Assembly: GCA_945869405.1 (NCBI GenBank)
Contig: CAMBPD010000002.1
Location: forward strand, 1-59,931
Direction: 5' to 3'
Origin: Chryseobacterium gleum
GTDB taxonomy: Bacteria; Bacteroidota; Bacteroidia; Flavobacteriales_D; Sanyastnellaceae
Length of the DNA stretch: 59,931 bases
Within the stretch, counting starts at the first letter, position 1. Each line of letters starts with the position of its first letter. Below, piece by piece: positions 1-59,931 of this stretch. The translations under genes and the position numbers were made by a program. The notes beneath the pieces are model-generated. The model was not told the DNA's origin and did no database searches. It saw only the letters and a program-made list of their open reading frames with translations.

Positions 1-1
1 A

Positions 2-814
2 GCTATTAATGGAGACAAGGCATCCACCGTGCCTCTCAGCCCAGCACCAATTGAAGAAACGCAATCTCTCGCATCAAAAATTATCGACGATGAATCGCCA
101 AGTGAAACTGTAGATATCGAATCTTCAGTGGCGGCAGCAATCCTTGAACCTATCGTTGAGGCCAAGGTTCAAGAGATTGAACAAGAGAAAATAGAGACCG
201 AGATTAATGAGGAAAACTCCTCAATGAAGTTCAGCGAACTGGACCCATTACAAGCCCAGATTTTGGTGAATGCAGTAAATACTTCAATTGAGCTTGAAGT
301 TCAGCCTCTTCACGATGCAGAGCAACAAAAAGAATCTGCCAATTCCTCCCTTGAACCGGATGACGAGCAATCGTACGCGGCAATTATTTATCGTCGCGCG
401 CAGCTCAAGCATCAGCTCCCCCCAGAACAATCCAGCCTAAGGGCGGATGCAGGAGCGGAAACAGAGAGCCCTGAACGACAGCTAACTCCGCATTCTTCGG
501 CCATTTCTCTCGGCATACAACGCATTACAGTACCCGACAGCAAGCATCAACAACGCCAATTAGTCGACCGATTCATTCATCATGAACCTCAGATTGCGCG
601 CGGTAAAGTGGGCGATTATACCACTGGCAATATTGCCAAGGACAGTCTAGAGGAAGACTTCAGCATGGTGACGGAAACCATGGCGATTTTGTTTGCCAAA
701 CAAGGTAAGTTGGACAAAGCCCGCAAGGCTTTCCGTAAATTGATGGAACAACATCCGGAAAAAAGTGTTTACTTTGCAACCCAATTAAAAAATTTAGAAC
801 ACTTTAAAAAGTAA
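2..814 (+). CDS. Tetratricopeptide-like hypothetical protein, 5'-truncated by window edge
   Basis: Frame is open to the window edge upstream of the listed GTG at 29; C-terminus (AILFAKQGKLDKARKAFRKLMEQHPEKSVYF) is TPR-like; acidic low-complexity N-terminal part. Confidence 0.6.
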   Translation, partial: AINGDKASTVPLSPAPIEETQSLASKIIDDESPSETVDIESSVAAAILEPIVEAKVQEIEQEKIETEINEENSSMKFSELDPLQAQILVNAVNTSIELEVQPLHDAEQQKESANSSLEPDDEQSYAAIIYRRAQLKHQLPPEQSSLRADAGAETESPERQLTPHSSAISLGIQRITVPDSKHQQRQLVDRFIHHEPQIARGKVGDYTTGNIAKDSLEEDFSMVTETMAILFAKQGKLDKARKAFRKLMEQHPEKSVYFATQLKNLEHFKK

Positions 815-818
815 TATC

Positions 819-1130
819 ATGGCATCCTTCATTGTCCTCCTTATCGTAATTATAGCATTGTTGCTAGCCCTCGTTGTTCTAGTTCAAAACCCAAAGGGCG
901 GTGGACTTGCGGTGGGCTTCCAAGGAACTACACAAGTTGGTGGAGTGCAGCGCACAGCGGATTTTTTGGAAAAAGCAACTTGGTACTTAGGCATAGCTAT
1001 GTTTGTTCTTTGCCTAATCTCTGCACGTTGGTTCACCAGTTCAACGATAAGCGAAGGGGATTCAGAACCCGCTGGTACGGAACAAACCTCTGAGCAACCT
1101 ATTGAGCAAGCGCCTGCAGAGGGCCAATAA
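819..1130 (+). CDS. secG: Preprotein translocase subunit SecG
   Basis: Two hydrophobic segments and VLVQNPKGGGLAVGFQG motif typical of SecG. Confidence 0.9.
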   Translation: MASFIVLLIVIIALLLALVVLVQNPKGGGLAVGFQGTTQVGGVQRTADFLEKATWYLGIAMFVLCLISARWFTSSTISEGDSEPAGTEQTSEQPIEQAPAEGQ

Positions 1131-1153
1131 AAATAAAGGTCTTTTCCTTGGAG

Positions 1154-1186
1154 TGTCAGTGTGTCGCCTACACTGACATTTTTTTT
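1154..1186 (+). terminator. Intrinsic terminator downstream of secG
   Basis: Perfect 9-bp stem TGTCAGTGT/ACACTGACA with 7-nt loop followed by a T tract. Confidence 0.8.
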
Positions 1187-1286
1187 GCTTATTACTGACA
1201 AAATTCTCACTTCACCCCCTTGGCACAATAGGTGAAAGCGGGAGTTCGCAATTCAAAAAATCAATTAACCGAATAATAAATTCATT

Positions 1287-1562
1287 ATGTCAGTCAACGT
1301 TAAACCCCTTGCAGACCGCGTGCTTGTAGAGCCTAGTGCTGCAGAAACCACCACCGCCAGCGGCATCATCATACCCGATACAGCAAAAGAAAAACCACAG
1401 CGAGGAACAGTCATTGCTGTCGGTGAAGGCAAAAAAGATGAGCCTATGACCGTTAAAGCCGGCGACACTGTGTTGTATGGCAAGTACTCTGGAACAGAGC
1501 TTACCGTAGACGGAAAGGAATACCTAATCATGCGTGAATCCGACATCTACGCAATCGTCTAA
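1287..1562 (+). CDS. groES: Co-chaperonin GroES
   Basis: [16 protein letters not shown]...[30 protein letters not shown]; adjacent to groEL. Confidence 0.98.
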
Positions 1563-1605
1563 CATTCATTTAGAATCAACCAAACAATCTCGAATAAAAA
1601 GATAA

Positions 1606-3240
<1,635 letters not shown>

Positions 3241-3262
3241 TCCAATTCCCCTTGAAAAATAG

Positions 3263-3295
3263 AAAAAGGCCATGCAGAAGCATGGCCTTTTTTTT
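3263..3295 (+). terminator. Intrinsic terminator downstream of groEL
   Basis: AAAAAGGCCATG-CAGAAG-CATGGCCTTTTTTTT, perfect stem plus U tract. Confidence 0.9.
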
Positions 3296-3736
3296 GGAAC
3301 TGACATTCATCGCGACTTATGCTGAGTGCTATCTTACCTTTCACTTCTCGAATGCAATCGAGCCAATTATCACGACCCGTTCTGTTCAAATTCTGATCAC
3401 TTGCACCATTTGGCTCTTACTCCTTTCTTAGGGCAAAAGCTTCTTTATACCGCTGAGTTTTTTACTCCTCAACGCCTGCATACTCTACCCTTTTCGTAAT
3501 TGGCTTGAACATGGTGGGCTTCCCGCAATAGCGGCTCGTTTTTATTGGGCTAGGAGTGTTGGCCGCTGGAGCAAGTGCTCTTGTTGTATGCGCTGTTGTG
3601 AGGTCTGGTTTACCAAGGTGAGGCTTGAAACTAAAAATGACAATTGACAATTCTCAGATTCGTCGCAAAAATCTGATTCACTATGTTGATGCACCTTTCA
3701 AAAGAGGCTTATTTTCGTTTCCAAAAACGATTACAC

Positions 3737-4189
3737 ATGAACCTCACAGAACGCATAAACAACGATATTAAAGACGCGATGAAAGCCGGCGAAAAGGACA
3801 AGCTAATGGCCCTTCGCGACATCAAAAGCAAACTCTTGCTGGAGATGACAAAAGACGGAAGCGGTGAGGTGGATGACAATCGCGGAATTGCCATTCTCAA
3901 CAAGTTGTATAAGCAGCGCATGGAGTCTATTGACATCTACAAAACGCAAGGTCGCGAAGATTTGATTGAAGAAGAAACGAAACAAGCTCATGTCATTGCA
4001 GCCTATTTGCCCGAGCAGTTATCTAACGAAAAACTAGAGGCTGAAATCAAGCTTATCATTGCCTCTTCGGGGGCAAGCGGCGCAGGCGATTTGGGCAAGG
4101 TAATGGGCGTTGCGTCGAAAGCGTTGGCCGGAAAGGCAGACGGAAAGGCGATTTCCGAGATGGTAAAAAAACTACTAACACAAGCGTAA
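3737..4189 (+). CDS. GatB/YqeY domain-containing protein
   Basis: MNLTERINNDIKDAMKAGEKDKLMALRDIKSKL...; internal ATG at 3737 preferred over the 3683 ORF start. Confidence 0.9.
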   Translation: MNLTERINNDIKDAMKAGEKDKLMALRDIKSKLLLEMTKDGSGEVDDNRGIAILNKLYKQRMESIDIYKTQGREDLIEEETKQAHVIAAYLPEQLSNEKLEAEIKLIIASSGASGAGDLGKVMGVASKALAGKADGKAISEMVKKLLTQA

Positions 4190-4196
4190 AAAAACC

Positions 4197-4619
4197 GTGG
4201 AATCGAAACCACAAAAGATGATTACCATCGGCAGGCATGTTCGCGTCGACTTTCCTGGATTGGGCTTCCGAAATGTGGATGCTAAAGTTGACACCGGAGC
4301 ATTTCGCACCGTGCTTCACTGCGAACGTTGTGAGGAGGTTGATACCGCGAATGGAAAAGTGCTAGAAGCCGACTTCAAGCTGGAGGGCAACGAGATAAAG
4401 CGAATGTATTTCTCGGAGTATTTCTCGAAAGAATTTAAAAGCTCGTTTGGGGAAAAAGAAAAACGTTTTTGCGTGAAGACTTCGATTCAAATTGGCAGGA
4501 AAAAAATAAAAAGTAGTGTTTCACTAACGGATCGGAGTGATATGAAGTTTCAAGTTTTGATTGGACGCAAAACGTTACTTCGAAGATTTTTAGTAGATGT
4601 AAGTCGGAAATTTGCCTAG
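4197..4619 (+). CDS. RimB-like / COG4067 retropepsin-like putative zinc protease
   Basis: VDTGAFRTVLHC (DTG motif) and FQVLIGRKTLLRRFLVDVSRKF, typical of the RimB/COG4067 family; GTG 4197 or ATG 4218 start. Confidence 0.75.
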   Translation: MESKPQKMITIGRHVRVDFPGLGFRNVDAKVDTGAFRTVLHCERCEEVDTANGKVLEADFKLEGNEIKRMYFSEYFSKEFKSSFGEKEKRFCVKTSIQIGRKKIKSSVSLTDRSDMKFQVLIGRKTLLRRFLVDVSRKFA

Positions 4620-6407
4620 TTAGATACGCACTCCAATTACCAACACATCATCGACCTGCTCGTTGCTTCCGCGCCAATCGTCGAAACGTTTCTCTAAGGC
4701 TGCCAACTGCTCCTCCATTGAAAGATGCTGCACATCGATGAGCATTTGTCTGAATTGCTTTCGCATAAACTTCTTTCCCGCGGGTCCGCCAAATTGGTCG
4801 GCATACCCATCACTGAATGTGTACACACAATCGCCGCTCTGAATACTACAATTCTTCGCTGTGAATTCTCGCTCACCGTTCACATAGGAACCAATGCTAA
4901 ATCCATCGCCACTCAATTCAATCAATTCGTTTGCCCTTACCAAATAAACAGGGTTTTGCGCTCCGCTAAACTCAAGTTCCATAGCGTCTAAATCAATTGT
5001 GCAAAGAGCAATATCCATCCCATCTTTCACCAAATGATTCTCGCTAGCGCGCAGGGCCAAAGCAGACAGGCGGTTCACTGTATTTAACACCTGCGAGGGC
5101 TTGTAGTAGACTTTGGTTGCTTGGTTTAGCGCATTGTGACCAACCAAACTCATGAACGCTCCCGGAACACCGTGGCCTGTGCAATCGGCGGCGGCAAACA
5201 TTCTCTTTTTCCCTTTGTTGGCAAACCAATAGAAATCGCCGCTTACAGTTGCTTTCGGACGATAAAGCACGAAATGCTGTGGGAATATTTCGCGGATTGC
5301 ATCGGCACTTGGAAGGATTGTGCTTTGTAGTCGTTGCGCATAATCGATGCTTGCCTGCAAATCGACGTATAGCTCCGTCACTCGTTCGTTTTGTAGTTCA
5401 ACCACCTCCTTTTGATTTCGTATCTCTTGGGTTTGCACTGCTACTTTCTGCTCCATTTCATGGCGGTATGAAGCCAAGTCGTCGCGCATTTGAAGCAAAG
5501 CCACACCAAGTTCGTCGTGTTGGGAAAGTGGCTCAAACTGCATGTCAAATTTTCCTGCACCAATGCTCAAGGAAAACTCCTTGGCGCGCTCAAAATTTGT
5601 AATTAGCCTATCTACTGCCTTGGCCATATCACCTATCTCATCGTCGTTGGCTTTGGTGGCGTGAAGCGAATAGATTCCTTGAGAGAGATTATTGAGCTTC
5701 AATCGTAAGGAATTGACCGGACGCACAATGGCGCGAATAGTAAGCAAAGCCAAGAAAATGCCAATGACAACAACCGCTGTGGCCACCCATATGAATAGTT
5801 GCGTCAAATCTGCAAATGAGGAATTCATTTTACCAATTTCTGAAGCCATCGAAACCCTGTGCGACTCAATCAATTGGCGAAGATTTACCTGTGTCTTTTG
5901 TATGGCCAGTGAAACAACTGCGCCGTCGATGAAGTAAGACTCAGCGCTCATCTGTCCGATAGGATCTGTATAGCTGGAAAAAGACGGCAATAGATTTCGC
6001 ACGTCGCTGTAGGCTAAAAGCAACGATCGCACATCGGCTTGGAGTACATTTTTCTCTACTCGTTGTTGTTCATTCCATTGAACAGATACGGAATCAATCT
6101 TAGCCAATTGAAGAGGTATGCGTTGTGTGCAAAGTGTGAGTGCTTCGATGCGCTCCAAATCATCATCTCGGCGCTGAACGAAGGCCCATTGCTTCATTAG
6201 CTGCTGTGCTTTGATGAGCTGATTATCGAGCTCTTCCAGTACCTTAATCGATGGCGCATAGATAGAATTGATACGCTCATTTATGGCTCGACTTCGCTTC
6301 AGAGTAGAGTCCGTATATAGAAAGAGAAGTACAACGCAAACACTATACAGACCGAAGCCTAAGGCGAGTTTGCGCGATATGGAAAATCTGAATCTCAAAA
6401 CCGTCAA
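4620..6407 (-). CDS. Membrane sensor with HAMP domain and C-terminal SpoIIE-type PP2C serine phosphatase
   Basis: N-terminal TM, second TM near residue 220, HAMP (RPVNSLRLKLNNLSQG), coiled coil, then SGDFYWF...AADCTGHGVPGAFMSLVG...FSDGYADQFGG. Confidence 0.92.
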   Translation of the reverse strand: MTVLRFRFSISRKLALGFGLYSVCVVLLFLYTDSTLKRSRAINERINSIYAPSIKVLEELDNQLIKAQQLMKQWAFVQRRDDDLERIEALTLCTQRIPLQLAKIDSVSVQWNEQQRVEKNVLQADVRSLLLAYSDVRNLLPSFSSYTDPIGQMSAESYFIDGAVVSLAIQKTQVNLRQLIESHRVSMASEIGKMNSSFADLTQLFIWVATAVVVIGIFLALLTIRAIVRPVNSLRLKLNNLSQGIYSLHATKANDDEIGDMAKAVDRLITNFERAKEFSLSIGAGKFDMQFEPLSQHDELGVALLQMRDDLASYRHEMEQKVAVQTQEIRNQKEVVELQNERVTELYVDLQASIDYAQRLQSTILPSADAIREIFPQHFVLYRPKATVSGDFYWFANKGKKRMFAAADCTGHGVPGAFMSLVGHNALNQATKVYYKPSQVLNTVNRLSALALRASENHLVKDGMDIALCTIDLDAMELEFSGAQNPVYLVRANELIELSGDGFSIGSYVNGEREFTAKNCSIQSGDCVYTFSDGYADQFGGPAGKKFMRKQFRQMLIDVQHLSMEEQLAALEKRFDDWRGSNEQVDDVLVIGVRI

Positions 6408-7339
6408 TTGGTTGGGTCACTCTTTATTTTTCCTTCGCGGATGAGGCGACTTATTTCCTGCTTGAAATACTCCACATCCTTTTCATGATCTAGCGCTCGA
6501 TGAAGTATAATTTTACCGTGAACGATCTCTCCCTTTTCTGGCGCCAAAGCGTAGGCCCTATCCATCAGTGGCATTGCCTTCAAACGGATTAGTGAGGCCG
6601 CAGACTCTTGAATGGTCATCATGTCGAATAAATCCGTTTCGTAATTTATTTTACGGTACATGAACACAGCTTGGTTGTAATGAATGACAGACAAGTTGTA
6701 GTACGCATCCACATCTGTCGAATCGATACTCAAAATAGTTTCATACTGTGCGGCAGCTTTTTTTCGGTTTGTGTCGTTGTCTGTGTCGCGCTGCCAAAGA
6801 GCAAAGTAGCGCTGACCAAGCGATTTTATGAACTCCTTTCGATAACCGTTGATCGATACTCCGGGCTCAGCCAACATAAACCACTTCTCAAACTTTGCAA
6901 ACAATGCATTCGCCTCTGTCTCTGCGAGCTCTGTTGTAGACTGCCCAGCTTGCAGAGCATCGTTGTAATAGGTAGATGCAAGGTATTTTAGTGCGAGCTG
7001 TGTCATAGCCAAATGCTGCTGGGCATTCTTCATTTCCAGCGAGCGATTGAATGCTTTTACAGCGTCTTCTCGAATGGGGCTGCTGCGCAATCCATATTCA
7101 CGTTCCTTGTAAATTTCTTTCAGAACAAACCCGTGCACATACCATGCATATGCGTCGGCAACCTCGCTTGCATCAGCCAATGCCAGTCTGCTCTTTACCA
7201 AGGCACTATCGAGTTGCTTTTGCTGACATAATCGTGCCGCCTCATTGGTAAGGGGAAGCTGTTGTGCATGGATCATCGCGCCAAACAACAGTGTGATCAG
7301 CGTGAGGGCATACTTGCGGATGTTTATTGGATGGCCCAT
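6404..7339 (-). CDS. Secreted TPR-like hypothetical protein
   Basis: Signal peptide (LITLLFGAMIHAQ) and TPR-like helices; overlaps the downstream phosphatase start by 4 bp. Confidence 0.7.
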   Translation of the reverse strand: MGHPINIRKYALTLITLLFGAMIHAQQLPLTNEAARLCQQKQLDSALVKSRLALADASEVADAYAWYVHGFVLKEIYKEREYGLRSSPIREDAVKAFNRSLEMKNAQQHLAMTQLALKYLASTYYNDALQAGQSTTELAETEANALFAKFEKWFMLAEPGVSINGYRKEFIKSLGQRYFALWQRDTDNDTNRKKAAAQYETILSIDSTDVDAYYNLSVIHYNQAVFMYRKINYETDLFDMMTIQESAASLIRLKAMPLMDRAYALAPEKGEIVHGKIILHRALDHEKDVEYFKQEISRLIREGKIKSDPTN

Positions 7340-7866
7340 TGTAAAATCTTTACTCCTGGTGTGATGTAGGCTTCTTGCATAGCATTTCTATTCAACTCAA
7401 AGCGTATTGATCCGTCGATAGAGAGAAAGTTCACGTGAGCCCCCTGTGCAAGCGCCCCTTCCCAATTCGTTACAATGAGCGTGCTTTTCCCCTTAAAGTC
7501 TTTGATATACTTGGCGATATCGGCCTTCCTTGATCGATCAACAAACAACACATGCACCTGCGGTGCAGTTTGCACCTCTGTTGACCCCAACACTGAAAGC
7601 AATTGGCTACCGATGGGTTTAGAGGCGTATTTGGAAGCCATAATCTCAAAAACATCGCTATTACCCACAACACCTACTACAAAAGGCCCCTTTTTTCTCT
7701 CTGTTGGCCAATCGCTGTTGTTGGCAAACTGATAGAGATAATTGGCTCGGATAATTGCCACTGTGTTATCTGTAGGAATTGTCTGCGAAAACATGCCAAA
7801 CGGCATGCATGCTAGTGCTAGAAGCCAACTTAGATTAAGTTTGTATTTCCTGGATAAGAAAACCAT
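7324..7866 (-). CDS. YfiR/DUF4154 family periplasmic protein
   Basis: Signal peptide, IRANYLYQFANNSDWP...VVGVVGNSDVFEIM...VHVLFVDRS...GAHVNFLSIDGSIRFELNRNAMQEAYITPGVKILQWA matches the YfiR pattern. Confidence 0.8.
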   Translation of the reverse strand: MVFLSRKYKLNLSWLLALACMPFGMFSQTIPTDNTVAIIRANYLYQFANNSDWPTERKKGPFVVGVVGNSDVFEIMASKYASKPIGSQLLSVLGSTEVQTAPQVHVLFVDRSRKADIAKYIKDFKGKSTLIVTNWEGALAQGAHVNFLSIDGSIRFELNRNAMQEAYITPGVKILQWAIQ

Positions 7867-8016
7867 CAACCGCCAAAGCTACCCATGCGCAAAGCTCAAG
7901 AAGGTGAAGGCACTTGCCGATAATGAACTTAGCAATGTTAATGGCTTCAACATGGAAAATCATCCACTAGTTCAACTCAAAACGGGTCTACATTCGTAAT
8001 AATCAAAAAACACGTT

Positions 8017-8538
8017 ATGCTCAATAAGAAAGTAGAAAAAGCACTCAACGACCAAATCAAAGTTGAAGCAGATAGTTCACACGCCTACTTAGCCATGGCT
8101 TCTTGGGCCGAGATTAACGGATATCCGGGATCCAGCACGTTTCTGTATTCGCACAGCGACGAAGAGCGCGCCCATATGCTCAAGCTCATCAAATTTGTAA
8201 ATGACCGCGGAGGTAAAGCTGTCATTCCAAGCATCAACCAACCCGAAAAGGACTTCAAGAATCTTCAGAATATTTTCAATCTGCTGTTGGCTCATGAGCA
8301 CAACGTATCTGCAGCAATCAATAATGTAGTAGACGTTTGCTTGAAGGAGAAAGACTATACCACGCACAATTTTATGCAGTGGTATGTGAGCGAGCAAATA
8401 GAAGAGGAAACGCTTTCGCATCATATCATAGATCAACTCAATTTAATTGGCAATGACAAGGGCGCACTCTACTTTTTTGACCGTGACGTCGCAACTTTGA
8501 AGGGCGCACCATCAGAGGTTAAAACATCAAAGAACTAA
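8017..8538 (+). CDS. Ferritin
   Basis: SSHAYLAMASWAEINGYPGSSTFLYSHSDEERAHMLKLIKFVNDRGGKA and C-terminal EQIEEE ligands. Confidence 0.95.
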   Translation: MLNKKVEKALNDQIKVEADSSHAYLAMASWAEINGYPGSSTFLYSHSDEERAHMLKLIKFVNDRGGKAVIPSINQPEKDFKNLQNIFNLLLAHEHNVSAAINNVVDVCLKEKDYTTHNFMQWYVSEQIEEETLSHHIIDQLNLIGNDKGALYFFDRDVATLKGAPSEVKTSKN

Positions 8539-8550
8539 AAAAGACCTCGC

Positions 8551-9618
8551 TCATTGTGATCTCTGGCGGCGTTCTTCAAATCGACGCCAATCGACTTCCT
8601 TCATTATTGGCGCACCTTCTGTGAGATGTTGCATTAGGTGCCTTGCAAAAAAAGGCACCATCATCACCCCGCGTGATCCAAACCCATTGAAAATCCCCAA
8701 TCGGGAATGGTGATTGTGCATCCCCACGACCGGCTGACGATCGATGGTTGTAGGACGAAACCCCGACTTCAAGTCTATTATTTCAAATGACTTCCTGACG
8801 CTTTTACGCACATCATCCAATACTTCATTGGCAACCTCCGAGGGTAGAGGGTCGAGCGCACCGTGCTCGTAGGTAGATCCAACGCGAAACAATGAATCTC
8901 CAAGCGGGATGGCAAATTTTCCGAAGTTGCTCATGTAGTCTTCGCTGAGCCCCTCTATACGCAGTGTAAATACTTGGCCCTTACTGGTGTGAATAGGTAC
9001 AGTGTTCCAAAGATTATCTGCCATTGGCTTCCAACCTGTGCATTGAATAACCCAATCACCGTCATTCAACCATTGAAGCATCTGGGTGGTATCAACCTCC
9101 TTTATTTGGTGCACTCCCATGTCCTTGAAAAGAGCACAACTGGATGCAAGAAATAAAGGCAAATCGAGCCAACCCGCTTTTAGAATAACACCGTGTCCGA
9201 AAGGCTGATTGAAGTGTGTTTCAGAATCTAAAACCGACTCTTTACCGATGTAAGTAGAAACTTCAGGGTGATCAGATCTTTCTTCCCACAAGTTAGCTGC
9301 TCCTGCATCGGGGAATATTCGCACTAAGCGTTGCGGGTGAAAAAAAGACTTCTTTAGCAGTAGCTCAAAACGAGTGTAGGTTTTTTCCAACTCGGGCAGA
9401 AAATCGTTTGCTAGCCAGCTGCGTTTCAGGTTGACATAAGAAAGTGGATTCCACATTCCGGCAGCAATCATACTGGATGAAGTGCGATAACCATTATCGT
9501 AGACCCGCACGGTGTAGCCTTGTTCTATAAGCGAAAGAGCTAGTGTGCTTCCCGCCAAACCTTGACCTACGATGTGAATCGTGGAGGTCTCTTCACCGGC
9601 ATGACGCAACTGCAGCAT
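8551..9618 (-). CDS. FAD-dependent oxidoreductase (DAO family)
   Basis: N-terminal IVGQGLAGSTLALSLIEQGYTVRVYD Rossmann motif; C-terminal GFRPTTIDRQPVVG...GFGSRGVMM. Confidence 0.85.
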   Translation of the reverse strand: MLQLRHAGEETSTIHIVGQGLAGSTLALSLIEQGYTVRVYDNGYRTSSSMIAAGMWNPLSYVNLKRSWLANDFLPELEKTYTRFELLLKKSFFHPQRLVRIFPDAGAANLWEERSDHPEVSTYIGKESVLDSETHFNQPFGHGVILKAGWLDLPLFLASSCALFKDMGVHQIKEVDTTQMLQWLNDGDWVIQCTGWKPMADNLWNTVPIHTSKGQVFTLRIEGLSEDYMSNFGKFAIPLGDSLFRVGSTYEHGALDPLPSEVANEVLDDVRKSVRKSFEIIDLKSGFRPTTIDRQPVVGMHNHHSRLGIFNGFGSRGVMMVPFFARHLMQHLTEGAPIMKEVDWRRFEERRQRSQ

Positions 9619-9621
9619 GTG

Positions 9622-10821
9622 CTAATGTGTAATGACTCCTAGTTCTTTACCAACCTTTGAAAATGCTTCAATGGCCTTTTCAATATGCTCCGATTCATGT
9701 GCTGCCGAGAGCTGAACGCGAATACGCGCCTGATCCTTGGGAACAACTGGGAAGAAAAATCCGGTTACATAAATACCTTCCTCCAATAAACGATCAGCAA
9801 ATAATTGCGCAAGTTTCGCGTCGTAGAGCATCACAGGAACAATAGCTGAATCGCCATCCTTAATGTCGAATCCTGCGGCTTTTATTCCCGTCTTGAACTG
9901 TTGAATATTCTTCTCCAACCTATCACGCAGCTCTGTGGTGTGGCTGAGTAAATCGAACACCGCTATGCTTGCCCCTACGATACTAGGTGCAAGTGAATTC
10001 GAAAATAAATAGGGTCTTGAACGTTGACGCAACAATTCAATTATTTCCTTTCTACCCGTTGTAAATCCACCCATAGCACCACCCAATGCCTTACCCAGCG
10101 TGCCCGTGATAATATCTACTCTGCCCAAGACATTCTTTAGCTCGATCGTTCCTCGACCGGTTTTCCCAATGAATCCTGTTGCATGACATTCATCTACCAT
10201 CACCATTGCGTCATACGCATCAGCCAAATCACAAATCTTATCGAGTTGCGCGACATAACCATCCATAGAGAAAACACCATCGGTTACTATGAGCTTGAAG
10301 CGAGCGCCTGCCTCTGCGGCCGCCTGCAATTGTTTTTCCAAATCAGCCATGTCGTTGTTAGCGTATCGGAAGCGCATAGCCTTGCACAAACGCACACCAT
10401 CGATAATGGAAGCATGATTTAGCGCATCACTGATAATGGCATCCTGCTCATTCAACAGGGGCTCGAAAACACCTCCGTTGGCATCGAATGCAGCAGCGTA
10501 TAAAATGGTATCTTCGGTGTGTAGAAAGTCTGCGATTTTTTTCTCGAGCTCTTTGTGTATGTCTTGCGTACCGCAAATAAAACGCACACTGCTCATTCCA
10601 AACCCATGCGTGTCAATGGCGCGTTTGGAAGCTTCTAGCACCAATGGATGTGAAGACAACCCTAGGTAGTTGTTCGCACAAAAATTCAGCACCTCTCGCC
10701 CTTCCGTGGTGCGAATGACGGCTCCCTGCGGAGTAGTTATGATGCGCTCGCGCTTGAACAATCCCGCCTCTTGAATCGCTGCGAGTTCAGCTGCGAGATG
10801 GTCTTTGAATTTTGTATACAT
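9622..10821 (-). CDS. kbl: Glycine C-acetyltransferase (2-amino-3-ketobutyrate CoA ligase)
   Basis: [51 protein letters not shown] motif. Confidence 0.93.
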
Positions 10822-10886
10822 GAAGGGAGTGAATTTGACTGCAAAATAAAGCCGTTTGGCATTGAATACTTTACCGACTGGGCGGG

Positions 10887-11606
10887 TTATTTGGAATCAA
10901 AAATCTTTTCGCAAGCAGACTTTGCTGCCTTTTGTTCGGCCGTTTTTTTAGCTCCACCTTCCCCCACACCATATTCCTGACCATCGATTATAAGTGCGAT
11001 TTTGTAATAACTGGCTCCTCCCTCATTGCGGTGTGCAACGACACGGAACTGCAGCGACTTCTTGCTTTTTTGACACCACTCGTGGAGCTTGCTTTTGTAA
11101 TCTATGTCATCATGCACACGCGTGTCAAGCCCGTGATTCTTGAGTAAACGGAGCACGATGTCGCGCGTTGTGTTAAACCCTCTATCTAAATACAAGGCCC
11201 CAACCACCGCCTCTAGTGCATTTCCAACGATTGAATCATGCATGTCCTGCCGTCCCAGATTCAAATGCAGCAATTCGTGGATACGAAGCGTATACCCAAT
11301 CATATTTAGGTTTTCCCTTCGAACGACCTTGCTTTTCATCTTGGTAAGCTCACCTTCGGGAAGCATTGGATACTTCGTGTATAGATAATGCGCTACCACT
11401 GAATCAATGATGGCATCTCCGAGGAACTCCAGTCGCTCGTTACTGTTTTTTAAACCGGGACGAATCTTCGTAGCAGCAGAGCTATGCCGCAACGCCTGCT
11501 CATAGACCGCAGTATCTGTGGGATAAAAACCAAAGGCCCTCTTGACGAAGGCCTGTATTTCCTGGTTGACTATTTTACGCTTGAACAGCGACCCTAACCA
11601 ACTCAT
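10887..11606 (-). CDS. rnc: Ribonuclease III
   Basis: [21 protein letters not shown] signature plus C-terminal dsRBD; 4-bp overlap with fabF. Confidence 0.96.
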
Positions 11607-12853
11607 TCCAGCTTCTTGAAAATAGCTGAGGTGTTGTGGCCTCCGAAGCCAAACGTATTGCTCATAGCCACATTCACCGTGCGGTGCTGGGCCTTGTTGA
11701 ACGTGAAGTTAAGCTTGGGATCAAGTTCTGGATCTGGGTTCACGAAATTGATTGTAGGTGGCACAATGCTGTGCTTCATAGCCATGATGGATGCAATTGC
11801 CTCAATTGCCCCAGCCGCTCCGAGCAAATGCCCCGTCATCGACTTTGTACTGGAAACATTGACAGTGTATGCATGCTCGCCAAACACGCTTTGTATTGCT
11901 CTCGACTCCTGCACATCACCCAGCGGCGTTGACGTGCCATGAACATTAATGTAATCAATATCTTCGGGGGTCATCCCAGCGTCTTCCAGTGCATTACGCA
12001 TCACTAGTTTTGCTCCCAACCCGTCTGGGTGGGGCGCTGTGATGTGGTATGCATCTGCGCTTAGACCTCCGCCCATTACCTCACAGTAGATTTTTGCTCC
12101 ACGCGCCTTTGCATGCTCATACTCCTCGAGTATTAGGCACCCAGCGCCTTCACCCAATACAAATCCGTCGCGAGTAACATCGAAGGGGCGAGAAGCTGAT
12201 TGATAATTCTCGTTATTCTCTGAAAGAGCCTTGCAGGCATTGAACCCACCGACTCCAGCTTCAGTAATTGCAGCCTCGGAGCCACCGGTGATTATGATAT
12301 CAGACTTGCCAAGGCGTATGTAATTGAATGCATCAATCATGGCGTTGTTGGATGACGCGCAGGCTGATGTAGTTGTGTAGTTCGGACCACGGAAGCCGTA
12401 ATTGATTGATATGTGCCCTGAGGCAATATCAGCAATCATTTTTGGAATGAAAAACGGATTAAACCGTGGCGTGCCGTCGCCTTTGGCGTAGGCAACGCAT
12501 TCTTGTTGGAACGTCAGCAATCCGCCAATTCCTGAACCCCAGATTACCCCTACTCGGTCTTTATTTACCTTATCAAGATCCATTTCTGAATCTAGAATGG
12601 CCTCTTTTGTGACCACTAGGGCATAATGTGTATAGGGATCCATGCGTCTTGCCTCCTTCCTGTCGATGTGATCTTCGACATTGAAGTTCTTCAGTTCGCA
12701 TGCAAATTGGGTCTTGAACTTTGACGCATCAAAACGGGTAATTAGGTTGGCCCCACTTACCCCATTGACGAGATTGTTCCAATAATCATTGAGATTATTG
12801 CCCAGCGGCGTAAGCGCTCCAAGGCCTGTAATCACTACCCTCTTGAGCTGCAT
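11603..12853 (-). CDS. fabF: 3-oxoacyl-ACP synthase II
   Basis: VVITGLGALTPLGN, TTSACASSNNAMIDA active-site region, downstream of ACP gene. Confidence 0.97.
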   Translation of the reverse strand: MQLKRVVITGLGALTPLGNNLNDYWNNLVNGVSGANLITRFDASKFKTQFACELKNFNVEDHIDRKEARRMDPYTHYALVVTKEAILDSEMDLDKVNKDRVGVIWGSGIGGLLTFQQECVAYAKGDGTPRFNPFFIPKMIADIASGHISINYGFRGPNYTTTSACASSNNAMIDAFNYIRLGKSDIIITGGSEAAITEAGVGGFNACKALSENNENYQSASRPFDVTRDGFVLGEGAGCLILEEYEHAKARGAKIYCEVMGGGLSADAYHITAPHPDGLGAKLVMRNALEDAGMTPEDIDYINVHGTSTPLGDVQESRAIQSVFGEHAYTVNVSSTKSMTGHLLGAAGAIEAIASIMAMKHSIVPPTINFVNPDPELDPKLNFTFNKAQHRTVNVAMSNTFGFGGHNTSAIFKKLE

Positions 12854-12876
12854 AACATTGAATATTTAAACGTGAA

Positions 12877-13113
12877 TTACTTCGCGTTGTTTTCGATGTA
12901 GTCAATGGCCTGACCAACAGTGGCAATTTTTTCAGCCTGGTCGTCTGGAATTGCGATATTAAATTCTTTTTCGAATTCCATGATTAGCTCCACGGTATCC
13001 AAAGAGTCTGCACCCAGATCGTTGGTGAAGCTTGCCTCGCGAGTTACTTCTGCTTCTTCTACGCCAAGTTTGTCAACGATGATGGCGGTCACTTTCTTTG
13101 CTACGTCAGACAT
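12877..13113 (-). CDS. acpP: Acyl carrier protein
   Basis: [20 protein letters not shown] phosphopantetheine site; start at 13113 (MSDVAKKV). Confidence 0.97.
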
Positions 13114-13146
13114 TATATGTGGGATATTAAATGGTTTTAAACGGGG

Positions 13147-13176
13147 CAAAAGTATGTTTTTTTAGGTGAATGCCAA
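13147..13176 (-). promoter_or_regulatory. Bacteroidota-type promoter for acpP-fabF-rnc
   Basis: Minus strand TTG-N19-TACTTTTG, matching the TTG/TAnnTTTG consensus. Confidence 0.6.
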
Positions 13177-13319
13177 GTTTTTTTTCTTCTCAAGATTCAC
13201 TTGTGCTTACCTCGCTGTTTTACAAACCTTTAAAACTATTAACTCATACCGGCCAGGGCGCATCTTCCAACACATGCCACAATCCAGTTACTTTGCAGCT
13301 AGAATGTTTACCGAAAACA

Positions 13320-14390
13320 ATGCATCTATCTACCGCTGAGAAAGTTACCTTTCATCGCCAGCTACTGCTGCCTGGTTTCGGCGAAACACAGCAGCTGCGA
13401 TTGAAGTCTGCCCATGTGCTCATAGCAGGGCTCGGTGGCTTAGGAAATCCCGTCGCCCAGTACCTTGCTTCTGCGGGAGTTGGGGAGCTCACACTTGTTG
13501 ACTTCGATACGGTGGAAGCGTCTAACCTTCACCGCCAAGTTCTGTTCGGCATTGAAGATTGTGGGCTCTCGAAAGCCCTTAGAGCAGCAGACCTATTGCA
13601 ATCTCGATTCCCCGACCAACGCATTCAAGCTAAATCATTGCGTATCAACTCGAAAAACGTTGGGGAACTGATAAGCAGTGTGGATTTTATTGCCGATTGT
13701 ACAGATAACTTCGAAGCAAGGTATACGCTTGACTCGGCCGCATCGCAAGCCTGTAAACCATTGATGCACGGAGCAATACACAGACAAGAAGGTCAGCTAG
13801 CTCTTTTTCATGGCAATGCCGGTGTTGGCTACACAGATATCTTTCCTATACCACCTCATGCGGGGAAAGTTGGCAACTGCGATGAAGAAGGCGTGTACGG
13901 CCCTCTTGCCGGCATTATTGGCTGCATGATGGCACAAGGAATCATGGAGTTTCTGGCATTTCAACGGTCGGTTTTGGACGGCAACCTGATTCGGTTCGAT
14001 GGTAGTGATTTTAGTACACACCGTTTTGAAATTCGTAAAAACCAGACATCGCATTCCACTTCATCCCATGTTGAAGCGCTCTCCGCCGAGCACTTCACCG
14101 CCGAATACACAAGCAAAAATGCCTTGCAACTCATTGATGTACGCGAACTTTATGAGCACCAAGAATTCAGCATCGGTGGTCGATGTCTTCCGAGCGGAGA
14201 AGTAAAGGAGTGGTTGGCAGAACTGAACACAAATCGTCCTGCGCTGCTCTACTGCAATTTCGGGACTCAGTCGCTATACACCGCTTATTACATCAAGGCA
14301 TCGCATCCCCATATGCACATTTTGCATCTTGAAGGTGGATTGGAAGCATGGCGCAAGGTTCGCACCGACATAAATTCTCCGGGCACTTAA
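13320..14390 (+). CDS. HesA/MoeB/ThiF E1-like adenylyltransferase with C-terminal rhodanese domain
   Basis: HRQLLLPGFGETQQLRLKSAHVLIAGLGGLGNPVAQYLASAGVGELTLVD...GNCDEEGVYGPLAGIIG; rhodanese YCNFGTQS; ATG at 13320. Confidence 0.9.
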   Translation: MHLSTAEKVTFHRQLLLPGFGETQQLRLKSAHVLIAGLGGLGNPVAQYLASAGVGELTLVDFDTVEASNLHRQVLFGIEDCGLSKALRAADLLQSRFPDQRIQAKSLRINSKNVGELISSVDFIADCTDNFEARYTLDSAASQACKPLMHGAIHRQEGQLALFHGNAGVGYTDIFPIPPHAGKVGNCDEEGVYGPLAGIIGCMMAQGIMEFLAFQRSVLDGNLIRFDGSDFSTHRFEIRKNQTSHSTSSHVEALSAEHFTAEYTSKNALQLIDVRELYEHQEFSIGGRCLPSGEVKEWLAELNTNRPALLYCNFGTQSLYTAYYIKASHPHMHILHLEGGLEAWRKVRTDINSPGT

Positions 14391-14395
14391 CGTGT

Positions 14396-14403
14396 TACAT
14401 TTG
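14396..14403 (+). promoter_or_regulatory. Possible -7 promoter element
   Basis: TACATTTG (TAnnTTTG) 24 bp upstream of ATG 14428; no clear -33 element. Confidence 0.35.
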
Positions 14404-14427
14404 CTGCTCTAGGATTACGCGATTGCC

Positions 14428-15504
14428 ATGCATTTCAAAGTTTACTTATCTGATGAAGGATTCGGCCATATTGTGCGTCAACGTGCAATAGTGGAGGTGC
14501 TGCGCGAGTCTGTCCCAAATTTGGAGCTCACCCTTCAAACTCAGGCACACATAGAAGCCGCTGGCAGGTACATCCCCGGCGCCAACATGATCAATCGCTT
14601 CAACAACATACAGTGGGACAAACAAGCCAACGGCTCGCCAGACTTGATAAAGATTGCTGATCGGTACAAAGATTACATTGAGCTATCAAACACTTTTATT
14701 GAAAAAGAATGCGAAGCGTTCGGTTACGATGCCATTCTTAGCGACTTCGTGTATGAGGCCTTTCCTGTGGCACAGCAAATGGGGGTGAAATCATTTGGAG
14801 TGGCTCATTTCACCTGGGACTGGTTTTTTTCCAAGCTATACCCACCTCCTGTTCACACGAGCGTTATCCATCACTTTATGGCGATGGCTGATAAAGCTAC
14901 ACGCCTGTATTTCCCGCCGTTTACGCCAGAAGAAATCATTCATCACTACAAGGGGAAGGCGCTCGAGGTTCCTCTCATCCTTCACAGCAAGATCGACCAC
15001 AAAGAGGTTGATGAAGATGGGAAATTTAAAGTGCTAATTATGGATAGTGGCGCAGGTGTATTGAGCGAGTCTATTCGAAAGGCGCTTTTTAGCGTTGCCA
15101 AACTAGATGACTTCCTCTTCTTCGTCTCTGCAAAATTCGATACTGAGCAAGAGAATGTGCGCATTATTCCCCAAGGGGCATTGATGGTAGACTATGTAGC
15201 CAACATGGACTTGGTTATTGGTCGTGCCGGGTTCAATACAATTTCTGAATGCATCGGATTGCGCACGCCTATGCTGCTCATTGGCGAAGCCATGAACCCG
15301 GAGATGAATGAAAACATTCTCCTGTTGAAGAAGCAGCACTTGGGCTCATTCATTTCTATACAAACGTTTGAAGACGGTTTGGGATCCTACCTGCCATCGT
15401 TTCTAAAACATGAATACAACATGATTAAAACGATGATGCACAAGCATGAGATAGCCAGCAACGGAGCAGAAATTATAACCAACGACATGCTCAATTATTT
15501 ATGA
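14428..15504 (+). CDS. MurG/PseG-like glycosyltransferase-fold protein
   Basis: DEGFGHIVRQRAIVEVL N-terminus; NMDLVIGRAGFNTISECIGLRTPMLLIGE C-terminal nucleotide-sugar motif. Confidence 0.75.
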   Translation: MHFKVYLSDEGFGHIVRQRAIVEVLRESVPNLELTLQTQAHIEAAGRYIPGANMINRFNNIQWDKQANGSPDLIKIADRYKDYIELSNTFIEKECEAFGYDAILSDFVYEAFPVAQQMGVKSFGVAHFTWDWFFSKLYPPPVHTSVIHHFMAMADKATRLYFPPFTPEEIIHHYKGKALEVPLILHSKIDHKEVDEDGKFKVLIMDSGAGVLSESIRKALFSVAKLDDFLFFVSAKFDTEQENVRIIPQGALMVDYVANMDLVIGRAGFNTISECIGLRTPMLLIGEAMNPEMNENILLLKKQHLGSFISIQTFEDGLGSYLPSFLKHEYNMIKTMMHKHEIASNGAEIITNDMLNYL

Positions 15505-16052
15505 GGACCATTGCAATTATTCCTGCGCGCGGAGGCTCAAAGCGGTTGCCAAAGAAAAATATCTATCTATTCAACGGCAAGCCTCTTTTGGGGTACACCC
15601 TATCTGCCTGTGCGCAATGTCCGTTCATCGATTCGGTTTTTGTAAGCAGTGATGACACAGAAATACTCTCTGTCGCACAATCACTTGGAGCAATTGGCCT
15701 TTTGAGACCAAGCGTGTTAGCCGACGACAAAACACCAAAAATTGTAGCCATTCGCCAGGCTGCTCAAGACCCCAAAGTTGGCGAAATGAAACCCGATGAT
15801 ATCATCATTGTGGCACAAGCGAATTCCCCACAAATAACCGCCAAGCAGTTACAAGAAGGCTACGACCTAATGATACGTCACAACTTATGGGAGGTGATGA
15901 GTACAGACGTGAATGGTGTTCAGAACGCCGCGTTTCGCATAGTTCGATACCATGCTCTTTTCAACGAATTTCTGAGTGCGCATTGTGGTTTTGTGATTGC
16001 GCCAAACGTTGACGTTCATACCCTGGAAGACCTTGAAAATCTAAAGTCTTAG
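15501..16052 (+). CDS. Short NeuA-like cytidylyltransferase (acylneuraminate cytidylyltransferase family)
   Basis: IAIIPARGGSKRLPKKNIYLFNGKPLLGYTL signature; only 183 aa; ATGA overlap with the upstream gene. Confidence 0.85.
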   Translation: MRTIAIIPARGGSKRLPKKNIYLFNGKPLLGYTLSACAQCPFIDSVFVSSDDTEILSVAQSLGAIGLLRPSVLADDKTPKIVAIRQAAQDPKVGEMKPDDIIIVAQANSPQITAKQLQEGYDLMIRHNLWEVMSTDVNGVQNAAFRIVRYHALFNEFLSAHCGFVIAPNVDVHTLEDLENLKS

Positions 16053-16999
16053 CGCTTCCTAGCTACGAGGGTAATGATGTCATACAAAGTCGGCTTGTCT
16101 AAGGCATACCAATACTTCTTCTCGGGCACAGCGCCTTTCAGTGCGGCATTCCTGCGCGACTTATGTCGCTGAAAGGCCTTCCAAACTGAGGGGATTAAAG
16201 TGATGTTGTGCGCTGACTTCACCTTAAGCACATCAACCACATCATACCCAATGCTGTCGTAGTACTTGCGCAACATCGGGATGTCGAAATAATACGTGTG
16301 CTGCGCATGAAAATGATACCACCATTTACCAAACAGTCGGTGGCCCCACGACGAAACATCAATTGTTTGGATGACCATATGATCGCCGGGTTGTTGGAAA
16401 TGAGAGAGGAGCTTCAAATCGGCCATTGGATCGAGGAGGTGCTCTATCACATCTGTCATAGTGATGAGATGCAACCTGCTGAGCGACTCTTGCTGCATGA
16501 GCGAAGGCACGCTCTCGATAGTGCCTTGAAACACTTGGCGAAAGCCACTCGCTCGCGCTGCATCGACACAAGAACTATTGAACTCGACTCCATATGCATT
16601 GAAACCCGCGCGACGAAGTACCTCAGGCAACAAACCATAACGCGTACCAATGTCGATACTTACCTTTTTCTCAGAATTACTTAGAGGGATATTACTTTTT
16701 ATAAGATCAATCAGTGGCTTAAACTTATGCTGGGCAACCGCCTGCTCAAGGTCGATTGGTTTGGCGTCCATCACGGTATAAACCTCTCCTAAATGCTCCG
16801 CTTTAAAACGTGGATTTTGATAAACTAATCCGCACTTAACACACTCAACAATGGTGAGCTCTGCTTGTAAATTCCCATCCCAGGGAAACGTGGTAAAAGA
16901 TGTGTGGGGGTAAAATTCCTTTTCAAAATGGTGCATTACACGAAAGGAATCGGATGCACAGAAATTGCAACACGTAACTCGTTCCTGATGGGAGTGCAT
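16049..16999 (-). CDS. Class I SAM-dependent methyltransferase with N-terminal zinc-ribbon
   Basis: CCNFC...CVKCGLVYQNPR, then SIDIGTRYGLLPEVLRRAGFNAYGVEF...TMTDVIEHL; start at 16999. Confidence 0.85.
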   Translation of the reverse strand: MHSHQERVTCCNFCASDSFRVMHHFEKEFYPHTSFTTFPWDGNLQAELTIVECVKCGLVYQNPRFKAEHLGEVYTVMDAKPIDLEQAVAQHKFKPLIDLIKSNIPLSNSEKKVSIDIGTRYGLLPEVLRRAGFNAYGVEFNSSCVDAARASGFRQVFQGTIESVPSLMQQESLSRLHLITMTDVIEHLLDPMADLKLLSHFQQPGDHMVIQTIDVSSWGHRLFGKWWYHFHAQHTYYFDIPMLRKYYDSIGYDVVDVLKVKSAHNITLIPSVWKAFQRHKSRRNAALKGAVPEKKYWYALDKPTLYDIITLVARKR

Positions 17000-17009
17000 T
17001 CGATTCGTA

Positions 17010-17768
17010 TTATTCAATGACCACGAATGACTGTGCCCCACTAAAAGCACTCCGTTGTATGCGCACATTACTCAGCCCAAGTGCTTCTCGCAATGCCACT
17101 GTTTCTCCTGGAAACTCTTGGTCATTCAATTCATCGAAACCTACTACAGAACCCTTGGTAAGGTAGGGTTTGATGAGCTGCAGACACTTGAAGGTTGGCT
17201 CATACACTGTCATGTCGAACCAAGCGAATGAAATGATAGTCTCCGGATGCTCATCCAAGTATTTTTCCAACTCAACTATTGCGTTTCCTTTGCGGAGCGA
17301 TGTTTTCTTGATGTGGCTCAACGGGCTTTCTCCCTCGTGGAAATCGAGCAGATCTTGTAGGTAGTTCTCATACCCTTTTGTAACGGACAGAGATCCATTA
17401 GCTATTATTTCATGACCCCCATCCTTCTCGGACAAAACCGGGAAACCCTCAAACGTATCGAAACCAATAAGTTTTCGATTGTGGTTGAACGGCTCCAACA
17501 GCCCCCGCAGATTACTTAGTGTAACCAGGTTTTGACCCCAACGAACTCCGAACTCCATCATCACACCATGCACAGGGAGTATATGCTTTTGATACAACTC
17601 TGCAAAGAACAAATGCTTCGTCAGCTCCTGGCGTTTTAGAAACAAGCCTGCATTGGCCAGTATTTCATTGTCCGGAATTGGGCAATTACGCATAGCAGAA
17701 GCTGCCTTGGCACGTCCGCTTAATTCCTTTTCGGATGCGAGGGTTTTGATTTTGATGTCGGTTGACAT
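17010..17768 (-). CDS. TylF/MycF-like class I SAM methyltransferase
   Basis: MMEFGVRWGQNLVTLSNLRGLLEP...KLIGFDTFEGFP and VGFDELNDQEFPGETVALREALG. Confidence 0.75.
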   Translation of the reverse strand: MSTDIKIKTLASEKELSGRAKAASAMRNCPIPDNEILANAGLFLKRQELTKHLFFAELYQKHILPVHGVMMEFGVRWGQNLVTLSNLRGLLEPFNHNRKLIGFDTFEGFPVLSEKDGGHEIIANGSLSVTKGYENYLQDLLDFHEGESPLSHIKKTSLRKGNAIVELEKYLDEHPETIISFAWFDMTVYEPTFKCLQLIKPYLTKGSVVGFDELNDQEFPGETVALREALGLSNVRIQRSAFSGAQSFVVIE

Positions 17769-17865
17769 GGTTGACTAAATTTCTGGTTCGGTTTGCGAAG
17801 ATAAGCGTATGCATTCGTTAAGACTTCAGCAAATCCACATTCATTTCTTTTCAAATCAAATGACC

Positions 17866-17873
17866 TATTTTTG
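17866..17873 (+). promoter_or_regulatory. Possible -7 promoter element for the neuB-like operon
   Basis: TATTTTTG 27 bp upstream of ATG 17901. Confidence 0.4.
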
Positions 17874-17900
17874 GCCCACCTCAATCAAACCATAATCTAC

Positions 17901-18602
17901 ATGTTTGTTATTTCTGAAATTTTCCCTCAGCATGGCGGTAGCCTTGCAGTAGCCGAGCAAATGATTCTTCAAAGTAAGCTCGCTGGCGCTGACGCCATCA
18001 AGGTTCAACTTTACACTGCGACTCAGTTTGGAGCAGAACGCGCGTACCTTGAGTTGGACAAAGACGGTCTGAAAAGACTGCGTGACTATGCCAACACCAT
18101 TGGCATTCCTTTGTTCGCAACACCTTTTACCATGGATCGACTCGACTGGTGCCTTGAGCTCGACTTGCCCTACCTTAAAGTAGCGGCGCGCATGCACAAA
18201 GAATCTCCAGAACTCACAGCCGCTATCATGAGTCATAAGAAGCCCACCTTTGTGAGTATCCCTTCAGACAGTAATCCAGACGAAATAGTGAAGCATGACC
18301 ACGCGATTTATTTGTACTGCGTAATGAAATATCCAACACGTGTTGACGAATTTTCCATGCCCGACTTCGGCAAGTCGATTTTTCATGGCATAAGCGACCA
18401 TACATTAGGCAACTCAGGCGCCCTTTTCGCAGCAGCTCACGGCGCGAAATACCTTGAAAAACACTTTACCCTGCGGAAGTCGTTTCAGTACGAAACCGAG
18501 AAGGCCCACCTTGGCAGCATGGACATGAACGACCTTATTGAAATAAAAAACACCGCCTTCGAATTCGAACGTATTCGAAAAGTTCTTGGCTATGACAAAT
18601 GA
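17901..18602 (+). CDS. NeuB-family (N-acetylneuraminate synthase-like) TIM-barrel protein without SAF domain
   Basis: ISEIFPQHGGSLAVAEQMILQSKLAGADAIKVQLY...LFATPFTMDRLDWCLELDLPYLKVAAR...HGISDHTLGNSGALFAAAHGAKYLEKHFTL; stops at about 233 aa. Confidence 0.85.
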   Translation: MFVISEIFPQHGGSLAVAEQMILQSKLAGADAIKVQLYTATQFGAERAYLELDKDGLKRLRDYANTIGIPLFATPFTMDRLDWCLELDLPYLKVAARMHKESPELTAAIMSHKKPTFVSIPSDSNPDEIVKHDHAIYLYCVMKYPTRVDEFSMPDFGKSIFHGISDHTLGNSGALFAAAHGAKYLEKHFTLRKSFQYETEKAHLGSMDMNDLIEIKNTAFEFERIRKVLGYDK

Positions 18603-19914
18603 GCTGCGAAGCGTCATTCGTAAATATCATGAAGTAGAAAGGGCTTGGACAGCCGTCCACAAGAACACCCACGAATACCTAGCAGCAGTATGCCTGTTTG
18701 AATACCCATCCTACCGTTTGCTTGACTCCGACAAACGTGATCGCCTTATTGGCTTTCGCCTTCTTGTGCGCACCATGCGCCGCATAATGCGCACAGGAAA
18801 AGGGAAGACGAAAATTGATGAAGCCGGGCAATCTATCATTATTAGCAGTAGTAGAAATACGAGCGAGATCATTCGCTACATCTCTCATTCAGGACAAACC
18901 ACGATACACACGTATATCGACCGAGACCACATGTCGCTGGGCGATTACGGTAAATGGCCCCTGCTATTTGCCTGGTTGCCGTTTGCTCTTAAGCAAGCAT
19001 CTCGTTGCGTCGTAAGCCCGTATCGAAGTACAATCGCTCTTTCCGTAGCCGAGCTTCCAGAAATAGCTCTTATTCTTCAACTTGCGAAAAGAAACCGAGC
19101 CCACATGATTTACGATTTTCTGCCCTATGAGGTGGATAGCAACTTCATGTATTTGTTGTTTCGCGAAAACCAAATCGGAGTTTTCAAAATTCCATCGTCG
19201 GGTCCTCTTGCCACACACCATAAAATTTTACTTGCGGATCACTTGGCGGTAAGCACGCCGTATCACTTGGAAGAAATTAGAAAATTTCAATCAACTATTC
19301 GTGTTGGGCAACACCATCTCTGGCCGCCCGAGAAAGCACATTTGTATTATTCCAAATACAAAGCCAATTGCACATGGGAAGAGACAGGGACCATTGGCTT
19401 TTATAGTCATGGAGAATGGCTTCGGAAAGCAGAGAAGCAGTCAGACTATGGCGGTCGCATTGGCGAGGCTGAAGCGTCTATTTTACGCATGCTCGGAAAT
19501 ATTCTTGCTTCGAAGCCCCAGTTTAAGTTGCGTATTTTTCCGCATCCAAGAGAATTAAATCCCGCAGTGGCTGATGCGATGCAAAAGCATTATCGCAGTT
19601 GCATCGGGCACGATTCATTTGAGATTTTTACAACTCCGGGCGGCACATCGCAACATTTTGGCAAAGTTGAAATTGCCATTGCAGCATTCAGCACCATACT
19701 CTACGAAAGACTGTATAGCGGATACAAGACGCTTATTGGGAATATGTTCATCTATGAATTCCCCATGAATCAGAGCCCTCTCAACTCAATTTGCTTTAAA
19801 ACGCAACCTGAATTAGAAGAAATGCTCAGTCGGTTCATTGATATGGACGCCGGCACATTTTTCGAAATCACTCAACTGGGAAATTATCGCCTACAATCGT
19901 ATCCAGAACCGTAA
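18592..19914 (+). CDS. Putative GT-B transferase with HP motif (sialyltransferase-like)
   Basis: FKLRIFPHPREL followed by VEIAIAAFSTILYERLYSGYKTLIGN; 11-bp overlap with the NeuB-like gene. Confidence 0.5.
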   Translation: MTNELRSVIRKYHEVERAWTAVHKNTHEYLAAVCLFEYPSYRLLDSDKRDRLIGFRLLVRTMRRIMRTGKGKTKIDEAGQSIIISSSRNTSEIIRYISHSGQTTIHTYIDRDHMSLGDYGKWPLLFAWLPFALKQASRCVVSPYRSTIALSVAELPEIALILQLAKRNRAHMIYDFLPYEVDSNFMYLLFRENQIGVFKIPSSGPLATHHKILLADHLAVSTPYHLEEIRKFQSTIRVGQHHLWPPEKAHLYYSKYKANCTWEETGTIGFYSHGEWLRKAEKQSDYGGRIGEAEASILRMLGNILASKPQFKLRIFPHPRELNPAVADAMQKHYRSCIGHDSFEIFTTPGGTSQHFGKVEIAIAAFSTILYERLYSGYKTLIGNMFIYEFPMNQSPLNSICFKTQPELEEMLSRFIDMDAGTFFEITQLGNYRLQSYPEP

Positions 19915-19925
19915 ACGCGCCTTTC

Positions 19926-21161
19926 ATGAACTTGCTCATCCTCAATTACGACTTTCCTCCCAATCCCGGTATTGGCGGCAGGCGATGGGCAAAACTGGCT
20001 AAATCGCTCGCTATACAGGGTCATCGCATTGAAGTTGTGAAGGCGTCGTTTCCTGAAGGTGCAGATAGGTCGGCTTGGGAGCAGGATGTGATCCATGCCA
20101 ACATTACCGTGCACAGTGCAGAGCGAAAATATCCGAAGGCTATTTCACACCCACGAAATTCATTGCCCGGCAAGATCAATTTTCGATTGCACAAAACTCT
20201 TCTCTCGTTTCGTGAAAAAGGCACCATCTATGACCAGTCCATCGGATGGAAAAAAAGTATGCTTCCGCTCTGTGAAGAGCTTATTCGAACAAAACAAATA
20301 GACGCCATCATAGCCAGCGGAGCACCATGGAATCTGCTCGTATACGCTGCAGAATTAAAGGCTGAATTTCCGCAGTGCAAACTGCTCATAGACTACCGTG
20401 ACCCTTGGCTTAACGCACGCAATTATGGCATGGCCAACCTCAGCAAACAACGGATGAATGCTGAAATAAAAAAGCAGGAATTCATCTTCGAACATGCAGA
20501 CGCTGTGAGCAGTCCTTACGAATACCTTACAACACAACTGAGCGAATGGAGCCAACGACACTGCACCCATCAACCCCGATTTTCAACCCTGCCTCATTTT
20601 TTTGATCCTGAGGATTTTTCGGAAAACGTGCCATGGCAGCCAAACGATGTATTTCGAATGGTGTATGCCGGCGACATCTATGTTGGAAGTGAGCCACAAT
20701 GGGAGGAGTTCCGAATGCTTGTCGACAAACTATCAACCGCCACAAACTTTTTACCCCACAAGCTTCAAGTCGACGTATATACTTCGGCTGAAATTCCTGA
20801 TAGCATCAGAAATGCGAACTATATACATGTGCATCGTCCAGTAGGAAAATTAATCTTCGATTTAATGCGCACAGCCGACGTGCTTTTGGTTGTGTTACCT
20901 GAGAACAAAAAAAACGAACGAACCACAAAGTTTTTCGAATACCTGCCTCTGCGCATTCCGCTTTTTGTGGTTTCGCCTCCAGGTGAAGTGACCCGTTACG
21001 TTGAAACCAATCGCCTCGGAGTGTGCAGCACGCAAGACCTTGAAGCTATTAGAGACTTGTTTACCGGTGTCTACGCCCGAGAAAGCTTCAAAAGCAATTT
21101 TGATATCGACTCATGCACCAACCATCAACGCGCGAAGGATGTCATCCATCTCATCTCATGA
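19926..21161 (+). CDS. Family 4-like glycosyltransferase
   Basis: NYDFPPNPGIGGRRWAKLAKSLAIQGHRIEVV N-terminus; DVLLVVLPENKKNERTTKFFEYLPLRIPLFVVSP C-terminus. Confidence 0.85.
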   Translation: MNLLILNYDFPPNPGIGGRRWAKLAKSLAIQGHRIEVVKASFPEGADRSAWEQDVIHANITVHSAERKYPKAISHPRNSLPGKINFRLHKTLLSFREKGTIYDQSIGWKKSMLPLCEELIRTKQIDAIIASGAPWNLLVYAAELKAEFPQCKLLIDYRDPWLNARNYGMANLSKQRMNAEIKKQEFIFEHADAVSSPYEYLTTQLSEWSQRHCTHQPRFSTLPHFFDPEDFSENVPWQPNDVFRMVYAGDIYVGSEPQWEEFRMLVDKLSTATNFLPHKLQVDVYTSAEIPDSIRNANYIHVHRPVGKLIFDLMRTADVLLVVLPENKKNERTTKFFEYLPLRIPLFVVSPPGEVTRYVETNRLGVCSTQDLEAIRDLFTGVYARESFKSNFDIDSCTNHQRAKDVIHLIS

Positions 21162-22336
21162 AAATTATTTACTTCAGTCCACACCCGCATATCAGCATGG
21201 CCGCCCCTAGCGGTCCTGGCACGCATATACGGGAGGTCATCGCGGGATTCGAAGCACATGGACATACGGTTATTCGCTGCATTGCGGGAGGAGAAAAACT
21301 TGAGCAAGGTGGAACTGCCATTTCCTTTTCGCGCAATACGTGGAAGAAAGTGATTCCCTCCGTTCTATGGTCAACTCTCCGTGATCTTACTATGGTAAGG
21401 CTAGACCGAAGGTTAGAGAGTCGATTGAATGCCCTCATCAAAACCGAACAACCCGACCTCATCTATGAACGTAGTTGTTATGGCATGGGCGCCGGCATGC
21501 GTGCCGCTCGCACAAACGGCGTTCGGTATGTAGTGGAAATGAACGCTCCATACCCTGAGGAAAAAGCAGCTATGCAAGGCAAAAGCTTACTCGGTTTTCT
21601 TGGCAATCAACACGAGAGAAAACAAGTGGCCTATGCATACCGAACCATCGTTGTTTCCTCTGCGATGAAAAACTATTTGGTTGAGAAAACACAGGCAGAC
21701 CCGCAAAAAATAGTCGTGGTGGCCAATGCTGTAAATCCTGCTCGAATGAGCGTCGACGCAACCCACCTTGAAATCATTCGCTCTCGGTATCAACTTTCAA
21801 CCCACCATCGTGTGGTGGGTTTTGTTGGCTCCATTTTCCCGTATCACGGGGTGGGCCAAATGATTGAGTCTTTCGCCCAACTGGAAAAAGAGCATCCCCA
21901 TGCTCGCATGCTCATTGTTGGGGACGGAGAGATTGTACCCAAGCTGCGAGCACGTGTGGATACTTTGCGGTTGGCGGATAAAATCCACTTCACCGGCAAT
22001 GTGCCCCACAACGAAGTGTATACCTATCTTTCCGTGATGGATGTGACGGTTATGGCTCGAAGCAATTGGTATGGATCGCCCGTAAAAATATTTGAATACG
22101 GAGCCATGCGAAAAGCCATTATAGCCCCCAACGTCATTCCCGTGCTGGATGTAATGCAAGACCATGTGCATGGCCTGTTGATTTCGGAAGAACCTAGCGC
22201 TCTCACGAAAGCGTTGAGCTATATGCTGACGAATACCATCAACGCAGAAGAAATGGCGAATACTTTTCATGAAAAGGTCATGCGCGAGCACACGTGGGAA
22301 CAAGTCGCGAAACACATCCTTATCTCTTGCACATGA
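21158..22336 (+). CDS. Glycosyltransferase family 4
   Basis: GPGTHIREVIAGFEAHGHTV; VVGFVGSIFPYHGVGQMIESFAQL; SPVKIFEYGAMRKAIIAPN; start 21158 in ATGA overlap. Confidence 0.92.
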   Translation: MKIIYFSPHPHISMAAPSGPGTHIREVIAGFEAHGHTVIRCIAGGEKLEQGGTAISFSRNTWKKVIPSVLWSTLRDLTMVRLDRRLESRLNALIKTEQPDLIYERSCYGMGAGMRAARTNGVRYVVEMNAPYPEEKAAMQGKSLLGFLGNQHERKQVAYAYRTIVVSSAMKNYLVEKTQADPQKIVVVANAVNPARMSVDATHLEIIRSRYQLSTHHRVVGFVGSIFPYHGVGQMIESFAQLEKEHPHARMLIVGDGEIVPKLRARVDTLRLADKIHFTGNVPHNEVYTYLSVMDVTVMARSNWYGSPVKIFEYGAMRKAIIAPNVIPVLDVMQDHVHGLLISEEPSALTKALSYMLTNTINAEEMANTFHEKVMREHTWEQVAKHILISCT

Positions 22337-23490
22337 ACCTGCTCATCATCACCGATGGAATAACGCCCTTTGTTATAGGAGGCATGCAGAAGCACAGCTA
22401 CAATTTGGCTCGTGAACTTGCGCTTCTAGGCCATCGGGTCACCTTGTTTCACTGCGTCACAGGGGCGAATAAATTACCCGAAAGAGAAGATTTGCTCGCA
22501 ACGTTTGGTGAAGAGGCCATGAGCAATATCGAATCAATTTGCCTACGATTCCCTGCGCCTTCCTGGTATCCAGGTCACTACTTAAAAGAATCTTATCTCT
22601 TCTCTCGCATGGTATACAAGCGCATTGAACCGCGCATGGCCGAATTTGACTTTATCTATGCGAAAGGATTTACTGCCTGGTACTTTTTGGAGCAGAAAAA
22701 GCGCGGAGAAAAAATGCCGCCTGTTGGCATTAAATTTCATGGCTATGAAATGTTTCAACCCTCTGTTGGTTGGCGGATGTGGATGGAAAACCGAATGCTT
22801 TCAAGACCTGTAACATGGAATAATCTTCACGCAGACGTTGTGTTTTCGTACGGCGGAAAAATAACCTCGCTCATCGAATCTATCGGGGTAGACCGCGAGA
22901 AAATAATTGAGATTCCCACCGGTATCGATGCACGGTGGATATCGAAAAGTGCACCAATGCCACTGCATGGATGCATCCATTTTTGCTTCATCGGCCGTAA
23001 TGAACGCCGTAAAGGAATTAGTGAACTGAACGAGGCAATCAAACAATTAAAAGACAGCAACTTCCAATTTCACTTTATAGGCCCCTTGCCTTCGTCAATT
23101 CAAATAAAACAAGCCAACATTACCTACCACGGGGCGCTGCGTGAGCCTGCAAAAATTCAAGCCATTTTAGATCAATGCCAGGTACTTGTTGTGCCGTCGC
23201 ACTCGGAGGGCATGCCCAATGTAATCATGGAAGGCATGGCGAGAGGACTTGCTATTTTGGCTACGCCTGTTGGAGCAGTTGAGGCCATTGTTGATGAATC
23301 GACGGGGTGGCTTGTGAGGCCAGGCAGCATCGAAGAGCTTACAAAATGCTTGGCCCAAATTCTTGTAATACCCTCCGAACAACTGGCGCTAAAGCAACAG
23401 GCATCGCTGAATAAGATAAAATCGTTTACTTGGGAAAACATTGCTCGGCATACCGCAAACCAAATTGGTCGGTATCGGAGTGGCGGTTAA
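22333..23490 (+). CDS. Glycosyltransferase family 4
   Basis: GGMQKHSYNLARELALLGHRVTLFH; VVPSHSEGMPNVIMEGMARGLAILATPVGAVEAIV; ATGA overlap start. Confidence 0.93.
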   Translation: MNLLIITDGITPFVIGGMQKHSYNLARELALLGHRVTLFHCVTGANKLPEREDLLATFGEEAMSNIESICLRFPAPSWYPGHYLKESYLFSRMVYKRIEPRMAEFDFIYAKGFTAWYFLEQKKRGEKMPPVGIKFHGYEMFQPSVGWRMWMENRMLSRPVTWNNLHADVVFSYGGKITSLIESIGVDREKIIEIPTGIDARWISKSAPMPLHGCIHFCFIGRNERRKGISELNEAIKQLKDSNFQFHFIGPLPSSIQIKQANITYHGALREPAKIQAILDQCQVLVVPSHSEGMPNVIMEGMARGLAILATPVGAVEAIVDESTGWLVRPGSIEELTKCLAQILVIPSEQLALKQQASLNKIKSFTWENIARHTANQIGRYRSGG

Positions 23491-23505
23491 CTTCGCCCTG
23501 CTAAA

Positions 23506-24777
23506 ATGACCCCCACCAAAACCTATTTCCCCGGACTCAACGCACTGCGCTTTTTTGCGGCCATGGCCGTCATGGTGACGCACGTTGAGTTTACCAAAAA
23601 GGTAATGCTTCATGGCGACAGATTTTGGCTGAAAATTGACACTTGGATTCAAGGAAACGCACTGACCTCCATTTTTCGGGATGGCCCACCGCAGGCGATT
23701 CATTGGGTGAGCCCGTTCGTAACCTTTGGTGGTTACATCGGAGTAATCTTCTTCTTTGTGCTCAGTGGATTTTTAATAACCTACCTACTGCTAGAAGAAA
23801 AACGAGTGAGCGCAACTGTAGCGGTAAAAAAATTCTATGTTCGGAGAATTCTCCGTATTTGGCCATTGTATTACTTTCTGGTCATTCTCGGTTTTTTTAT
23901 ACTCCATCACATCCCTCTATTTGAAGTTGTCTCGCAAGAAGATGAATTCTTCAAGCATTATTGGTTCAATCTGCTCTCCTACATCTGCCTGCTTCCCAAC
24001 CTAAGCTTTGCGTTTGTGATGGAGGCCGTTCCCAACTTAGGCCATTTATGGAGCATTGGGGTAGAGGAGCAGTTCTATTTGCTGTGGCCTCTCCTCTTCA
24101 AGTACAGCAAAAAGCCTATGCGGACGCTGTGGTTCTTTCTAATTGGAGTGCTACTGTTCAAGATAGCTTCACTTGTGGCCATTCGGATCTTTTTCCCCGG
24201 ACCGCCGCCCGACCCTGACTTAATGATTCATTCACCCGTAGAGACCTACAAGCGTTTCATCGGGTCGCTCAAGTTTGAAGCAATGGCTATTGGAGGCATA
24301 GGTGCCGGATGGGTTTTTTACGAATACAAACGCGTGCTCGCATTTCTATACACCCCCGCGGTTCAGTGGTTAGCACTCGCTGCAATACCCGCCATTGTTT
24401 TACTAACTCCCGTAAAATTATACTCGGCGCTGTACCTCCTTTTCAGTGTTCCCTTTATGGTTATCATACTCAACGTTGCCACCAATGCAAACTGCACCTA
24501 TCGCATGCAGGGTAAAATCTTGAATTACCTGGGGAAGATATCGTACGGAATTTACATGTATCACCTCGTGTGCATTGCCTTTGTTTTCCATGTGCTCGAC
24601 GGTTGGCTTCACTTCCCACTTCGTCTTGAGGGGTGGCACAGTGCATTACTCTATTTGTTTTCAATTCCGTTGACCCTAGGCGTGTCAGCACTTAGCTATC
24701 ATTTCATCGAATCCCCGTTTATCCGAAAGAAGCGTAAATTCACCACCGTGTTAAGCGGTGAAGATGCCCGCCAGTAA
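23506..24777 (+). CDS. Acyltransferase family 3 (OafA/YrhL-like) membrane protein
   Basis: YFPGLNALRFFAAMAVMVTHVEF; FFVLSGFLITYLLLEE; LWSIGVEEQFYLLWPLLF. Confidence 0.95.
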   Translation: MTPTKTYFPGLNALRFFAAMAVMVTHVEFTKKVMLHGDRFWLKIDTWIQGNALTSIFRDGPPQAIHWVSPFVTFGGYIGVIFFFVLSGFLITYLLLEEKRVSATVAVKKFYVRRILRIWPLYYFLVILGFFILHHIPLFEVVSQEDEFFKHYWFNLLSYICLLPNLSFAFVMEAVPNLGHLWSIGVEEQFYLLWPLLFKYSKKPMRTLWFFLIGVLLFKIASLVAIRIFFPGPPPDPDLMIHSPVETYKRFIGSLKFEAMAIGGIGAGWVFYEYKRVLAFLYTPAVQWLALAAIPAIVLLTPVKLYSALYLLFSVPFMVIILNVATNANCTYRMQGKILNYLGKISYGIYMYHLVCIAFVFHVLDGWLHFPLRLEGWHSALLYLFSIPLTLGVSALSYHFIESPFIRKKRKFTTVLSGEDARQ

Positions 24778-26098
24778 CGTTATGTTTAGGAAATTCTCCA
24801 TATTTCTCATTTACGCCAGCTTGTACGCGTTTTCCTACGTGTTCTTCAAGGTGCCTTTTGAGTTTTACCTAGCGTATCTTATTTTCATTCTTTACTTTCC
24901 TTTTTTCTTCGCGAAGTTTGGGGTTCCCAAATGGCCATTACTCGTATTCATGCCCTTGCTTTTTTCGGGTATGCTTTTCTGTCTCACTGGAGACAACACT
25001 CCGCAGCAATTCTTTAAAATATTCATCGGTTTCTTTTCCTCGTGCTTGTTCTACCACTATGTAGTGCAGAGCTATGATTTCGATTTGAAAGAACTCTATC
25101 GACTCTACCTGAAGTCTGCATACATCGTCACGATTATTGGGCTAGTGCAAATCGTTTCCTACTTCGTAGGTTTTAAACCGGGTTATAATTTTCTCTGGAT
25201 ATTCAATAAGTGGAACCCCAGCTTCGGTGGACTCGGTATACGAATGAGCTCCGTTTTTTCGGAGCCCGCTTACTTCGCGGCAACTATATCGCCAGCGTTT
25301 TTCACCTCCGTGTTCAACCTATTCCAACGAAACCCTCTTTTCATAAGCAAAGCACAAAGCATACTCATAGCAGTTGTTTATCCTCTCACCTACTCAAGCC
25401 TTGGCATCTTGGCCATTTTCTTCACGATCATCATGCTGCTCATCAACCTGGGGACTTTGCGGTATTCCCTCGTGTTTATTCCCTTACTTCTGGTCACCAT
25501 TAACTACTCGTATAAAAACGTACCTGAGTTTCGTGACCGATGGGACGGAACCATTGAGATTTATACAACCGCCAACATCTACGACTACGACATCCACGGT
25601 AGTAGCTTCGTACTGTACAACAACTCCCACGTGGCGTTTGAAAACTTTAAGCTACATCCGATTTTTGGAACGGGGCTTGGCGGCCACCCAACGGCCTTCG
25701 ACAAATACACCCTTACCCAAGAGATTGGCGCTGTGCAAATCGACTTTAATAAGATGGATGCCAACTCCATGTTCCTTCGACTAATGTCGGAAACCGGGCT
25801 TTACGGGCTAAGTGTAATGCTGTTGCTACTTTTTCGCAGTTGGATCCTCAAACCAAATGCTATCGACGATGAAACCTGGGTTATGTCGAACAGTCTTGCC
25901 ATCATCATCCTGGTTTATCTCCTGCGCCAAGGACACTATTTTCTCAATGGATTTCCACTTTTTCTCTGGCTCTATTACTATCTATCTGTTCAAAACAAAG
26001 CCGCTATGGCACAGAAAAGGGCTGAAATTAAAGCTGCTGAAATCGAGAAATTTCGCCCTTCCATCGGGGCAGGTCCACTTTACCCAGGGCGTATTTGA
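24764..26098 (+). CDS. O-antigen polymerase/ligase-like membrane protein (Wzy-like)
   Basis: Many TM segments and large soluble loop with HPIFGTGLGGHP...ANSMFLRLMSETGLYGL motif. Confidence 0.8.
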   Translation: MPASNVMFRKFSIFLIYASLYAFSYVFFKVPFEFYLAYLIFILYFPFFFAKFGVPKWPLLVFMPLLFSGMLFCLTGDNTPQQFFKIFIGFFSSCLFYHYVVQSYDFDLKELYRLYLKSAYIVTIIGLVQIVSYFVGFKPGYNFLWIFNKWNPSFGGLGIRMSSVFSEPAYFAATISPAFFTSVFNLFQRNPLFISKAQSILIAVVYPLTYSSLGILAIFFTIIMLLINLGTLRYSLVFIPLLLVTINYSYKNVPEFRDRWDGTIEIYTTANIYDYDIHGSSFVLYNNSHVAFENFKLHPIFGTGLGGHPTAFDKYTLTQEIGAVQIDFNKMDANSMFLRLMSETGLYGLSVMLLLLFRSWILKPNAIDDETWVMSNSLAIIILVYLLRQGHYFLNGFPLFLWLYYYLSVQNKAAMAQKRAEIKAAEIEKFRPSIGAGPLYPGRI

Positions 26099-26861
26099 TC
26101 TGCGCCAACGACCAATGAACTTCAATGTTTCTTCGTAGAATCAACAATTCCGTTTTCTCGCTAGCGTTCAATCCGGGAAACGTCGTGAAGTGATAGCGAT
26201 ACGTTGCCTCTATCCGTTGCTTAGCGAATGCACTTATCGAGAAGTTCGTTTGGATGGGTGAGCAAAACATCTGCGGCTTTACGCCAACATTTTCATGCAG
26301 CCAATGACTGCTTTTCGCAACCTCGTACTCAACATCAGATTCTTTGGCCGTGGCCCGAAGTAAGTGCGACATCGTGTGCGACTGTATACTGTGCCCGCGG
26401 GCAACCAACCCCTTGAGTTCTGCAATTGACATCGGTGTAAAATCATCTGTTTCGTGATCCACCTTCGCATCGATAACCTTTCGAATATGCTCTCGGTAAT
26501 AGGCCATTGGATTTGGCGCATCAATAAAATGGGGCACCACAAAAAATACCGCACGGGCTCCTCGACTCTCCAGCACTTCAGCTGCCATCGCATTGTTCTT
26601 CAAGCCGTCATCGAAGGTAAACAAAACATATGGCCCTGCTTTATGCTTACCTTCAAAATACTCGCTGAGCAGCATGGGGTCGAACGACTTGAAATGCAAA
26701 AGCAGAAAATCGACAAGGTTTTCCATTTGATCTCTTCGTTCCAAGGGTGTCGAATGCATGCATAAAACGATGAGCTCATCGGGCTGATAGTTCCAAGGTC
26801 TTAGGAGGTACTCAGAAGCACCCACCAGCGCTTTTAGAGTTTGAATCATAAAGTGTTTCAT
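26028..26861 (-). CDS. Polysaccharide deacetylase family protein
   Basis: YVLFTFDDGLKNNAMAAEVLESRGARAVFFVVPHFID...HSIQSHTMSHLLRAT (NodB-like motifs). Confidence 0.93.
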   Translation of the reverse strand: MKHFMIQTLKALVGASEYLLRPWNYQPDELIVLCMHSTPLERRDQMENLVDFLLLHFKSFDPMLLSEYFEGKHKAGPYVLFTFDDGLKNNAMAAEVLESRGARAVFFVVPHFIDAPNPMAYYREHIRKVIDAKVDHETDDFTPMSIAELKGLVARGHSIQSHTMSHLLRATAKESDVEYEVAKSSHWLHENVGVKPQMFCSPIQTNFSISAFAKQRIEATYRYHFTTFPGLNASEKTELLILRRNIEVHWSLAQIKYALGKVDLPRWKGEISRFQQL

Positions 26862-27808
26862 CACCAGGTGTCTATATCGCTTCTGAACATCCACCAATCG
26901 GCCCAATCCTCAGCTGCATCTGCCTTTGGACCCTTGGCTATAAAATAAATACGTTTTTCAATTTGTCGCATCCCCATAGCCTGAATCACCTCAATCTGCA
27001 GTGGAGAACGATTGTTGGCTGCGATAGACAACAAGGTAAAATTTGCGCTCCGCTTTACATCGCGAATGAGAGCACTCAACGCTTCCAGCATGAATTCCTT
27101 CTCTGCATGTGTCACCAGAAATTTTCCTATGACAAGCTCACGGATTATTTTTTTTCGACGTTGCGCCTTAAGCTCAACAAACGCCTTTTTGCCATTTTTC
27201 TCATACGTAAAGCGGTAGAAATCCCCTGTTTCATAGGCAAAGCGGTAATCATCAAATTCCTTACGCTGGTCAACATAGGAAGTAGCGACATCTGCATCGA
27301 AATCGCTCATGACGCGATCACCCCATGCTTTTCGTAGTTGTTTTTCCGGGTTACTGAAAAACGAAAGAAATGGATTCAACGGTTTGATAAACCACTGTAA
27401 GTTGAATGGATTCTTCCATCCATTGCGCATGAAGGAGTTGAAAGATGCCTCCACTGGGAACCCAATAAGTAATTCGGCATTAAAACCGCTTCCGGGCTCA
27501 TGAATGAAATTTAGCATCTTACCGAAAAGACCCTTGCCCCTGTAATCCGGATGCACGAGGGAGTTTCCACTTTGATAGGATTGCACCTTCTCCCCGTTTA
27601 TAACGACCGGCCAATAAAAGAATGATTGAAAGCCTGCCACACGATCACCATCAATGGCCACCAAGCGAATACAATGCGTGCGTTGAAACTCATGCTCATA
27701 AAATTGACCGAACAATGTATCAAAACGAATCGATCCCGTGGAATACTCCATATCAAACAAGGCTACTACCTGCGTTCGCATCCAATCTTCATACTTTTGA
27801 ATAGTCAT
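26861..27808 (-). CDS. GNAT-family N-acetyltransferase
   Basis: DGDRVAGFQSFFYWPVVINGEKVQSYQSGNSLVHPDYRGKGLFGKML; TGATG overlap with the deacetylase. Confidence 0.85.
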   Translation of the reverse strand: MTIQKYEDWMRTQVVALFDMEYSTGSIRFDTLFGQFYEHEFQRTHCIRLVAIDGDRVAGFQSFFYWPVVINGEKVQSYQSGNSLVHPDYRGKGLFGKMLNFIHEPGSGFNAELLIGFPVEASFNSFMRNGWKNPFNLQWFIKPLNPFLSFFSNPEKQLRKAWGDRVMSDFDADVATSYVDQRKEFDDYRFAYETGDFYRFTYEKNGKKAFVELKAQRRKKIIRELVIGKFLVTHAEKEFMLEALSALIRDVKRSANFTLLSIAANNRSPLQIEVIQAMGMRQIEKRIYFIAKGPKADAAEDWADWWMFRSDIDTW

Positions 27809-27833
27809 AGACAGCCGTTTATTTGCAGCGAAG

Positions 27834-28862
27834 ATGAAAAGAATTCTTGTTCTTTATAAAGAATTAGCGGGTTACTTTATGGCCTGTCTGGATGAATTGT
27901 GTGAAATGCATGGCGTAGAAGCAGATGTTGTAGCCTACCCTGTAAACACAGATGCGCCGTTCCAATTTAATCACTCTTCGCGGATCCGCATCATTTCTCG
28001 CACCAACGTGACCGATGCCGAGCTCGTGCAAATGGTGTCTCACACAAACTATCAACTCATGTTTATAGGTGGCTGGTTCGACAGCGGTTATTTAAACGCA
28101 GTGAAGCATAAAAAATGTAACGCTGTATTGGGGTTCGACAATGCATGGAACGGCTCCCCCAAACAAGTTCTCTCGGCTTTATATGGCAACGTATTCATCC
28201 GGCCACTCTTCGACTATGCCTTTGTTCCCGGCAGCAAGCAAGCCATTTTTGCAAAGCGTCTTGGGTTCGCTGAAAACCGCATTTTTCGCGGGGCCTACTC
28301 TTGCGATGTGGCGCGGTTCTCTTCGGTTCAATCAACACACCAACTGAAAAAACGCCTGATCTATACCGGTAGGTATTCTACTGAAAAATTTGTTCTCCCT
28401 TTGTTTGATGTGTTTCATGAATTGGCCGAAACAAACTTCCCCGATTGGGAATTGCATTGCATAGGCACAGGTCCACTTTGGGAAAAAAGACTGGAGTCGC
28501 CTCACATTATTCACCATGGCTTTATGCAGCCGAATGAGTTGTTGCAACTCATGAGTACAGGCAGTGCTTTTGTATTGCCAAGCACATTCGAGCCCTGGGG
28601 AGTGGTTGTGCATGAGTTCGCGGCGGCGGGTTACCCAATGGTTTTGTCGAGCGCTGTTGGTGCATCTGAAGCCTTTTTGCACCCAGGGGAAAACGGGTTT
28701 TTATTTCAGTCCACAAACACCGCCGAATTGAAGAACTGCTTGTCTCAACTCATGGCACTCGCACCAAACGAACTCAACACGATGGGCATCGAAAGCAGAG
28801 TGTTATCCAAAGGCATTACACCGCAAACTTGGGCCGCACAATTGGCCGGCATTATGCATTAA
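27834..28862 (+). CDS. Glycosyltransferase family 4
   Basis: KRLIYTGRYSTEKFVLPLFDVFHEL...FVLPSTFEPWGVVVHEFAAAGYPMVLSSAVGASEAFL. Confidence 0.9.
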   Translation: MKRILVLYKELAGYFMACLDELCEMHGVEADVVAYPVNTDAPFQFNHSSRIRIISRTNVTDAELVQMVSHTNYQLMFIGGWFDSGYLNAVKHKKCNAVLGFDNAWNGSPKQVLSALYGNVFIRPLFDYAFVPGSKQAIFAKRLGFAENRIFRGAYSCDVARFSSVQSTHQLKKRLIYTGRYSTEKFVLPLFDVFHELAETNFPDWELHCIGTGPLWEKRLESPHIIHHGFMQPNELLQLMSTGSAFVLPSTFEPWGVVVHEFAAAGYPMVLSSAVGASEAFLHPGENGFLFQSTNTAELKNCLSQLMALAPNELNTMGIESRVLSKGITPQTWAAQLAGIMH

Positions 28863-28934
28863 GTAGGTATTTCCTTGGCACATGTTTGCCAAGGGCTCTT
28901 CCACTATTACCTTGCCGACCTATAAGCAAACACA

Positions 28935-30800
28935 ATGTGCGGAATTAGTGGCATAGCGCGATTCACCAACCTAGAGGAATGCAAGGATAAGGTTCGCACC
29001 ATGAACCGTCATATCGCGCATCGCGGACCAGACGCAGAAGGCGTTTGGTCGAATGAGCATTGTGTTCTTGGCCACAGAAGGCTATCCATTATCGATACTT
29101 CAGACGCAGGCAACCAGCCCTTCGCCATTGACAACCATAAGCTTGTTGTGGTTTTCAATGGCGAGATATACAACTACCTTGAACTGCGCACAGAACTAGA
29201 GCACACGCACTCGTTCACCACTCATACAGACACTGAAGTTATACTAGCTGCCTATAAAAAGTGGGGGGTTGATTGTGTTAAGCACTTCATCGGCATGTTC
29301 GCTTTTGCTTTATGGGACGAGGAACAAGAGCAGCTATTCATTGCCCGTGACCGCATGGGCGTGAAGCCTTTATATTATACCGAAACGTCACACGGATTGG
29401 TTTTTGCATCGGAGTTGCGTGCGGTTCTCTCGACAGATTGGGTGGATCGTAAAATAAGCAGTTCATCGTTGGCCGACTACCTGCGTTATCAAACAGTTCA
29501 TGCACCGCAAACGATTATCGAAGGCGTTTTAATGCTAATGCCTGGGCATCGTATGCTGGTAAACACCAAGGGACATAGCATTGAGCGTTGGTGGGACATG
29601 GTAGATAGCCGAACAAAACTCGATGGGAATGAGTCGAAAGAGAGTGTTCAACACCACATCAGCGACTTGCTCACTTCGAGTGTTGAATTGCGCATGCGCG
29701 CTGATGTTCCTTTTGGAGCTTTTCTCTCCGGAGGCATCGATTCGAGCATTGTTGTTGGACTCATGAGCCGCGTTTCGGATCATCCTGTAAACACATTCTC
29801 AATTACGTTTCAAGAAAAAGCATACGATGAGAGCCCGTATTCTGAATTAATAGCAAAACGCTTTCGCACAAAGCACACCGCCATTCAACTCAGCGCTGCT
29901 CATTTTCTCCAAACTATTCCGGAAGCACTTCACGCTATAGACCATCCTAGCGGAGATGGACCAAACACTTATGTGGTATCAAAAGCGACTCGCGATGCCG
30001 GCGTAAAAATGGCCCTCAGCGGATTGGGGGGCGATGAGGTTTTTGCCGGCTACGATGTGTTCAAACGAATGAAAACAATCGAAGGCCGATCATGGTTGAA
30101 CAAGATGCCTTTAGAGCTTCGTAAAAATTTCGGTGTGCTTCTGAAGTCTTTAAAGCCTTCTGCGGCTTCCGAAAAACTAGCCGCAGCACTTGCTCAAAAA
30201 CGAATTGACCTTGCCCACTTCTATCCGCTCACGCGGCAGGTGCTCTATGAAAATGAAGTGCAACAATTACTGAAGCATGGCGGATCAGCCTCAAACCCTG
30301 TTCAGCTTCTGGCACAGGCGGTAGGTGGCACACGCATGCCCACTCTGTCCAAAGTAAGTGTGCTAGAGATGTCGACATACATGCAAAACGTTCTCCTGCG
30401 TGATGCCGACCAAATGAGCATGGCCCATGCGTTGGAAATACGCGTACCCTTCCTCGACCACCGACTCATCGAATTTGTACTCGGCGTGAGCGACAACCAT
30501 AAATACCCCCATACACCCAAAGAATTGCTGACATCAAGCGTGGGTGATTTAATTCCGCGCGAAATCATAGATCGTCCAAAAATGGGGTTCACCTTTCCTT
30601 GGGCACTATGGATGAAAAACGAATTGCGGCCTTTCTGTGAAGAACACCTTAGTGCATTGCAACAGGTGGATGCAATACGTTATGATGCCGTTCACGAGTT
30701 GTGGAAACGATTTCTTTCCGGCGACCCGCGCATCACTTGGTCGCGCATTTGGCCGTTGGTTGTGCTTGGCCATTGGGTAAAACAACACCATGCTCACTAA
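28935..30800 (+). CDS. asnB: Asparagine synthase (glutamine-hydrolysing) family amidotransferase
   Basis: MCGISGIARF with Cys2, HRGPDAEGVW, GAFLSGGIDSSIVVGLM PP-loop, GLGGDEVFAGYDVF. Confidence 0.95.
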   Translation: MCGISGIARFTNLEECKDKVRTMNRHIAHRGPDAEGVWSNEHCVLGHRRLSIIDTSDAGNQPFAIDNHKLVVVFNGEIYNYLELRTELEHTHSFTTHTDTEVILAAYKKWGVDCVKHFIGMFAFALWDEEQEQLFIARDRMGVKPLYYTETSHGLVFASELRAVLSTDWVDRKISSSSLADYLRYQTVHAPQTIIEGVLMLMPGHRMLVNTKGHSIERWWDMVDSRTKLDGNESKESVQHHISDLLTSSVELRMRADVPFGAFLSGGIDSSIVVGLMSRVSDHPVNTFSITFQEKAYDESPYSELIAKRFRTKHTAIQLSAAHFLQTIPEALHAIDHPSGDGPNTYVVSKATRDAGVKMALSGLGGDEVFAGYDVFKRMKTIEGRSWLNKMPLELRKNFGVLLKSLKPSAASEKLAAALAQKRIDLAHFYPLTRQVLYENEVQQLLKHGGSASNPVQLLAQAVGGTRMPTLSKVSVLEMSTYMQNVLLRDADQMSMAHALEIRVPFLDHRLIEFVLGVSDNHKYPHTPKELLTSSVGDLIPREIIDRPKMGFTFPWALWMKNELRPFCEEHLSALQQVDAIRYDAVHELWKRFLSGDPRITWSRIWPLVVLGHWVKQHHAH

Positions 30801-31929
30801 ACAGAAAATACTCGTCTTCAGCGATTGGTTTCTCCCTGGCTTCAAGGCAGGAGGGCCCATACGATCGTTGGCCAATTTGGTACATTCGCTCGATATCGAC
30901 TTTTGGATTATCACGCGGATTACCGATCATCACAGCGATGAGCCTTATAAGGGAATAGTGCCCAATACCTGGACACAACATCGGCCCAATGTGCAGGTGA
31001 AGTATGTGTATGAGCAAGACATTACCCAAGAATTTCTGAAGAAACTCTACGAAGAAAAAGACTTCGGACACATCTACTTTAACTCGTTGTTTTCGCCAAA
31101 TTTCACTTTGCTACCATTAAGAGTAGCGCGCAGGATTGGTTTTGCAAAGCGTTGCATTCTTGCGCCACGCGGCATGCTAAAACCAGGAGCGCTCTCTATA
31201 AAACCACGGAAGAAAAAAGTCTTTCTGCTTGTTTCGCGCTACCTCGGATGGTTCGATTCAATTCTATGGCACGCTACCAATGAGCAAGAAGCAAACGAAA
31301 TCAGACTACACTATGGCAAAGCAGCACGCGTATGTATTGCCCCCAACTTGGCCTCCGTTATACCACATGATGGCACTGTTGCTCGCAAAAGCAGCGGTGA
31401 ATTAACGCTGGTATGCATCGCGCGCATCAGCGAAGAAAAAGGGATCCGAGAGGCGCTGCACTTTCTTTTAGACTCGCAGCTTGGCAATGGACTTTCGTGT
31501 ATCTTTTATGGCACACAACAAAACAGCGCATATTTAGAGGAGTGCAAGGCGTTGGCTGCACAAATCACCGGGGCGAACATTACGTTTCCGGGCGAAATTG
31601 AACCCGAGCAATTACATAAAGCGTTGCAACACTCCCATTTCTTCTACATGACCACATGGGGCGAAAATTTTGGCCATGCGATTGCTGAAGCACTGCAACA
31701 CGGCAAACCAGTAATTATCAGCAATCGAACGCCATGGCGCAATCTTGAAGCACACCATGCGGGTTGGGACCTTGAATTAGCAGCAACTTCCTTCACTCCA
31801 GTTTTACGAGCCTGTTACTCTATGGATCAAGAAGAGTATACTCTATGGAGTAAAAGCGCCCGAGCCTTTGGAGCTGCTCAAGCCAATAACCCGGAACACC
31901 TCAAGTCGTACCATTCTTTGTTTGCATAA
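30790..31929 (+). CDS. Glycosyltransferase family 4-like
   Basis: LVCIARISEEKGIREALHFLLD; SHFFYMTTWGENFGHAIAEALQHGKPVIISNRTPWRNL. Confidence 0.92.
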   Translation: MLTKQKILVFSDWFLPGFKAGGPIRSLANLVHSLDIDFWIITRITDHHSDEPYKGIVPNTWTQHRPNVQVKYVYEQDITQEFLKKLYEEKDFGHIYFNSLFSPNFTLLPLRVARRIGFAKRCILAPRGMLKPGALSIKPRKKKVFLLVSRYLGWFDSILWHATNEQEANEIRLHYGKAARVCIAPNLASVIPHDGTVARKSSGELTLVCIARISEEKGIREALHFLLDSQLGNGLSCIFYGTQQNSAYLEECKALAAQITGANITFPGEIEPEQLHKALQHSHFFYMTTWGENFGHAIAEALQHGKPVIISNRTPWRNLEAHHAGWDLELAATSFTPVLRACYSMDQEEYTLWSKSARAFGAAQANNPEHLKSYHSLFA

Positions 31930-31993
31930 GATTCACACATCTTTAACACCCTGAAACCAAGGTAGAGCTTTACATTAGTCACAACTTTTTTAT

Positions 31994-32872
31994 ATGAATA
32001 TCGTCATCCTTTCTCGCGACCCGAAACTCTATAGCACTCGAAGACTTGTGGAGGCGGGAGAGCAAAACGGCCACAACGTTCGCGTGCTCGACCATCTGAA
32101 GTGCAATCTCGTTATCGAGAAGAAAAAACCCAAGGTGATTTATAGGGGCGAAGAGATAAGCAATGTTCACGCAATCATACCGCGAATTGGAGCGTCAGTG
32201 ACTTTTTACGGAACGGCTGTGGTGCGTCAGTTCGAAATGATGCATGTATTCAGTGTTGTTGAATCGCAGGCATTGGTTCGATCGCGAGACAAACTGCGTA
32301 GCATGCAGATACTTTCACGCGCGGGGTTGGGACTTCCAAAAACTGTGTTCAGTAATTACTCGAAAGATGTCGATAAAATTTTGGCCGAGGTAGGCGGCAC
32401 TCCTGTGGTGATCAAATTATTAGAAGGCACCCAAGGACTGGGTGTTGTGCTAGCCGATAACGATAAGGCTGCCATCAGCGTCATGGAGGCGTTCAATGGT
32501 CTTAAAGCACGCGTAATCGTGCAAGAATTTATTCGGGAAGCCAAGGGCGCAGACGTGCGAGCATTTGTTATCGATGGTCAAGTTGTGGGTGCCATGAAGC
32601 GCCAAGCCAAAGAGGGAGAGTTTCGCTCGAACCTGCATCGTGGAGGCACCGCTGAAGTGATAACGCTGAGCCGACAAGAGGAGATTGCCGCCCTCAAGGC
32701 AGCCAAAGCACTAGGCTTGGGTATTGCCGGAGTCGACATGCTGCAGAGTGAACGTGGCCCACTCATCATAGAAGTCAATTCATCTCCAGGTCTAGAAGGA
32801 ATTGAAGGGGCTACTCAAAAGGACATTGCCGGAGAGTTCATAAAATACATTGAAAAACACGTAGATCACTAG
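31994..32872 (+). CDS. rimK: RimK-family ATP-grasp glutamate ligase
   Basis: [19 protein letters not shown]...[61 protein letters not shown]. Confidence 0.95.
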
Positions 32873-33705
32873 TGCGTGAAAATCGCTCGGTCGACCACGT
32901 AGGTGTCAACCGGATTTACACAAAGCACAGGAATCTGAGCTTCATTTGTGATTACCTGTTCCTCATAATTGCTACTGAAAAAGCTCATAATGCTGTTGTC
33001 GTAAAAATTCATGATGCACATTAAATCTGCATCTATTCCTGCGGCATACTTGAGCAAGTCGCGCACAAAATCATTCGATTTGTTCTCTGTAATTTCCACA
33101 TCGTAGGGAATGCCCTTTTCTCCGAGATATTCTTTCGCAAAAATGATGTTTCGCTCCAATTGATTGCGAAGAAACTCATCTGTTTCGCCGGGTGAAATAA
33201 GATGAACCTTCGACCCGAAATATTTCGCCATATCTGCAACAAGACTTAGTTTCTGCTTCGTCTCTTTGTGCAGGTCTAGGGGTACAACTAGCTTGTGGTA
33301 TCCGTGCTGACGGATGTCGCGCTCCTGAACGACAATAAAAGGAACCGAACTCTCGGTGACGATCTTCAGAGCCCTTCCTCCCGTGAGGAATTGCATCCCT
33401 CTCATTCCGTGAGTGCCCATGATGATTAAGTTGGCCTCGATTTCTACAGCTACCTTGTCGATGTCCTCGAAAATGCTCCCAATACGGGCAATTGTGTTTA
33501 TATCTACGTTGTTTTCGCGCTTTACACGCTCGCGCAACGCCTCAAGTTTCATGCGCGCTTCGGCAATATGTTTCTTGTCATCAACCACGTGCATTATGTG
33601 TATCGAAGCCTTGATGGTGCTTGCGACAAGTAAAGCGTGCTCAATAGCTGTGTCGCTTACTTTGGTAAAATCGGTGGGGACGAGTATTTTTTTATTGGTA
33701 TTCAT
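32869..33705 (-). CDS. Universal stress protein (two Usp domains)
   Basis: [34 protein letters not shown]; second [10 protein letters not shown] domain; start at 33705. Confidence 0.93.
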
Positions 33706-33724
33706 AGAAGAAAATTTGACCTCG

Positions 33725-33732
33725 CAAAAATA
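33725..33732 (-). promoter_or_regulatory. Possible -7 promoter element for usp
   Basis: Minus strand TATTTTTG 20 bp upstream of the ATG. Confidence 0.4.
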
Positions 33733-33771
33733 CGCATCAGGGCGCATCCTTAGCCTATAATAGGGGAAAGA

Positions 33772-34533
33772 TCATGACATGAAAAAGTCGAGACAATGCT
33801 GCATGAACGCCTCTGGCTGGTCGGCATGAAGCCAGTGCCCTGCATTTTCCATGCTCAAAAAACAAGCATTTGGCGCCATTTCCCGGATCGATCCATGATC
33901 GCTCCCCAGAACATAATGGCTCTTTCCGCCAATCAAAAACAAAACCGTGGAATCCACTTTTTCCAGCGGCAAGGCCTCCATCAAGTGCTCCCGCTTTTCG
34001 TAGATTTCCTGCAGGTTGAAGCGCCAATCGAGAACTCCTGGCTCTTTCCAATACAAATTCTTGAGTAAGAACTGCCCCGTGCCAGAATCCGTCACATAGT
34101 TTGCCAAACGCGACTCGGCTTCCTTGCGCGAGGTACAGTGCAAAACATCAACAGCAAACAAGCCCTTGAACACCTCGTCATGATGGGGAGGATATGCCTT
34201 TACGCCCATATCGGCCACCACCATCTTATCGATCAGAAAACTATACTGCTGAGCGAATCGCATGATCGTTTTCCCACCCATTGAATGGCCTATCAGCCGA
34301 ACGTCTCGCAGGCCCAAATTAGCCACCAATTCAAACAGGTCATTGGCTAGCACATCATAATTCATCCCATGCTCGTGTGGTGAATGACCGTGATTGCGCT
34401 GGTCTATAAGGTAGACCGTATGGCTTTGAGCGAATACACGTGCGTGCGTTTGCCAATTATCTGAGCTGCCAAACAAGCCATGTAAAATCAACAACGGCGG
34501 GCCATCGCCCATTACCCTATGGAAGAGATTCAT
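33772..34533 (-). CDS. Alpha/beta hydrolase
   Basis: [55 protein letters not shown]; catalytic [14 protein letters not shown]. Confidence 0.93.
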
Positions 34534-35249
34534 GCGCCTTGAGTTTCGCGTTTATACAAGCTCACCGCATTTTCCAGGCCCCAATACAGGGCATCACCAA
34601 TAAGCGCATGGCCAATGGAAACCTCGAGCACGTTAGGGACCTGTGCCACGAAGTATCGCAAGTTGACAAACGACAAATCGTGACCCGCGTTTACACCCAA
34701 ACCATATTTTCCCGCCTCGATAGCCGTGGTTACAAATGGCAAAACAGCCGCCTCACGATCTGCCGCGTAGCCTGCAGCATAGGACTCAGTGTACAACTCT
34801 ATACGGTCGGCACCGGTAGATGCGGCATGCTTTACGAGTGAGGGATCTGCATTTAAAAAAATACTAACCCTGATGCCTGATGCCTGGAGTTGAGCTACAA
34901 CTCCTGCCAGAAACTCCTGATGTGCAAGAACATCCCAACCGGCGTTGGACGTGATTGCCTCGGGTGGATCGGGCACCAATGTGACTTGATGGGGGTTCAC
35001 TTCAAGTACCATCGCCAAGAAGTCGGCTGATGGGTAGCCTTCGATATTGAATTCGGTGCTGACAACCTGCTTTAGCTGGTAAACATCGCTTCTGCGTATG
35101 TGCCGTTCGTCGGGTCTTGGGTGCACCGTTATGCCATCAGCCCCGAATTGTTCGATGTGCCGCGCAGCCTCAACCACATCAGGCACATTGCCGCCGCGCG
35201 CATTTCGCAATGTGGCTATTTTATTAATGTTTACGCTTAGTTTCGTCAT
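34530..35249 (-). CDS. pdxJ: Pyridoxine 5'-phosphate synthase
   Basis: [49 protein letters not shown]; start at 35249. Confidence 0.97.
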
Positions 35250-35454
35250 TGAAGTTCTTACTCGAGCAAAGAAAAGCGCATTCGCTGTGCAACACATCAT
35301 TTTCTTGCAATTGAACCCCACAAAAGTGCCCTGGCGGTGAATCACTTGGCGGTGTGGATAAGTTGGCAAACTTTATAGAAGTTCGTAAATGAAAAATGCA
35401 ACTTTTACTCCTCCTTGTCGGTTTAACATAGCAGGAACTTAAAAAAAGCACACA

Positions 35455-36111
35455 GTGATTACTTCACGCAAACTACTAACTTCTGAGATACCCACATTGA
35501 GCGCACTGGATGAGCCATTGAGTGCGTTGGATTTGATGGATCAATTTCACATCTCTCAGTTGCCTGTCCTGGAAAACGGCAAACTACTTGGTTTGATCAC
35601 AGAGGAAAACTTAATGGATTTGGAAAGTTTACAAGGCGACCCAGCTGGACTGCCACTTAAACGCGTTCACGTTCTTCCTGAGACACACATATTAGATATC
35701 CTCAAACTTGTAAGCGAACACCGTCTTAGCATTGTTCCCGTGGTTGACGCTGAGAATAATTATATGGGCTCGATACGGCTGCAAGACCTTGTAGAGCAAA
35801 TGACCGAGATGCAAGGCGCCTCCCAACGGGGAGGCATCATTGTGCTTGAAATGTGGGACAGGGATTACAGCATGCAACAGATTTCCCGCATTATTGAAGA
35901 AAACAACGCAAAAATCTTGAGTACTTCTGTAAGCCCCGGTGAAGATGGCAAGATTGAAATAAACATCAAAATCAACCAACCAGACCTAAACGCCATTGTG
36001 AGCAGTTTTGAGCGTTTTGGCTACCAGGTAAAAGCTACCTTCCAAGAGATGGTTTACACAGAAGAACTGCGCAAGCGATACGACGAATTGATGAGAATTC
36101 TCAATATTTAA
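35455..36111 (+). CDS. CBS-domain protein
   Basis: Two CBS motifs (DQFHISQLPVLENGKLLGLITEENL; HRLSIVPVVDAENNYMGSIRLQDLVE) and ACT-like C-terminus; GTG start. Confidence 0.88.
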   Translation: MITSRKLLTSEIPTLSALDEPLSALDLMDQFHISQLPVLENGKLLGLITEENLMDLESLQGDPAGLPLKRVHVLPETHILDILKLVSEHRLSIVPVVDAENNYMGSIRLQDLVEQMTEMQGASQRGGIIVLEMWDRDYSMQQISRIIEENNAKILSTSVSPGEDGKIEINIKINQPDLNAIVSSFERFGYQVKATFQEMVYTEELRKRYDELMRILNI

Positions 36112-36139
36112 TACAATCCCACAAGGGTTGAAATCTATT

Positions 36140-36177
36140 GAAGCCATTCGTGAATTACGAATGGCTTCTTTGTTTAT
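36140..36177 (+). terminator. Intrinsic terminator between CBS gene and nadK
   Basis: Perfect 12-bp stem GAAGCCATTCGT-GAATT-ACGAATGGCTTC followed by TTTGTTTATTT. Confidence 0.75.
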
Positions 36178-36199
36178 TTGCAACTCAAACAAACGAACA

Positions 36200-37084
36200 G
36201 TGAAAATTGCCCTCTACGGAAAGCGTTTTGGTGAAGAATTTACCGACAGCATAGAAAAGCTTCTCGATGCCTTAGTGCGCCGTGGAATAGGCGTCATGGT
36301 TCATGAAAAGTTTTACCTTTTCTTGTCTCAGAAAGTAATGCTGCCATCGAACATAGAGATTTTTCGAACCACAGAAGAGTTGCAGGAAGCGTCCTACCTG
36401 CTGAGTGTAGGTGGGGATGGCACATTGCTCGAAACAGCGGCAATCATTCGTGATACGCGCATACCCGTTTTGGGAATCAATACGGGGCGTTTGGGTTTCC
36501 TATCACCCGTTTCCGGCAATGACATTGACCAAGCGGTAGAAGCACTCGTGAACAAGGATTACACCCTAGACAAGCGCTCCCTGATTGAGGTGCGCAGCGC
36601 CCAGCAAGATTTCGGCGATTTCCCCTATGCGTTGAATGACGTAACCATCACCAATAAGCAACGCAGCAGCATGGTCACCATTCATGCCTACGTGAATGAT
36701 CAATTCATGAGCACCTACTGGGCCGATGGATTAATCGTGGCCACACCAACCGGCTCAACGGCATACTCTCTTAGTTGCGGCGGACCGATAGTGTTGCCTG
36801 AAAGCAACAACGTCATACTCACTCCAATTGCTCCGCATAACCTCAATGTTAGGCCTTTCGTTTTACCCAACACAGGGAAGGTTTCTCTTCGCGCTGAGGG
36901 CCGAGAGCCAAACTTTACACTCACACTCGACAGTCGAACGTTTGTTATTGACAATGAAACCATCATCGATTTAACCCGTGCGAATTTTGAGTTTTACATG
37001 ATTAGCTTACCCGGATTTGGATTCTTCAATACCATTCGTCAAAAGATGGGTTGGGGACTGGATGCCCGAAGTAAGCGAGTTTAA
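36200..37084 (+). CDS. nadK: NAD kinase
   Basis: LLSVGGDGTLLETAAIIRDTRIPVLGINTGRLGFL; ADGLIVATPTGSTAYSLSCGGPIV; GTG start at 36200 preferred. Confidence 0.96.
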   Translation: MKIALYGKRFGEEFTDSIEKLLDALVRRGIGVMVHEKFYLFLSQKVMLPSNIEIFRTTEELQEASYLLSVGGDGTLLETAAIIRDTRIPVLGINTGRLGFLSPVSGNDIDQAVEALVNKDYTLDKRSLIEVRSAQQDFGDFPYALNDVTITNKQRSSMVTIHAYVNDQFMSTYWADGLIVATPTGSTAYSLSCGGPIVLPESNNVILTPIAPHNLNVRPFVLPNTGKVSLRAEGREPNFTLTLDSRTFVIDNETIIDLTRANFEFYMISLPGFGFFNTIRQKMGWGLDARSKRV

Positions 37085-37123
37085 CAGAACCTTTTTTTTG
37101 ACCCTGCCGTAAGAAGGCAATAG

Positions 37124-37999
37124 ATGAGTAGACGCTGCGTTGCCATATCCGTGAAAACAATAACCACATTGCTTCTTGTTGTGCTGTGTTTACCAATGCT
37201 TGCACAAAAAAACAAGTTCGAGCGCAGTAAGGATGTTGGTTTGTTGTGGGGTACTAGTTACTACGTCGGTGAGGTAAATCCCTACACCCACTTTGGCACC
37301 AAGCTCAAAAGTGGCGGAGGCATTTCTTTTCGAAACAATTTCAATCGCCGCTGGACGCTCAAGTCGAGTGTTCTCTACCACGTAGTTGAGGCATGGGATG
37401 CAGACAGCGATGACCCATGGATTCGCAACCGAAATCTCAGCTTTCGCAATCAAATTATTGAAGGCAGCTTGCAAGGCGAGTTAAACTTTTTCAACTACCA
37501 ACTTGGCAATCGAAGATTTCCGGTTTCCCCTTATTTATTTGGTGGACTTGCCTATTACCGCATGCGACCTATGGCTCAATACCGAGGCACTTGGTATGAG
37601 CTGCAACCTCTGGGCACGGAAGGGCAAGGAACAGAATTTGGAGAAGAAAAATACAAAACCACCATGTTTTCTGTGCCATTTGGCGCAGGAGTAAAGACTA
37701 ATCTTTGGGCAATCTTCGGGTTGAGTATTGAATGGGGTGTGAGAAAAACGTGGACAGATTATATCGATGACATTTCTGGCAACTATGTGGATCCAGGCTT
37801 GCTGGCAGACCTCAACGGAGAGCTAGCCGCCATTCTTTCAGACAGGAGTATTCAACAGGAGATACCAAATGCCGCCGGCAACAACAATAGTGGTCTTCAG
37901 CGCGGCGATAGCGGGCGGAAAGACTATTACTTCTTTTCCATGATTTCCCTCAATATTCGCCTCGACAGAAAGGCCACTACGTGTTGGGAACACGAATAG
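37124..37999 (+). CDS. DUF6089-like outer-membrane beta-barrel protein
   Basis: Signal peptide; DVGLLWGTSYYVGEVNPYTHF...YLFGGLAYYRMRP...PFGAGVKTNLWAIFGLSIEWGVRKTWTDYIDDISGNY. Confidence 0.8.
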   Translation: MSRRCVAISVKTITTLLLVVLCLPMLAQKNKFERSKDVGLLWGTSYYVGEVNPYTHFGTKLKSGGGISFRNNFNRRWTLKSSVLYHVVEAWDADSDDPWIRNRNLSFRNQIIEGSLQGELNFFNYQLGNRRFPVSPYLFGGLAYYRMRPMAQYRGTWYELQPLGTEGQGTEFGEEKYKTTMFSVPFGAGVKTNLWAIFGLSIEWGVRKTWTDYIDDISGNYVDPGLLADLNGELAAILSDRSIQQEIPNAAGNNNSGLQRGDSGRKDYYFFSMISLNIRLDRKATTCWEHE

Positions 38000-38055
38000 T
38001 CAACAACTTCAATTTTCAACCATTTTTAGCAGTCGGAACAGGGTCAGAAAACGCG

Positions 38056-38063
38056 TATTTTTG
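38056..38063 (+). promoter_or_regulatory. Possible -7 promoter element for uppS-bamA
   Basis: TATTTTTG(CGCG) 34 bp upstream of ATG 38098. Confidence 0.45.
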
Positions 38064-38097
38064 CGCGTTACGGAACGTTTTATCTGAAACCGACTCC

Positions 38098-38868
38098 ATG
38101 AGTTTATTGGACACTATAGACAAATCGCGGGTGCCTCAGCACGTAGCCATCATCATGGATGGCAATGGTCGTTGGGCGAAAAACCAGGGAAAAGAGCGTG
38201 TTTTCGGTCATTCGCATGGCGTAGAATCTGTTCGCGCAGCCCTCAAAGCGGCTACCCAAAGCGGGGTTAAATACCTTACTCTCTACGCATTTTCAACCGA
38301 AAACTGGAACCGACCGAAAGAAGAGATTGACGCCCTAATGAATCTGCTTGTGCACACCATTGTAGGGGAATTACCGGAGTTGGATGAGAATGAAGTGCGC
38401 CTGCATGCCATAGGCGATCTGGCGCGGCTGCCCTCCGATTGTCATAGCGAACTGAAACGAGCTATGGAGCACACGGCACATCACAAACGCGTTAATCTGA
38501 TTCTCGCGTTGAACTACAGTGCACGTTGGGAAATAACCAATGCTGTAAAGCAAATTATCGAGGCGGGCATCGGTACCGAAATGATTACCGAAGATCTTTT
38601 CGCCTCTAAACTTTCCACGGCTGGCTTTCCTGATCCCGAGCTACTCATACGCACAAGTGGCGAGGCGCGCATCAGCAACTTTCTGCTTTGGCAAATTGCT
38701 TATGCAGAGCTCTTCTTCACACACACCCTGTGGCCCGACTTTCGCGAAGAGGATTTCTTTGCTGCCATTGTCGATTACCAATCTCGCGAGCGTCGTTTTG
38801 GAAAAACGTCAGAACAAATCGCTGCAGAGTCGATCACTGCACCCTCAACCCATGAAGCGTCTCATTAA
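38098..38868 (+). CDS. uppS: Isoprenyl transferase (undecaprenyl diphosphate synthase)
   Basis: PQHVAIIMDGNGRWAKNQGKERVFGHSHGVESVR; LLIRTSGEARISNFLLWQIAYAELFFT. Confidence 0.96.
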   Translation: MSLLDTIDKSRVPQHVAIIMDGNGRWAKNQGKERVFGHSHGVESVRAALKAATQSGVKYLTLYAFSTENWNRPKEEIDALMNLLVHTIVGELPELDENEVRLHAIGDLARLPSDCHSELKRAMEHTAHHKRVNLILALNYSARWEITNAVKQIIEAGIGTEMITEDLFASKLSTAGFPDPELLIRTSGEARISNFLLWQIAYAELFFTHTLWPDFREEDFFAAIVDYQSRERRFGKTSEQIAAESITAPSTHEASH

Positions 38869-41557
38869 CCCCTTGCGCGAGCTTGTATCGCCTCCATTTC
38901 GCCGTATCCTCTGGGAAACGCACATTCAGCGTGTCATTCTTATGGTATGCCTATTCTGTGGCTCTCTAGCCGCGAGTTCGCAAACCATTATCGGCAATCA
39001 AGTCGACTATGCCGCACCTCTCAACTATCGTATCGCAGGAATCACTGTTTTGGGTGCTGAATACACCGATGTGCAGGCAATAAAACTTTTTAGCGGTCTG
39101 CAAGAAGGTGATGAAATAACCATACCGGGCGACGCCGCATCCGATGCCGTGCGCAAACTATGGAAGCAACGTCTTTTTACAGACATCGGTATCTATGCTG
39201 CAGAATTCCGCGGAAACGATGTGTACCTGGTTATAAGTCTGCAGGAGTCACCCCGTATGACCAAGTACGTCATAAACGGCGTGAAGAAATCTGAGGCAGA
39301 CAATTTGCGCGAAAAGCTTGACCTGCGCACCATGACCATCAGCACGGACAATGTGAAGAACAATGCCTCGAAGACTATAAAAGACTATTACATCGATAAA
39401 GGATATTACTCGGCAAGCGTAAAAATTACTGAACGCAATGACGTGACGTTACAAAACGGAGTCATTCTCGAGTTCGACGTGAACACAGGTGACCGGGTGA
39501 AAATTGAAGAGATTGTCATTGAAGGGGCAGGTATTGCACAAGAAAAAAAGGATTTCTTGTTTATCAAGGGGAAAAAAATGCGTCCGGTGATGAGTGTTTC
39601 CTCCATCAAACGCACAATGAAAGAAACCAAAGAGCGTGATTGGAGTCGTGTTTTCAAGTCTTCCAAATTCATGGAAGAGAAATACGAGGAAGACAAACAA
39701 AAGGTCATAGCCAAGTACAACAAGAAAGGATTCAGAAATGCCAAGATTGCATACGATTCAATTTACACCATCAATAGTGAACGCATTGGTATCTTCATAA
39801 AGATTGAAGAAGACAAGCGCTTCTATTTCCGTGACATCAACTTTGTAGGCAACACGAAGTATACTACGGGCCGTTTGGATAGTGTGCTGAATATTCGGAG
39901 GGGTGACATTTACAACGTTGAACTACTCGAAACACGACTCAATTTCAATCCCCAAGGCATCGATCTTTCGTCGCTCTATACTGATGATGGTTACCTTGCT
40001 TTTTACGCCTTCCCGGTTGAAACACTAGTTGAACCCGATAGTATAGATATCGAGGTGCGCATGAACGAAGGCAAGCAATTTCGTATTGGGCGAATTGGCA
40101 TCAGCGGAAATACAAAAACCAACGACCATGTGATTTTTCGAGAAATCAGAACCCGTCCAGGTGAATTATTTAATCGCAGCGACATCATTCGAACGCAACG
40201 CGAATTGGCCTCGTTGGGGTACTTCAACCAAGAAGCATTCGACGTTCGCACCAACCCTCGACCGGAGGAAGGCTTGGTGGACTTGGAATACGTGTTGGAA
40301 GAAAAACCCAACGATCAAATACAACTTAGCGGAGGCTGGGGAGGCGGGCGTGTGGTTGGATCACTCCAACTGAGTTTCACGAATTTCTCGATGCGTAATT
40401 TCTTTAAAAAAGAATCGTGGAGCCCTCTTCCAACGGGCGATGGACAGCGGTTGTCGCTCAGCGCATCATCCAACGGCACTTTCTTCCAAGCTTATAATAT
40501 TTCCTTCACAGAACCATGGCTCGGCGGTAAAAAACCAACATCGCTCACGGTTTCTTCCAGTATTTCCAGACAAACGAATGGTCAGCTTAAAACCCTGCGT
40601 CAAAGCGACCTCGACAACAACTCTTTTTTGAGAGAAAACTACGCTGTCGGCGACGACAATCCCAACTTGCAAGAGTTGAAGGTAATCGGCGGCGCCATTA
40701 ACATTGGTACCCGCCTTCAAAAGCCAGATGACTACTTCGTCTTGTACACTGGTGTGTCGTATCAAAAATTCATTCTCAACAATTACCGCGCATTCTTCGG
40801 TGATTTCTCGAATGGCATCGCGAACAATCTCGCCTACAACTTCACCCTTTCGAGAAGCTCCACTAGCGAACCTATCTACCCCACATACGGCTCACAAATC
40901 ACCTTTACTACGAAGCTCACACCGCCGTATAAATTTTTTGCTGAGCGATTTGGCGGTAAGACTTTTGACTACGAGAACATGACACAAGGCGAACGATTCA
41001 AGCTTGTGGAGTACTACAAAATGAAGTTTACCGCGCACTGGTACACGGCACTTAACAAGCACAAAGACCGCAAGTTTGTGCTCCATACCAATGTTGGTCT
41101 AGGATTCATTGGTTCATACAATAAGGAACTCGGGTTGACTCCCTTCGAGCGCTTTTACATGGGCGGTGTTTATTTGAGCGGATTCCTTCTCGACGGTCGC
41201 GAAATCGTTAACCTTCGCGGATACGACGACTTAACACTGACCTCTCCTAACCAAAACACCGGAGCACCGGCAATTGCCAAATACAGCGCTGAATTGAGGT
41301 ACCCACTTTCTACCAATCCAAGCGCAACTATTTTCATGATGGCGTTTGCTGAAGCAGGCAATACTTGGAGCGATTTGCGGTTATTCAACCCCTACCAAGT
41401 TTACCGTTCGGCTGGAGCAGGCCTTCGTATTTTCTTGCCTATGTTTGGCTTACTCGGCTTTGATTACGGATGGCGTCTCGACGATTTGCCTGCCTATCCA
41501 AACATGGCTCGCGGACAATTCCACTTCTCCATCGGCATGAACATGGGAGAGCTTTAG
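38852..41557 (+). CDS. bamA: Outer membrane protein assembly factor BamA
   Basis: POTRA repeats and C-terminal Omp85 barrel (GAGLRIFLPMFGLLGFDYGWRLD...FHFSIGMNMGEL); start at 38852. Confidence 0.96.
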   Translation: MKRLINPLRELVSPPFRRILWETHIQRVILMVCLFCGSLAASSQTIIGNQVDYAAPLNYRIAGITVLGAEYTDVQAIKLFSGLQEGDEITIPGDAASDAVRKLWKQRLFTDIGIYAAEFRGNDVYLVISLQESPRMTKYVINGVKKSEADNLREKLDLRTMTISTDNVKNNASKTIKDYYIDKGYYSASVKITERNDVTLQNGVILEFDVNTGDRVKIEEIVIEGAGIAQEKKDFLFIKGKKMRPVMSVSSIKRTMKETKERDWSRVFKSSKFMEEKYEEDKQKVIAKYNKKGFRNAKIAYDSIYTINSERIGIFIKIEEDKRFYFRDINFVGNTKYTTGRLDSVLNIRRGDIYNVELLETRLNFNPQGIDLSSLYTDDGYLAFYAFPVETLVEPDSIDIEVRMNEGKQFRIGRIGISGNTKTNDHVIFREIRTRPGELFNRSDIIRTQRELASLGYFNQEAFDVRTNPRPEEGLVDLEYVLEEKPNDQIQLSGGWGGGRVVGSLQLSFTNFSMRNFFKKESWSPLPTGDGQRLSLSASSNGTFFQAYNISFTEPWLGGKKPTSLTVSSSISRQTNGQLKTLRQSDLDNNSFLRENYAVGDDNPNLQELKVIGGAINIGTRLQKPDDYFVLYTGVSYQKFILNNYRAFFGDFSNGIANNLAYNFTLSRSSTSEPIYPTYGSQITFTTKLTPPYKFFAERFGGKTFDYENMTQGERFKLVEYYKMKFTAHWYTALNKHKDRKFVLHTNVGLGFIGSYNKELGLTPFERFYMGGVYLSGFLLDGREIVNLRGYDDLTLTSPNQNTGAPAIAKYSAELRYPLSTNPSATIFMMAFAEAGNTWSDLRLFNPYQVYRSAGAGLRIFLPMFGLLGFDYGWRLDDLPAYPNMARGQFHFSIGMNMGEL

Positions 41558-41579
41558 AAACATTACTTTCGTACTCATT

Positions 41580-42254
41580 ATGCTAAAAAAAGTATACTCC
41601 ATGAAACTTGTCGCCACTGGTTTTTTCATTGTGATGGCCTTGCTGAGCCAAGCTCAAAAGTTTGCCTACATAGACTCAAAATATGTTCTTAGTCACATTC
41701 CCGAATACCAACAAGCACAAGCTGAAATAAACAAGCTCAGTTCACAATGGCAAAAAGACATTGAGAACAAATACGAAACCATAGCCAAGCTTGAGACCTC
41801 ATTGCAGGCAGAGAAAATATTGCTCACCGACGAGATGAAGCAAAAGCGTGAGCTAGAGATTCAGACCAAGCGCCAAGAAGCCAAAGACATGCAAAAAAGT
41901 AAGTTCGGCATCAACGGCGAACTATTCAAGAAACGGGAAGAATTGGTGAAGCCCATACAAGATCAAATCTATGAGGCCATACAAGAGGTAGCCTCTACGA
42001 GTGCGTTGATGGTGGTGTTCGACAAATCCTCGGACAGTAACATGCTCTACACCAACCCTAAGCACGACATAAGTGATAAGGTACTCAAGAAAATGGGATT
42101 GAAACCAGGAGAAACACTTGATGATGAAGAGGGTGGCGAAGGTGGTGAGATTGATGAAGATGGACAAAAAACAGACAGCAAAGCTCCCGGTGCACCAGGA
42201 AAGAATGCGACGCCGCCCAAAGGAGGTGAGCGCGTACCGATAAAAGATAAATAA
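41580..42254 (+). CDS. OmpH/Skp family periplasmic chaperone with charged Gly/Pro-rich C-terminal tail
   Basis: FAYIDSKYVLSHIPEYQQAQAEINKLSSQWQKDIENKY; tail DDEEGGEGGEIDEDGQ... Confidence 0.92.
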   Translation: MLKKVYSMKLVATGFFIVMALLSQAQKFAYIDSKYVLSHIPEYQQAQAEINKLSSQWQKDIENKYETIAKLETSLQAEKILLTDEMKQKRELEIQTKRQEAKDMQKSKFGINGELFKKREELVKPIQDQIYEAIQEVASTSALMVVFDKSSDSNMLYTNPKHDISDKVLKKMGLKPGETLDDEEGGEGGEIDEDGQKTDSKAPGAPGKNATPPKGGERVPIKDK

Positions 42255-42265
42255 GAGAGTATACC

Positions 42266-42273
42266 TACATTTG
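42266..42273 (+). promoter_or_regulatory. Possible -7 promoter element upstream of second ompH
   Basis: TACATTTG 44 bp upstream of ATG 42318. Confidence 0.35.
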
Positions 42274-42317
42274 GCACGAAAATTCGAAACCGGATTTTCG
42301 AGATTTAATTTTTCGCT

Positions 42318-42851
42318 ATGATCAAAAAAACATCACTTATCACTTTGTTGTGCGCAGTCACATTCGCCACACAAGCACAAAAACTCGGTCACATCAACGG
42401 ACAAATGCTCGTAGAGCACATGCCCGAATACAAAACGGCCTACGACGAGTTGAGCACCTATAAAAAGCAATACGAAGATGCGTTGCTTGCAATGCGTGCC
42501 GAGTATGAGAAACTAATCGAAGACTTCAAGAAAGTTGAGCAAACCGCTCCAAAAGTGATTCTCGACACGAAAGTGAAAGAGATACAGACCAAAGAGCAAG
42601 GCATCTATGACTTCCAAGAACAAGCAAGCGCCGACGTATCTGCCGAAGAGCAACGGAAGGTTGCACCCATATTGGAGAAAGCCAAGCTTGCGATTGAAGA
42701 GGTGGCTAAGGCCAACAATTTCGTTTACATCTTCGACGCAGGAGCAGGATCGATGCTCTACATGGGCGGTGATGACATCACAAAATTGGTTTGCACCAAA
42801 ATTGGTATTGCTGATTTCACGAACGAAACGAAAGAAGCACCAAAAAAATAA
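42318..42851 (+). CDS. OmpH/Skp family periplasmic chaperone
   Basis: KLGHINGQMLVEHMPEYKTAYDELSTYKKQYEDALLAMRAEYEKLIEDF; tandem with the first OmpH. Confidence 0.93.
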   Translation: MIKKTSLITLLCAVTFATQAQKLGHINGQMLVEHMPEYKTAYDELSTYKKQYEDALLAMRAEYEKLIEDFKKVEQTAPKVILDTKVKEIQTKEQGIYDFQEQASADVSAEEQRKVAPILEKAKLAIEEVAKANNFVYIFDAGAGSMLYMGGDDITKLVCTKIGIADFTNETKEAPKK

Positions 42852-42905
42852 CAGAATACTTTTTTCTATGAGGCTCGGAGATATTCCGGGCCTTATTTTT
42901 AGGCC

Positions 42906-43709
42906 ATGAGCAAGGAAAACCCTATAGGTATATTCGACTCGGGTATTGGCGGGCTGACAGTTGCAAAGGCTATCCAACGCTTGCTACCCAACGAGTCATT
43001 AGTCTATTTCGGCGATACCGCCCACCTACCTTACGGAGACAAATCAAAAGAACTGATTGCTGAATATGCGGTCAGAATTACTCGATTTCTCCTCGAAGAG
43101 AAAAACTGTAAAGCCATCGTTATTGCATGCAACACGGCATCTGCTGCGGCATACGAAGCACTTCGCGATACCTATAAAGGGTCAGTTCCTGTAATAAACG
43201 TAATTGACCCGATGATTGAGGAAGTTATTGGTGATGACACCATGCGCAAAGTGGGTGTCATCGCAACAAAAACTACTGTCATCAGCGGTGTCTATCAAGA
43301 AAAATTTGCACGCCGAAAACCAACCCTAGAACTCTGCGCACTTGCTACGCCACTTCTTGCTTCTATGATTGAAGAGGGGTTTTATAACAGCACCATCAGC
43401 GAAGCGGTATTGAATGAATACTTGCGCAATCCAATGCTGGAAAACATCGATGGCTTAGTACTGGCGTGCACGCACTATCCACTTATCAAAAAAGAGATAG
43501 ATAACTTTTTCGGTGGTAAAGTCCGGATATTCGACTCTGCCGAAGTGGTGGCGAGAAAACTCAAGGGAATTCTCGAAAAAGAAAACCTCCTCAACATTTC
43601 ACGATCGCAGGAAAACCAATTTTTCGTCTCCGATTACACCTCTGCATTTGAAGCGGCAACCAAAATTTTCTTTAAAGAAGAAATCAGATTACAACTCTCT
43701 CGTTCATGA
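42906..43709 (+). CDS. murI: Glutamate racemase
   Basis: PIGIFDSGIGGLTVAKAI; IACNTASAAAYEAL; VLACTHYPLI. Confidence 0.97.
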   Translation: MSKENPIGIFDSGIGGLTVAKAIQRLLPNESLVYFGDTAHLPYGDKSKELIAEYAVRITRFLLEEKNCKAIVIACNTASAAAYEALRDTYKGSVPVINVIDPMIEEVIGDDTMRKVGVIATKTTVISGVYQEKFARRKPTLELCALATPLLASMIEEGFYNSTISEAVLNEYLRNPMLENIDGLVLACTHYPLIKKEIDNFFGGKVRIFDSAEVVARKLKGILEKENLLNISRSQENQFFVSDYTSAFEAATKIFFKEEIRLQLSRS

Positions 43710-44372
43710 CTCTACTGAGTCTGTTTTGACCTCCTCTGCAGAAGAACTAGTCTCTGACGCTTCGTCTTTCTTGGGGAAGAATCGGCGCTGAAAGAGCATT
43801 ATTAATACGATACCCATCGTAATACTTGCGTCGGCGATATTGAAAATCGGCGGGAAAATTTCTGAGTGCTCCAGTGGGTCGCTCCACGGCCAACATGCAG
43901 TGATATGAAACATATCCACAACGTTGCCCATCAAAGGCTTAGCGTAGCCCTCGTAGTTGAGCTCGGCCTTCCCAAAGTACATCGTGTAATCATTAAAGTC
44001 TGCATCGTAGGTAGAGCCGCGATCGAACATAAGACCGTACCCTAAGCTGTCGATAATGTTTCCCATTGCGCCTGCCACGATCATACTCACACAAAGTACA
44101 TAACCCCAATGCGCCTTTTCCTTGATTAAACGATACAAATACCAGGTGATACCAGATACCACCACCAAACGAAAAACGCTGAGAGCGAGCTTACCCGCAT
44201 CCCCAGGAATCATCCAACCGAAAGCCATGCCCGGATTTTCCACGAACTGCAGATCTAACCAACCTGGTAAAAGTGTTTTACTCTCTCCGTAATGGAAATT
44301 GAGCTTCACCCAGATCTTTAATGCCTGATCAAGGATAAGTACTGTAAAAATGGTGAGGAGTGCTTTCTTCAA
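43704..44372 (-). CDS. lspA: Lipoprotein signal peptidase (signal peptidase II)
   Basis: ILDQALKIWVKLNF; GAMGNIIDSLGYGLMFD; FNIADASITMGIVLIML (catalytic Asp motifs). Confidence 0.95.
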   Translation of the reverse strand: MKKALLTIFTVLILDQALKIWVKLNFHYGESKTLLPGWLDLQFVENPGMAFGWMIPGDAGKLALSVFRLVVVSGITWYLYRLIKEKAHWGYVLCVSMIVAGAMGNIIDSLGYGLMFDRGSTYDADFNDYTMYFGKAELNYEGYAKPLMGNVVDMFHITACWPWSDPLEHSEIFPPIFNIADASITMGIVLIMLFQRRFFPKKDEASETSSSAEEVKTDSVES

Positions 44373-44446
44373 GGAACAAAAGAAAAAGGAGTGAAAACGA
44401 TTGGCTTCTATAGCCTACGATTTCACTCCAATGTTTTCAAAAATTA

Positions 44447-45688
44447 TTACTGCATGTTCTTCGCCTCGATGCTCAAGGTAGCGTGAGGAACCAAGCGCAG
44501 GCGCTCCTTGGGAATTAACTTACCCGTTACTCGGCACATGCCATAGGTCTTGTTCTTTATTCTCAGCAGCGCATTCTCGAGGTTTACAATAAACTTCTCT
44601 TGGCGTGCAGCCAACTGAGAGAGTTCTTCACGATTCATTGTCTCGCTGCCGTCTTCCATCATTTTAAATGTTGGGGCCGTATCGTCGGTTGAATTATCAC
44701 CATCATGCGAGAGTGATTGCTTCAACTCGTCCAAATCTGCCTTTGCAATCTTCAACTTATCGAGCACTAGAACTTCAAAATCTTTTAAATCTTTGTCTGA
44801 ATAACGTAAATCAATCATCCTCTTCTTTTCCTCCTCTTTTATCATTGGTGCAGCGACAACTGCGGGTTTAACTTCCTCCTTCTTTAGTGCGGGAGCTGGT
44901 GTAGGCTTTGGTGCTGGAGCTGGCTTGCTCACCACTGCAGGTTTCGCCGCTGGAATTGCCACAGGCTTTACTGCGGGTTTTACAACGGCCTTTGCAACAG
45001 GCTTAGCAACGACCTTCACTGTCGGTTTCACTGCCACCTTAACAACCTTCACCGGCACGATTTTCTTTGCAACCGTCTTTTTGACTATGCTCTTGGCCAC
45101 CGCTTTCGTTGGCTTCTTAGCACTGATTTTCTTGTTTGCTGGCTTACGAATTACCGCCTTCTTCGCAACAGGTCTTTTGGCAACCGCTTTTTTCGCAACA
45201 ACCTTCTTAGCAACAGCCTTCTTAGCAACAGCCTTCTTCGCAACAACCTTTTTCGCAACAACCTTTTTTGCAACAACCTTCTTCGCAACAACCTTTTTTG
45301 CAACAACCTTTTTCGCAACAACTTTTTTAGCCGCTACCTTTTTAGCTACTGGTTTCTTTGCAATTGGCTTGGCGACTTTCTTAACTGGCTTCGCACTCTT
45401 TTTTACTGGTTTAGCCGCTTTCTTCGGGGCAGCCTTTTTAGCGATTGGCTTTTTTGCCAAGGCCTTTTTAGCTACGACCTTAATCACCGGCTTGCCCGCT
45501 TTTTTCGGGGCAACCTTTTTCACTGCTTTAGCTACACTCTTTTTTGCCACTGGCGTCGCTGTTTTCTTGACAGGCTTTACCGGCTTTTTTGCTGGTGCAA
45601 CAGACTTCTTTACTGGCAATGCCTTAGCAGGAGCCTTTTTCACAGGCTTCTTAGGTGCAGGCTTTTTGGCTACTTTTTTTGCTGCCAT
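44447..45688 (-). CDS. DksA/TraR-like protein with long histone-H1-like Lys/Ala/Val/Pro N-terminal tail
   Basis: C-terminal part LRYSDKDLKDFEVLVLDKLKIAKADLDELKQSL...ALLRIKNKTYGMCRVTGKLIPKERLRLVPHATLSIEAKNMQ; N-terminal (K/A/V/P)n repeats; between lspA and ileS. Confidence 0.9.
   Translation of the reverse strand: MAAKKVAKKPAPKKPVKKAPAKALPVKKSVAPAKKPVKPVKKTATPVAKKSVAKAVKKVAPKKAGKPVIKVVAKKALAKKPIAKKAAPKKAAKPVKKSAKPVKKVAKPIAKKPVAKKVAAKKVVAKKVVAKKVVAKKVVAKKVVAKKVVAKKAVAKKAVAKKVVAKKAVAKRPVAKKAVIRKPANKKISAKKPTKAVAKSIVKKTVAKKIVPVKVVKVAVKPTVKVVAKPVAKAVVKPAVKPVAIPAAKPAVVSKPAPAPKPTPAPALKKEEVKPAVVAAPMIKEEEKKRMIDLRYSDKDLKDFEVLVLDKLKIAKADLDELKQSLSHDGDNSTDDTAPTFKMMEDGSETMNREELSQLAARQEKFIVNLENALLRIKNKTYGMCRVTGKLIPKERLRLVPHATLSIEAKNMQ
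45193..45335. repeat. Degenerate 15-bp tandem repeat encoding KKVVA/KKAVA
   Basis: Plus strand (TTCGCAACAACCTTT)n, about nine to ten copies, in frame with the DksA-like CDS on the minus strand. Confidence 0.9.
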
Positions 45689-45698
45689 GGTTGGTGTG

Positions 45699-48600
45699 TT
45701 AGTTTAGTTTGAAAAGTGCAATTTTTGTCGATTTACCTTCCTCAATTTCAACATCATATCCCTCATCAAGGGTTTCCATCAACTCAAGGGCCTCGGCCAA
45801 AATCTGAGTGCGAATATATTCTGAATTCGATGCCACCGCTTCACGAATTGCATCGCTTGTTATTATTTTCACGTTTATACGGTCAGTGACCTCAAAACCA
45901 GCCTCTTTGCGGAGATTTTGTACGCGATTTACTATCTCCCTAGCCACACCTTCGTTACGCAAGTCGTCGTCCAACATGATGTCGAGGGCCACCGTAAGAG
46001 GACCGTCGTTGGCCACCTTCCAACCCGGTATATCCACCGGTATAATTTCTACATCTTCCGAAACAAGCTCAATGGCTTCACCTTCGATAGAGAGTTCAAA
46101 TCGACCTTTTGTCTCTAAAGCGACAATAATCGCATCGGCCTGCTCCGCGGCAAAAGCCTGAACAGCCTTCATGTGCTTACCGCACTTCTTGCCCAGCGTT
46201 TTGAAGTTGAGTTTGAGGTTCTTCACAATACGTGCTTGCGATTCATCCACTAAATCCAAGTGCTTCACGTTGGTTTCGGCAAGTATGATGTCGGCCACAG
46301 CTTCAATGCGCTGCTGGTCTCGGTGCTGAAGCACAGGGATGCGGATGGCTCTTAACGGCTGGCGAACGCGCAGATTTTCCTTCTTCCGAATAGACAATAC
46401 CATGGAAGAAATCTTTTGTGCAAAATCCATTCGACTTTCCAACTCATCATCAATCTTCGACACATCGGCACGCACCAACAAGCTCAAATGGACCGACTCA
46501 TAATTCAACCCCATGTTTACCTGAGTTGCTTTCGTGCGGGCTGTTTCGGTAAGGTTTCGGTACAACCAATCCGAAAAGAAAGGTGCAAATGGCGACGCCA
46601 ATTGAGCTACAGTCACCAGGCACTCGTGCAGTGTCTGATAGGCCGCTTGCTTATCGGTGCTCAACTCTCCGTGCCAGAAACGCTTACGCGACAATCTCAC
46701 ATACCAATTGGATAGATGCGCATCCACAAACTCCTCTATTGCCCTGGCCGCAGTGGTCGGGTTGAAATCGTCGAGGTTCTCTGTAACCGTGCGCATCAGG
46801 TTATTGAGCTTGGATATAATCCAGCGATCCAGTTCGCTGCGGTCGCTGAGCGCTATAGTGTTGTTGCCATCAATTACGTAATGGTCGATATTGGCATAAA
46901 TGGCGAAGAAGCCATAGGTGTTGTATAGTGTACCAAAGAATTTTCGTTGGACCTCGGCAATGCCCTCTAGGTCAAACTTCAAATTATCCCAAGGCTGTGC
47001 ATTGGTAATCATATACCATCGTGTAGCATCAGGCCCGTACTTGGCCATGGTAGTAAATGGGTCAACCGCATTGCCCAAACGCTTCGACATCTTGTTGCCG
47101 TTTTTATCGAGCACCAAACCATTCGAAATAACATTTTTGTAGGCTACTGAATCAAAACACATGGTTGCGATTGCGTGCAGCGTGTAGAACCAACCGCGAG
47201 TTTGATCGACTCCTTCGGCGATATAATCAGCGGGGAAGGCTTTTCGTGTATCAATTAGTTCTTTGTTTTCGAATGGGTAGTGAAGCTGCGCATAGGGCAT
47301 TGCTCCGCTGTCGAACCATACATCGATTAGATCCGACTCGCGCTGCATTGGTTTTCCCGAAGGCGACACGAGCACTATTTCATCGGCATACGGCTTGTGC
47401 AAATCGAATTGATCGTAGTTGGCCTTGGTGTTGTCGCCAGGCATAAAACCCTTGAGCGGGTTTTCCGTCATTACACCTGCCCCTACACTCTTTTCAATTT
47501 CCAGCTTCAACTCCTCTGCGCTTCCCACGCACATCGTTTCTTCTCCATCGGCGGTGCGCCATATAGGCAGGGGAATTCCCCAAAAACGAGAGCGTGATAA
47601 GTTCCAATCGTTCGCGTTTTCCAGCCAATTGCCAAACCTGCCTGTACCGGTCGACTCGGGCTTCCAGTGAATGGAGTTGTTGAGCTCTACCATACGATCT
47701 CGAACCTGCGGAACCTTGATAAACCAAGAGTCGAGGGGGTAATACAAGATAGGCTTGTCGGTGCGCCAACAATGGGGGTAATTATGATCGTATTTTTCTT
47801 TCTTAAATAGTTTGTTTTCGTTTTGCAACTTCAGGCAGATGCGTTCGTCGACACTCAGATAATTCAACTTTGAGGTGTCTTTGATGAAGCCTCCTAAACT
47901 GGCTTTTTGACGTTCCAATTCAATGGCCTTCTCTGCTTCAGAACAATAATCTTCCTTCACATATTCCTCTCCATACAGAAATACCCCATCGCTCACCTGG
48001 GGCAAGAATCGACCTCGACGATCTACGAGCGTCAAGGAGTCAATCCCATTTTGTTTTGCTATACGAAAGTCATCGGCACCAAAAGAAGGCGCAATGTGTA
48101 CGATTCCTGTGCCGTCTTCGGTGGTCACAAAATCGCCAATGATCACCCGAAACGCATCACCTTCAGGCTGCACAAATGGCAACAATTGATGGTAGTGTGT
48201 GCCTTCCAAATCGGCTCCAGTGAAGGATGCGGCGACCTCGTAGGGCACTTGCTTATCGCCTAGCTTGTACTCTTCGAACTTCAATTCGTCTTGGGCAGTA
48301 TTGAAATACTTACTCATGAGTGCCTTGGCAAGCACAACTTGCACGAGGGCTCCAGAATAGTGGTTGATGGTTTTTACTAAAACATACTCAATGCTCTTTC
48401 CTACTGCAAGGGCGGTATTGCTTGGTAGTGTCCAGGGTGTAGTTGTCCAGGCAAGGATGAATGTTGGCAGACCAGATGCCTTAAGTTGCTGAAGTGGTGT
48501 TTCCTTCACTTCAAACATCGCTACCGCAGAGGTGTCCTTCACGTTCTTGTAACAGCCCGGCTGATTGATCTCATGCGAGCTGAGGCCCGTGCCTGCGGCC

Positions 48601-49154
48601 GGTGAAAAAGGTTGAATGGTGTAGCCCTTGTAAAGCAAGCCCTTGTTGAACATCTGCTGCAACAACCACCATACACTTTCAATGTATTTATTGTCGTAGG
48701 TTATGTAAGGGTCTGTCATGTCGACCCAATAGCCCATAACCCGAGTGAGCTCTTCCCACTTATCGGTATACTTCATCACCTCTCTTCTGCAAGCGAGGTT
48801 ATACTCTTCGACGGTAATTTTCTTACCAATATCTTCCTTGGTAATACCAAGAGTTTTTTCTACTGCAAGTTCGATGGGTAAACCATGAGTATCCCAGCCG
48901 GCCTTGCGCTTTACCTGCTTTCCATTGAGTGTTTGATAGCGACAGAAAATATCCTTGATGGTGCGCGCCATGACGTGGTGAATACCTGGCATGCCATTGG
49001 CACTCGGCGGACCTTCGTAAAACACAAAAGGATTGTCGGCACTGCGTTCATCGATGCTGCGCTGAAAAATGTGTTCTGATTCCCAAAAGGCACTCACTTC
49101 GTCGGCTATTGCCGGCAACTGAAGACCTTTGAATTCGCGATATACTTGAGCCAT
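45699..49154 (-). CDS. ileS: Isoleucyl-tRNA synthetase
   Basis: YEGPPSANGMPGIHHVMARTIKDIFCRYQTLNGKQVKRKAGWDTHGLP; NKMSKRLGN KMSKS motif. Confidence 0.98.
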   Translation of the reverse strand: MAQVYREFKGLQLPAIADEVSAFWESEHIFQRSIDERSADNPFVFYEGPPSANGMPGIHHVMARTIKDIFCRYQTLNGKQVKRKAGWDTHGLPIELAVEKTLGITKEDIGKKITVEEYNLACRREVMKYTDKWEELTRVMGYWVDMTDPYITYDNKYIESVWWLLQQMFNKGLLYKGYTIQPFSPAAGTGLSSHEINQPGCYKNVKDTSAVAMFEVKETPLQQLKASGLPTFILAWTTTPWTLPSNTALAVGKSIEYVLVKTINHYSGALVQVVLAKALMSKYFNTAQDELKFEEYKLGDKQVPYEVAASFTGADLEGTHYHQLLPFVQPEGDAFRVIIGDFVTTEDGTGIVHIAPSFGADDFRIAKQNGIDSLTLVDRRGRFLPQVSDGVFLYGEEYVKEDYCSEAEKAIELERQKASLGGFIKDTSKLNYLSVDERICLKLQNENKLFKKEKYDHNYPHCWRTDKPILYYPLDSWFIKVPQVRDRMVELNNSIHWKPESTGTGRFGNWLENANDWNLSRSRFWGIPLPIWRTADGEETMCVGSAEELKLEIEKSVGAGVMTENPLKGFMPGDNTKANYDQFDLHKPYADEIVLVSPSGKPMQRESDLIDVWFDSGAMPYAQLHYPFENKELIDTRKAFPADYIAEGVDQTRGWFYTLHAIATMCFDSVAYKNVISNGLVLDKNGNKMSKRLGNAVDPFTTMAKYGPDATRWYMITNAQPWDNLKFDLEGIAEVQRKFFGTLYNTYGFFAIYANIDHYVIDGNNTIALSDRSELDRWIISKLNNLMRTVTENLDDFNPTTAARAIEEFVDAHLSNWYVRLSRKRFWHGELSTDKQAAYQTLHECLVTVAQLASPFAPFFSDWLYRNLTETARTKATQVNMGLNYESVHLSLLVRADVSKIDDELESRMDFAQKISSMVLSIRKKENLRVRQPLRAIRIPVLQHRDQQRIEAVADIILAETNVKHLDLVDESQARIVKNLKLNFKTLGKKCGKHMKAVQAFAAEQADAIIVALETKGRFELSIEGEAIELVSEDVEIIPVDIPGWKVANDGPLTVALDIMLDDDLRNEGVAREIVNRVQNLRKEAGFEVTDRINVKIITSDAIREAVASNSEYIRTQILAEALELMETLDEGYDVEIEEGKSTKIALFKLN

Positions 49155-49192
49155 GATAGGGTATGGAAAGGTGCGCGAAGATAGGAAGAAAG

Positions 49193-49273
49193 GGTGAAGC
49201 GGTGAAGCAGTGAAGGAGTAAGCCCCTCGATACTATTTCACTATTTCACCCTCTCACCATTTCACCATTTCAC
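49193..49273. repeat. Inverted pair of tandem octamer arrays between pyk and ileS
   Basis: GGTGAAGC-GGTGAAGC-AGTGAAGG (49193-49216) and TATTTCAC-TATTTCAC-CCTCTCAC-CATTTCAC-CATTTCAC (49234-49273). Confidence 0.85.
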
Positions 49274-50691
49274 TAAACTTTAGATATCTTAATCATATTC
49301 GTCATGCCCTGCTCACTGATGGGCATTGAGGCCAGGTGAATGATGAATTCACCTTCATTGATGAGATTATTTTTCTTGAGGAAGAAGCGAATGTCGGCAA
49401 TGGTTTGGTCTGTGCTCACCATTTTATCGTAGTGAAAAGCGTGCACTCCCCACACCAAGCTCATCTGTGTAAGAATTTTTTTGTTGCTTGTGAAAACGAA
49501 AATATTCGCATTGGGTCTCCAACTCGAAATGCGGTAGCCTGTATATCCGCTAAACGACATGGTTACCAGCGCAGAGGCCTTTACACGAGCTGCTAATCGG
49601 CAGGCACTGTAACATACGCTGTCGGTCATAAAGCGACTGACGTCAATATCAGTTGGCATTTCTTCATTGTAATAAATGCCCCCGTAGGTCTCGGCTTCCG
49701 TGATGATGTTATTCATGATTCTGATGGCCTCTGAGGGATATTTTCCTACGGAGGTTTCGCCACTGAGCATCACCGCATCGGCGCCATCGAGCACTGCGTT
49801 GGCCACATCGGTAACCTCGGCACGGGTTGGGGTCATGTTTGTAATCATGCTCTCCATCATTTGAGTAGCTACGATTACCGGCTTAGCTGCCGCAACACAT
49901 TTTTTTACAATCTTCTTTTGGATGAGCGGTACTCGCTCTAGTGGTATTTCAACGCCTAGGTCGCCACGTGCAACCATCACTGCATCGGATTCGCGTATGA
50001 TGTCGTCTATCTGTTCAACGGCCTCAGGTTTTTCAATTTTGGCAACAACCTTCGCGTGCTTGTTTGAGCGCGCAATTATTTCTTTCAGTGCCACAACATC
50101 CGCTGCATTGCGAACAAAGGACAGACCTATCCAATCGACATCATTCTGCAAGGCAAATTCCAAATCCGACAAATCTTTCTCAGACAATGAAGGAAGAGAA
50201 ACCTTCGTGTTGGGCAGATTTAATCCCTTTTTCGACGAAAGCGGACCTCCTTGTACAATTAAACACTCAACAGTATCCAGGCCGTTGGTAGACAAAATAT
50301 TCATTGCTAGCTTGCCGTCGTCGAGCAGCACTCTTTCTCCAGCTTTTACATCTTGAGCAAACTCTTTGTAATTGGTATAAATAACCTTGTCGGTTCCTAT
50401 TTGCTTTGTGGTTGAGATGATGATTTTATTGCCCGCAACAATTTCCACGCAGCCATTTTCCATTTCACCCACGCGGAGTTTGGGGCCCTGCAAATCTGCC
50501 AGTATTGATGTGTTTATGCCTAGTTCCTTATTGATTTCACGAATGTTGTCGACTACCTTTTGATGGTCTTCATAGGAGCCATGCGAAAAGTTTAATCGGG
50601 CCACATCGAGGCCATTGAGGATCATCTGCTTGAGCACTTCTTTGGAGCTACTGCTCGGGCCTATGGTGGCCACTGTTTTTGTCTTGTTCAT
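49273..50691 (-). CDS. pyk: Pyruvate kinase
   Basis: KTVATIGPSSSSKEVLKQMILNGLDVARLNFSHGSYEDH; MVARGDLGVEIPLERVPLIQKKIV. Confidence 0.98.
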   Translation of the reverse strand: MNKTKTVATIGPSSSSKEVLKQMILNGLDVARLNFSHGSYEDHQKVVDNIREINKELGINTSILADLQGPKLRVGEMENGCVEIVAGNKIIISTTKQIGTDKVIYTNYKEFAQDVKAGERVLLDDGKLAMNILSTNGLDTVECLIVQGGPLSSKKGLNLPNTKVSLPSLSEKDLSDLEFALQNDVDWIGLSFVRNAADVVALKEIIARSNKHAKVVAKIEKPEAVEQIDDIIRESDAVMVARGDLGVEIPLERVPLIQKKIVKKCVAAAKPVIVATQMMESMITNMTPTRAEVTDVANAVLDGADAVMLSGETSVGKYPSEAIRIMNNIITEAETYGGIYYNEEMPTDIDVSRFMTDSVCYSACRLAARVKASALVTMSFSGYTGYRISSWRPNANIFVFTSNKKILTQMSLVWGVHAFHYDKMVSTDQTIADIRFFLKKNNLINEGEFIIHLASMPISEQGMTNMIKISKV

Positions 50692-50701
50692 GGGTAGAAT
50701 A

Positions 50702-51121
50702 TCACCTGTCTTCATCGAGCAGGTTACTTTTAAATTTTAGCTTGTCGACATTTTGCAACTGAAAAGCCAGGACAAGTTTGGTTTCTCGTAATTCGTTAAA
50801 AAGCGCCTCCATAGTCGACTCTGACGGCTGCTCGATTTTCAAAATATAATCGAACTGAGCCATGTCGGGCATGAATGTGCCTTCTGGTGTTTTATTATCG
50901 ATCAATGTGAACACGGTATGATCTACCGGGTGCACCCAACGAAACCTGGCATGCTGAGTGGTGGAGCGTTTTCCCTCGGCTACAGCATCTTGAATGCGCA
51001 CAAGGCGCCAACCCATTTGTTTGTTGAGCGACCAAGCCAAGCGATAGTCTTTTTCATGACTACTTACACCGATGATTTCGAAATCATATTCTTCTTCTAT
51101 TTCGAGGGTGTGAAAGGCCAC
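50702..51121 (-). CDS. IPExxxVDY family protein
   Basis: Small protein upstream of pyk: DFEIIGVSSHEKDYRLAWSLNKQMGWRL...FTLIDNKTPEGTFMPDMAQFDYILKIE. Confidence 0.75.
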   Translation of the reverse strand: MAFHTLEIEEEYDFEIIGVSSHEKDYRLAWSLNKQMGWRLVRIQDAVAEGKRSTTQHARFRWVHPVDHTVFTLIDNKTPEGTFMPDMAQFDYILKIEQPSESTMEALFNELRETKLVLAFQLQNVDKLKFKSNLLDEDR

Positions 51122-51220
51122 TTACTGTATCATTTACAGGCAGACTATTGCTGAGGTTGCTGAATGCTAAATTCGATGTAAAACTGCTCTATGCAACAGA
51201 GCCATTAGAAAACTTATACG

Positions 51221-52147
51221 CTATGGCTGTTGATAGGTAAGTGTTGGCTTTGCATGTAGGGTCTTTAAGCTCACTTTTCGCCCCAAATAAAATGCTCTGT
51301 TGTCTGATTGGTGGCCGGCTGGAAATCCGAAAACCACAGGAATCTGCAGCCTCCTCCCTAAGTCGGCCAAAATTTCACGTTCTGTTTGGCCCCAAGGATT
51401 GTCGGCAGGAAAGCGAAACTCGGTTGTATTGTCCTTCATCTGCGTGAACCCTCCGCACACCAGTGCCTTTACACCTCGCAAAGCGCCTGCGCGATACAGC
51501 CCCCAGAGCATGCGGTCGAGGTGATACAGCATTTCATCTACGTCTTCAACAAACAGGATTACATCGTCGATGGGCCGCCAAGATTCGCTCGCTAGAATGC
51601 TGTAAAGCACTGATAGGTTTCCGCCCATGAGGTAGCCAGACACCTCCTCCACTTGCGCGTCTTCTTCCGAACTGAATGACTCTAATTCTCCGAAAAGTGC
51701 CTTTCGTAAATTCTCGATCGCTTCAGGTGTGGCGTCCGGAAATGAAATAGGCATCGATGAATGTATGGTCGCAAATCCACGCGTGTTGAGGTGCGCGTGT
51801 AAAACAGTGATGTCGCTGTAGCCGGCAATCCACTTGGGTGAGCGAAGGAATGACGACCAATCAATAGCGTCCACCATTTGCACAGTGCCATAGCCTCCCC
51901 TGGCGATAACGATAGCCATAACCTCAGGATCGTCCAACAATTGTTGCAAGCCATTGCCGCGCTCTGTGGCTGTGCCTGCCAACTGAAAATGACGCGTATG
52001 AACCTGTTCGGCAACCTTCACGCGCAACCCCCAAGAGGCAAACAAATCGATTGCAGGTTGCAGCTGCTCTTGGCTTACCCAACGAGCGGTGGCAGCGATT
52101 CCAATGCAATCGCCTGATTTTAGAAAAGGAGGAATCTTGTGTAGCAT
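51221..52147 (-). CDS. LD-carboxypeptidase (S66 family)
   Basis: PFLKSGDCIGIAATARWV; AIVIARGGYGTVQMVDAIDW; WIAGYSDITVLHAHLN; start at 52147. Confidence 0.95.
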   Translation of the reverse strand: MLHKIPPFLKSGDCIGIAATARWVSQEQLQPAIDLFASWGLRVKVAEQVHTRHFQLAGTATERGNGLQQLLDDPEVMAIVIARGGYGTVQMVDAIDWSSFLRSPKWIAGYSDITVLHAHLNTRGFATIHSSMPISFPDATPEAIENLRKALFGELESFSSEEDAQVEEVSGYLMGGNLSVLYSILASESWRPIDDVILFVEDVDEMLYHLDRMLWGLYRAGALRGVKALVCGGFTQMKDNTTEFRFPADNPWGQTEREILADLGRRLQIPVVFGFPAGHQSDNRAFYLGRKVSLKTLHAKPTLTYQQP

Positions 52148-52241
52148 CTCGAAACTATCTTGCGCTCCAAATCTGCACAGCGCACGTTTGCATACAGCAG
52201 GCGACGTCAATTAGTTTTACACGTCACTCTCAACAGTACCT

Positions 52242-54308
52242 ATGAGCGATCCGAAAAGATATTTAGTTACCTCTGCCCTTCCCTATGCGAATGGCCCTTT
52301 ACATATTGGCCACATTGGCGGTGCATACCTAAATGCTGATATTTATGTGCGTTACCTCCGATTGAAAGGTAAAGATGTGGCCTTCATTTGTGGTAGCGAC
52401 GAACACGGTGCAGCCATCACGCTTCGAGCGAAAAAAGAAAGCAAAACACCTCGAGAGATTGTGGATTACTACCACGAACTAATGAAACAATCCTTTAGTG
52501 ATTTTGGTATTTCATTCGATATATATCATCGCACATCATCCGACGAACACAAGGAGATGTCGCAAGAGGTATTTAAAAAACTTGAGGCGAAAGGAAGCTT
52601 TGAAGTGGAGACATCGCAACAATACTTCGATGAGGAGGCCAAACAATTTCTAGCCGATCGCTACATCACCGGTACATGCCCGCACTGTTCGAATGACAAA
52701 GCCTATGGCGACCAGTGTGAAAAATGTGGTAGATCACTAAGCCCATTGGAGCTCATTGAGCCCAAATCGACGTTGAGCGGCAGTAAGCCGGTGCTAAAAG
52801 AAACCTCGCATTGGTATTTGCCCATGGCTCATCACGAATCGTGGATTCGCGACTACATAGGCAAAGGCGAATTTCAAGGCAAGCACCATCACGACCCCAA
52901 GGAATGGAAGGCCCATGTGGTGGGTCAGTGTATGAGTTGGGTAGATGGTGGCCTACAAAGTCGCGCCATGACCAGAGACCTCGATTGGGGAATACCCGTG
53001 CCGGTGGCTGGTGCCGATGGAAAAGTGCTCTATGTATGGCTCGACGCTCCTATCGGATACATCACCAACACAAAAGTATGGGCCGACAAAAACGGGAAAA
53101 ACTGGGAAGATTATTGGAAAAGTGATGATTCGCGTCTCATCCACTTCATCGGAAAGGACAACATTGTTTTTCATTGTATCATTTTTCCAATCATTCTGAA
53201 AGAGCACGGTGATTTCATTTTACCGTATAATGTTCCTGCAAATGAATTCATGAACTTGGAGGGAGATAAAATTTCCACCTCGCGCAACTGGGCCGTATGG
53301 CTGCATGAGTATTTGCAAGATTTTCCCGAGCGCCAAGATGAGATGCGCTATGTGTTGTGCTCTATCATGCCCGAACAGAAAGACAGCGAATTTACCTGGA
53401 CCGACTTTCGTGACCGGGTCAACAATGAGTTGGCTGACATACTCGGCAACTTCGTAAACCGTGTTTTTGTTTTGATGCACAAGTACTACAATGGTGTTGT
53501 GCCCGAGGTAAGTGGACAGGCCACTGAAGCAGAGTTGGCCGCGAATGAAGAAGCACGAAGGGCATTTGAAGCTGTTGGCAAAGCTATTGAGCAATTTAAG
53601 TTTAGAGAAGCACTAGCCGAAGCAATGAACATCGCTCGTGCCGGCAACAAGTTGCTCACTGAAACGGAGCCATGGAAATTGATGAAAACGGATAGTGCCG
53701 CCACGGCACGTATTCTAAACGCATGCCTTCATATGGTTGCGGATGCGGCATCGGCCCTTAGCCCCACTTTACCTTTCACCGCTTCCAAAATAATGGATGC
53801 CCTGCACTTGAAGCAGAGAGGCTGGGAAATGGTAGGGGAAAGCGAACAACTAACCACAGGGCATACGATAGGACAACTCCCCATTTTGTTTGAAAAAATT
53901 ACAGATGACATGGTTGCCGCGCAAGTAGGCAAACTCGCACAGCGCCAAACAGAGAATAATGCGTCGGCAGCCCCAATACAGGAGACCATTGACTTTGAGG
54001 CATTTCAAAAAATGGATTTACGGGTTGTCAAAATTTTAGCAGCGGAGGCCGTACCTAAAACAAAAAAACTCTTGAAGCTCACGATCGAAACCGGTGTGGA
54101 TACCCGCACCGTAGTGTCTGGAATTGCCGAGCATTACACCCCGGAGGAAGTGGTAGGGAAACACGTTCTTTTCCTGGCGAATCTCGCGCCGCGATCCATC
54201 AAAGGAATCGAAAGTGCAGGTATGATACTGATGGCGGAAGACCTGCAGGGTCAACTTTCTATTTTGAGTCCGGAGCGTGAAACCGCCGCAGGCTCAACCG
54301 TGAAGTAA
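52242..54308 (+). CDS. metG: Methionyl-tRNA synthetase with C-terminal tRNA-binding domain
   Basis: YLVTSALPYANGPLHIGHIGGAYLNADIYVRYLRLKG; DKISTSRNW; C-terminal FQKMDLRVVKILAAEAVPKTKKLLKLTIETG. Confidence 0.98.
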   Translation: MSDPKRYLVTSALPYANGPLHIGHIGGAYLNADIYVRYLRLKGKDVAFICGSDEHGAAITLRAKKESKTPREIVDYYHELMKQSFSDFGISFDIYHRTSSDEHKEMSQEVFKKLEAKGSFEVETSQQYFDEEAKQFLADRYITGTCPHCSNDKAYGDQCEKCGRSLSPLELIEPKSTLSGSKPVLKETSHWYLPMAHHESWIRDYIGKGEFQGKHHHDPKEWKAHVVGQCMSWVDGGLQSRAMTRDLDWGIPVPVAGADGKVLYVWLDAPIGYITNTKVWADKNGKNWEDYWKSDDSRLIHFIGKDNIVFHCIIFPIILKEHGDFILPYNVPANEFMNLEGDKISTSRNWAVWLHEYLQDFPERQDEMRYVLCSIMPEQKDSEFTWTDFRDRVNNELADILGNFVNRVFVLMHKYYNGVVPEVSGQATEAELAANEEARRAFEAVGKAIEQFKFREALAEAMNIARAGNKLLTETEPWKLMKTDSAATARILNACLHMVADAASALSPTLPFTASKIMDALHLKQRGWEMVGESEQLTTGHTIGQLPILFEKITDDMVAAQVGKLAQRQTENNASAAPIQETIDFEAFQKMDLRVVKILAAEAVPKTKKLLKLTIETGVDTRTVVSGIAEHYTPEEVVGKHVLFLANLAPRSIKGIESAGMILMAEDLQGQLSILSPERETAAGSTVK

Positions 54309-54311
54309 ACA

Positions 54312-55376
54312 TTACGCCTGCGGAGTTTTGGCAACTGTTGAGTTTCCTTGATGCGTTTGCGCCTTCTTTTGTTCGAAACACACCTTACTCAGCGCGCCAA
54401 TTGCGGCAGAAAGATCTTCCATGCTTTTACCTTCGGTCATTATTGTGACTGCAAAAGCCGCTGAGCCGCGGTATACGATTGCCGACTCATGAAGCTGCAC
54501 CAAATCGTTGGTTGTAAACCGCTCACCGAACTTGTGCGCAACCTTGGTGCCTGAAGGAAACCCTTGCAAAATGCCTCCTTTAAATTCCGATTTCGTAAGC
54601 AGGTCTAACGCGTATTCTGAATAGAGTGAGCTCAAGTACGATGCGTTGTAGAGCAATCGAAAAAACTTGGAAACGTCAGAAGCAGCTAAACGATAATACA
54701 CATCCTCTGGGTCTTGAATGGCGATAGAAAGCTTCGCAAATAGGTTATCGTAAATAGCTCTGTCGTAAATGGAAAAAAGCAGGCTCGTTGCATTGTTATC
54801 GCTGTAGAAAATCATTTGTTCAAGCAACTGCTGCACCGTGTAAAAAGTACCTATCTGCAAAGGCCTTTCCACAGGAACAAACACCTTTAACGTATTGCTC
54901 GAGTTGAACTGAATTTTTCTTTCCAAAAAGGACTTATCCCGTTGTGCTTGCTTTAAAATCGTCAACAATAAGGGAACTTTCAACATACTGCCGGGATAGA
55001 AGAGCTCATTGCCATAGGCCGATGTCCAATGCAGCGAGTTCAACTCTTTGTAGTAGACAGACGCCCGTGTAATTTTTCCTGCTACCTTTTGGCTATCGAT
55101 GTAGGCGGTCAACTCTTGCTTTAGACCTTGCAGCGCATCGCTTTCACAACTTACATCCGCAAATAACATTGGCTTGGTGAGGGAGGGAGAATTATCTCGA
55201 ACAATAGAAACCTCATCACACGGAATATTCGAACGATTGGCGACCAACTCTTTTGCAGGGCTATCTACTTTCATTCTCTCACTAGCTTCTAAAGCAGGTT
55301 TCATGGCGAACCAAGTTGCACAAGCCGTTAAGATCATGCCCAAGAGCATAATCGCTATCCATTTTCCACTATTCAT
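54312..55376 (-). CDS. Putative lipoprotein serine hydrolase of class A beta-lactamase/PBP-like fold
   Basis: SxxK in YPGSMLKVPLLL, SDN in FYSDNNATSLLF, HKFGER near the expected KTG position; lipobox-like LTAC. Confidence 0.8.
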   Translation of the reverse strand: MNSGKWIAIMLLGMILTACATWFAMKPALEASERMKVDSPAKELVANRSNIPCDEVSIVRDNSPSLTKPMLFADVSCESDALQGLKQELTAYIDSQKVAGKITRASVYYKELNSLHWTSAYGNELFYPGSMLKVPLLLTILKQAQRDKSFLERKIQFNSSNTLKVFVPVERPLQIGTFYTVQQLLEQMIFYSDNNATSLLFSIYDRAIYDNLFAKLSIAIQDPEDVYYRLAASDVSKFFRLLYNASYLSSLYSEYALDLLTKSEFKGGILQGFPSGTKVAHKFGERFTTNDLVQLHESAIVYRGSAAFAVTIMTEGKSMEDLSAAIGALSKVCFEQKKAQTHQGNSTVAKTPQA

Positions 55377-55419
55377 ACATTTCCTACAGGTTGGTTACCC
55401 TTTCCAGTGGGTATCGGTT

Positions 55420-55427
55420 CAAAAGTA
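55420..55427 (-). promoter_or_regulatory. Possible -7 promoter element for the serine hydrolase
   Basis: Minus strand TACTTTTG 44 bp upstream of the ATG. Confidence 0.4.
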
Positions 55428-55572
55428 GCATTCAGTTCGCCTGCGCTGCTTATACAGTTCATCATTGATTTACACACTCTTGAATTGCCAAATCCAAAAA
55501 CGGTGTTCAACAGTTTGAGGCGCAGTAATTTCCGCTCCAATCCAATACACTAAAAAGGTCGGATTTCTTGGG

Positions 55573-56571
55573 TTATGCTTTCGTTAACCCTTGTGACAAC
55601 AAGTAATTCGCAATTTGAACGGCGTTGGTAGCAGCCCCCTTGCGCAAATTATCGCTCACAATCCAACAATTAATTGTGTTGAGCGCCGACTCATCCAAGC
55701 GGATACGGCCAACAAATACCTGGTCTGAATTGTTTGCATGAATCAAAGGCATTGGGTAGGCAAAACTTTCTGGCTCATCGAGGACTGTGATGCCCGGAAA
55801 TTGTGAAAGTGTAGCGCGGATCTGGTTCACATCGGGTGTCTGTTCAAATTCTATATTTACCGATTCACTGTGACCGCCCATAACGGGCACACGCACACAC
55901 GTTGCAGTAACCCGTATGGATTCATCCCCTAAAATCTTCTTGGTCTCATGGACCATCTTCATTTCTTCTTTGGTATAACCATTCTCCATAAACACATCGA
56001 TTTGTGGAATTAGGTTAAGGTCGATAGGATACCGGTAGGCCATTTCGCCTTCAATCCCGTTTCGCTCATTCACCAGCTGATCGACTGCCTTTTTTCCTGT
56101 GCCAGTGACACTTTGGTAGGTGCTCACCACTACGCGCTTCACCTTGTACAATTGATGCAGCGGCTGAAGAACCATTACCATTTGGATGGTGGAACAATTG
56201 GGGTTGGCTATTATTTTATCCTGCGCTGTAAGTGAATGTCCGTTTATTTCTGGGACTATGAGCTTCTTCGTTGGGTCCATGCGCCAAGCAGAAGAATTAT
56301 CGATTACCGTAACACCCGCTTCCGCGAATTTGGGAGCCCATTCCAAACTCGTGCTTCCGCCTGCACTGAACAGAGCAATTGACGGTTGCATAGCAATCGC
56401 ATCTTCCATAGATACGACCTTCCAATCGCGTCCGCTCCAAGACAGCACTTTACCAACTGACCTCTCTGAAGCCACCGGGATAAGTTCCGTTATGGGAAAA
56501 TTCTGCTCCTGCAACACCTCGAGCATCTTAGTCCCTACTAACCCAGTAGCACCTACGACAGCAACTTTCAT
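55573..56571 (-). CDS. asd: Aspartate-semialdehyde dehydrogenase
   Basis: MKVAVVGATGLVGTKMLEVLQEQNFPI; IIANPNCSTIQMVMVLQPL active site; start at 56571, not 56850. Confidence 0.97.
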   Translation of the reverse strand: MKVAVVGATGLVGTKMLEVLQEQNFPITELIPVASERSVGKVLSWSGRDWKVVSMEDAIAMQPSIALFSAGGSTSLEWAPKFAEAGVTVIDNSSAWRMDPTKKLIVPEINGHSLTAQDKIIANPNCSTIQMVMVLQPLHQLYKVKRVVVSTYQSVTGTGKKAVDQLVNERNGIEGEMAYRYPIDLNLIPQIDVFMENGYTKEEMKMVHETKKILGDESIRVTATCVRVPVMGGHSESVNIEFEQTPDVNQIRATLSQFPGITVLDEPESFAYPMPLIHANNSDQVFVGRIRLDESALNTINCWIVSDNLRKGAATNAVQIANYLLSQGLTKA

Positions 56572-56630
56572 GTGTAAACAATTTGGCTTCGAAACTAAGG
56601 TTAAATCGAGCCTTATGCTATGTTTGAAGA

Positions 56631-59600
56631 ATGAAAGCAATTGGACTCTTTGCGGTGCTTTGCGCGGTGCTCGTGGGTACCGCTCATGCACAGTGGCAAG
56701 ATGATTTTTCGGACGGTGATTTTTCTGCCAACCCCACGTGGCTAAGCAACACCAACGTGTACTCCGTGAACAACGGAGTTCTGGAGCTCGATAACCCAGC
56801 TCCCGACACACAGCTCCCAAACATATCGTCGATATACACCGAAAGCGCATTCTCGTCGCTCAACAACTGCGAATGGCGTTTTTCCATTGACCATGGTTTT
56901 GATGGTAGCGCAAGCAATCAAAGCCGAGTTTATTTGCTTTCCAACAACCCTGCAACATCCTTCTCGGGCATAGGCACCTCAGGTGTTGTTGGATACTACC
57001 TTCTGTTTGGCGAAGCAAATAGCGCTGACGTTATTCGATTCTATTACGACGATGGCGCCTCTGTAGCCTTATTGGCTTCGGGCACTACATCGTTGGTTGG
57101 CTCTTTCCAAGCAAGCGTTCGCGTTAGGCGCAGTGCCACAGCCAACTGGACGCTGGAAGCAGATTTTTCGGGTGGACAAGATTATAGCCTTGAGGCGGCT
57201 TTTATTGAAAACACACTTACCTCAAGTGCGTATTTTGGAGTGATCAACAAGTACACATCCAGCAATGCGAACAACTTTGCATTCGATAATTTTTATGCCG
57301 GGGAAATTGAAGTGGATACAACGCCCCCTAGTGTGTTGAGTGCAACGCCTATATCCCTAAACGCCATCGACGTTCTTTTCAGCGAGGTCGTTAATTCGGC
57401 CACAGCCACAAATTCCTCCAACTACAGCATTGCGAATATCGGCGCGGCACTCAGTGCGACTATAGATGAAAACAACGGTGCATTGGTGCATCTCACAACA
57501 CCCGCATTTCTCGCCAACACCGTGTACACACTCGGCGTTCAACAAGTAAGCGATATGAGCGGCAATACTATGCCACTGACCAACCTTATAGAGTTCAACT
57601 ATTTCGCTCCCATAGCAGCTCAATACCGTGATGTTGTATTTAACGAAATTTTAGCCGACCCTTCACCTTCCGCAGGACTTCCGGAAGCAGAATTTGTGGA
57701 ACTCTTCAACCAGCATTCAGAAAACACTTTCAACGTTCAAGGGTGGAAGTTTGTGAACTCAACCACAGAAAAAATACTACCCAATACGACCATTGCACCC
57801 GGAGGTTATGTCATTATTTGCGACATGAGTAACGTGGCGTTGTATGAACCCTATGGAAATGTAATTGGAATAACATCCTTCACCGCTCTCACCAACACAG
57901 GAGATAGCCTCACCCTCAAAGACAACAACAACCAAGTGATTGATGTTGTCGTGTATAGCGATGATTGGTTTGAAACCGATACGAAGCTCGACGGGGGCTG
58001 GACACTGGAAATGGTCAATCCAGAATTGCCGTGTGCCAATGCCGCCAATTGGCGAGAAAGCATCGCTCCAACAGCCGGAACCCCAGGCGCTGTCAACTCA
58101 CAGTTCAGCACGACTCCCGATATGACTCCTCCTGTAGTCTTATCGATTGTGGTGGTCAATACAGAAACCATTGCAGTTACCTTCTCAGAGCCTATGGACA
58201 CCAGCAACTGGAGCTCACTCTCGTGGGATGTGCAGCCCTTCAACAGTGTGGTGAGCGGTGTGTGGAGTGCACAACTCGACGTTGTAACCTTGGTGCTTCA
58301 ATCCCCTCTCTTCCCCTCCAACTTTTACGACCTCATGATGACGGGTATTTCTGATTGCAGCGGCAATGAAATCGCTGCTGTGAATATTCCCTTCGCATTA
58401 GGAGTTGCTCCTGTTTCTGGCGACCTCATCATAAACGAAATTATGGCCGATCCTGATCCGAGTATCGGTGCTCCCCTGGCCGAATACATCGAACTACGCA
58501 ACAACTCTAACAACCTTCTCGACCTCACCAACCTGCGCATCAATGGTGGCTACTTCACTACACAGGTAACCCTTGCGCCGAATGAATTTTTAATCGTTTC
58601 CGATACCGAAAATAGCACGGCCTTTAGCGCGTCGATACCCACCGCCTTCATGGAGAGCTTCCCGGGATTGACCAATAGCGGAACCATTCTAAGCCTCTAC
58701 GATGATGAAGTGCTCATCGATCAACTACAGTATACCATCGAATGGTATCGCGACGATTCCAAAATTGACGGGGGTTGGACGCTCGAAAGAATAAACCCGC
58801 TAGCCACATGCAGTGGCCGTTACAACTGGCGAGCGAGCAACGCTCCGTTTGGTAGCACCCCAGGAACTGAAAACTCCGTCTTTAGCCTTGCCTCCAATGG
58901 CTCTCCCGTAATTTTTTCGTTTGGTGCGCTCACCGATTCGACGCTCTACATCGCCTTCACGGAATCGATGGATACGCTGAGTTTTTTATCGTTGACAGGC
59001 GAAATGGGCAACGGTGTAGTTGCCAGTAATCCGAGTTGGAATATCGATCGCGATGTGCTCACGCTCACGACCGGCACAGCATTGGTGGCTGAGCTAATCT
59101 ATGTACTCGAGCTCACGGGATTGACCGATTGTGATGGTGTTGCTTGCGCTGCATCTTCGCTCACATTTATACGCGGACTCGCCCCGAGCGCGGGCGACAT
59201 CATCATCAATGAAATTATGGCCGATGGCAGCGACGGCGAACAAACGGCTAGCCCAGCTATCGATTTCATCGAGGTGTTTAACCAAACCAACCATCTCATC
59301 GAACTTACACGATTGAAAATTAACAACGGATTTTTTGAAGAACAAGTGCTTATTCAACCAGACTCCTTTTTAATCATCACCGATACCGACAGCGACCCTG
59401 CACAATTTTTTGCTTATCCCAATGTGGTTTACATGGAGGGCTTCCCTCTGCTCACGGAAGATGGAACGCGCATTCACTTAATCGTCGATAACGACACATT
59501 GGAAACTATCCAATATTCGAAAGCCTACTACAACGACCCCAGCAAAGAAGATGGCGGATGGTCGATGGAGCGAGTGAATCCGGAAGACCCTTGCAACAGC

Positions 59601-59931
59601 TACGATAATTGGAAAGCATGTGTGCGTGCGCAAGGGAGCACTGCTGGAAAACGCAACAGTGTGCTCGACCGAACTGCCGATTCCTCGCCGCCTCAATTGC
59701 TTTTTGTTCTTGCCGAACCAGCCAATGGTATGACGCTCGTATTCAATGAGCCTCTAGAAACTCCCGGGCCGGACATTCTTCAATGGACAGTCAATGGCAT
59801 TCCCACCGATGCAACCTCGGCCATAGTAACCGGCACAGAACGCAATGAATTAGTAATGACATACGGCACTATGAGCGCAGAAAGCGTGTATTCATTCACT
59901 CTGCAAGGAGCGACAGATTGTTGGGGCAATG
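56631..59931 (+). CDS. Large secreted protein with alternating lamin-tail (LTD) and Ig-like domains, 3'-truncated by window edge
   Basis: ATG 56631 (MKAIGLFAVLCAVLVGTAHAQWQDDF), frame open to the end; three in-frame LTD cores at 57630 (DVVFNEILADPSPSAG), 58422 (DLIINEIMADPDPSIG), 59196 (DIIINEIMADGSDGE); not in the ORF track because no stop is reached. Confidence 0.92.
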   Translation, partial: MKAIGLFAVLCAVLVGTAHAQWQDDFSDGDFSANPTWLSNTNVYSVNNGVLELDNPAPDTQLPNISSIYTESAFSSLNNCEWRFSIDHGFDGSASNQSRVYLLSNNPATSFSGIGTSGVVGYYLLFGEANSADVIRFYYDDGASVALLASGTTSLVGSFQASVRVRRSATANWTLEADFSGGQDYSLEAAFIENTLTSSAYFGVINKYTSSNANNFAFDNFYAGEIEVDTTPPSVLSATPISLNAIDVLFSEVVNSATATNSSNYSIANIGAALSATIDENNGALVHLTTPAFLANTVYTLGVQQVSDMSGNTMPLTNLIEFNYFAPIAAQYRDVVFNEILADPSPSAGLPEAEFVELFNQHSENTFNVQGWKFVNSTTEKILPNTTIAPGGYVIICDMSNVALYEPYGNVIGITSFTALTNTGDSLTLKDNNNQVIDVVVYSDDWFETDTKLDGGWTLEMVNPELPCANAANWRESIAPTAGTPGAVNSQFSTTPDMTPPVVLSIVVVNTETIAVTFSEPMDTSNWSSLSWDVQPFNSVVSGVWSAQLDVVTLVLQSPLFPSNFYDLMMTGISDCSGNEIAAVNIPFALGVAPVSGDLIINEIMADPDPSIGAPLAEYIELRNNSNNLLDLTNLRINGGYFTTQVTLAPNEFLIVSDTENSTAFSASIPTAFMESFPGLTNSGTILSLYDDEVLIDQLQYTIEWYRDDSKIDGGWTLERINPLATCSGRYNWRASNAPFGSTPGTENSVFSLASNGSPVIFSFGALTDSTLYIAFTESMDTLSFLSLTGEMGNGVVASNPSWNIDRDVLTLTTGTALVAELIYVLELTGLTDCDGVACAASSLTFIRGLAPSAGDIIINEIMADGSDGEQTASPAIDFIEVFNQTNHLIELTRLKINNGFFEEQVLIQPDSFLIITDTDSDPAQFFAYPNVVYMEGFPLLTEDGTRIHLIVDNDTLETIQYSKAYYNDPSKEDGGWSMERVNPEDPCNSYDNWKACVRAQGSTAGKRNSVLDRTADSSPPQLLFVLAEPANGMTLVFNEPLETPGPDILQWTVNGIPTDATSAIVTGTERNELVMTYGTMSAESVYSFTLQGATDCWGN

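Follow-up and report, generated by a model that had tools for sequence, protein, structure and literature searches.

Inverted octamer arrays between pyk and ileS belong to a genus-restricted dispersed repeat and may serve as gene-end hairpins

The intergenic region between pyk and ileS carries a single copy of a dispersed repeat, restricted to the genus, that consists of GTGANNNN octamer arrays. With about even confidence, we read this copy as a putative hairpin terminator or insulator for pyk that lacks a U-tract and is built of a lineage-specific, slippage-prone dispersed repeat. The studied genome, a 2.64-Mb draft, is labeled G000 and its congeners G001–G007; a survey covered 100 relatives. 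The window is the whole 59,931-nucleotide stretch analyzed, and the features discussed below all lie on its minus strand:

49273..50715, minus strand: pyk, pyruvate kinase (ORF; NCBIfam TIGR01064, E 3e-166)
49273..49275, minus strand: pyk stop codon TAG, overlapped by the array (sequence, ORFs)
49234..49273, minus strand: 5' arm in the pyk-sense transcript, five GTGA octamers, GTGAAATG x2, GTGAGAGG, GTGAAATA x2 (sequence, TRF, family pattern)
49217..49233, minus strand: 17-bp core, the loop (sequence)
49193..49216, minus strand: 3' arm, three opposite-sense octamers, CCTTCACT, GCTTCACC, GCTTCACC (sequence, TRF)
49174..49183, minus strand: TATCTTCGCG, candidate ileS -7 promoter box (motif enrichment, junction comparison)
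45699..49154, minus strand: ileS, isoleucine--tRNA ligase (ORF; NCBIfam TIGR00392, E 9e-296)

Read on the minus strand from pyk, the TAG stop runs directly into TGAAATGG TGAAATGG TGAGAGGG TGAAATAG TGAAATAG, followed by the 17-nt core and three TTCAC-type octamers, with arms of 40 bp and 24 bp. An earlier note on this DNA had described five contiguous 8-bp units, and reading of the sequence together with TRF bore this out base for base. The last unit overlaps the stop codon as described, 49273 being the final base of TAG (minus strand 49275–49273) and the first base of the 5' arm being its G; the 17-bp spacer and the three opposite-sense units beyond it were likewise found as given. TRF called both arrays with period 8 (49193–49215 and 49235–49273). 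Between the proposed arms, 17 of 22 positions pair, or 19 of 22 counting G-U pairs, and RNA folding gave -40.4 kcal/mol against a shuffle mean of -27.5 (z about -3.8), in agreement with the suggested hairpin, which lies ~39 nt upstream of the ileS ATG. Part of the core, GGGGCTTACT / AGTAAGCCCC, extends into the 3' arm and recurs in the G001 and G005 orthologs of this element. No second array of the octamer kind was found in the window, the pyk–ileS copy being the sole one there. A 413-aa protein gene (window 44447–45688, minus strand) adjoins ileS; its product has a very long Lys/Ala/Val/Pro-rich repeat-built N-terminal tail (15-bp tandem array 45157–45343) and a C-terminal part that by eye resembles a DksA/TraR-type zinc-finger domain.

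Searching the draft genome for GTGANNNNGTGANNNNGTGA returned 111 matches versus 5 for the reversed control pattern, and the congeners gave 167 (G001), 167 (G005), 87 (G006), 53 (G004), 32 (G007), 7 (G002), and 0 (G003); these counts include overlapping registers, and the loci number fewer. Octamer arrays were thus found in six of the seven congeners tested. Among the 100 relatives, those outside the genus had zero or few matches, of other spelling. The earlier note held that its idea would fall if the pattern were absent elsewhere in the genome and from related pyk–ileS regions; the arrays are present genome-wide and in the pyk–ileS region of congeners. Two-armed copies have a fixed polarity: the order GTGA arm, core, TCAC arm accounts for 98 pattern matches across six genomes, against 4 matches of the opposite order (TCAC before GTGA), all at one locus. 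Some arrays are single-armed, which we count against a terminator.

A second genus-wide family consists of TAGGATTG arrays (G007 108, G002 95, G004 80, G001 73, G006 32, G005 29, G000 10, G003 0), and G007, G000, and G006 carry further heptamer families with this shape, AATGACG and AGATGAC among them. Extra inverted heptamer arrays within the genus, of the ATGACNA, AGATGAC/ATCCGTC, and TAGTGAC types, show TGA-first polarity and lie at L251 (upstream of the HuH gene), L295, L298, L300, and L218:15697-15936.

The genomic placement of about 60 array loci was compared with a background of 400–458 kb, not selected for arrays, from each of two genomes. Genes were called by a simple codon-usage caller, with a called coding fraction of 75–80% and some genes missed. 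None of the arrays at these loci lay inside a called gene. Flanking gene pairs were convergent in 28 cases, co-directional in 22, and divergent in 3, compared with 77/321/81 in the background, showing enrichment of convergent pairs (P=1e-8) and depletion of divergent ones (P=0.03), and TAG made up 29/45 of the stop codons bordering arrays versus 97/498 generally (P=6e-10); these P values are optimistic because orthologous loci are non-independent. Arrays often begin within a TAG stop codon, and in many convergent pairs the element spans the gap from stop codon to stop codon. Each unit contains a TGA and its length, 8, is not divisible by 3, so that a gene end is faced by an arm with stops in every frame; we infer that this could help explain the fixed polarity. 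The three divergent loci, two of which (one ortholog pair) have the array between promoter-like boxes, also weigh against a terminator, which makes less sense there. At L145:2222-2309 and L174:2241-2320, the array of a divergent pair sits between two outward-facing -7-like boxes, an arrangement hard to square with a pure terminator.

The earlier note had placed the array as filling the ileS leader, with a regulatory role toward ileS. This part of its proposal was not supported, since a TATCTTCGCG box lies between the hairpin and the ATG and the arrays also occur at unrelated gene ends. In 8/8 junctions examined, the gap from pyk to ileS contains the box unchanged; here it stands 29 nt before the ATG. 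The motif TANNTT[TC]GC, which matches TATCTTCGCG, occurs within 70 nt upstream of 54/363 genes, most often at 25–29 nt, whereas antisense and coding sequence gave 6/363 and 1/363. This motif is close to the Bacteroidota -7 promoter consensus, TAnnTTTG. The conserved box and the upstream enrichment of the motif argue for an ileS promoter of its own 3' of the hairpin. Transcription of ileS most likely begins at this candidate promoter, downstream of the hairpin and with a short leader, so that the hairpin would belong to the pyk 3' region. An attenuator-like or riboswitch-like leader regulating ileS would fit the position of the hairpin ~39 nt 5' of the ATG, but we regard it as very improbable: besides the -7-like box on the wrong side of the hairpin, arrays of the same kind stand at the ends of unrelated genes, including convergent ends with no downstream start, the hairpin sequence is swapped between species, and the junctions of other genera (G016, SZUA-1298) retain the promoter box without such a hairpin. 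Rfam gave no match at the gathering threshold over the whole window, consistent with the earlier statements that the feature fits no family known to the note's author and does not look like a T-box. A regulatory leader of ileS, T-box included, was set aside because a candidate promoter lies 3' of the hairpin and because arrays occur at so many unrelated loci.

The relation of the arrays to canonical terminators was evaluated at convergent junctions. The genus does use stem-T-tract terminators, which were present in 10/15 convergent 40–300 bp junctions without octamer arrays, whereas 16/20 convergent junctions of that size with GTGA arrays had none (Fisher P=0.013; small sample, simple terminator scan). 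This inverse distribution is what substitution of one for the other would look like. The remaining 4/20 array junctions also bear a canonical terminator, which we count against the terminator reading. At pyk, a stable hairpin follows soon after the stop codon and no U-run lies directly 3' of it, which makes it, as first noted, something other than a textbook intrinsic terminator. The same is true of most array hairpins: a T-run of 4 or more was found at only 8/78 arm ends, again a point against termination. A terminator role has been suggested in other bacteria for hairpins without U-tracts, including hairpin clusters (PMC8355165). The array hairpins resemble these in being stable, close to stop codons, and in the place of stem-U-tract terminators; they differ in their repeat-built arms and repeat-family turnover.

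Comparison of the same junction across congeners revealed that the repeat family is replaced while the hairpin is kept. In six species, the pyk–ileS gap forms a strong hairpin from three kinds of unit, namely the octamer GTGARNNR, the octamer TAGGATTG, and the heptamer GGGGTGA. GTGA octamers occupy the gap in G000, G001, and G005 (fold z -3.7, -6.2, and -6.2), a different octamer, AGGATNNN / ATCCTNNN, in G004 (z -3.2), and GGGGTGA-type heptamers in G007 and G006 (z -8.8 and -3.1). The pyk stop codon tracks the repeat family, being TAG with octamers and TAA with heptamers. In two other lineages, G016 and the Flavobacteriales MAG SZUA-1298, ~30 nt separate the pyk stop from the promoter box, which is kept, and folding gave no notable hairpin. 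A second junction, between a dnaJ-like gene and a 2-oxoacid dehydrogenase E2-like gene (both identified by eye from sequence), carries GTGA octamers in G005 and TAGGATTG octamers in G006. The named pyk neighbors in GTDB genomes reach at most 62% identity at pyk, and no GTGA octamer array was seen after pyk in them. One of them, the unrelated Bacteroidetes MAG L051, has inverted 7-mer-like repeats (TTAGTTATTGG / CTAATAACGAACAACTAA) directly 3' of pyk.

We regard this wholesale replacement of both arms as stronger evidence for the structure than covariation at the level of units. The covariation check proposed in the earlier note gave a weak signal in place of the strong one expected: arms match unit by unit slightly better within an element than when swapped between elements (19.3 vs 18.5, P=0.03), and variable positions in register gave P=0.04. 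We therefore do not claim strong compensatory evolution at the single-unit level, as the excess over arm swaps is slight, and we count this weakness, like the one-armed copies, against a terminator. Precise arm pairing would not seem to be strongly selected, because unit covariation is weak and the conserved GTGA/TCAC alone yields most of the pairing.

Orthologous elements vary in unit number and unit spelling, and their cores are mostly dissimilar between loci yet recognizable between orthologs. At the purH junction, the core GGTATGTTGGCGCACACC of G000 is the exact reverse complement of GGTGTGCGCCAACATACC in G007, with the flanks co-oriented. A second core is inverted between G001 and G005, at 93% reverse complement and again in co-oriented flanks. 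In both cases the inversion could be an artefact of short reads misassembled across the inverted arms. In G005, the same core recurs at a second locus as an ectopic copy. The inverted and copied cores suggest that arms recombine or switch templates with each other, and sometimes with other loci. Transposition of whole elements as the main route was set aside as unlikely, the cores being locus-specific with this one exception.

A gene-end terminator or insulator would work as follows. During transcription of pyk, the 5' arm would supply stop codons just beyond the gene, and the arms would fold into a long hairpin that may end or protect the pyk mRNA and shield the downstream ileS promoter from pyk transcription. 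Because it is symmetric, the hairpin would work in both directions, in keeping with the bias of the arrays toward convergent pairs. In the DNA itself, arrays would gain or lose units by slippage, and arms may recombine or template-switch with each other, inverting the core, and occasionally exchange with other copies, copying the core. Through exchange and slippage, one repeat family could therefore replace another with the hairpin kept. Both the role in termination or insulation and the copying mechanism are what we infer from these patterns. If this reading is right, part of the Bacteroidota ends transcription with fast-turnover repeat hairpins in place of the stem-U-tract, and terminator predictors would miss them. 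The array loci would offer natural tests of selection on hairpin shape under wholesale sequence replacement and of hairpin-mediated inversion in bacterial chromosomes, and they would be hypervariable markers and break points in metagenome assembly.

The main rival is neutral or selfish expansion of simple sequence, which we hold to be quite possible though short of even. Here, slippage and ectopic conversion would carry octamers into whatever intergenic space is dispensable, and the hairpin would be a by-product of arm copying with no role in expression. The free variation in unit number among orthologs, the weak unit-level covariation, the sharp differences in family abundance between species (G003 does without arrays), the exact filling of the space from stop codon to promoter box, and the core copied to a second locus are all in keeping with it. 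Neutral filling alone would not predict the fixed polarity (98 vs 4), the convergent enrichment, the TAG bias, the inverse relation to canonical terminators, or retention of the hairpin across a change of unit family, but inter-arm copying could account for some of these patterns.

Another rival is a REP/REPIN-type element whose mobility depends on a HuH (Y1) transposase. All seven array-bearing genomes have a divergent HuH gene in single copy, with no relative found in G003, and arrays adjoin this gene in G006 and G007. However, co-occurrence is confounded by phylogeny, and no arrays of the tested kinds flank the gene in G000, G001, G004, or G005. Its motif Y---Q--[HY]H resembles subclass 1.2, whose members are generally without typical IS200-like terminal structures (PMC6006769). 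The arrays are dispersed, intergenic, and hairpin-forming like REP, BIME, and REPIN palindromes, in which the spacers of paired copies may vary (PMC3733652, PMC3116915). Unlike a copied REP palindrome, they consist of tandem GTGANNNN units with mostly locus-specific cores, their arms being tandem arrays with no palindromic body tagged GTAG or CGTC, and RAYT linkage is not consistent. We therefore consider this origin improbable, and a REP/RAYT assignment was set aside after serious consideration on the inconsistent HuH flanking, the tandem units, and the locus-specific cores. The HuH gene remains a lead. Its loci are L239, L240, L245, L246, L247, L248, and L251, with a transporter gene adjacent in several genomes; in G002, another heptamer tract lies at its stop.

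Beyond the genus, a detector of inverted tandem 6–10-mers gave about 3–7 arrays per Mb in other Bacteroidota samples, compared with 27 per Mb in G007; the reverse-sequence control gave 0–3 per set, which matched the real count for G006 and the family samples and exceeded that of the order sample, and the named-genome set had 3 versus 0 in the control. These arrays use other units, such as TTACGAA in a Cyclobacteriaceae MAG, and their breadth outside the genus is provisional. A bolder generalization, which we find rather doubtful, is that Bacteroidota might carry widespread self-renewing gene-end hairpins made of 7- or 8-mers in inverted tandem arrays; the unit would be replaced from time to time and the loop flipped by hairpin-templated arm copying, with selection keeping polarity and shape as a stop-codon-rich bidirectional terminator.

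Several known systems share parts of this behavior. Chloroplast intergenic DNA shows small inversions in hairpin loops between inverted arms, and the cores described here likewise flip between relatives with inverted arms flanking; we know of no chloroplast inversion arms that belong to dispersed tandem-repeat families. TAACTGA heptamer direct repeats are found in intergenic regions of Beggiatoaceae, Cyanobacteria, and some Bacteroidetes and give stops in all three frames (MacGregor 2015, PMC4679880). The octamer elements resemble these and the cyanobacterial STRR in their short tandem units at many intergenic sites, patchy distribution among lineages, and all-frame stops, and other heptamers of this kind are nearby in Bacteroidetes. 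The TAACTGA repeats, however, are mostly direct and just upstream of start codons, with one inverted repeat among 170 sets (PMC4679880), whereas the elements here are inverted pairs at gene 3' ends with units of 8 and not 7; 7-mers do occupy pyk–ileS in G006 and G007. The open-licence literature searched gave no account of inverted octamer arrays from this phylum. A Nostoc heptamer hairpin, as summarized in PMC3488679 citing Costa et al. 2002, has short tandem repeats in both arms that fold into a hairpin, varies in copy number, and shows two repeat classes at the same site. It concerns one intron site with 7-mers in cyanobacteria, whereas the octamer elements occupy dozens of intergenic gene-end sites with mostly 8-mers and core inversion in a Flavobacteriales-like genus. 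Related heptamer repeats and the Nostoc heptamer hairpins were thus already known, and the octamer element is a variant of that kind.
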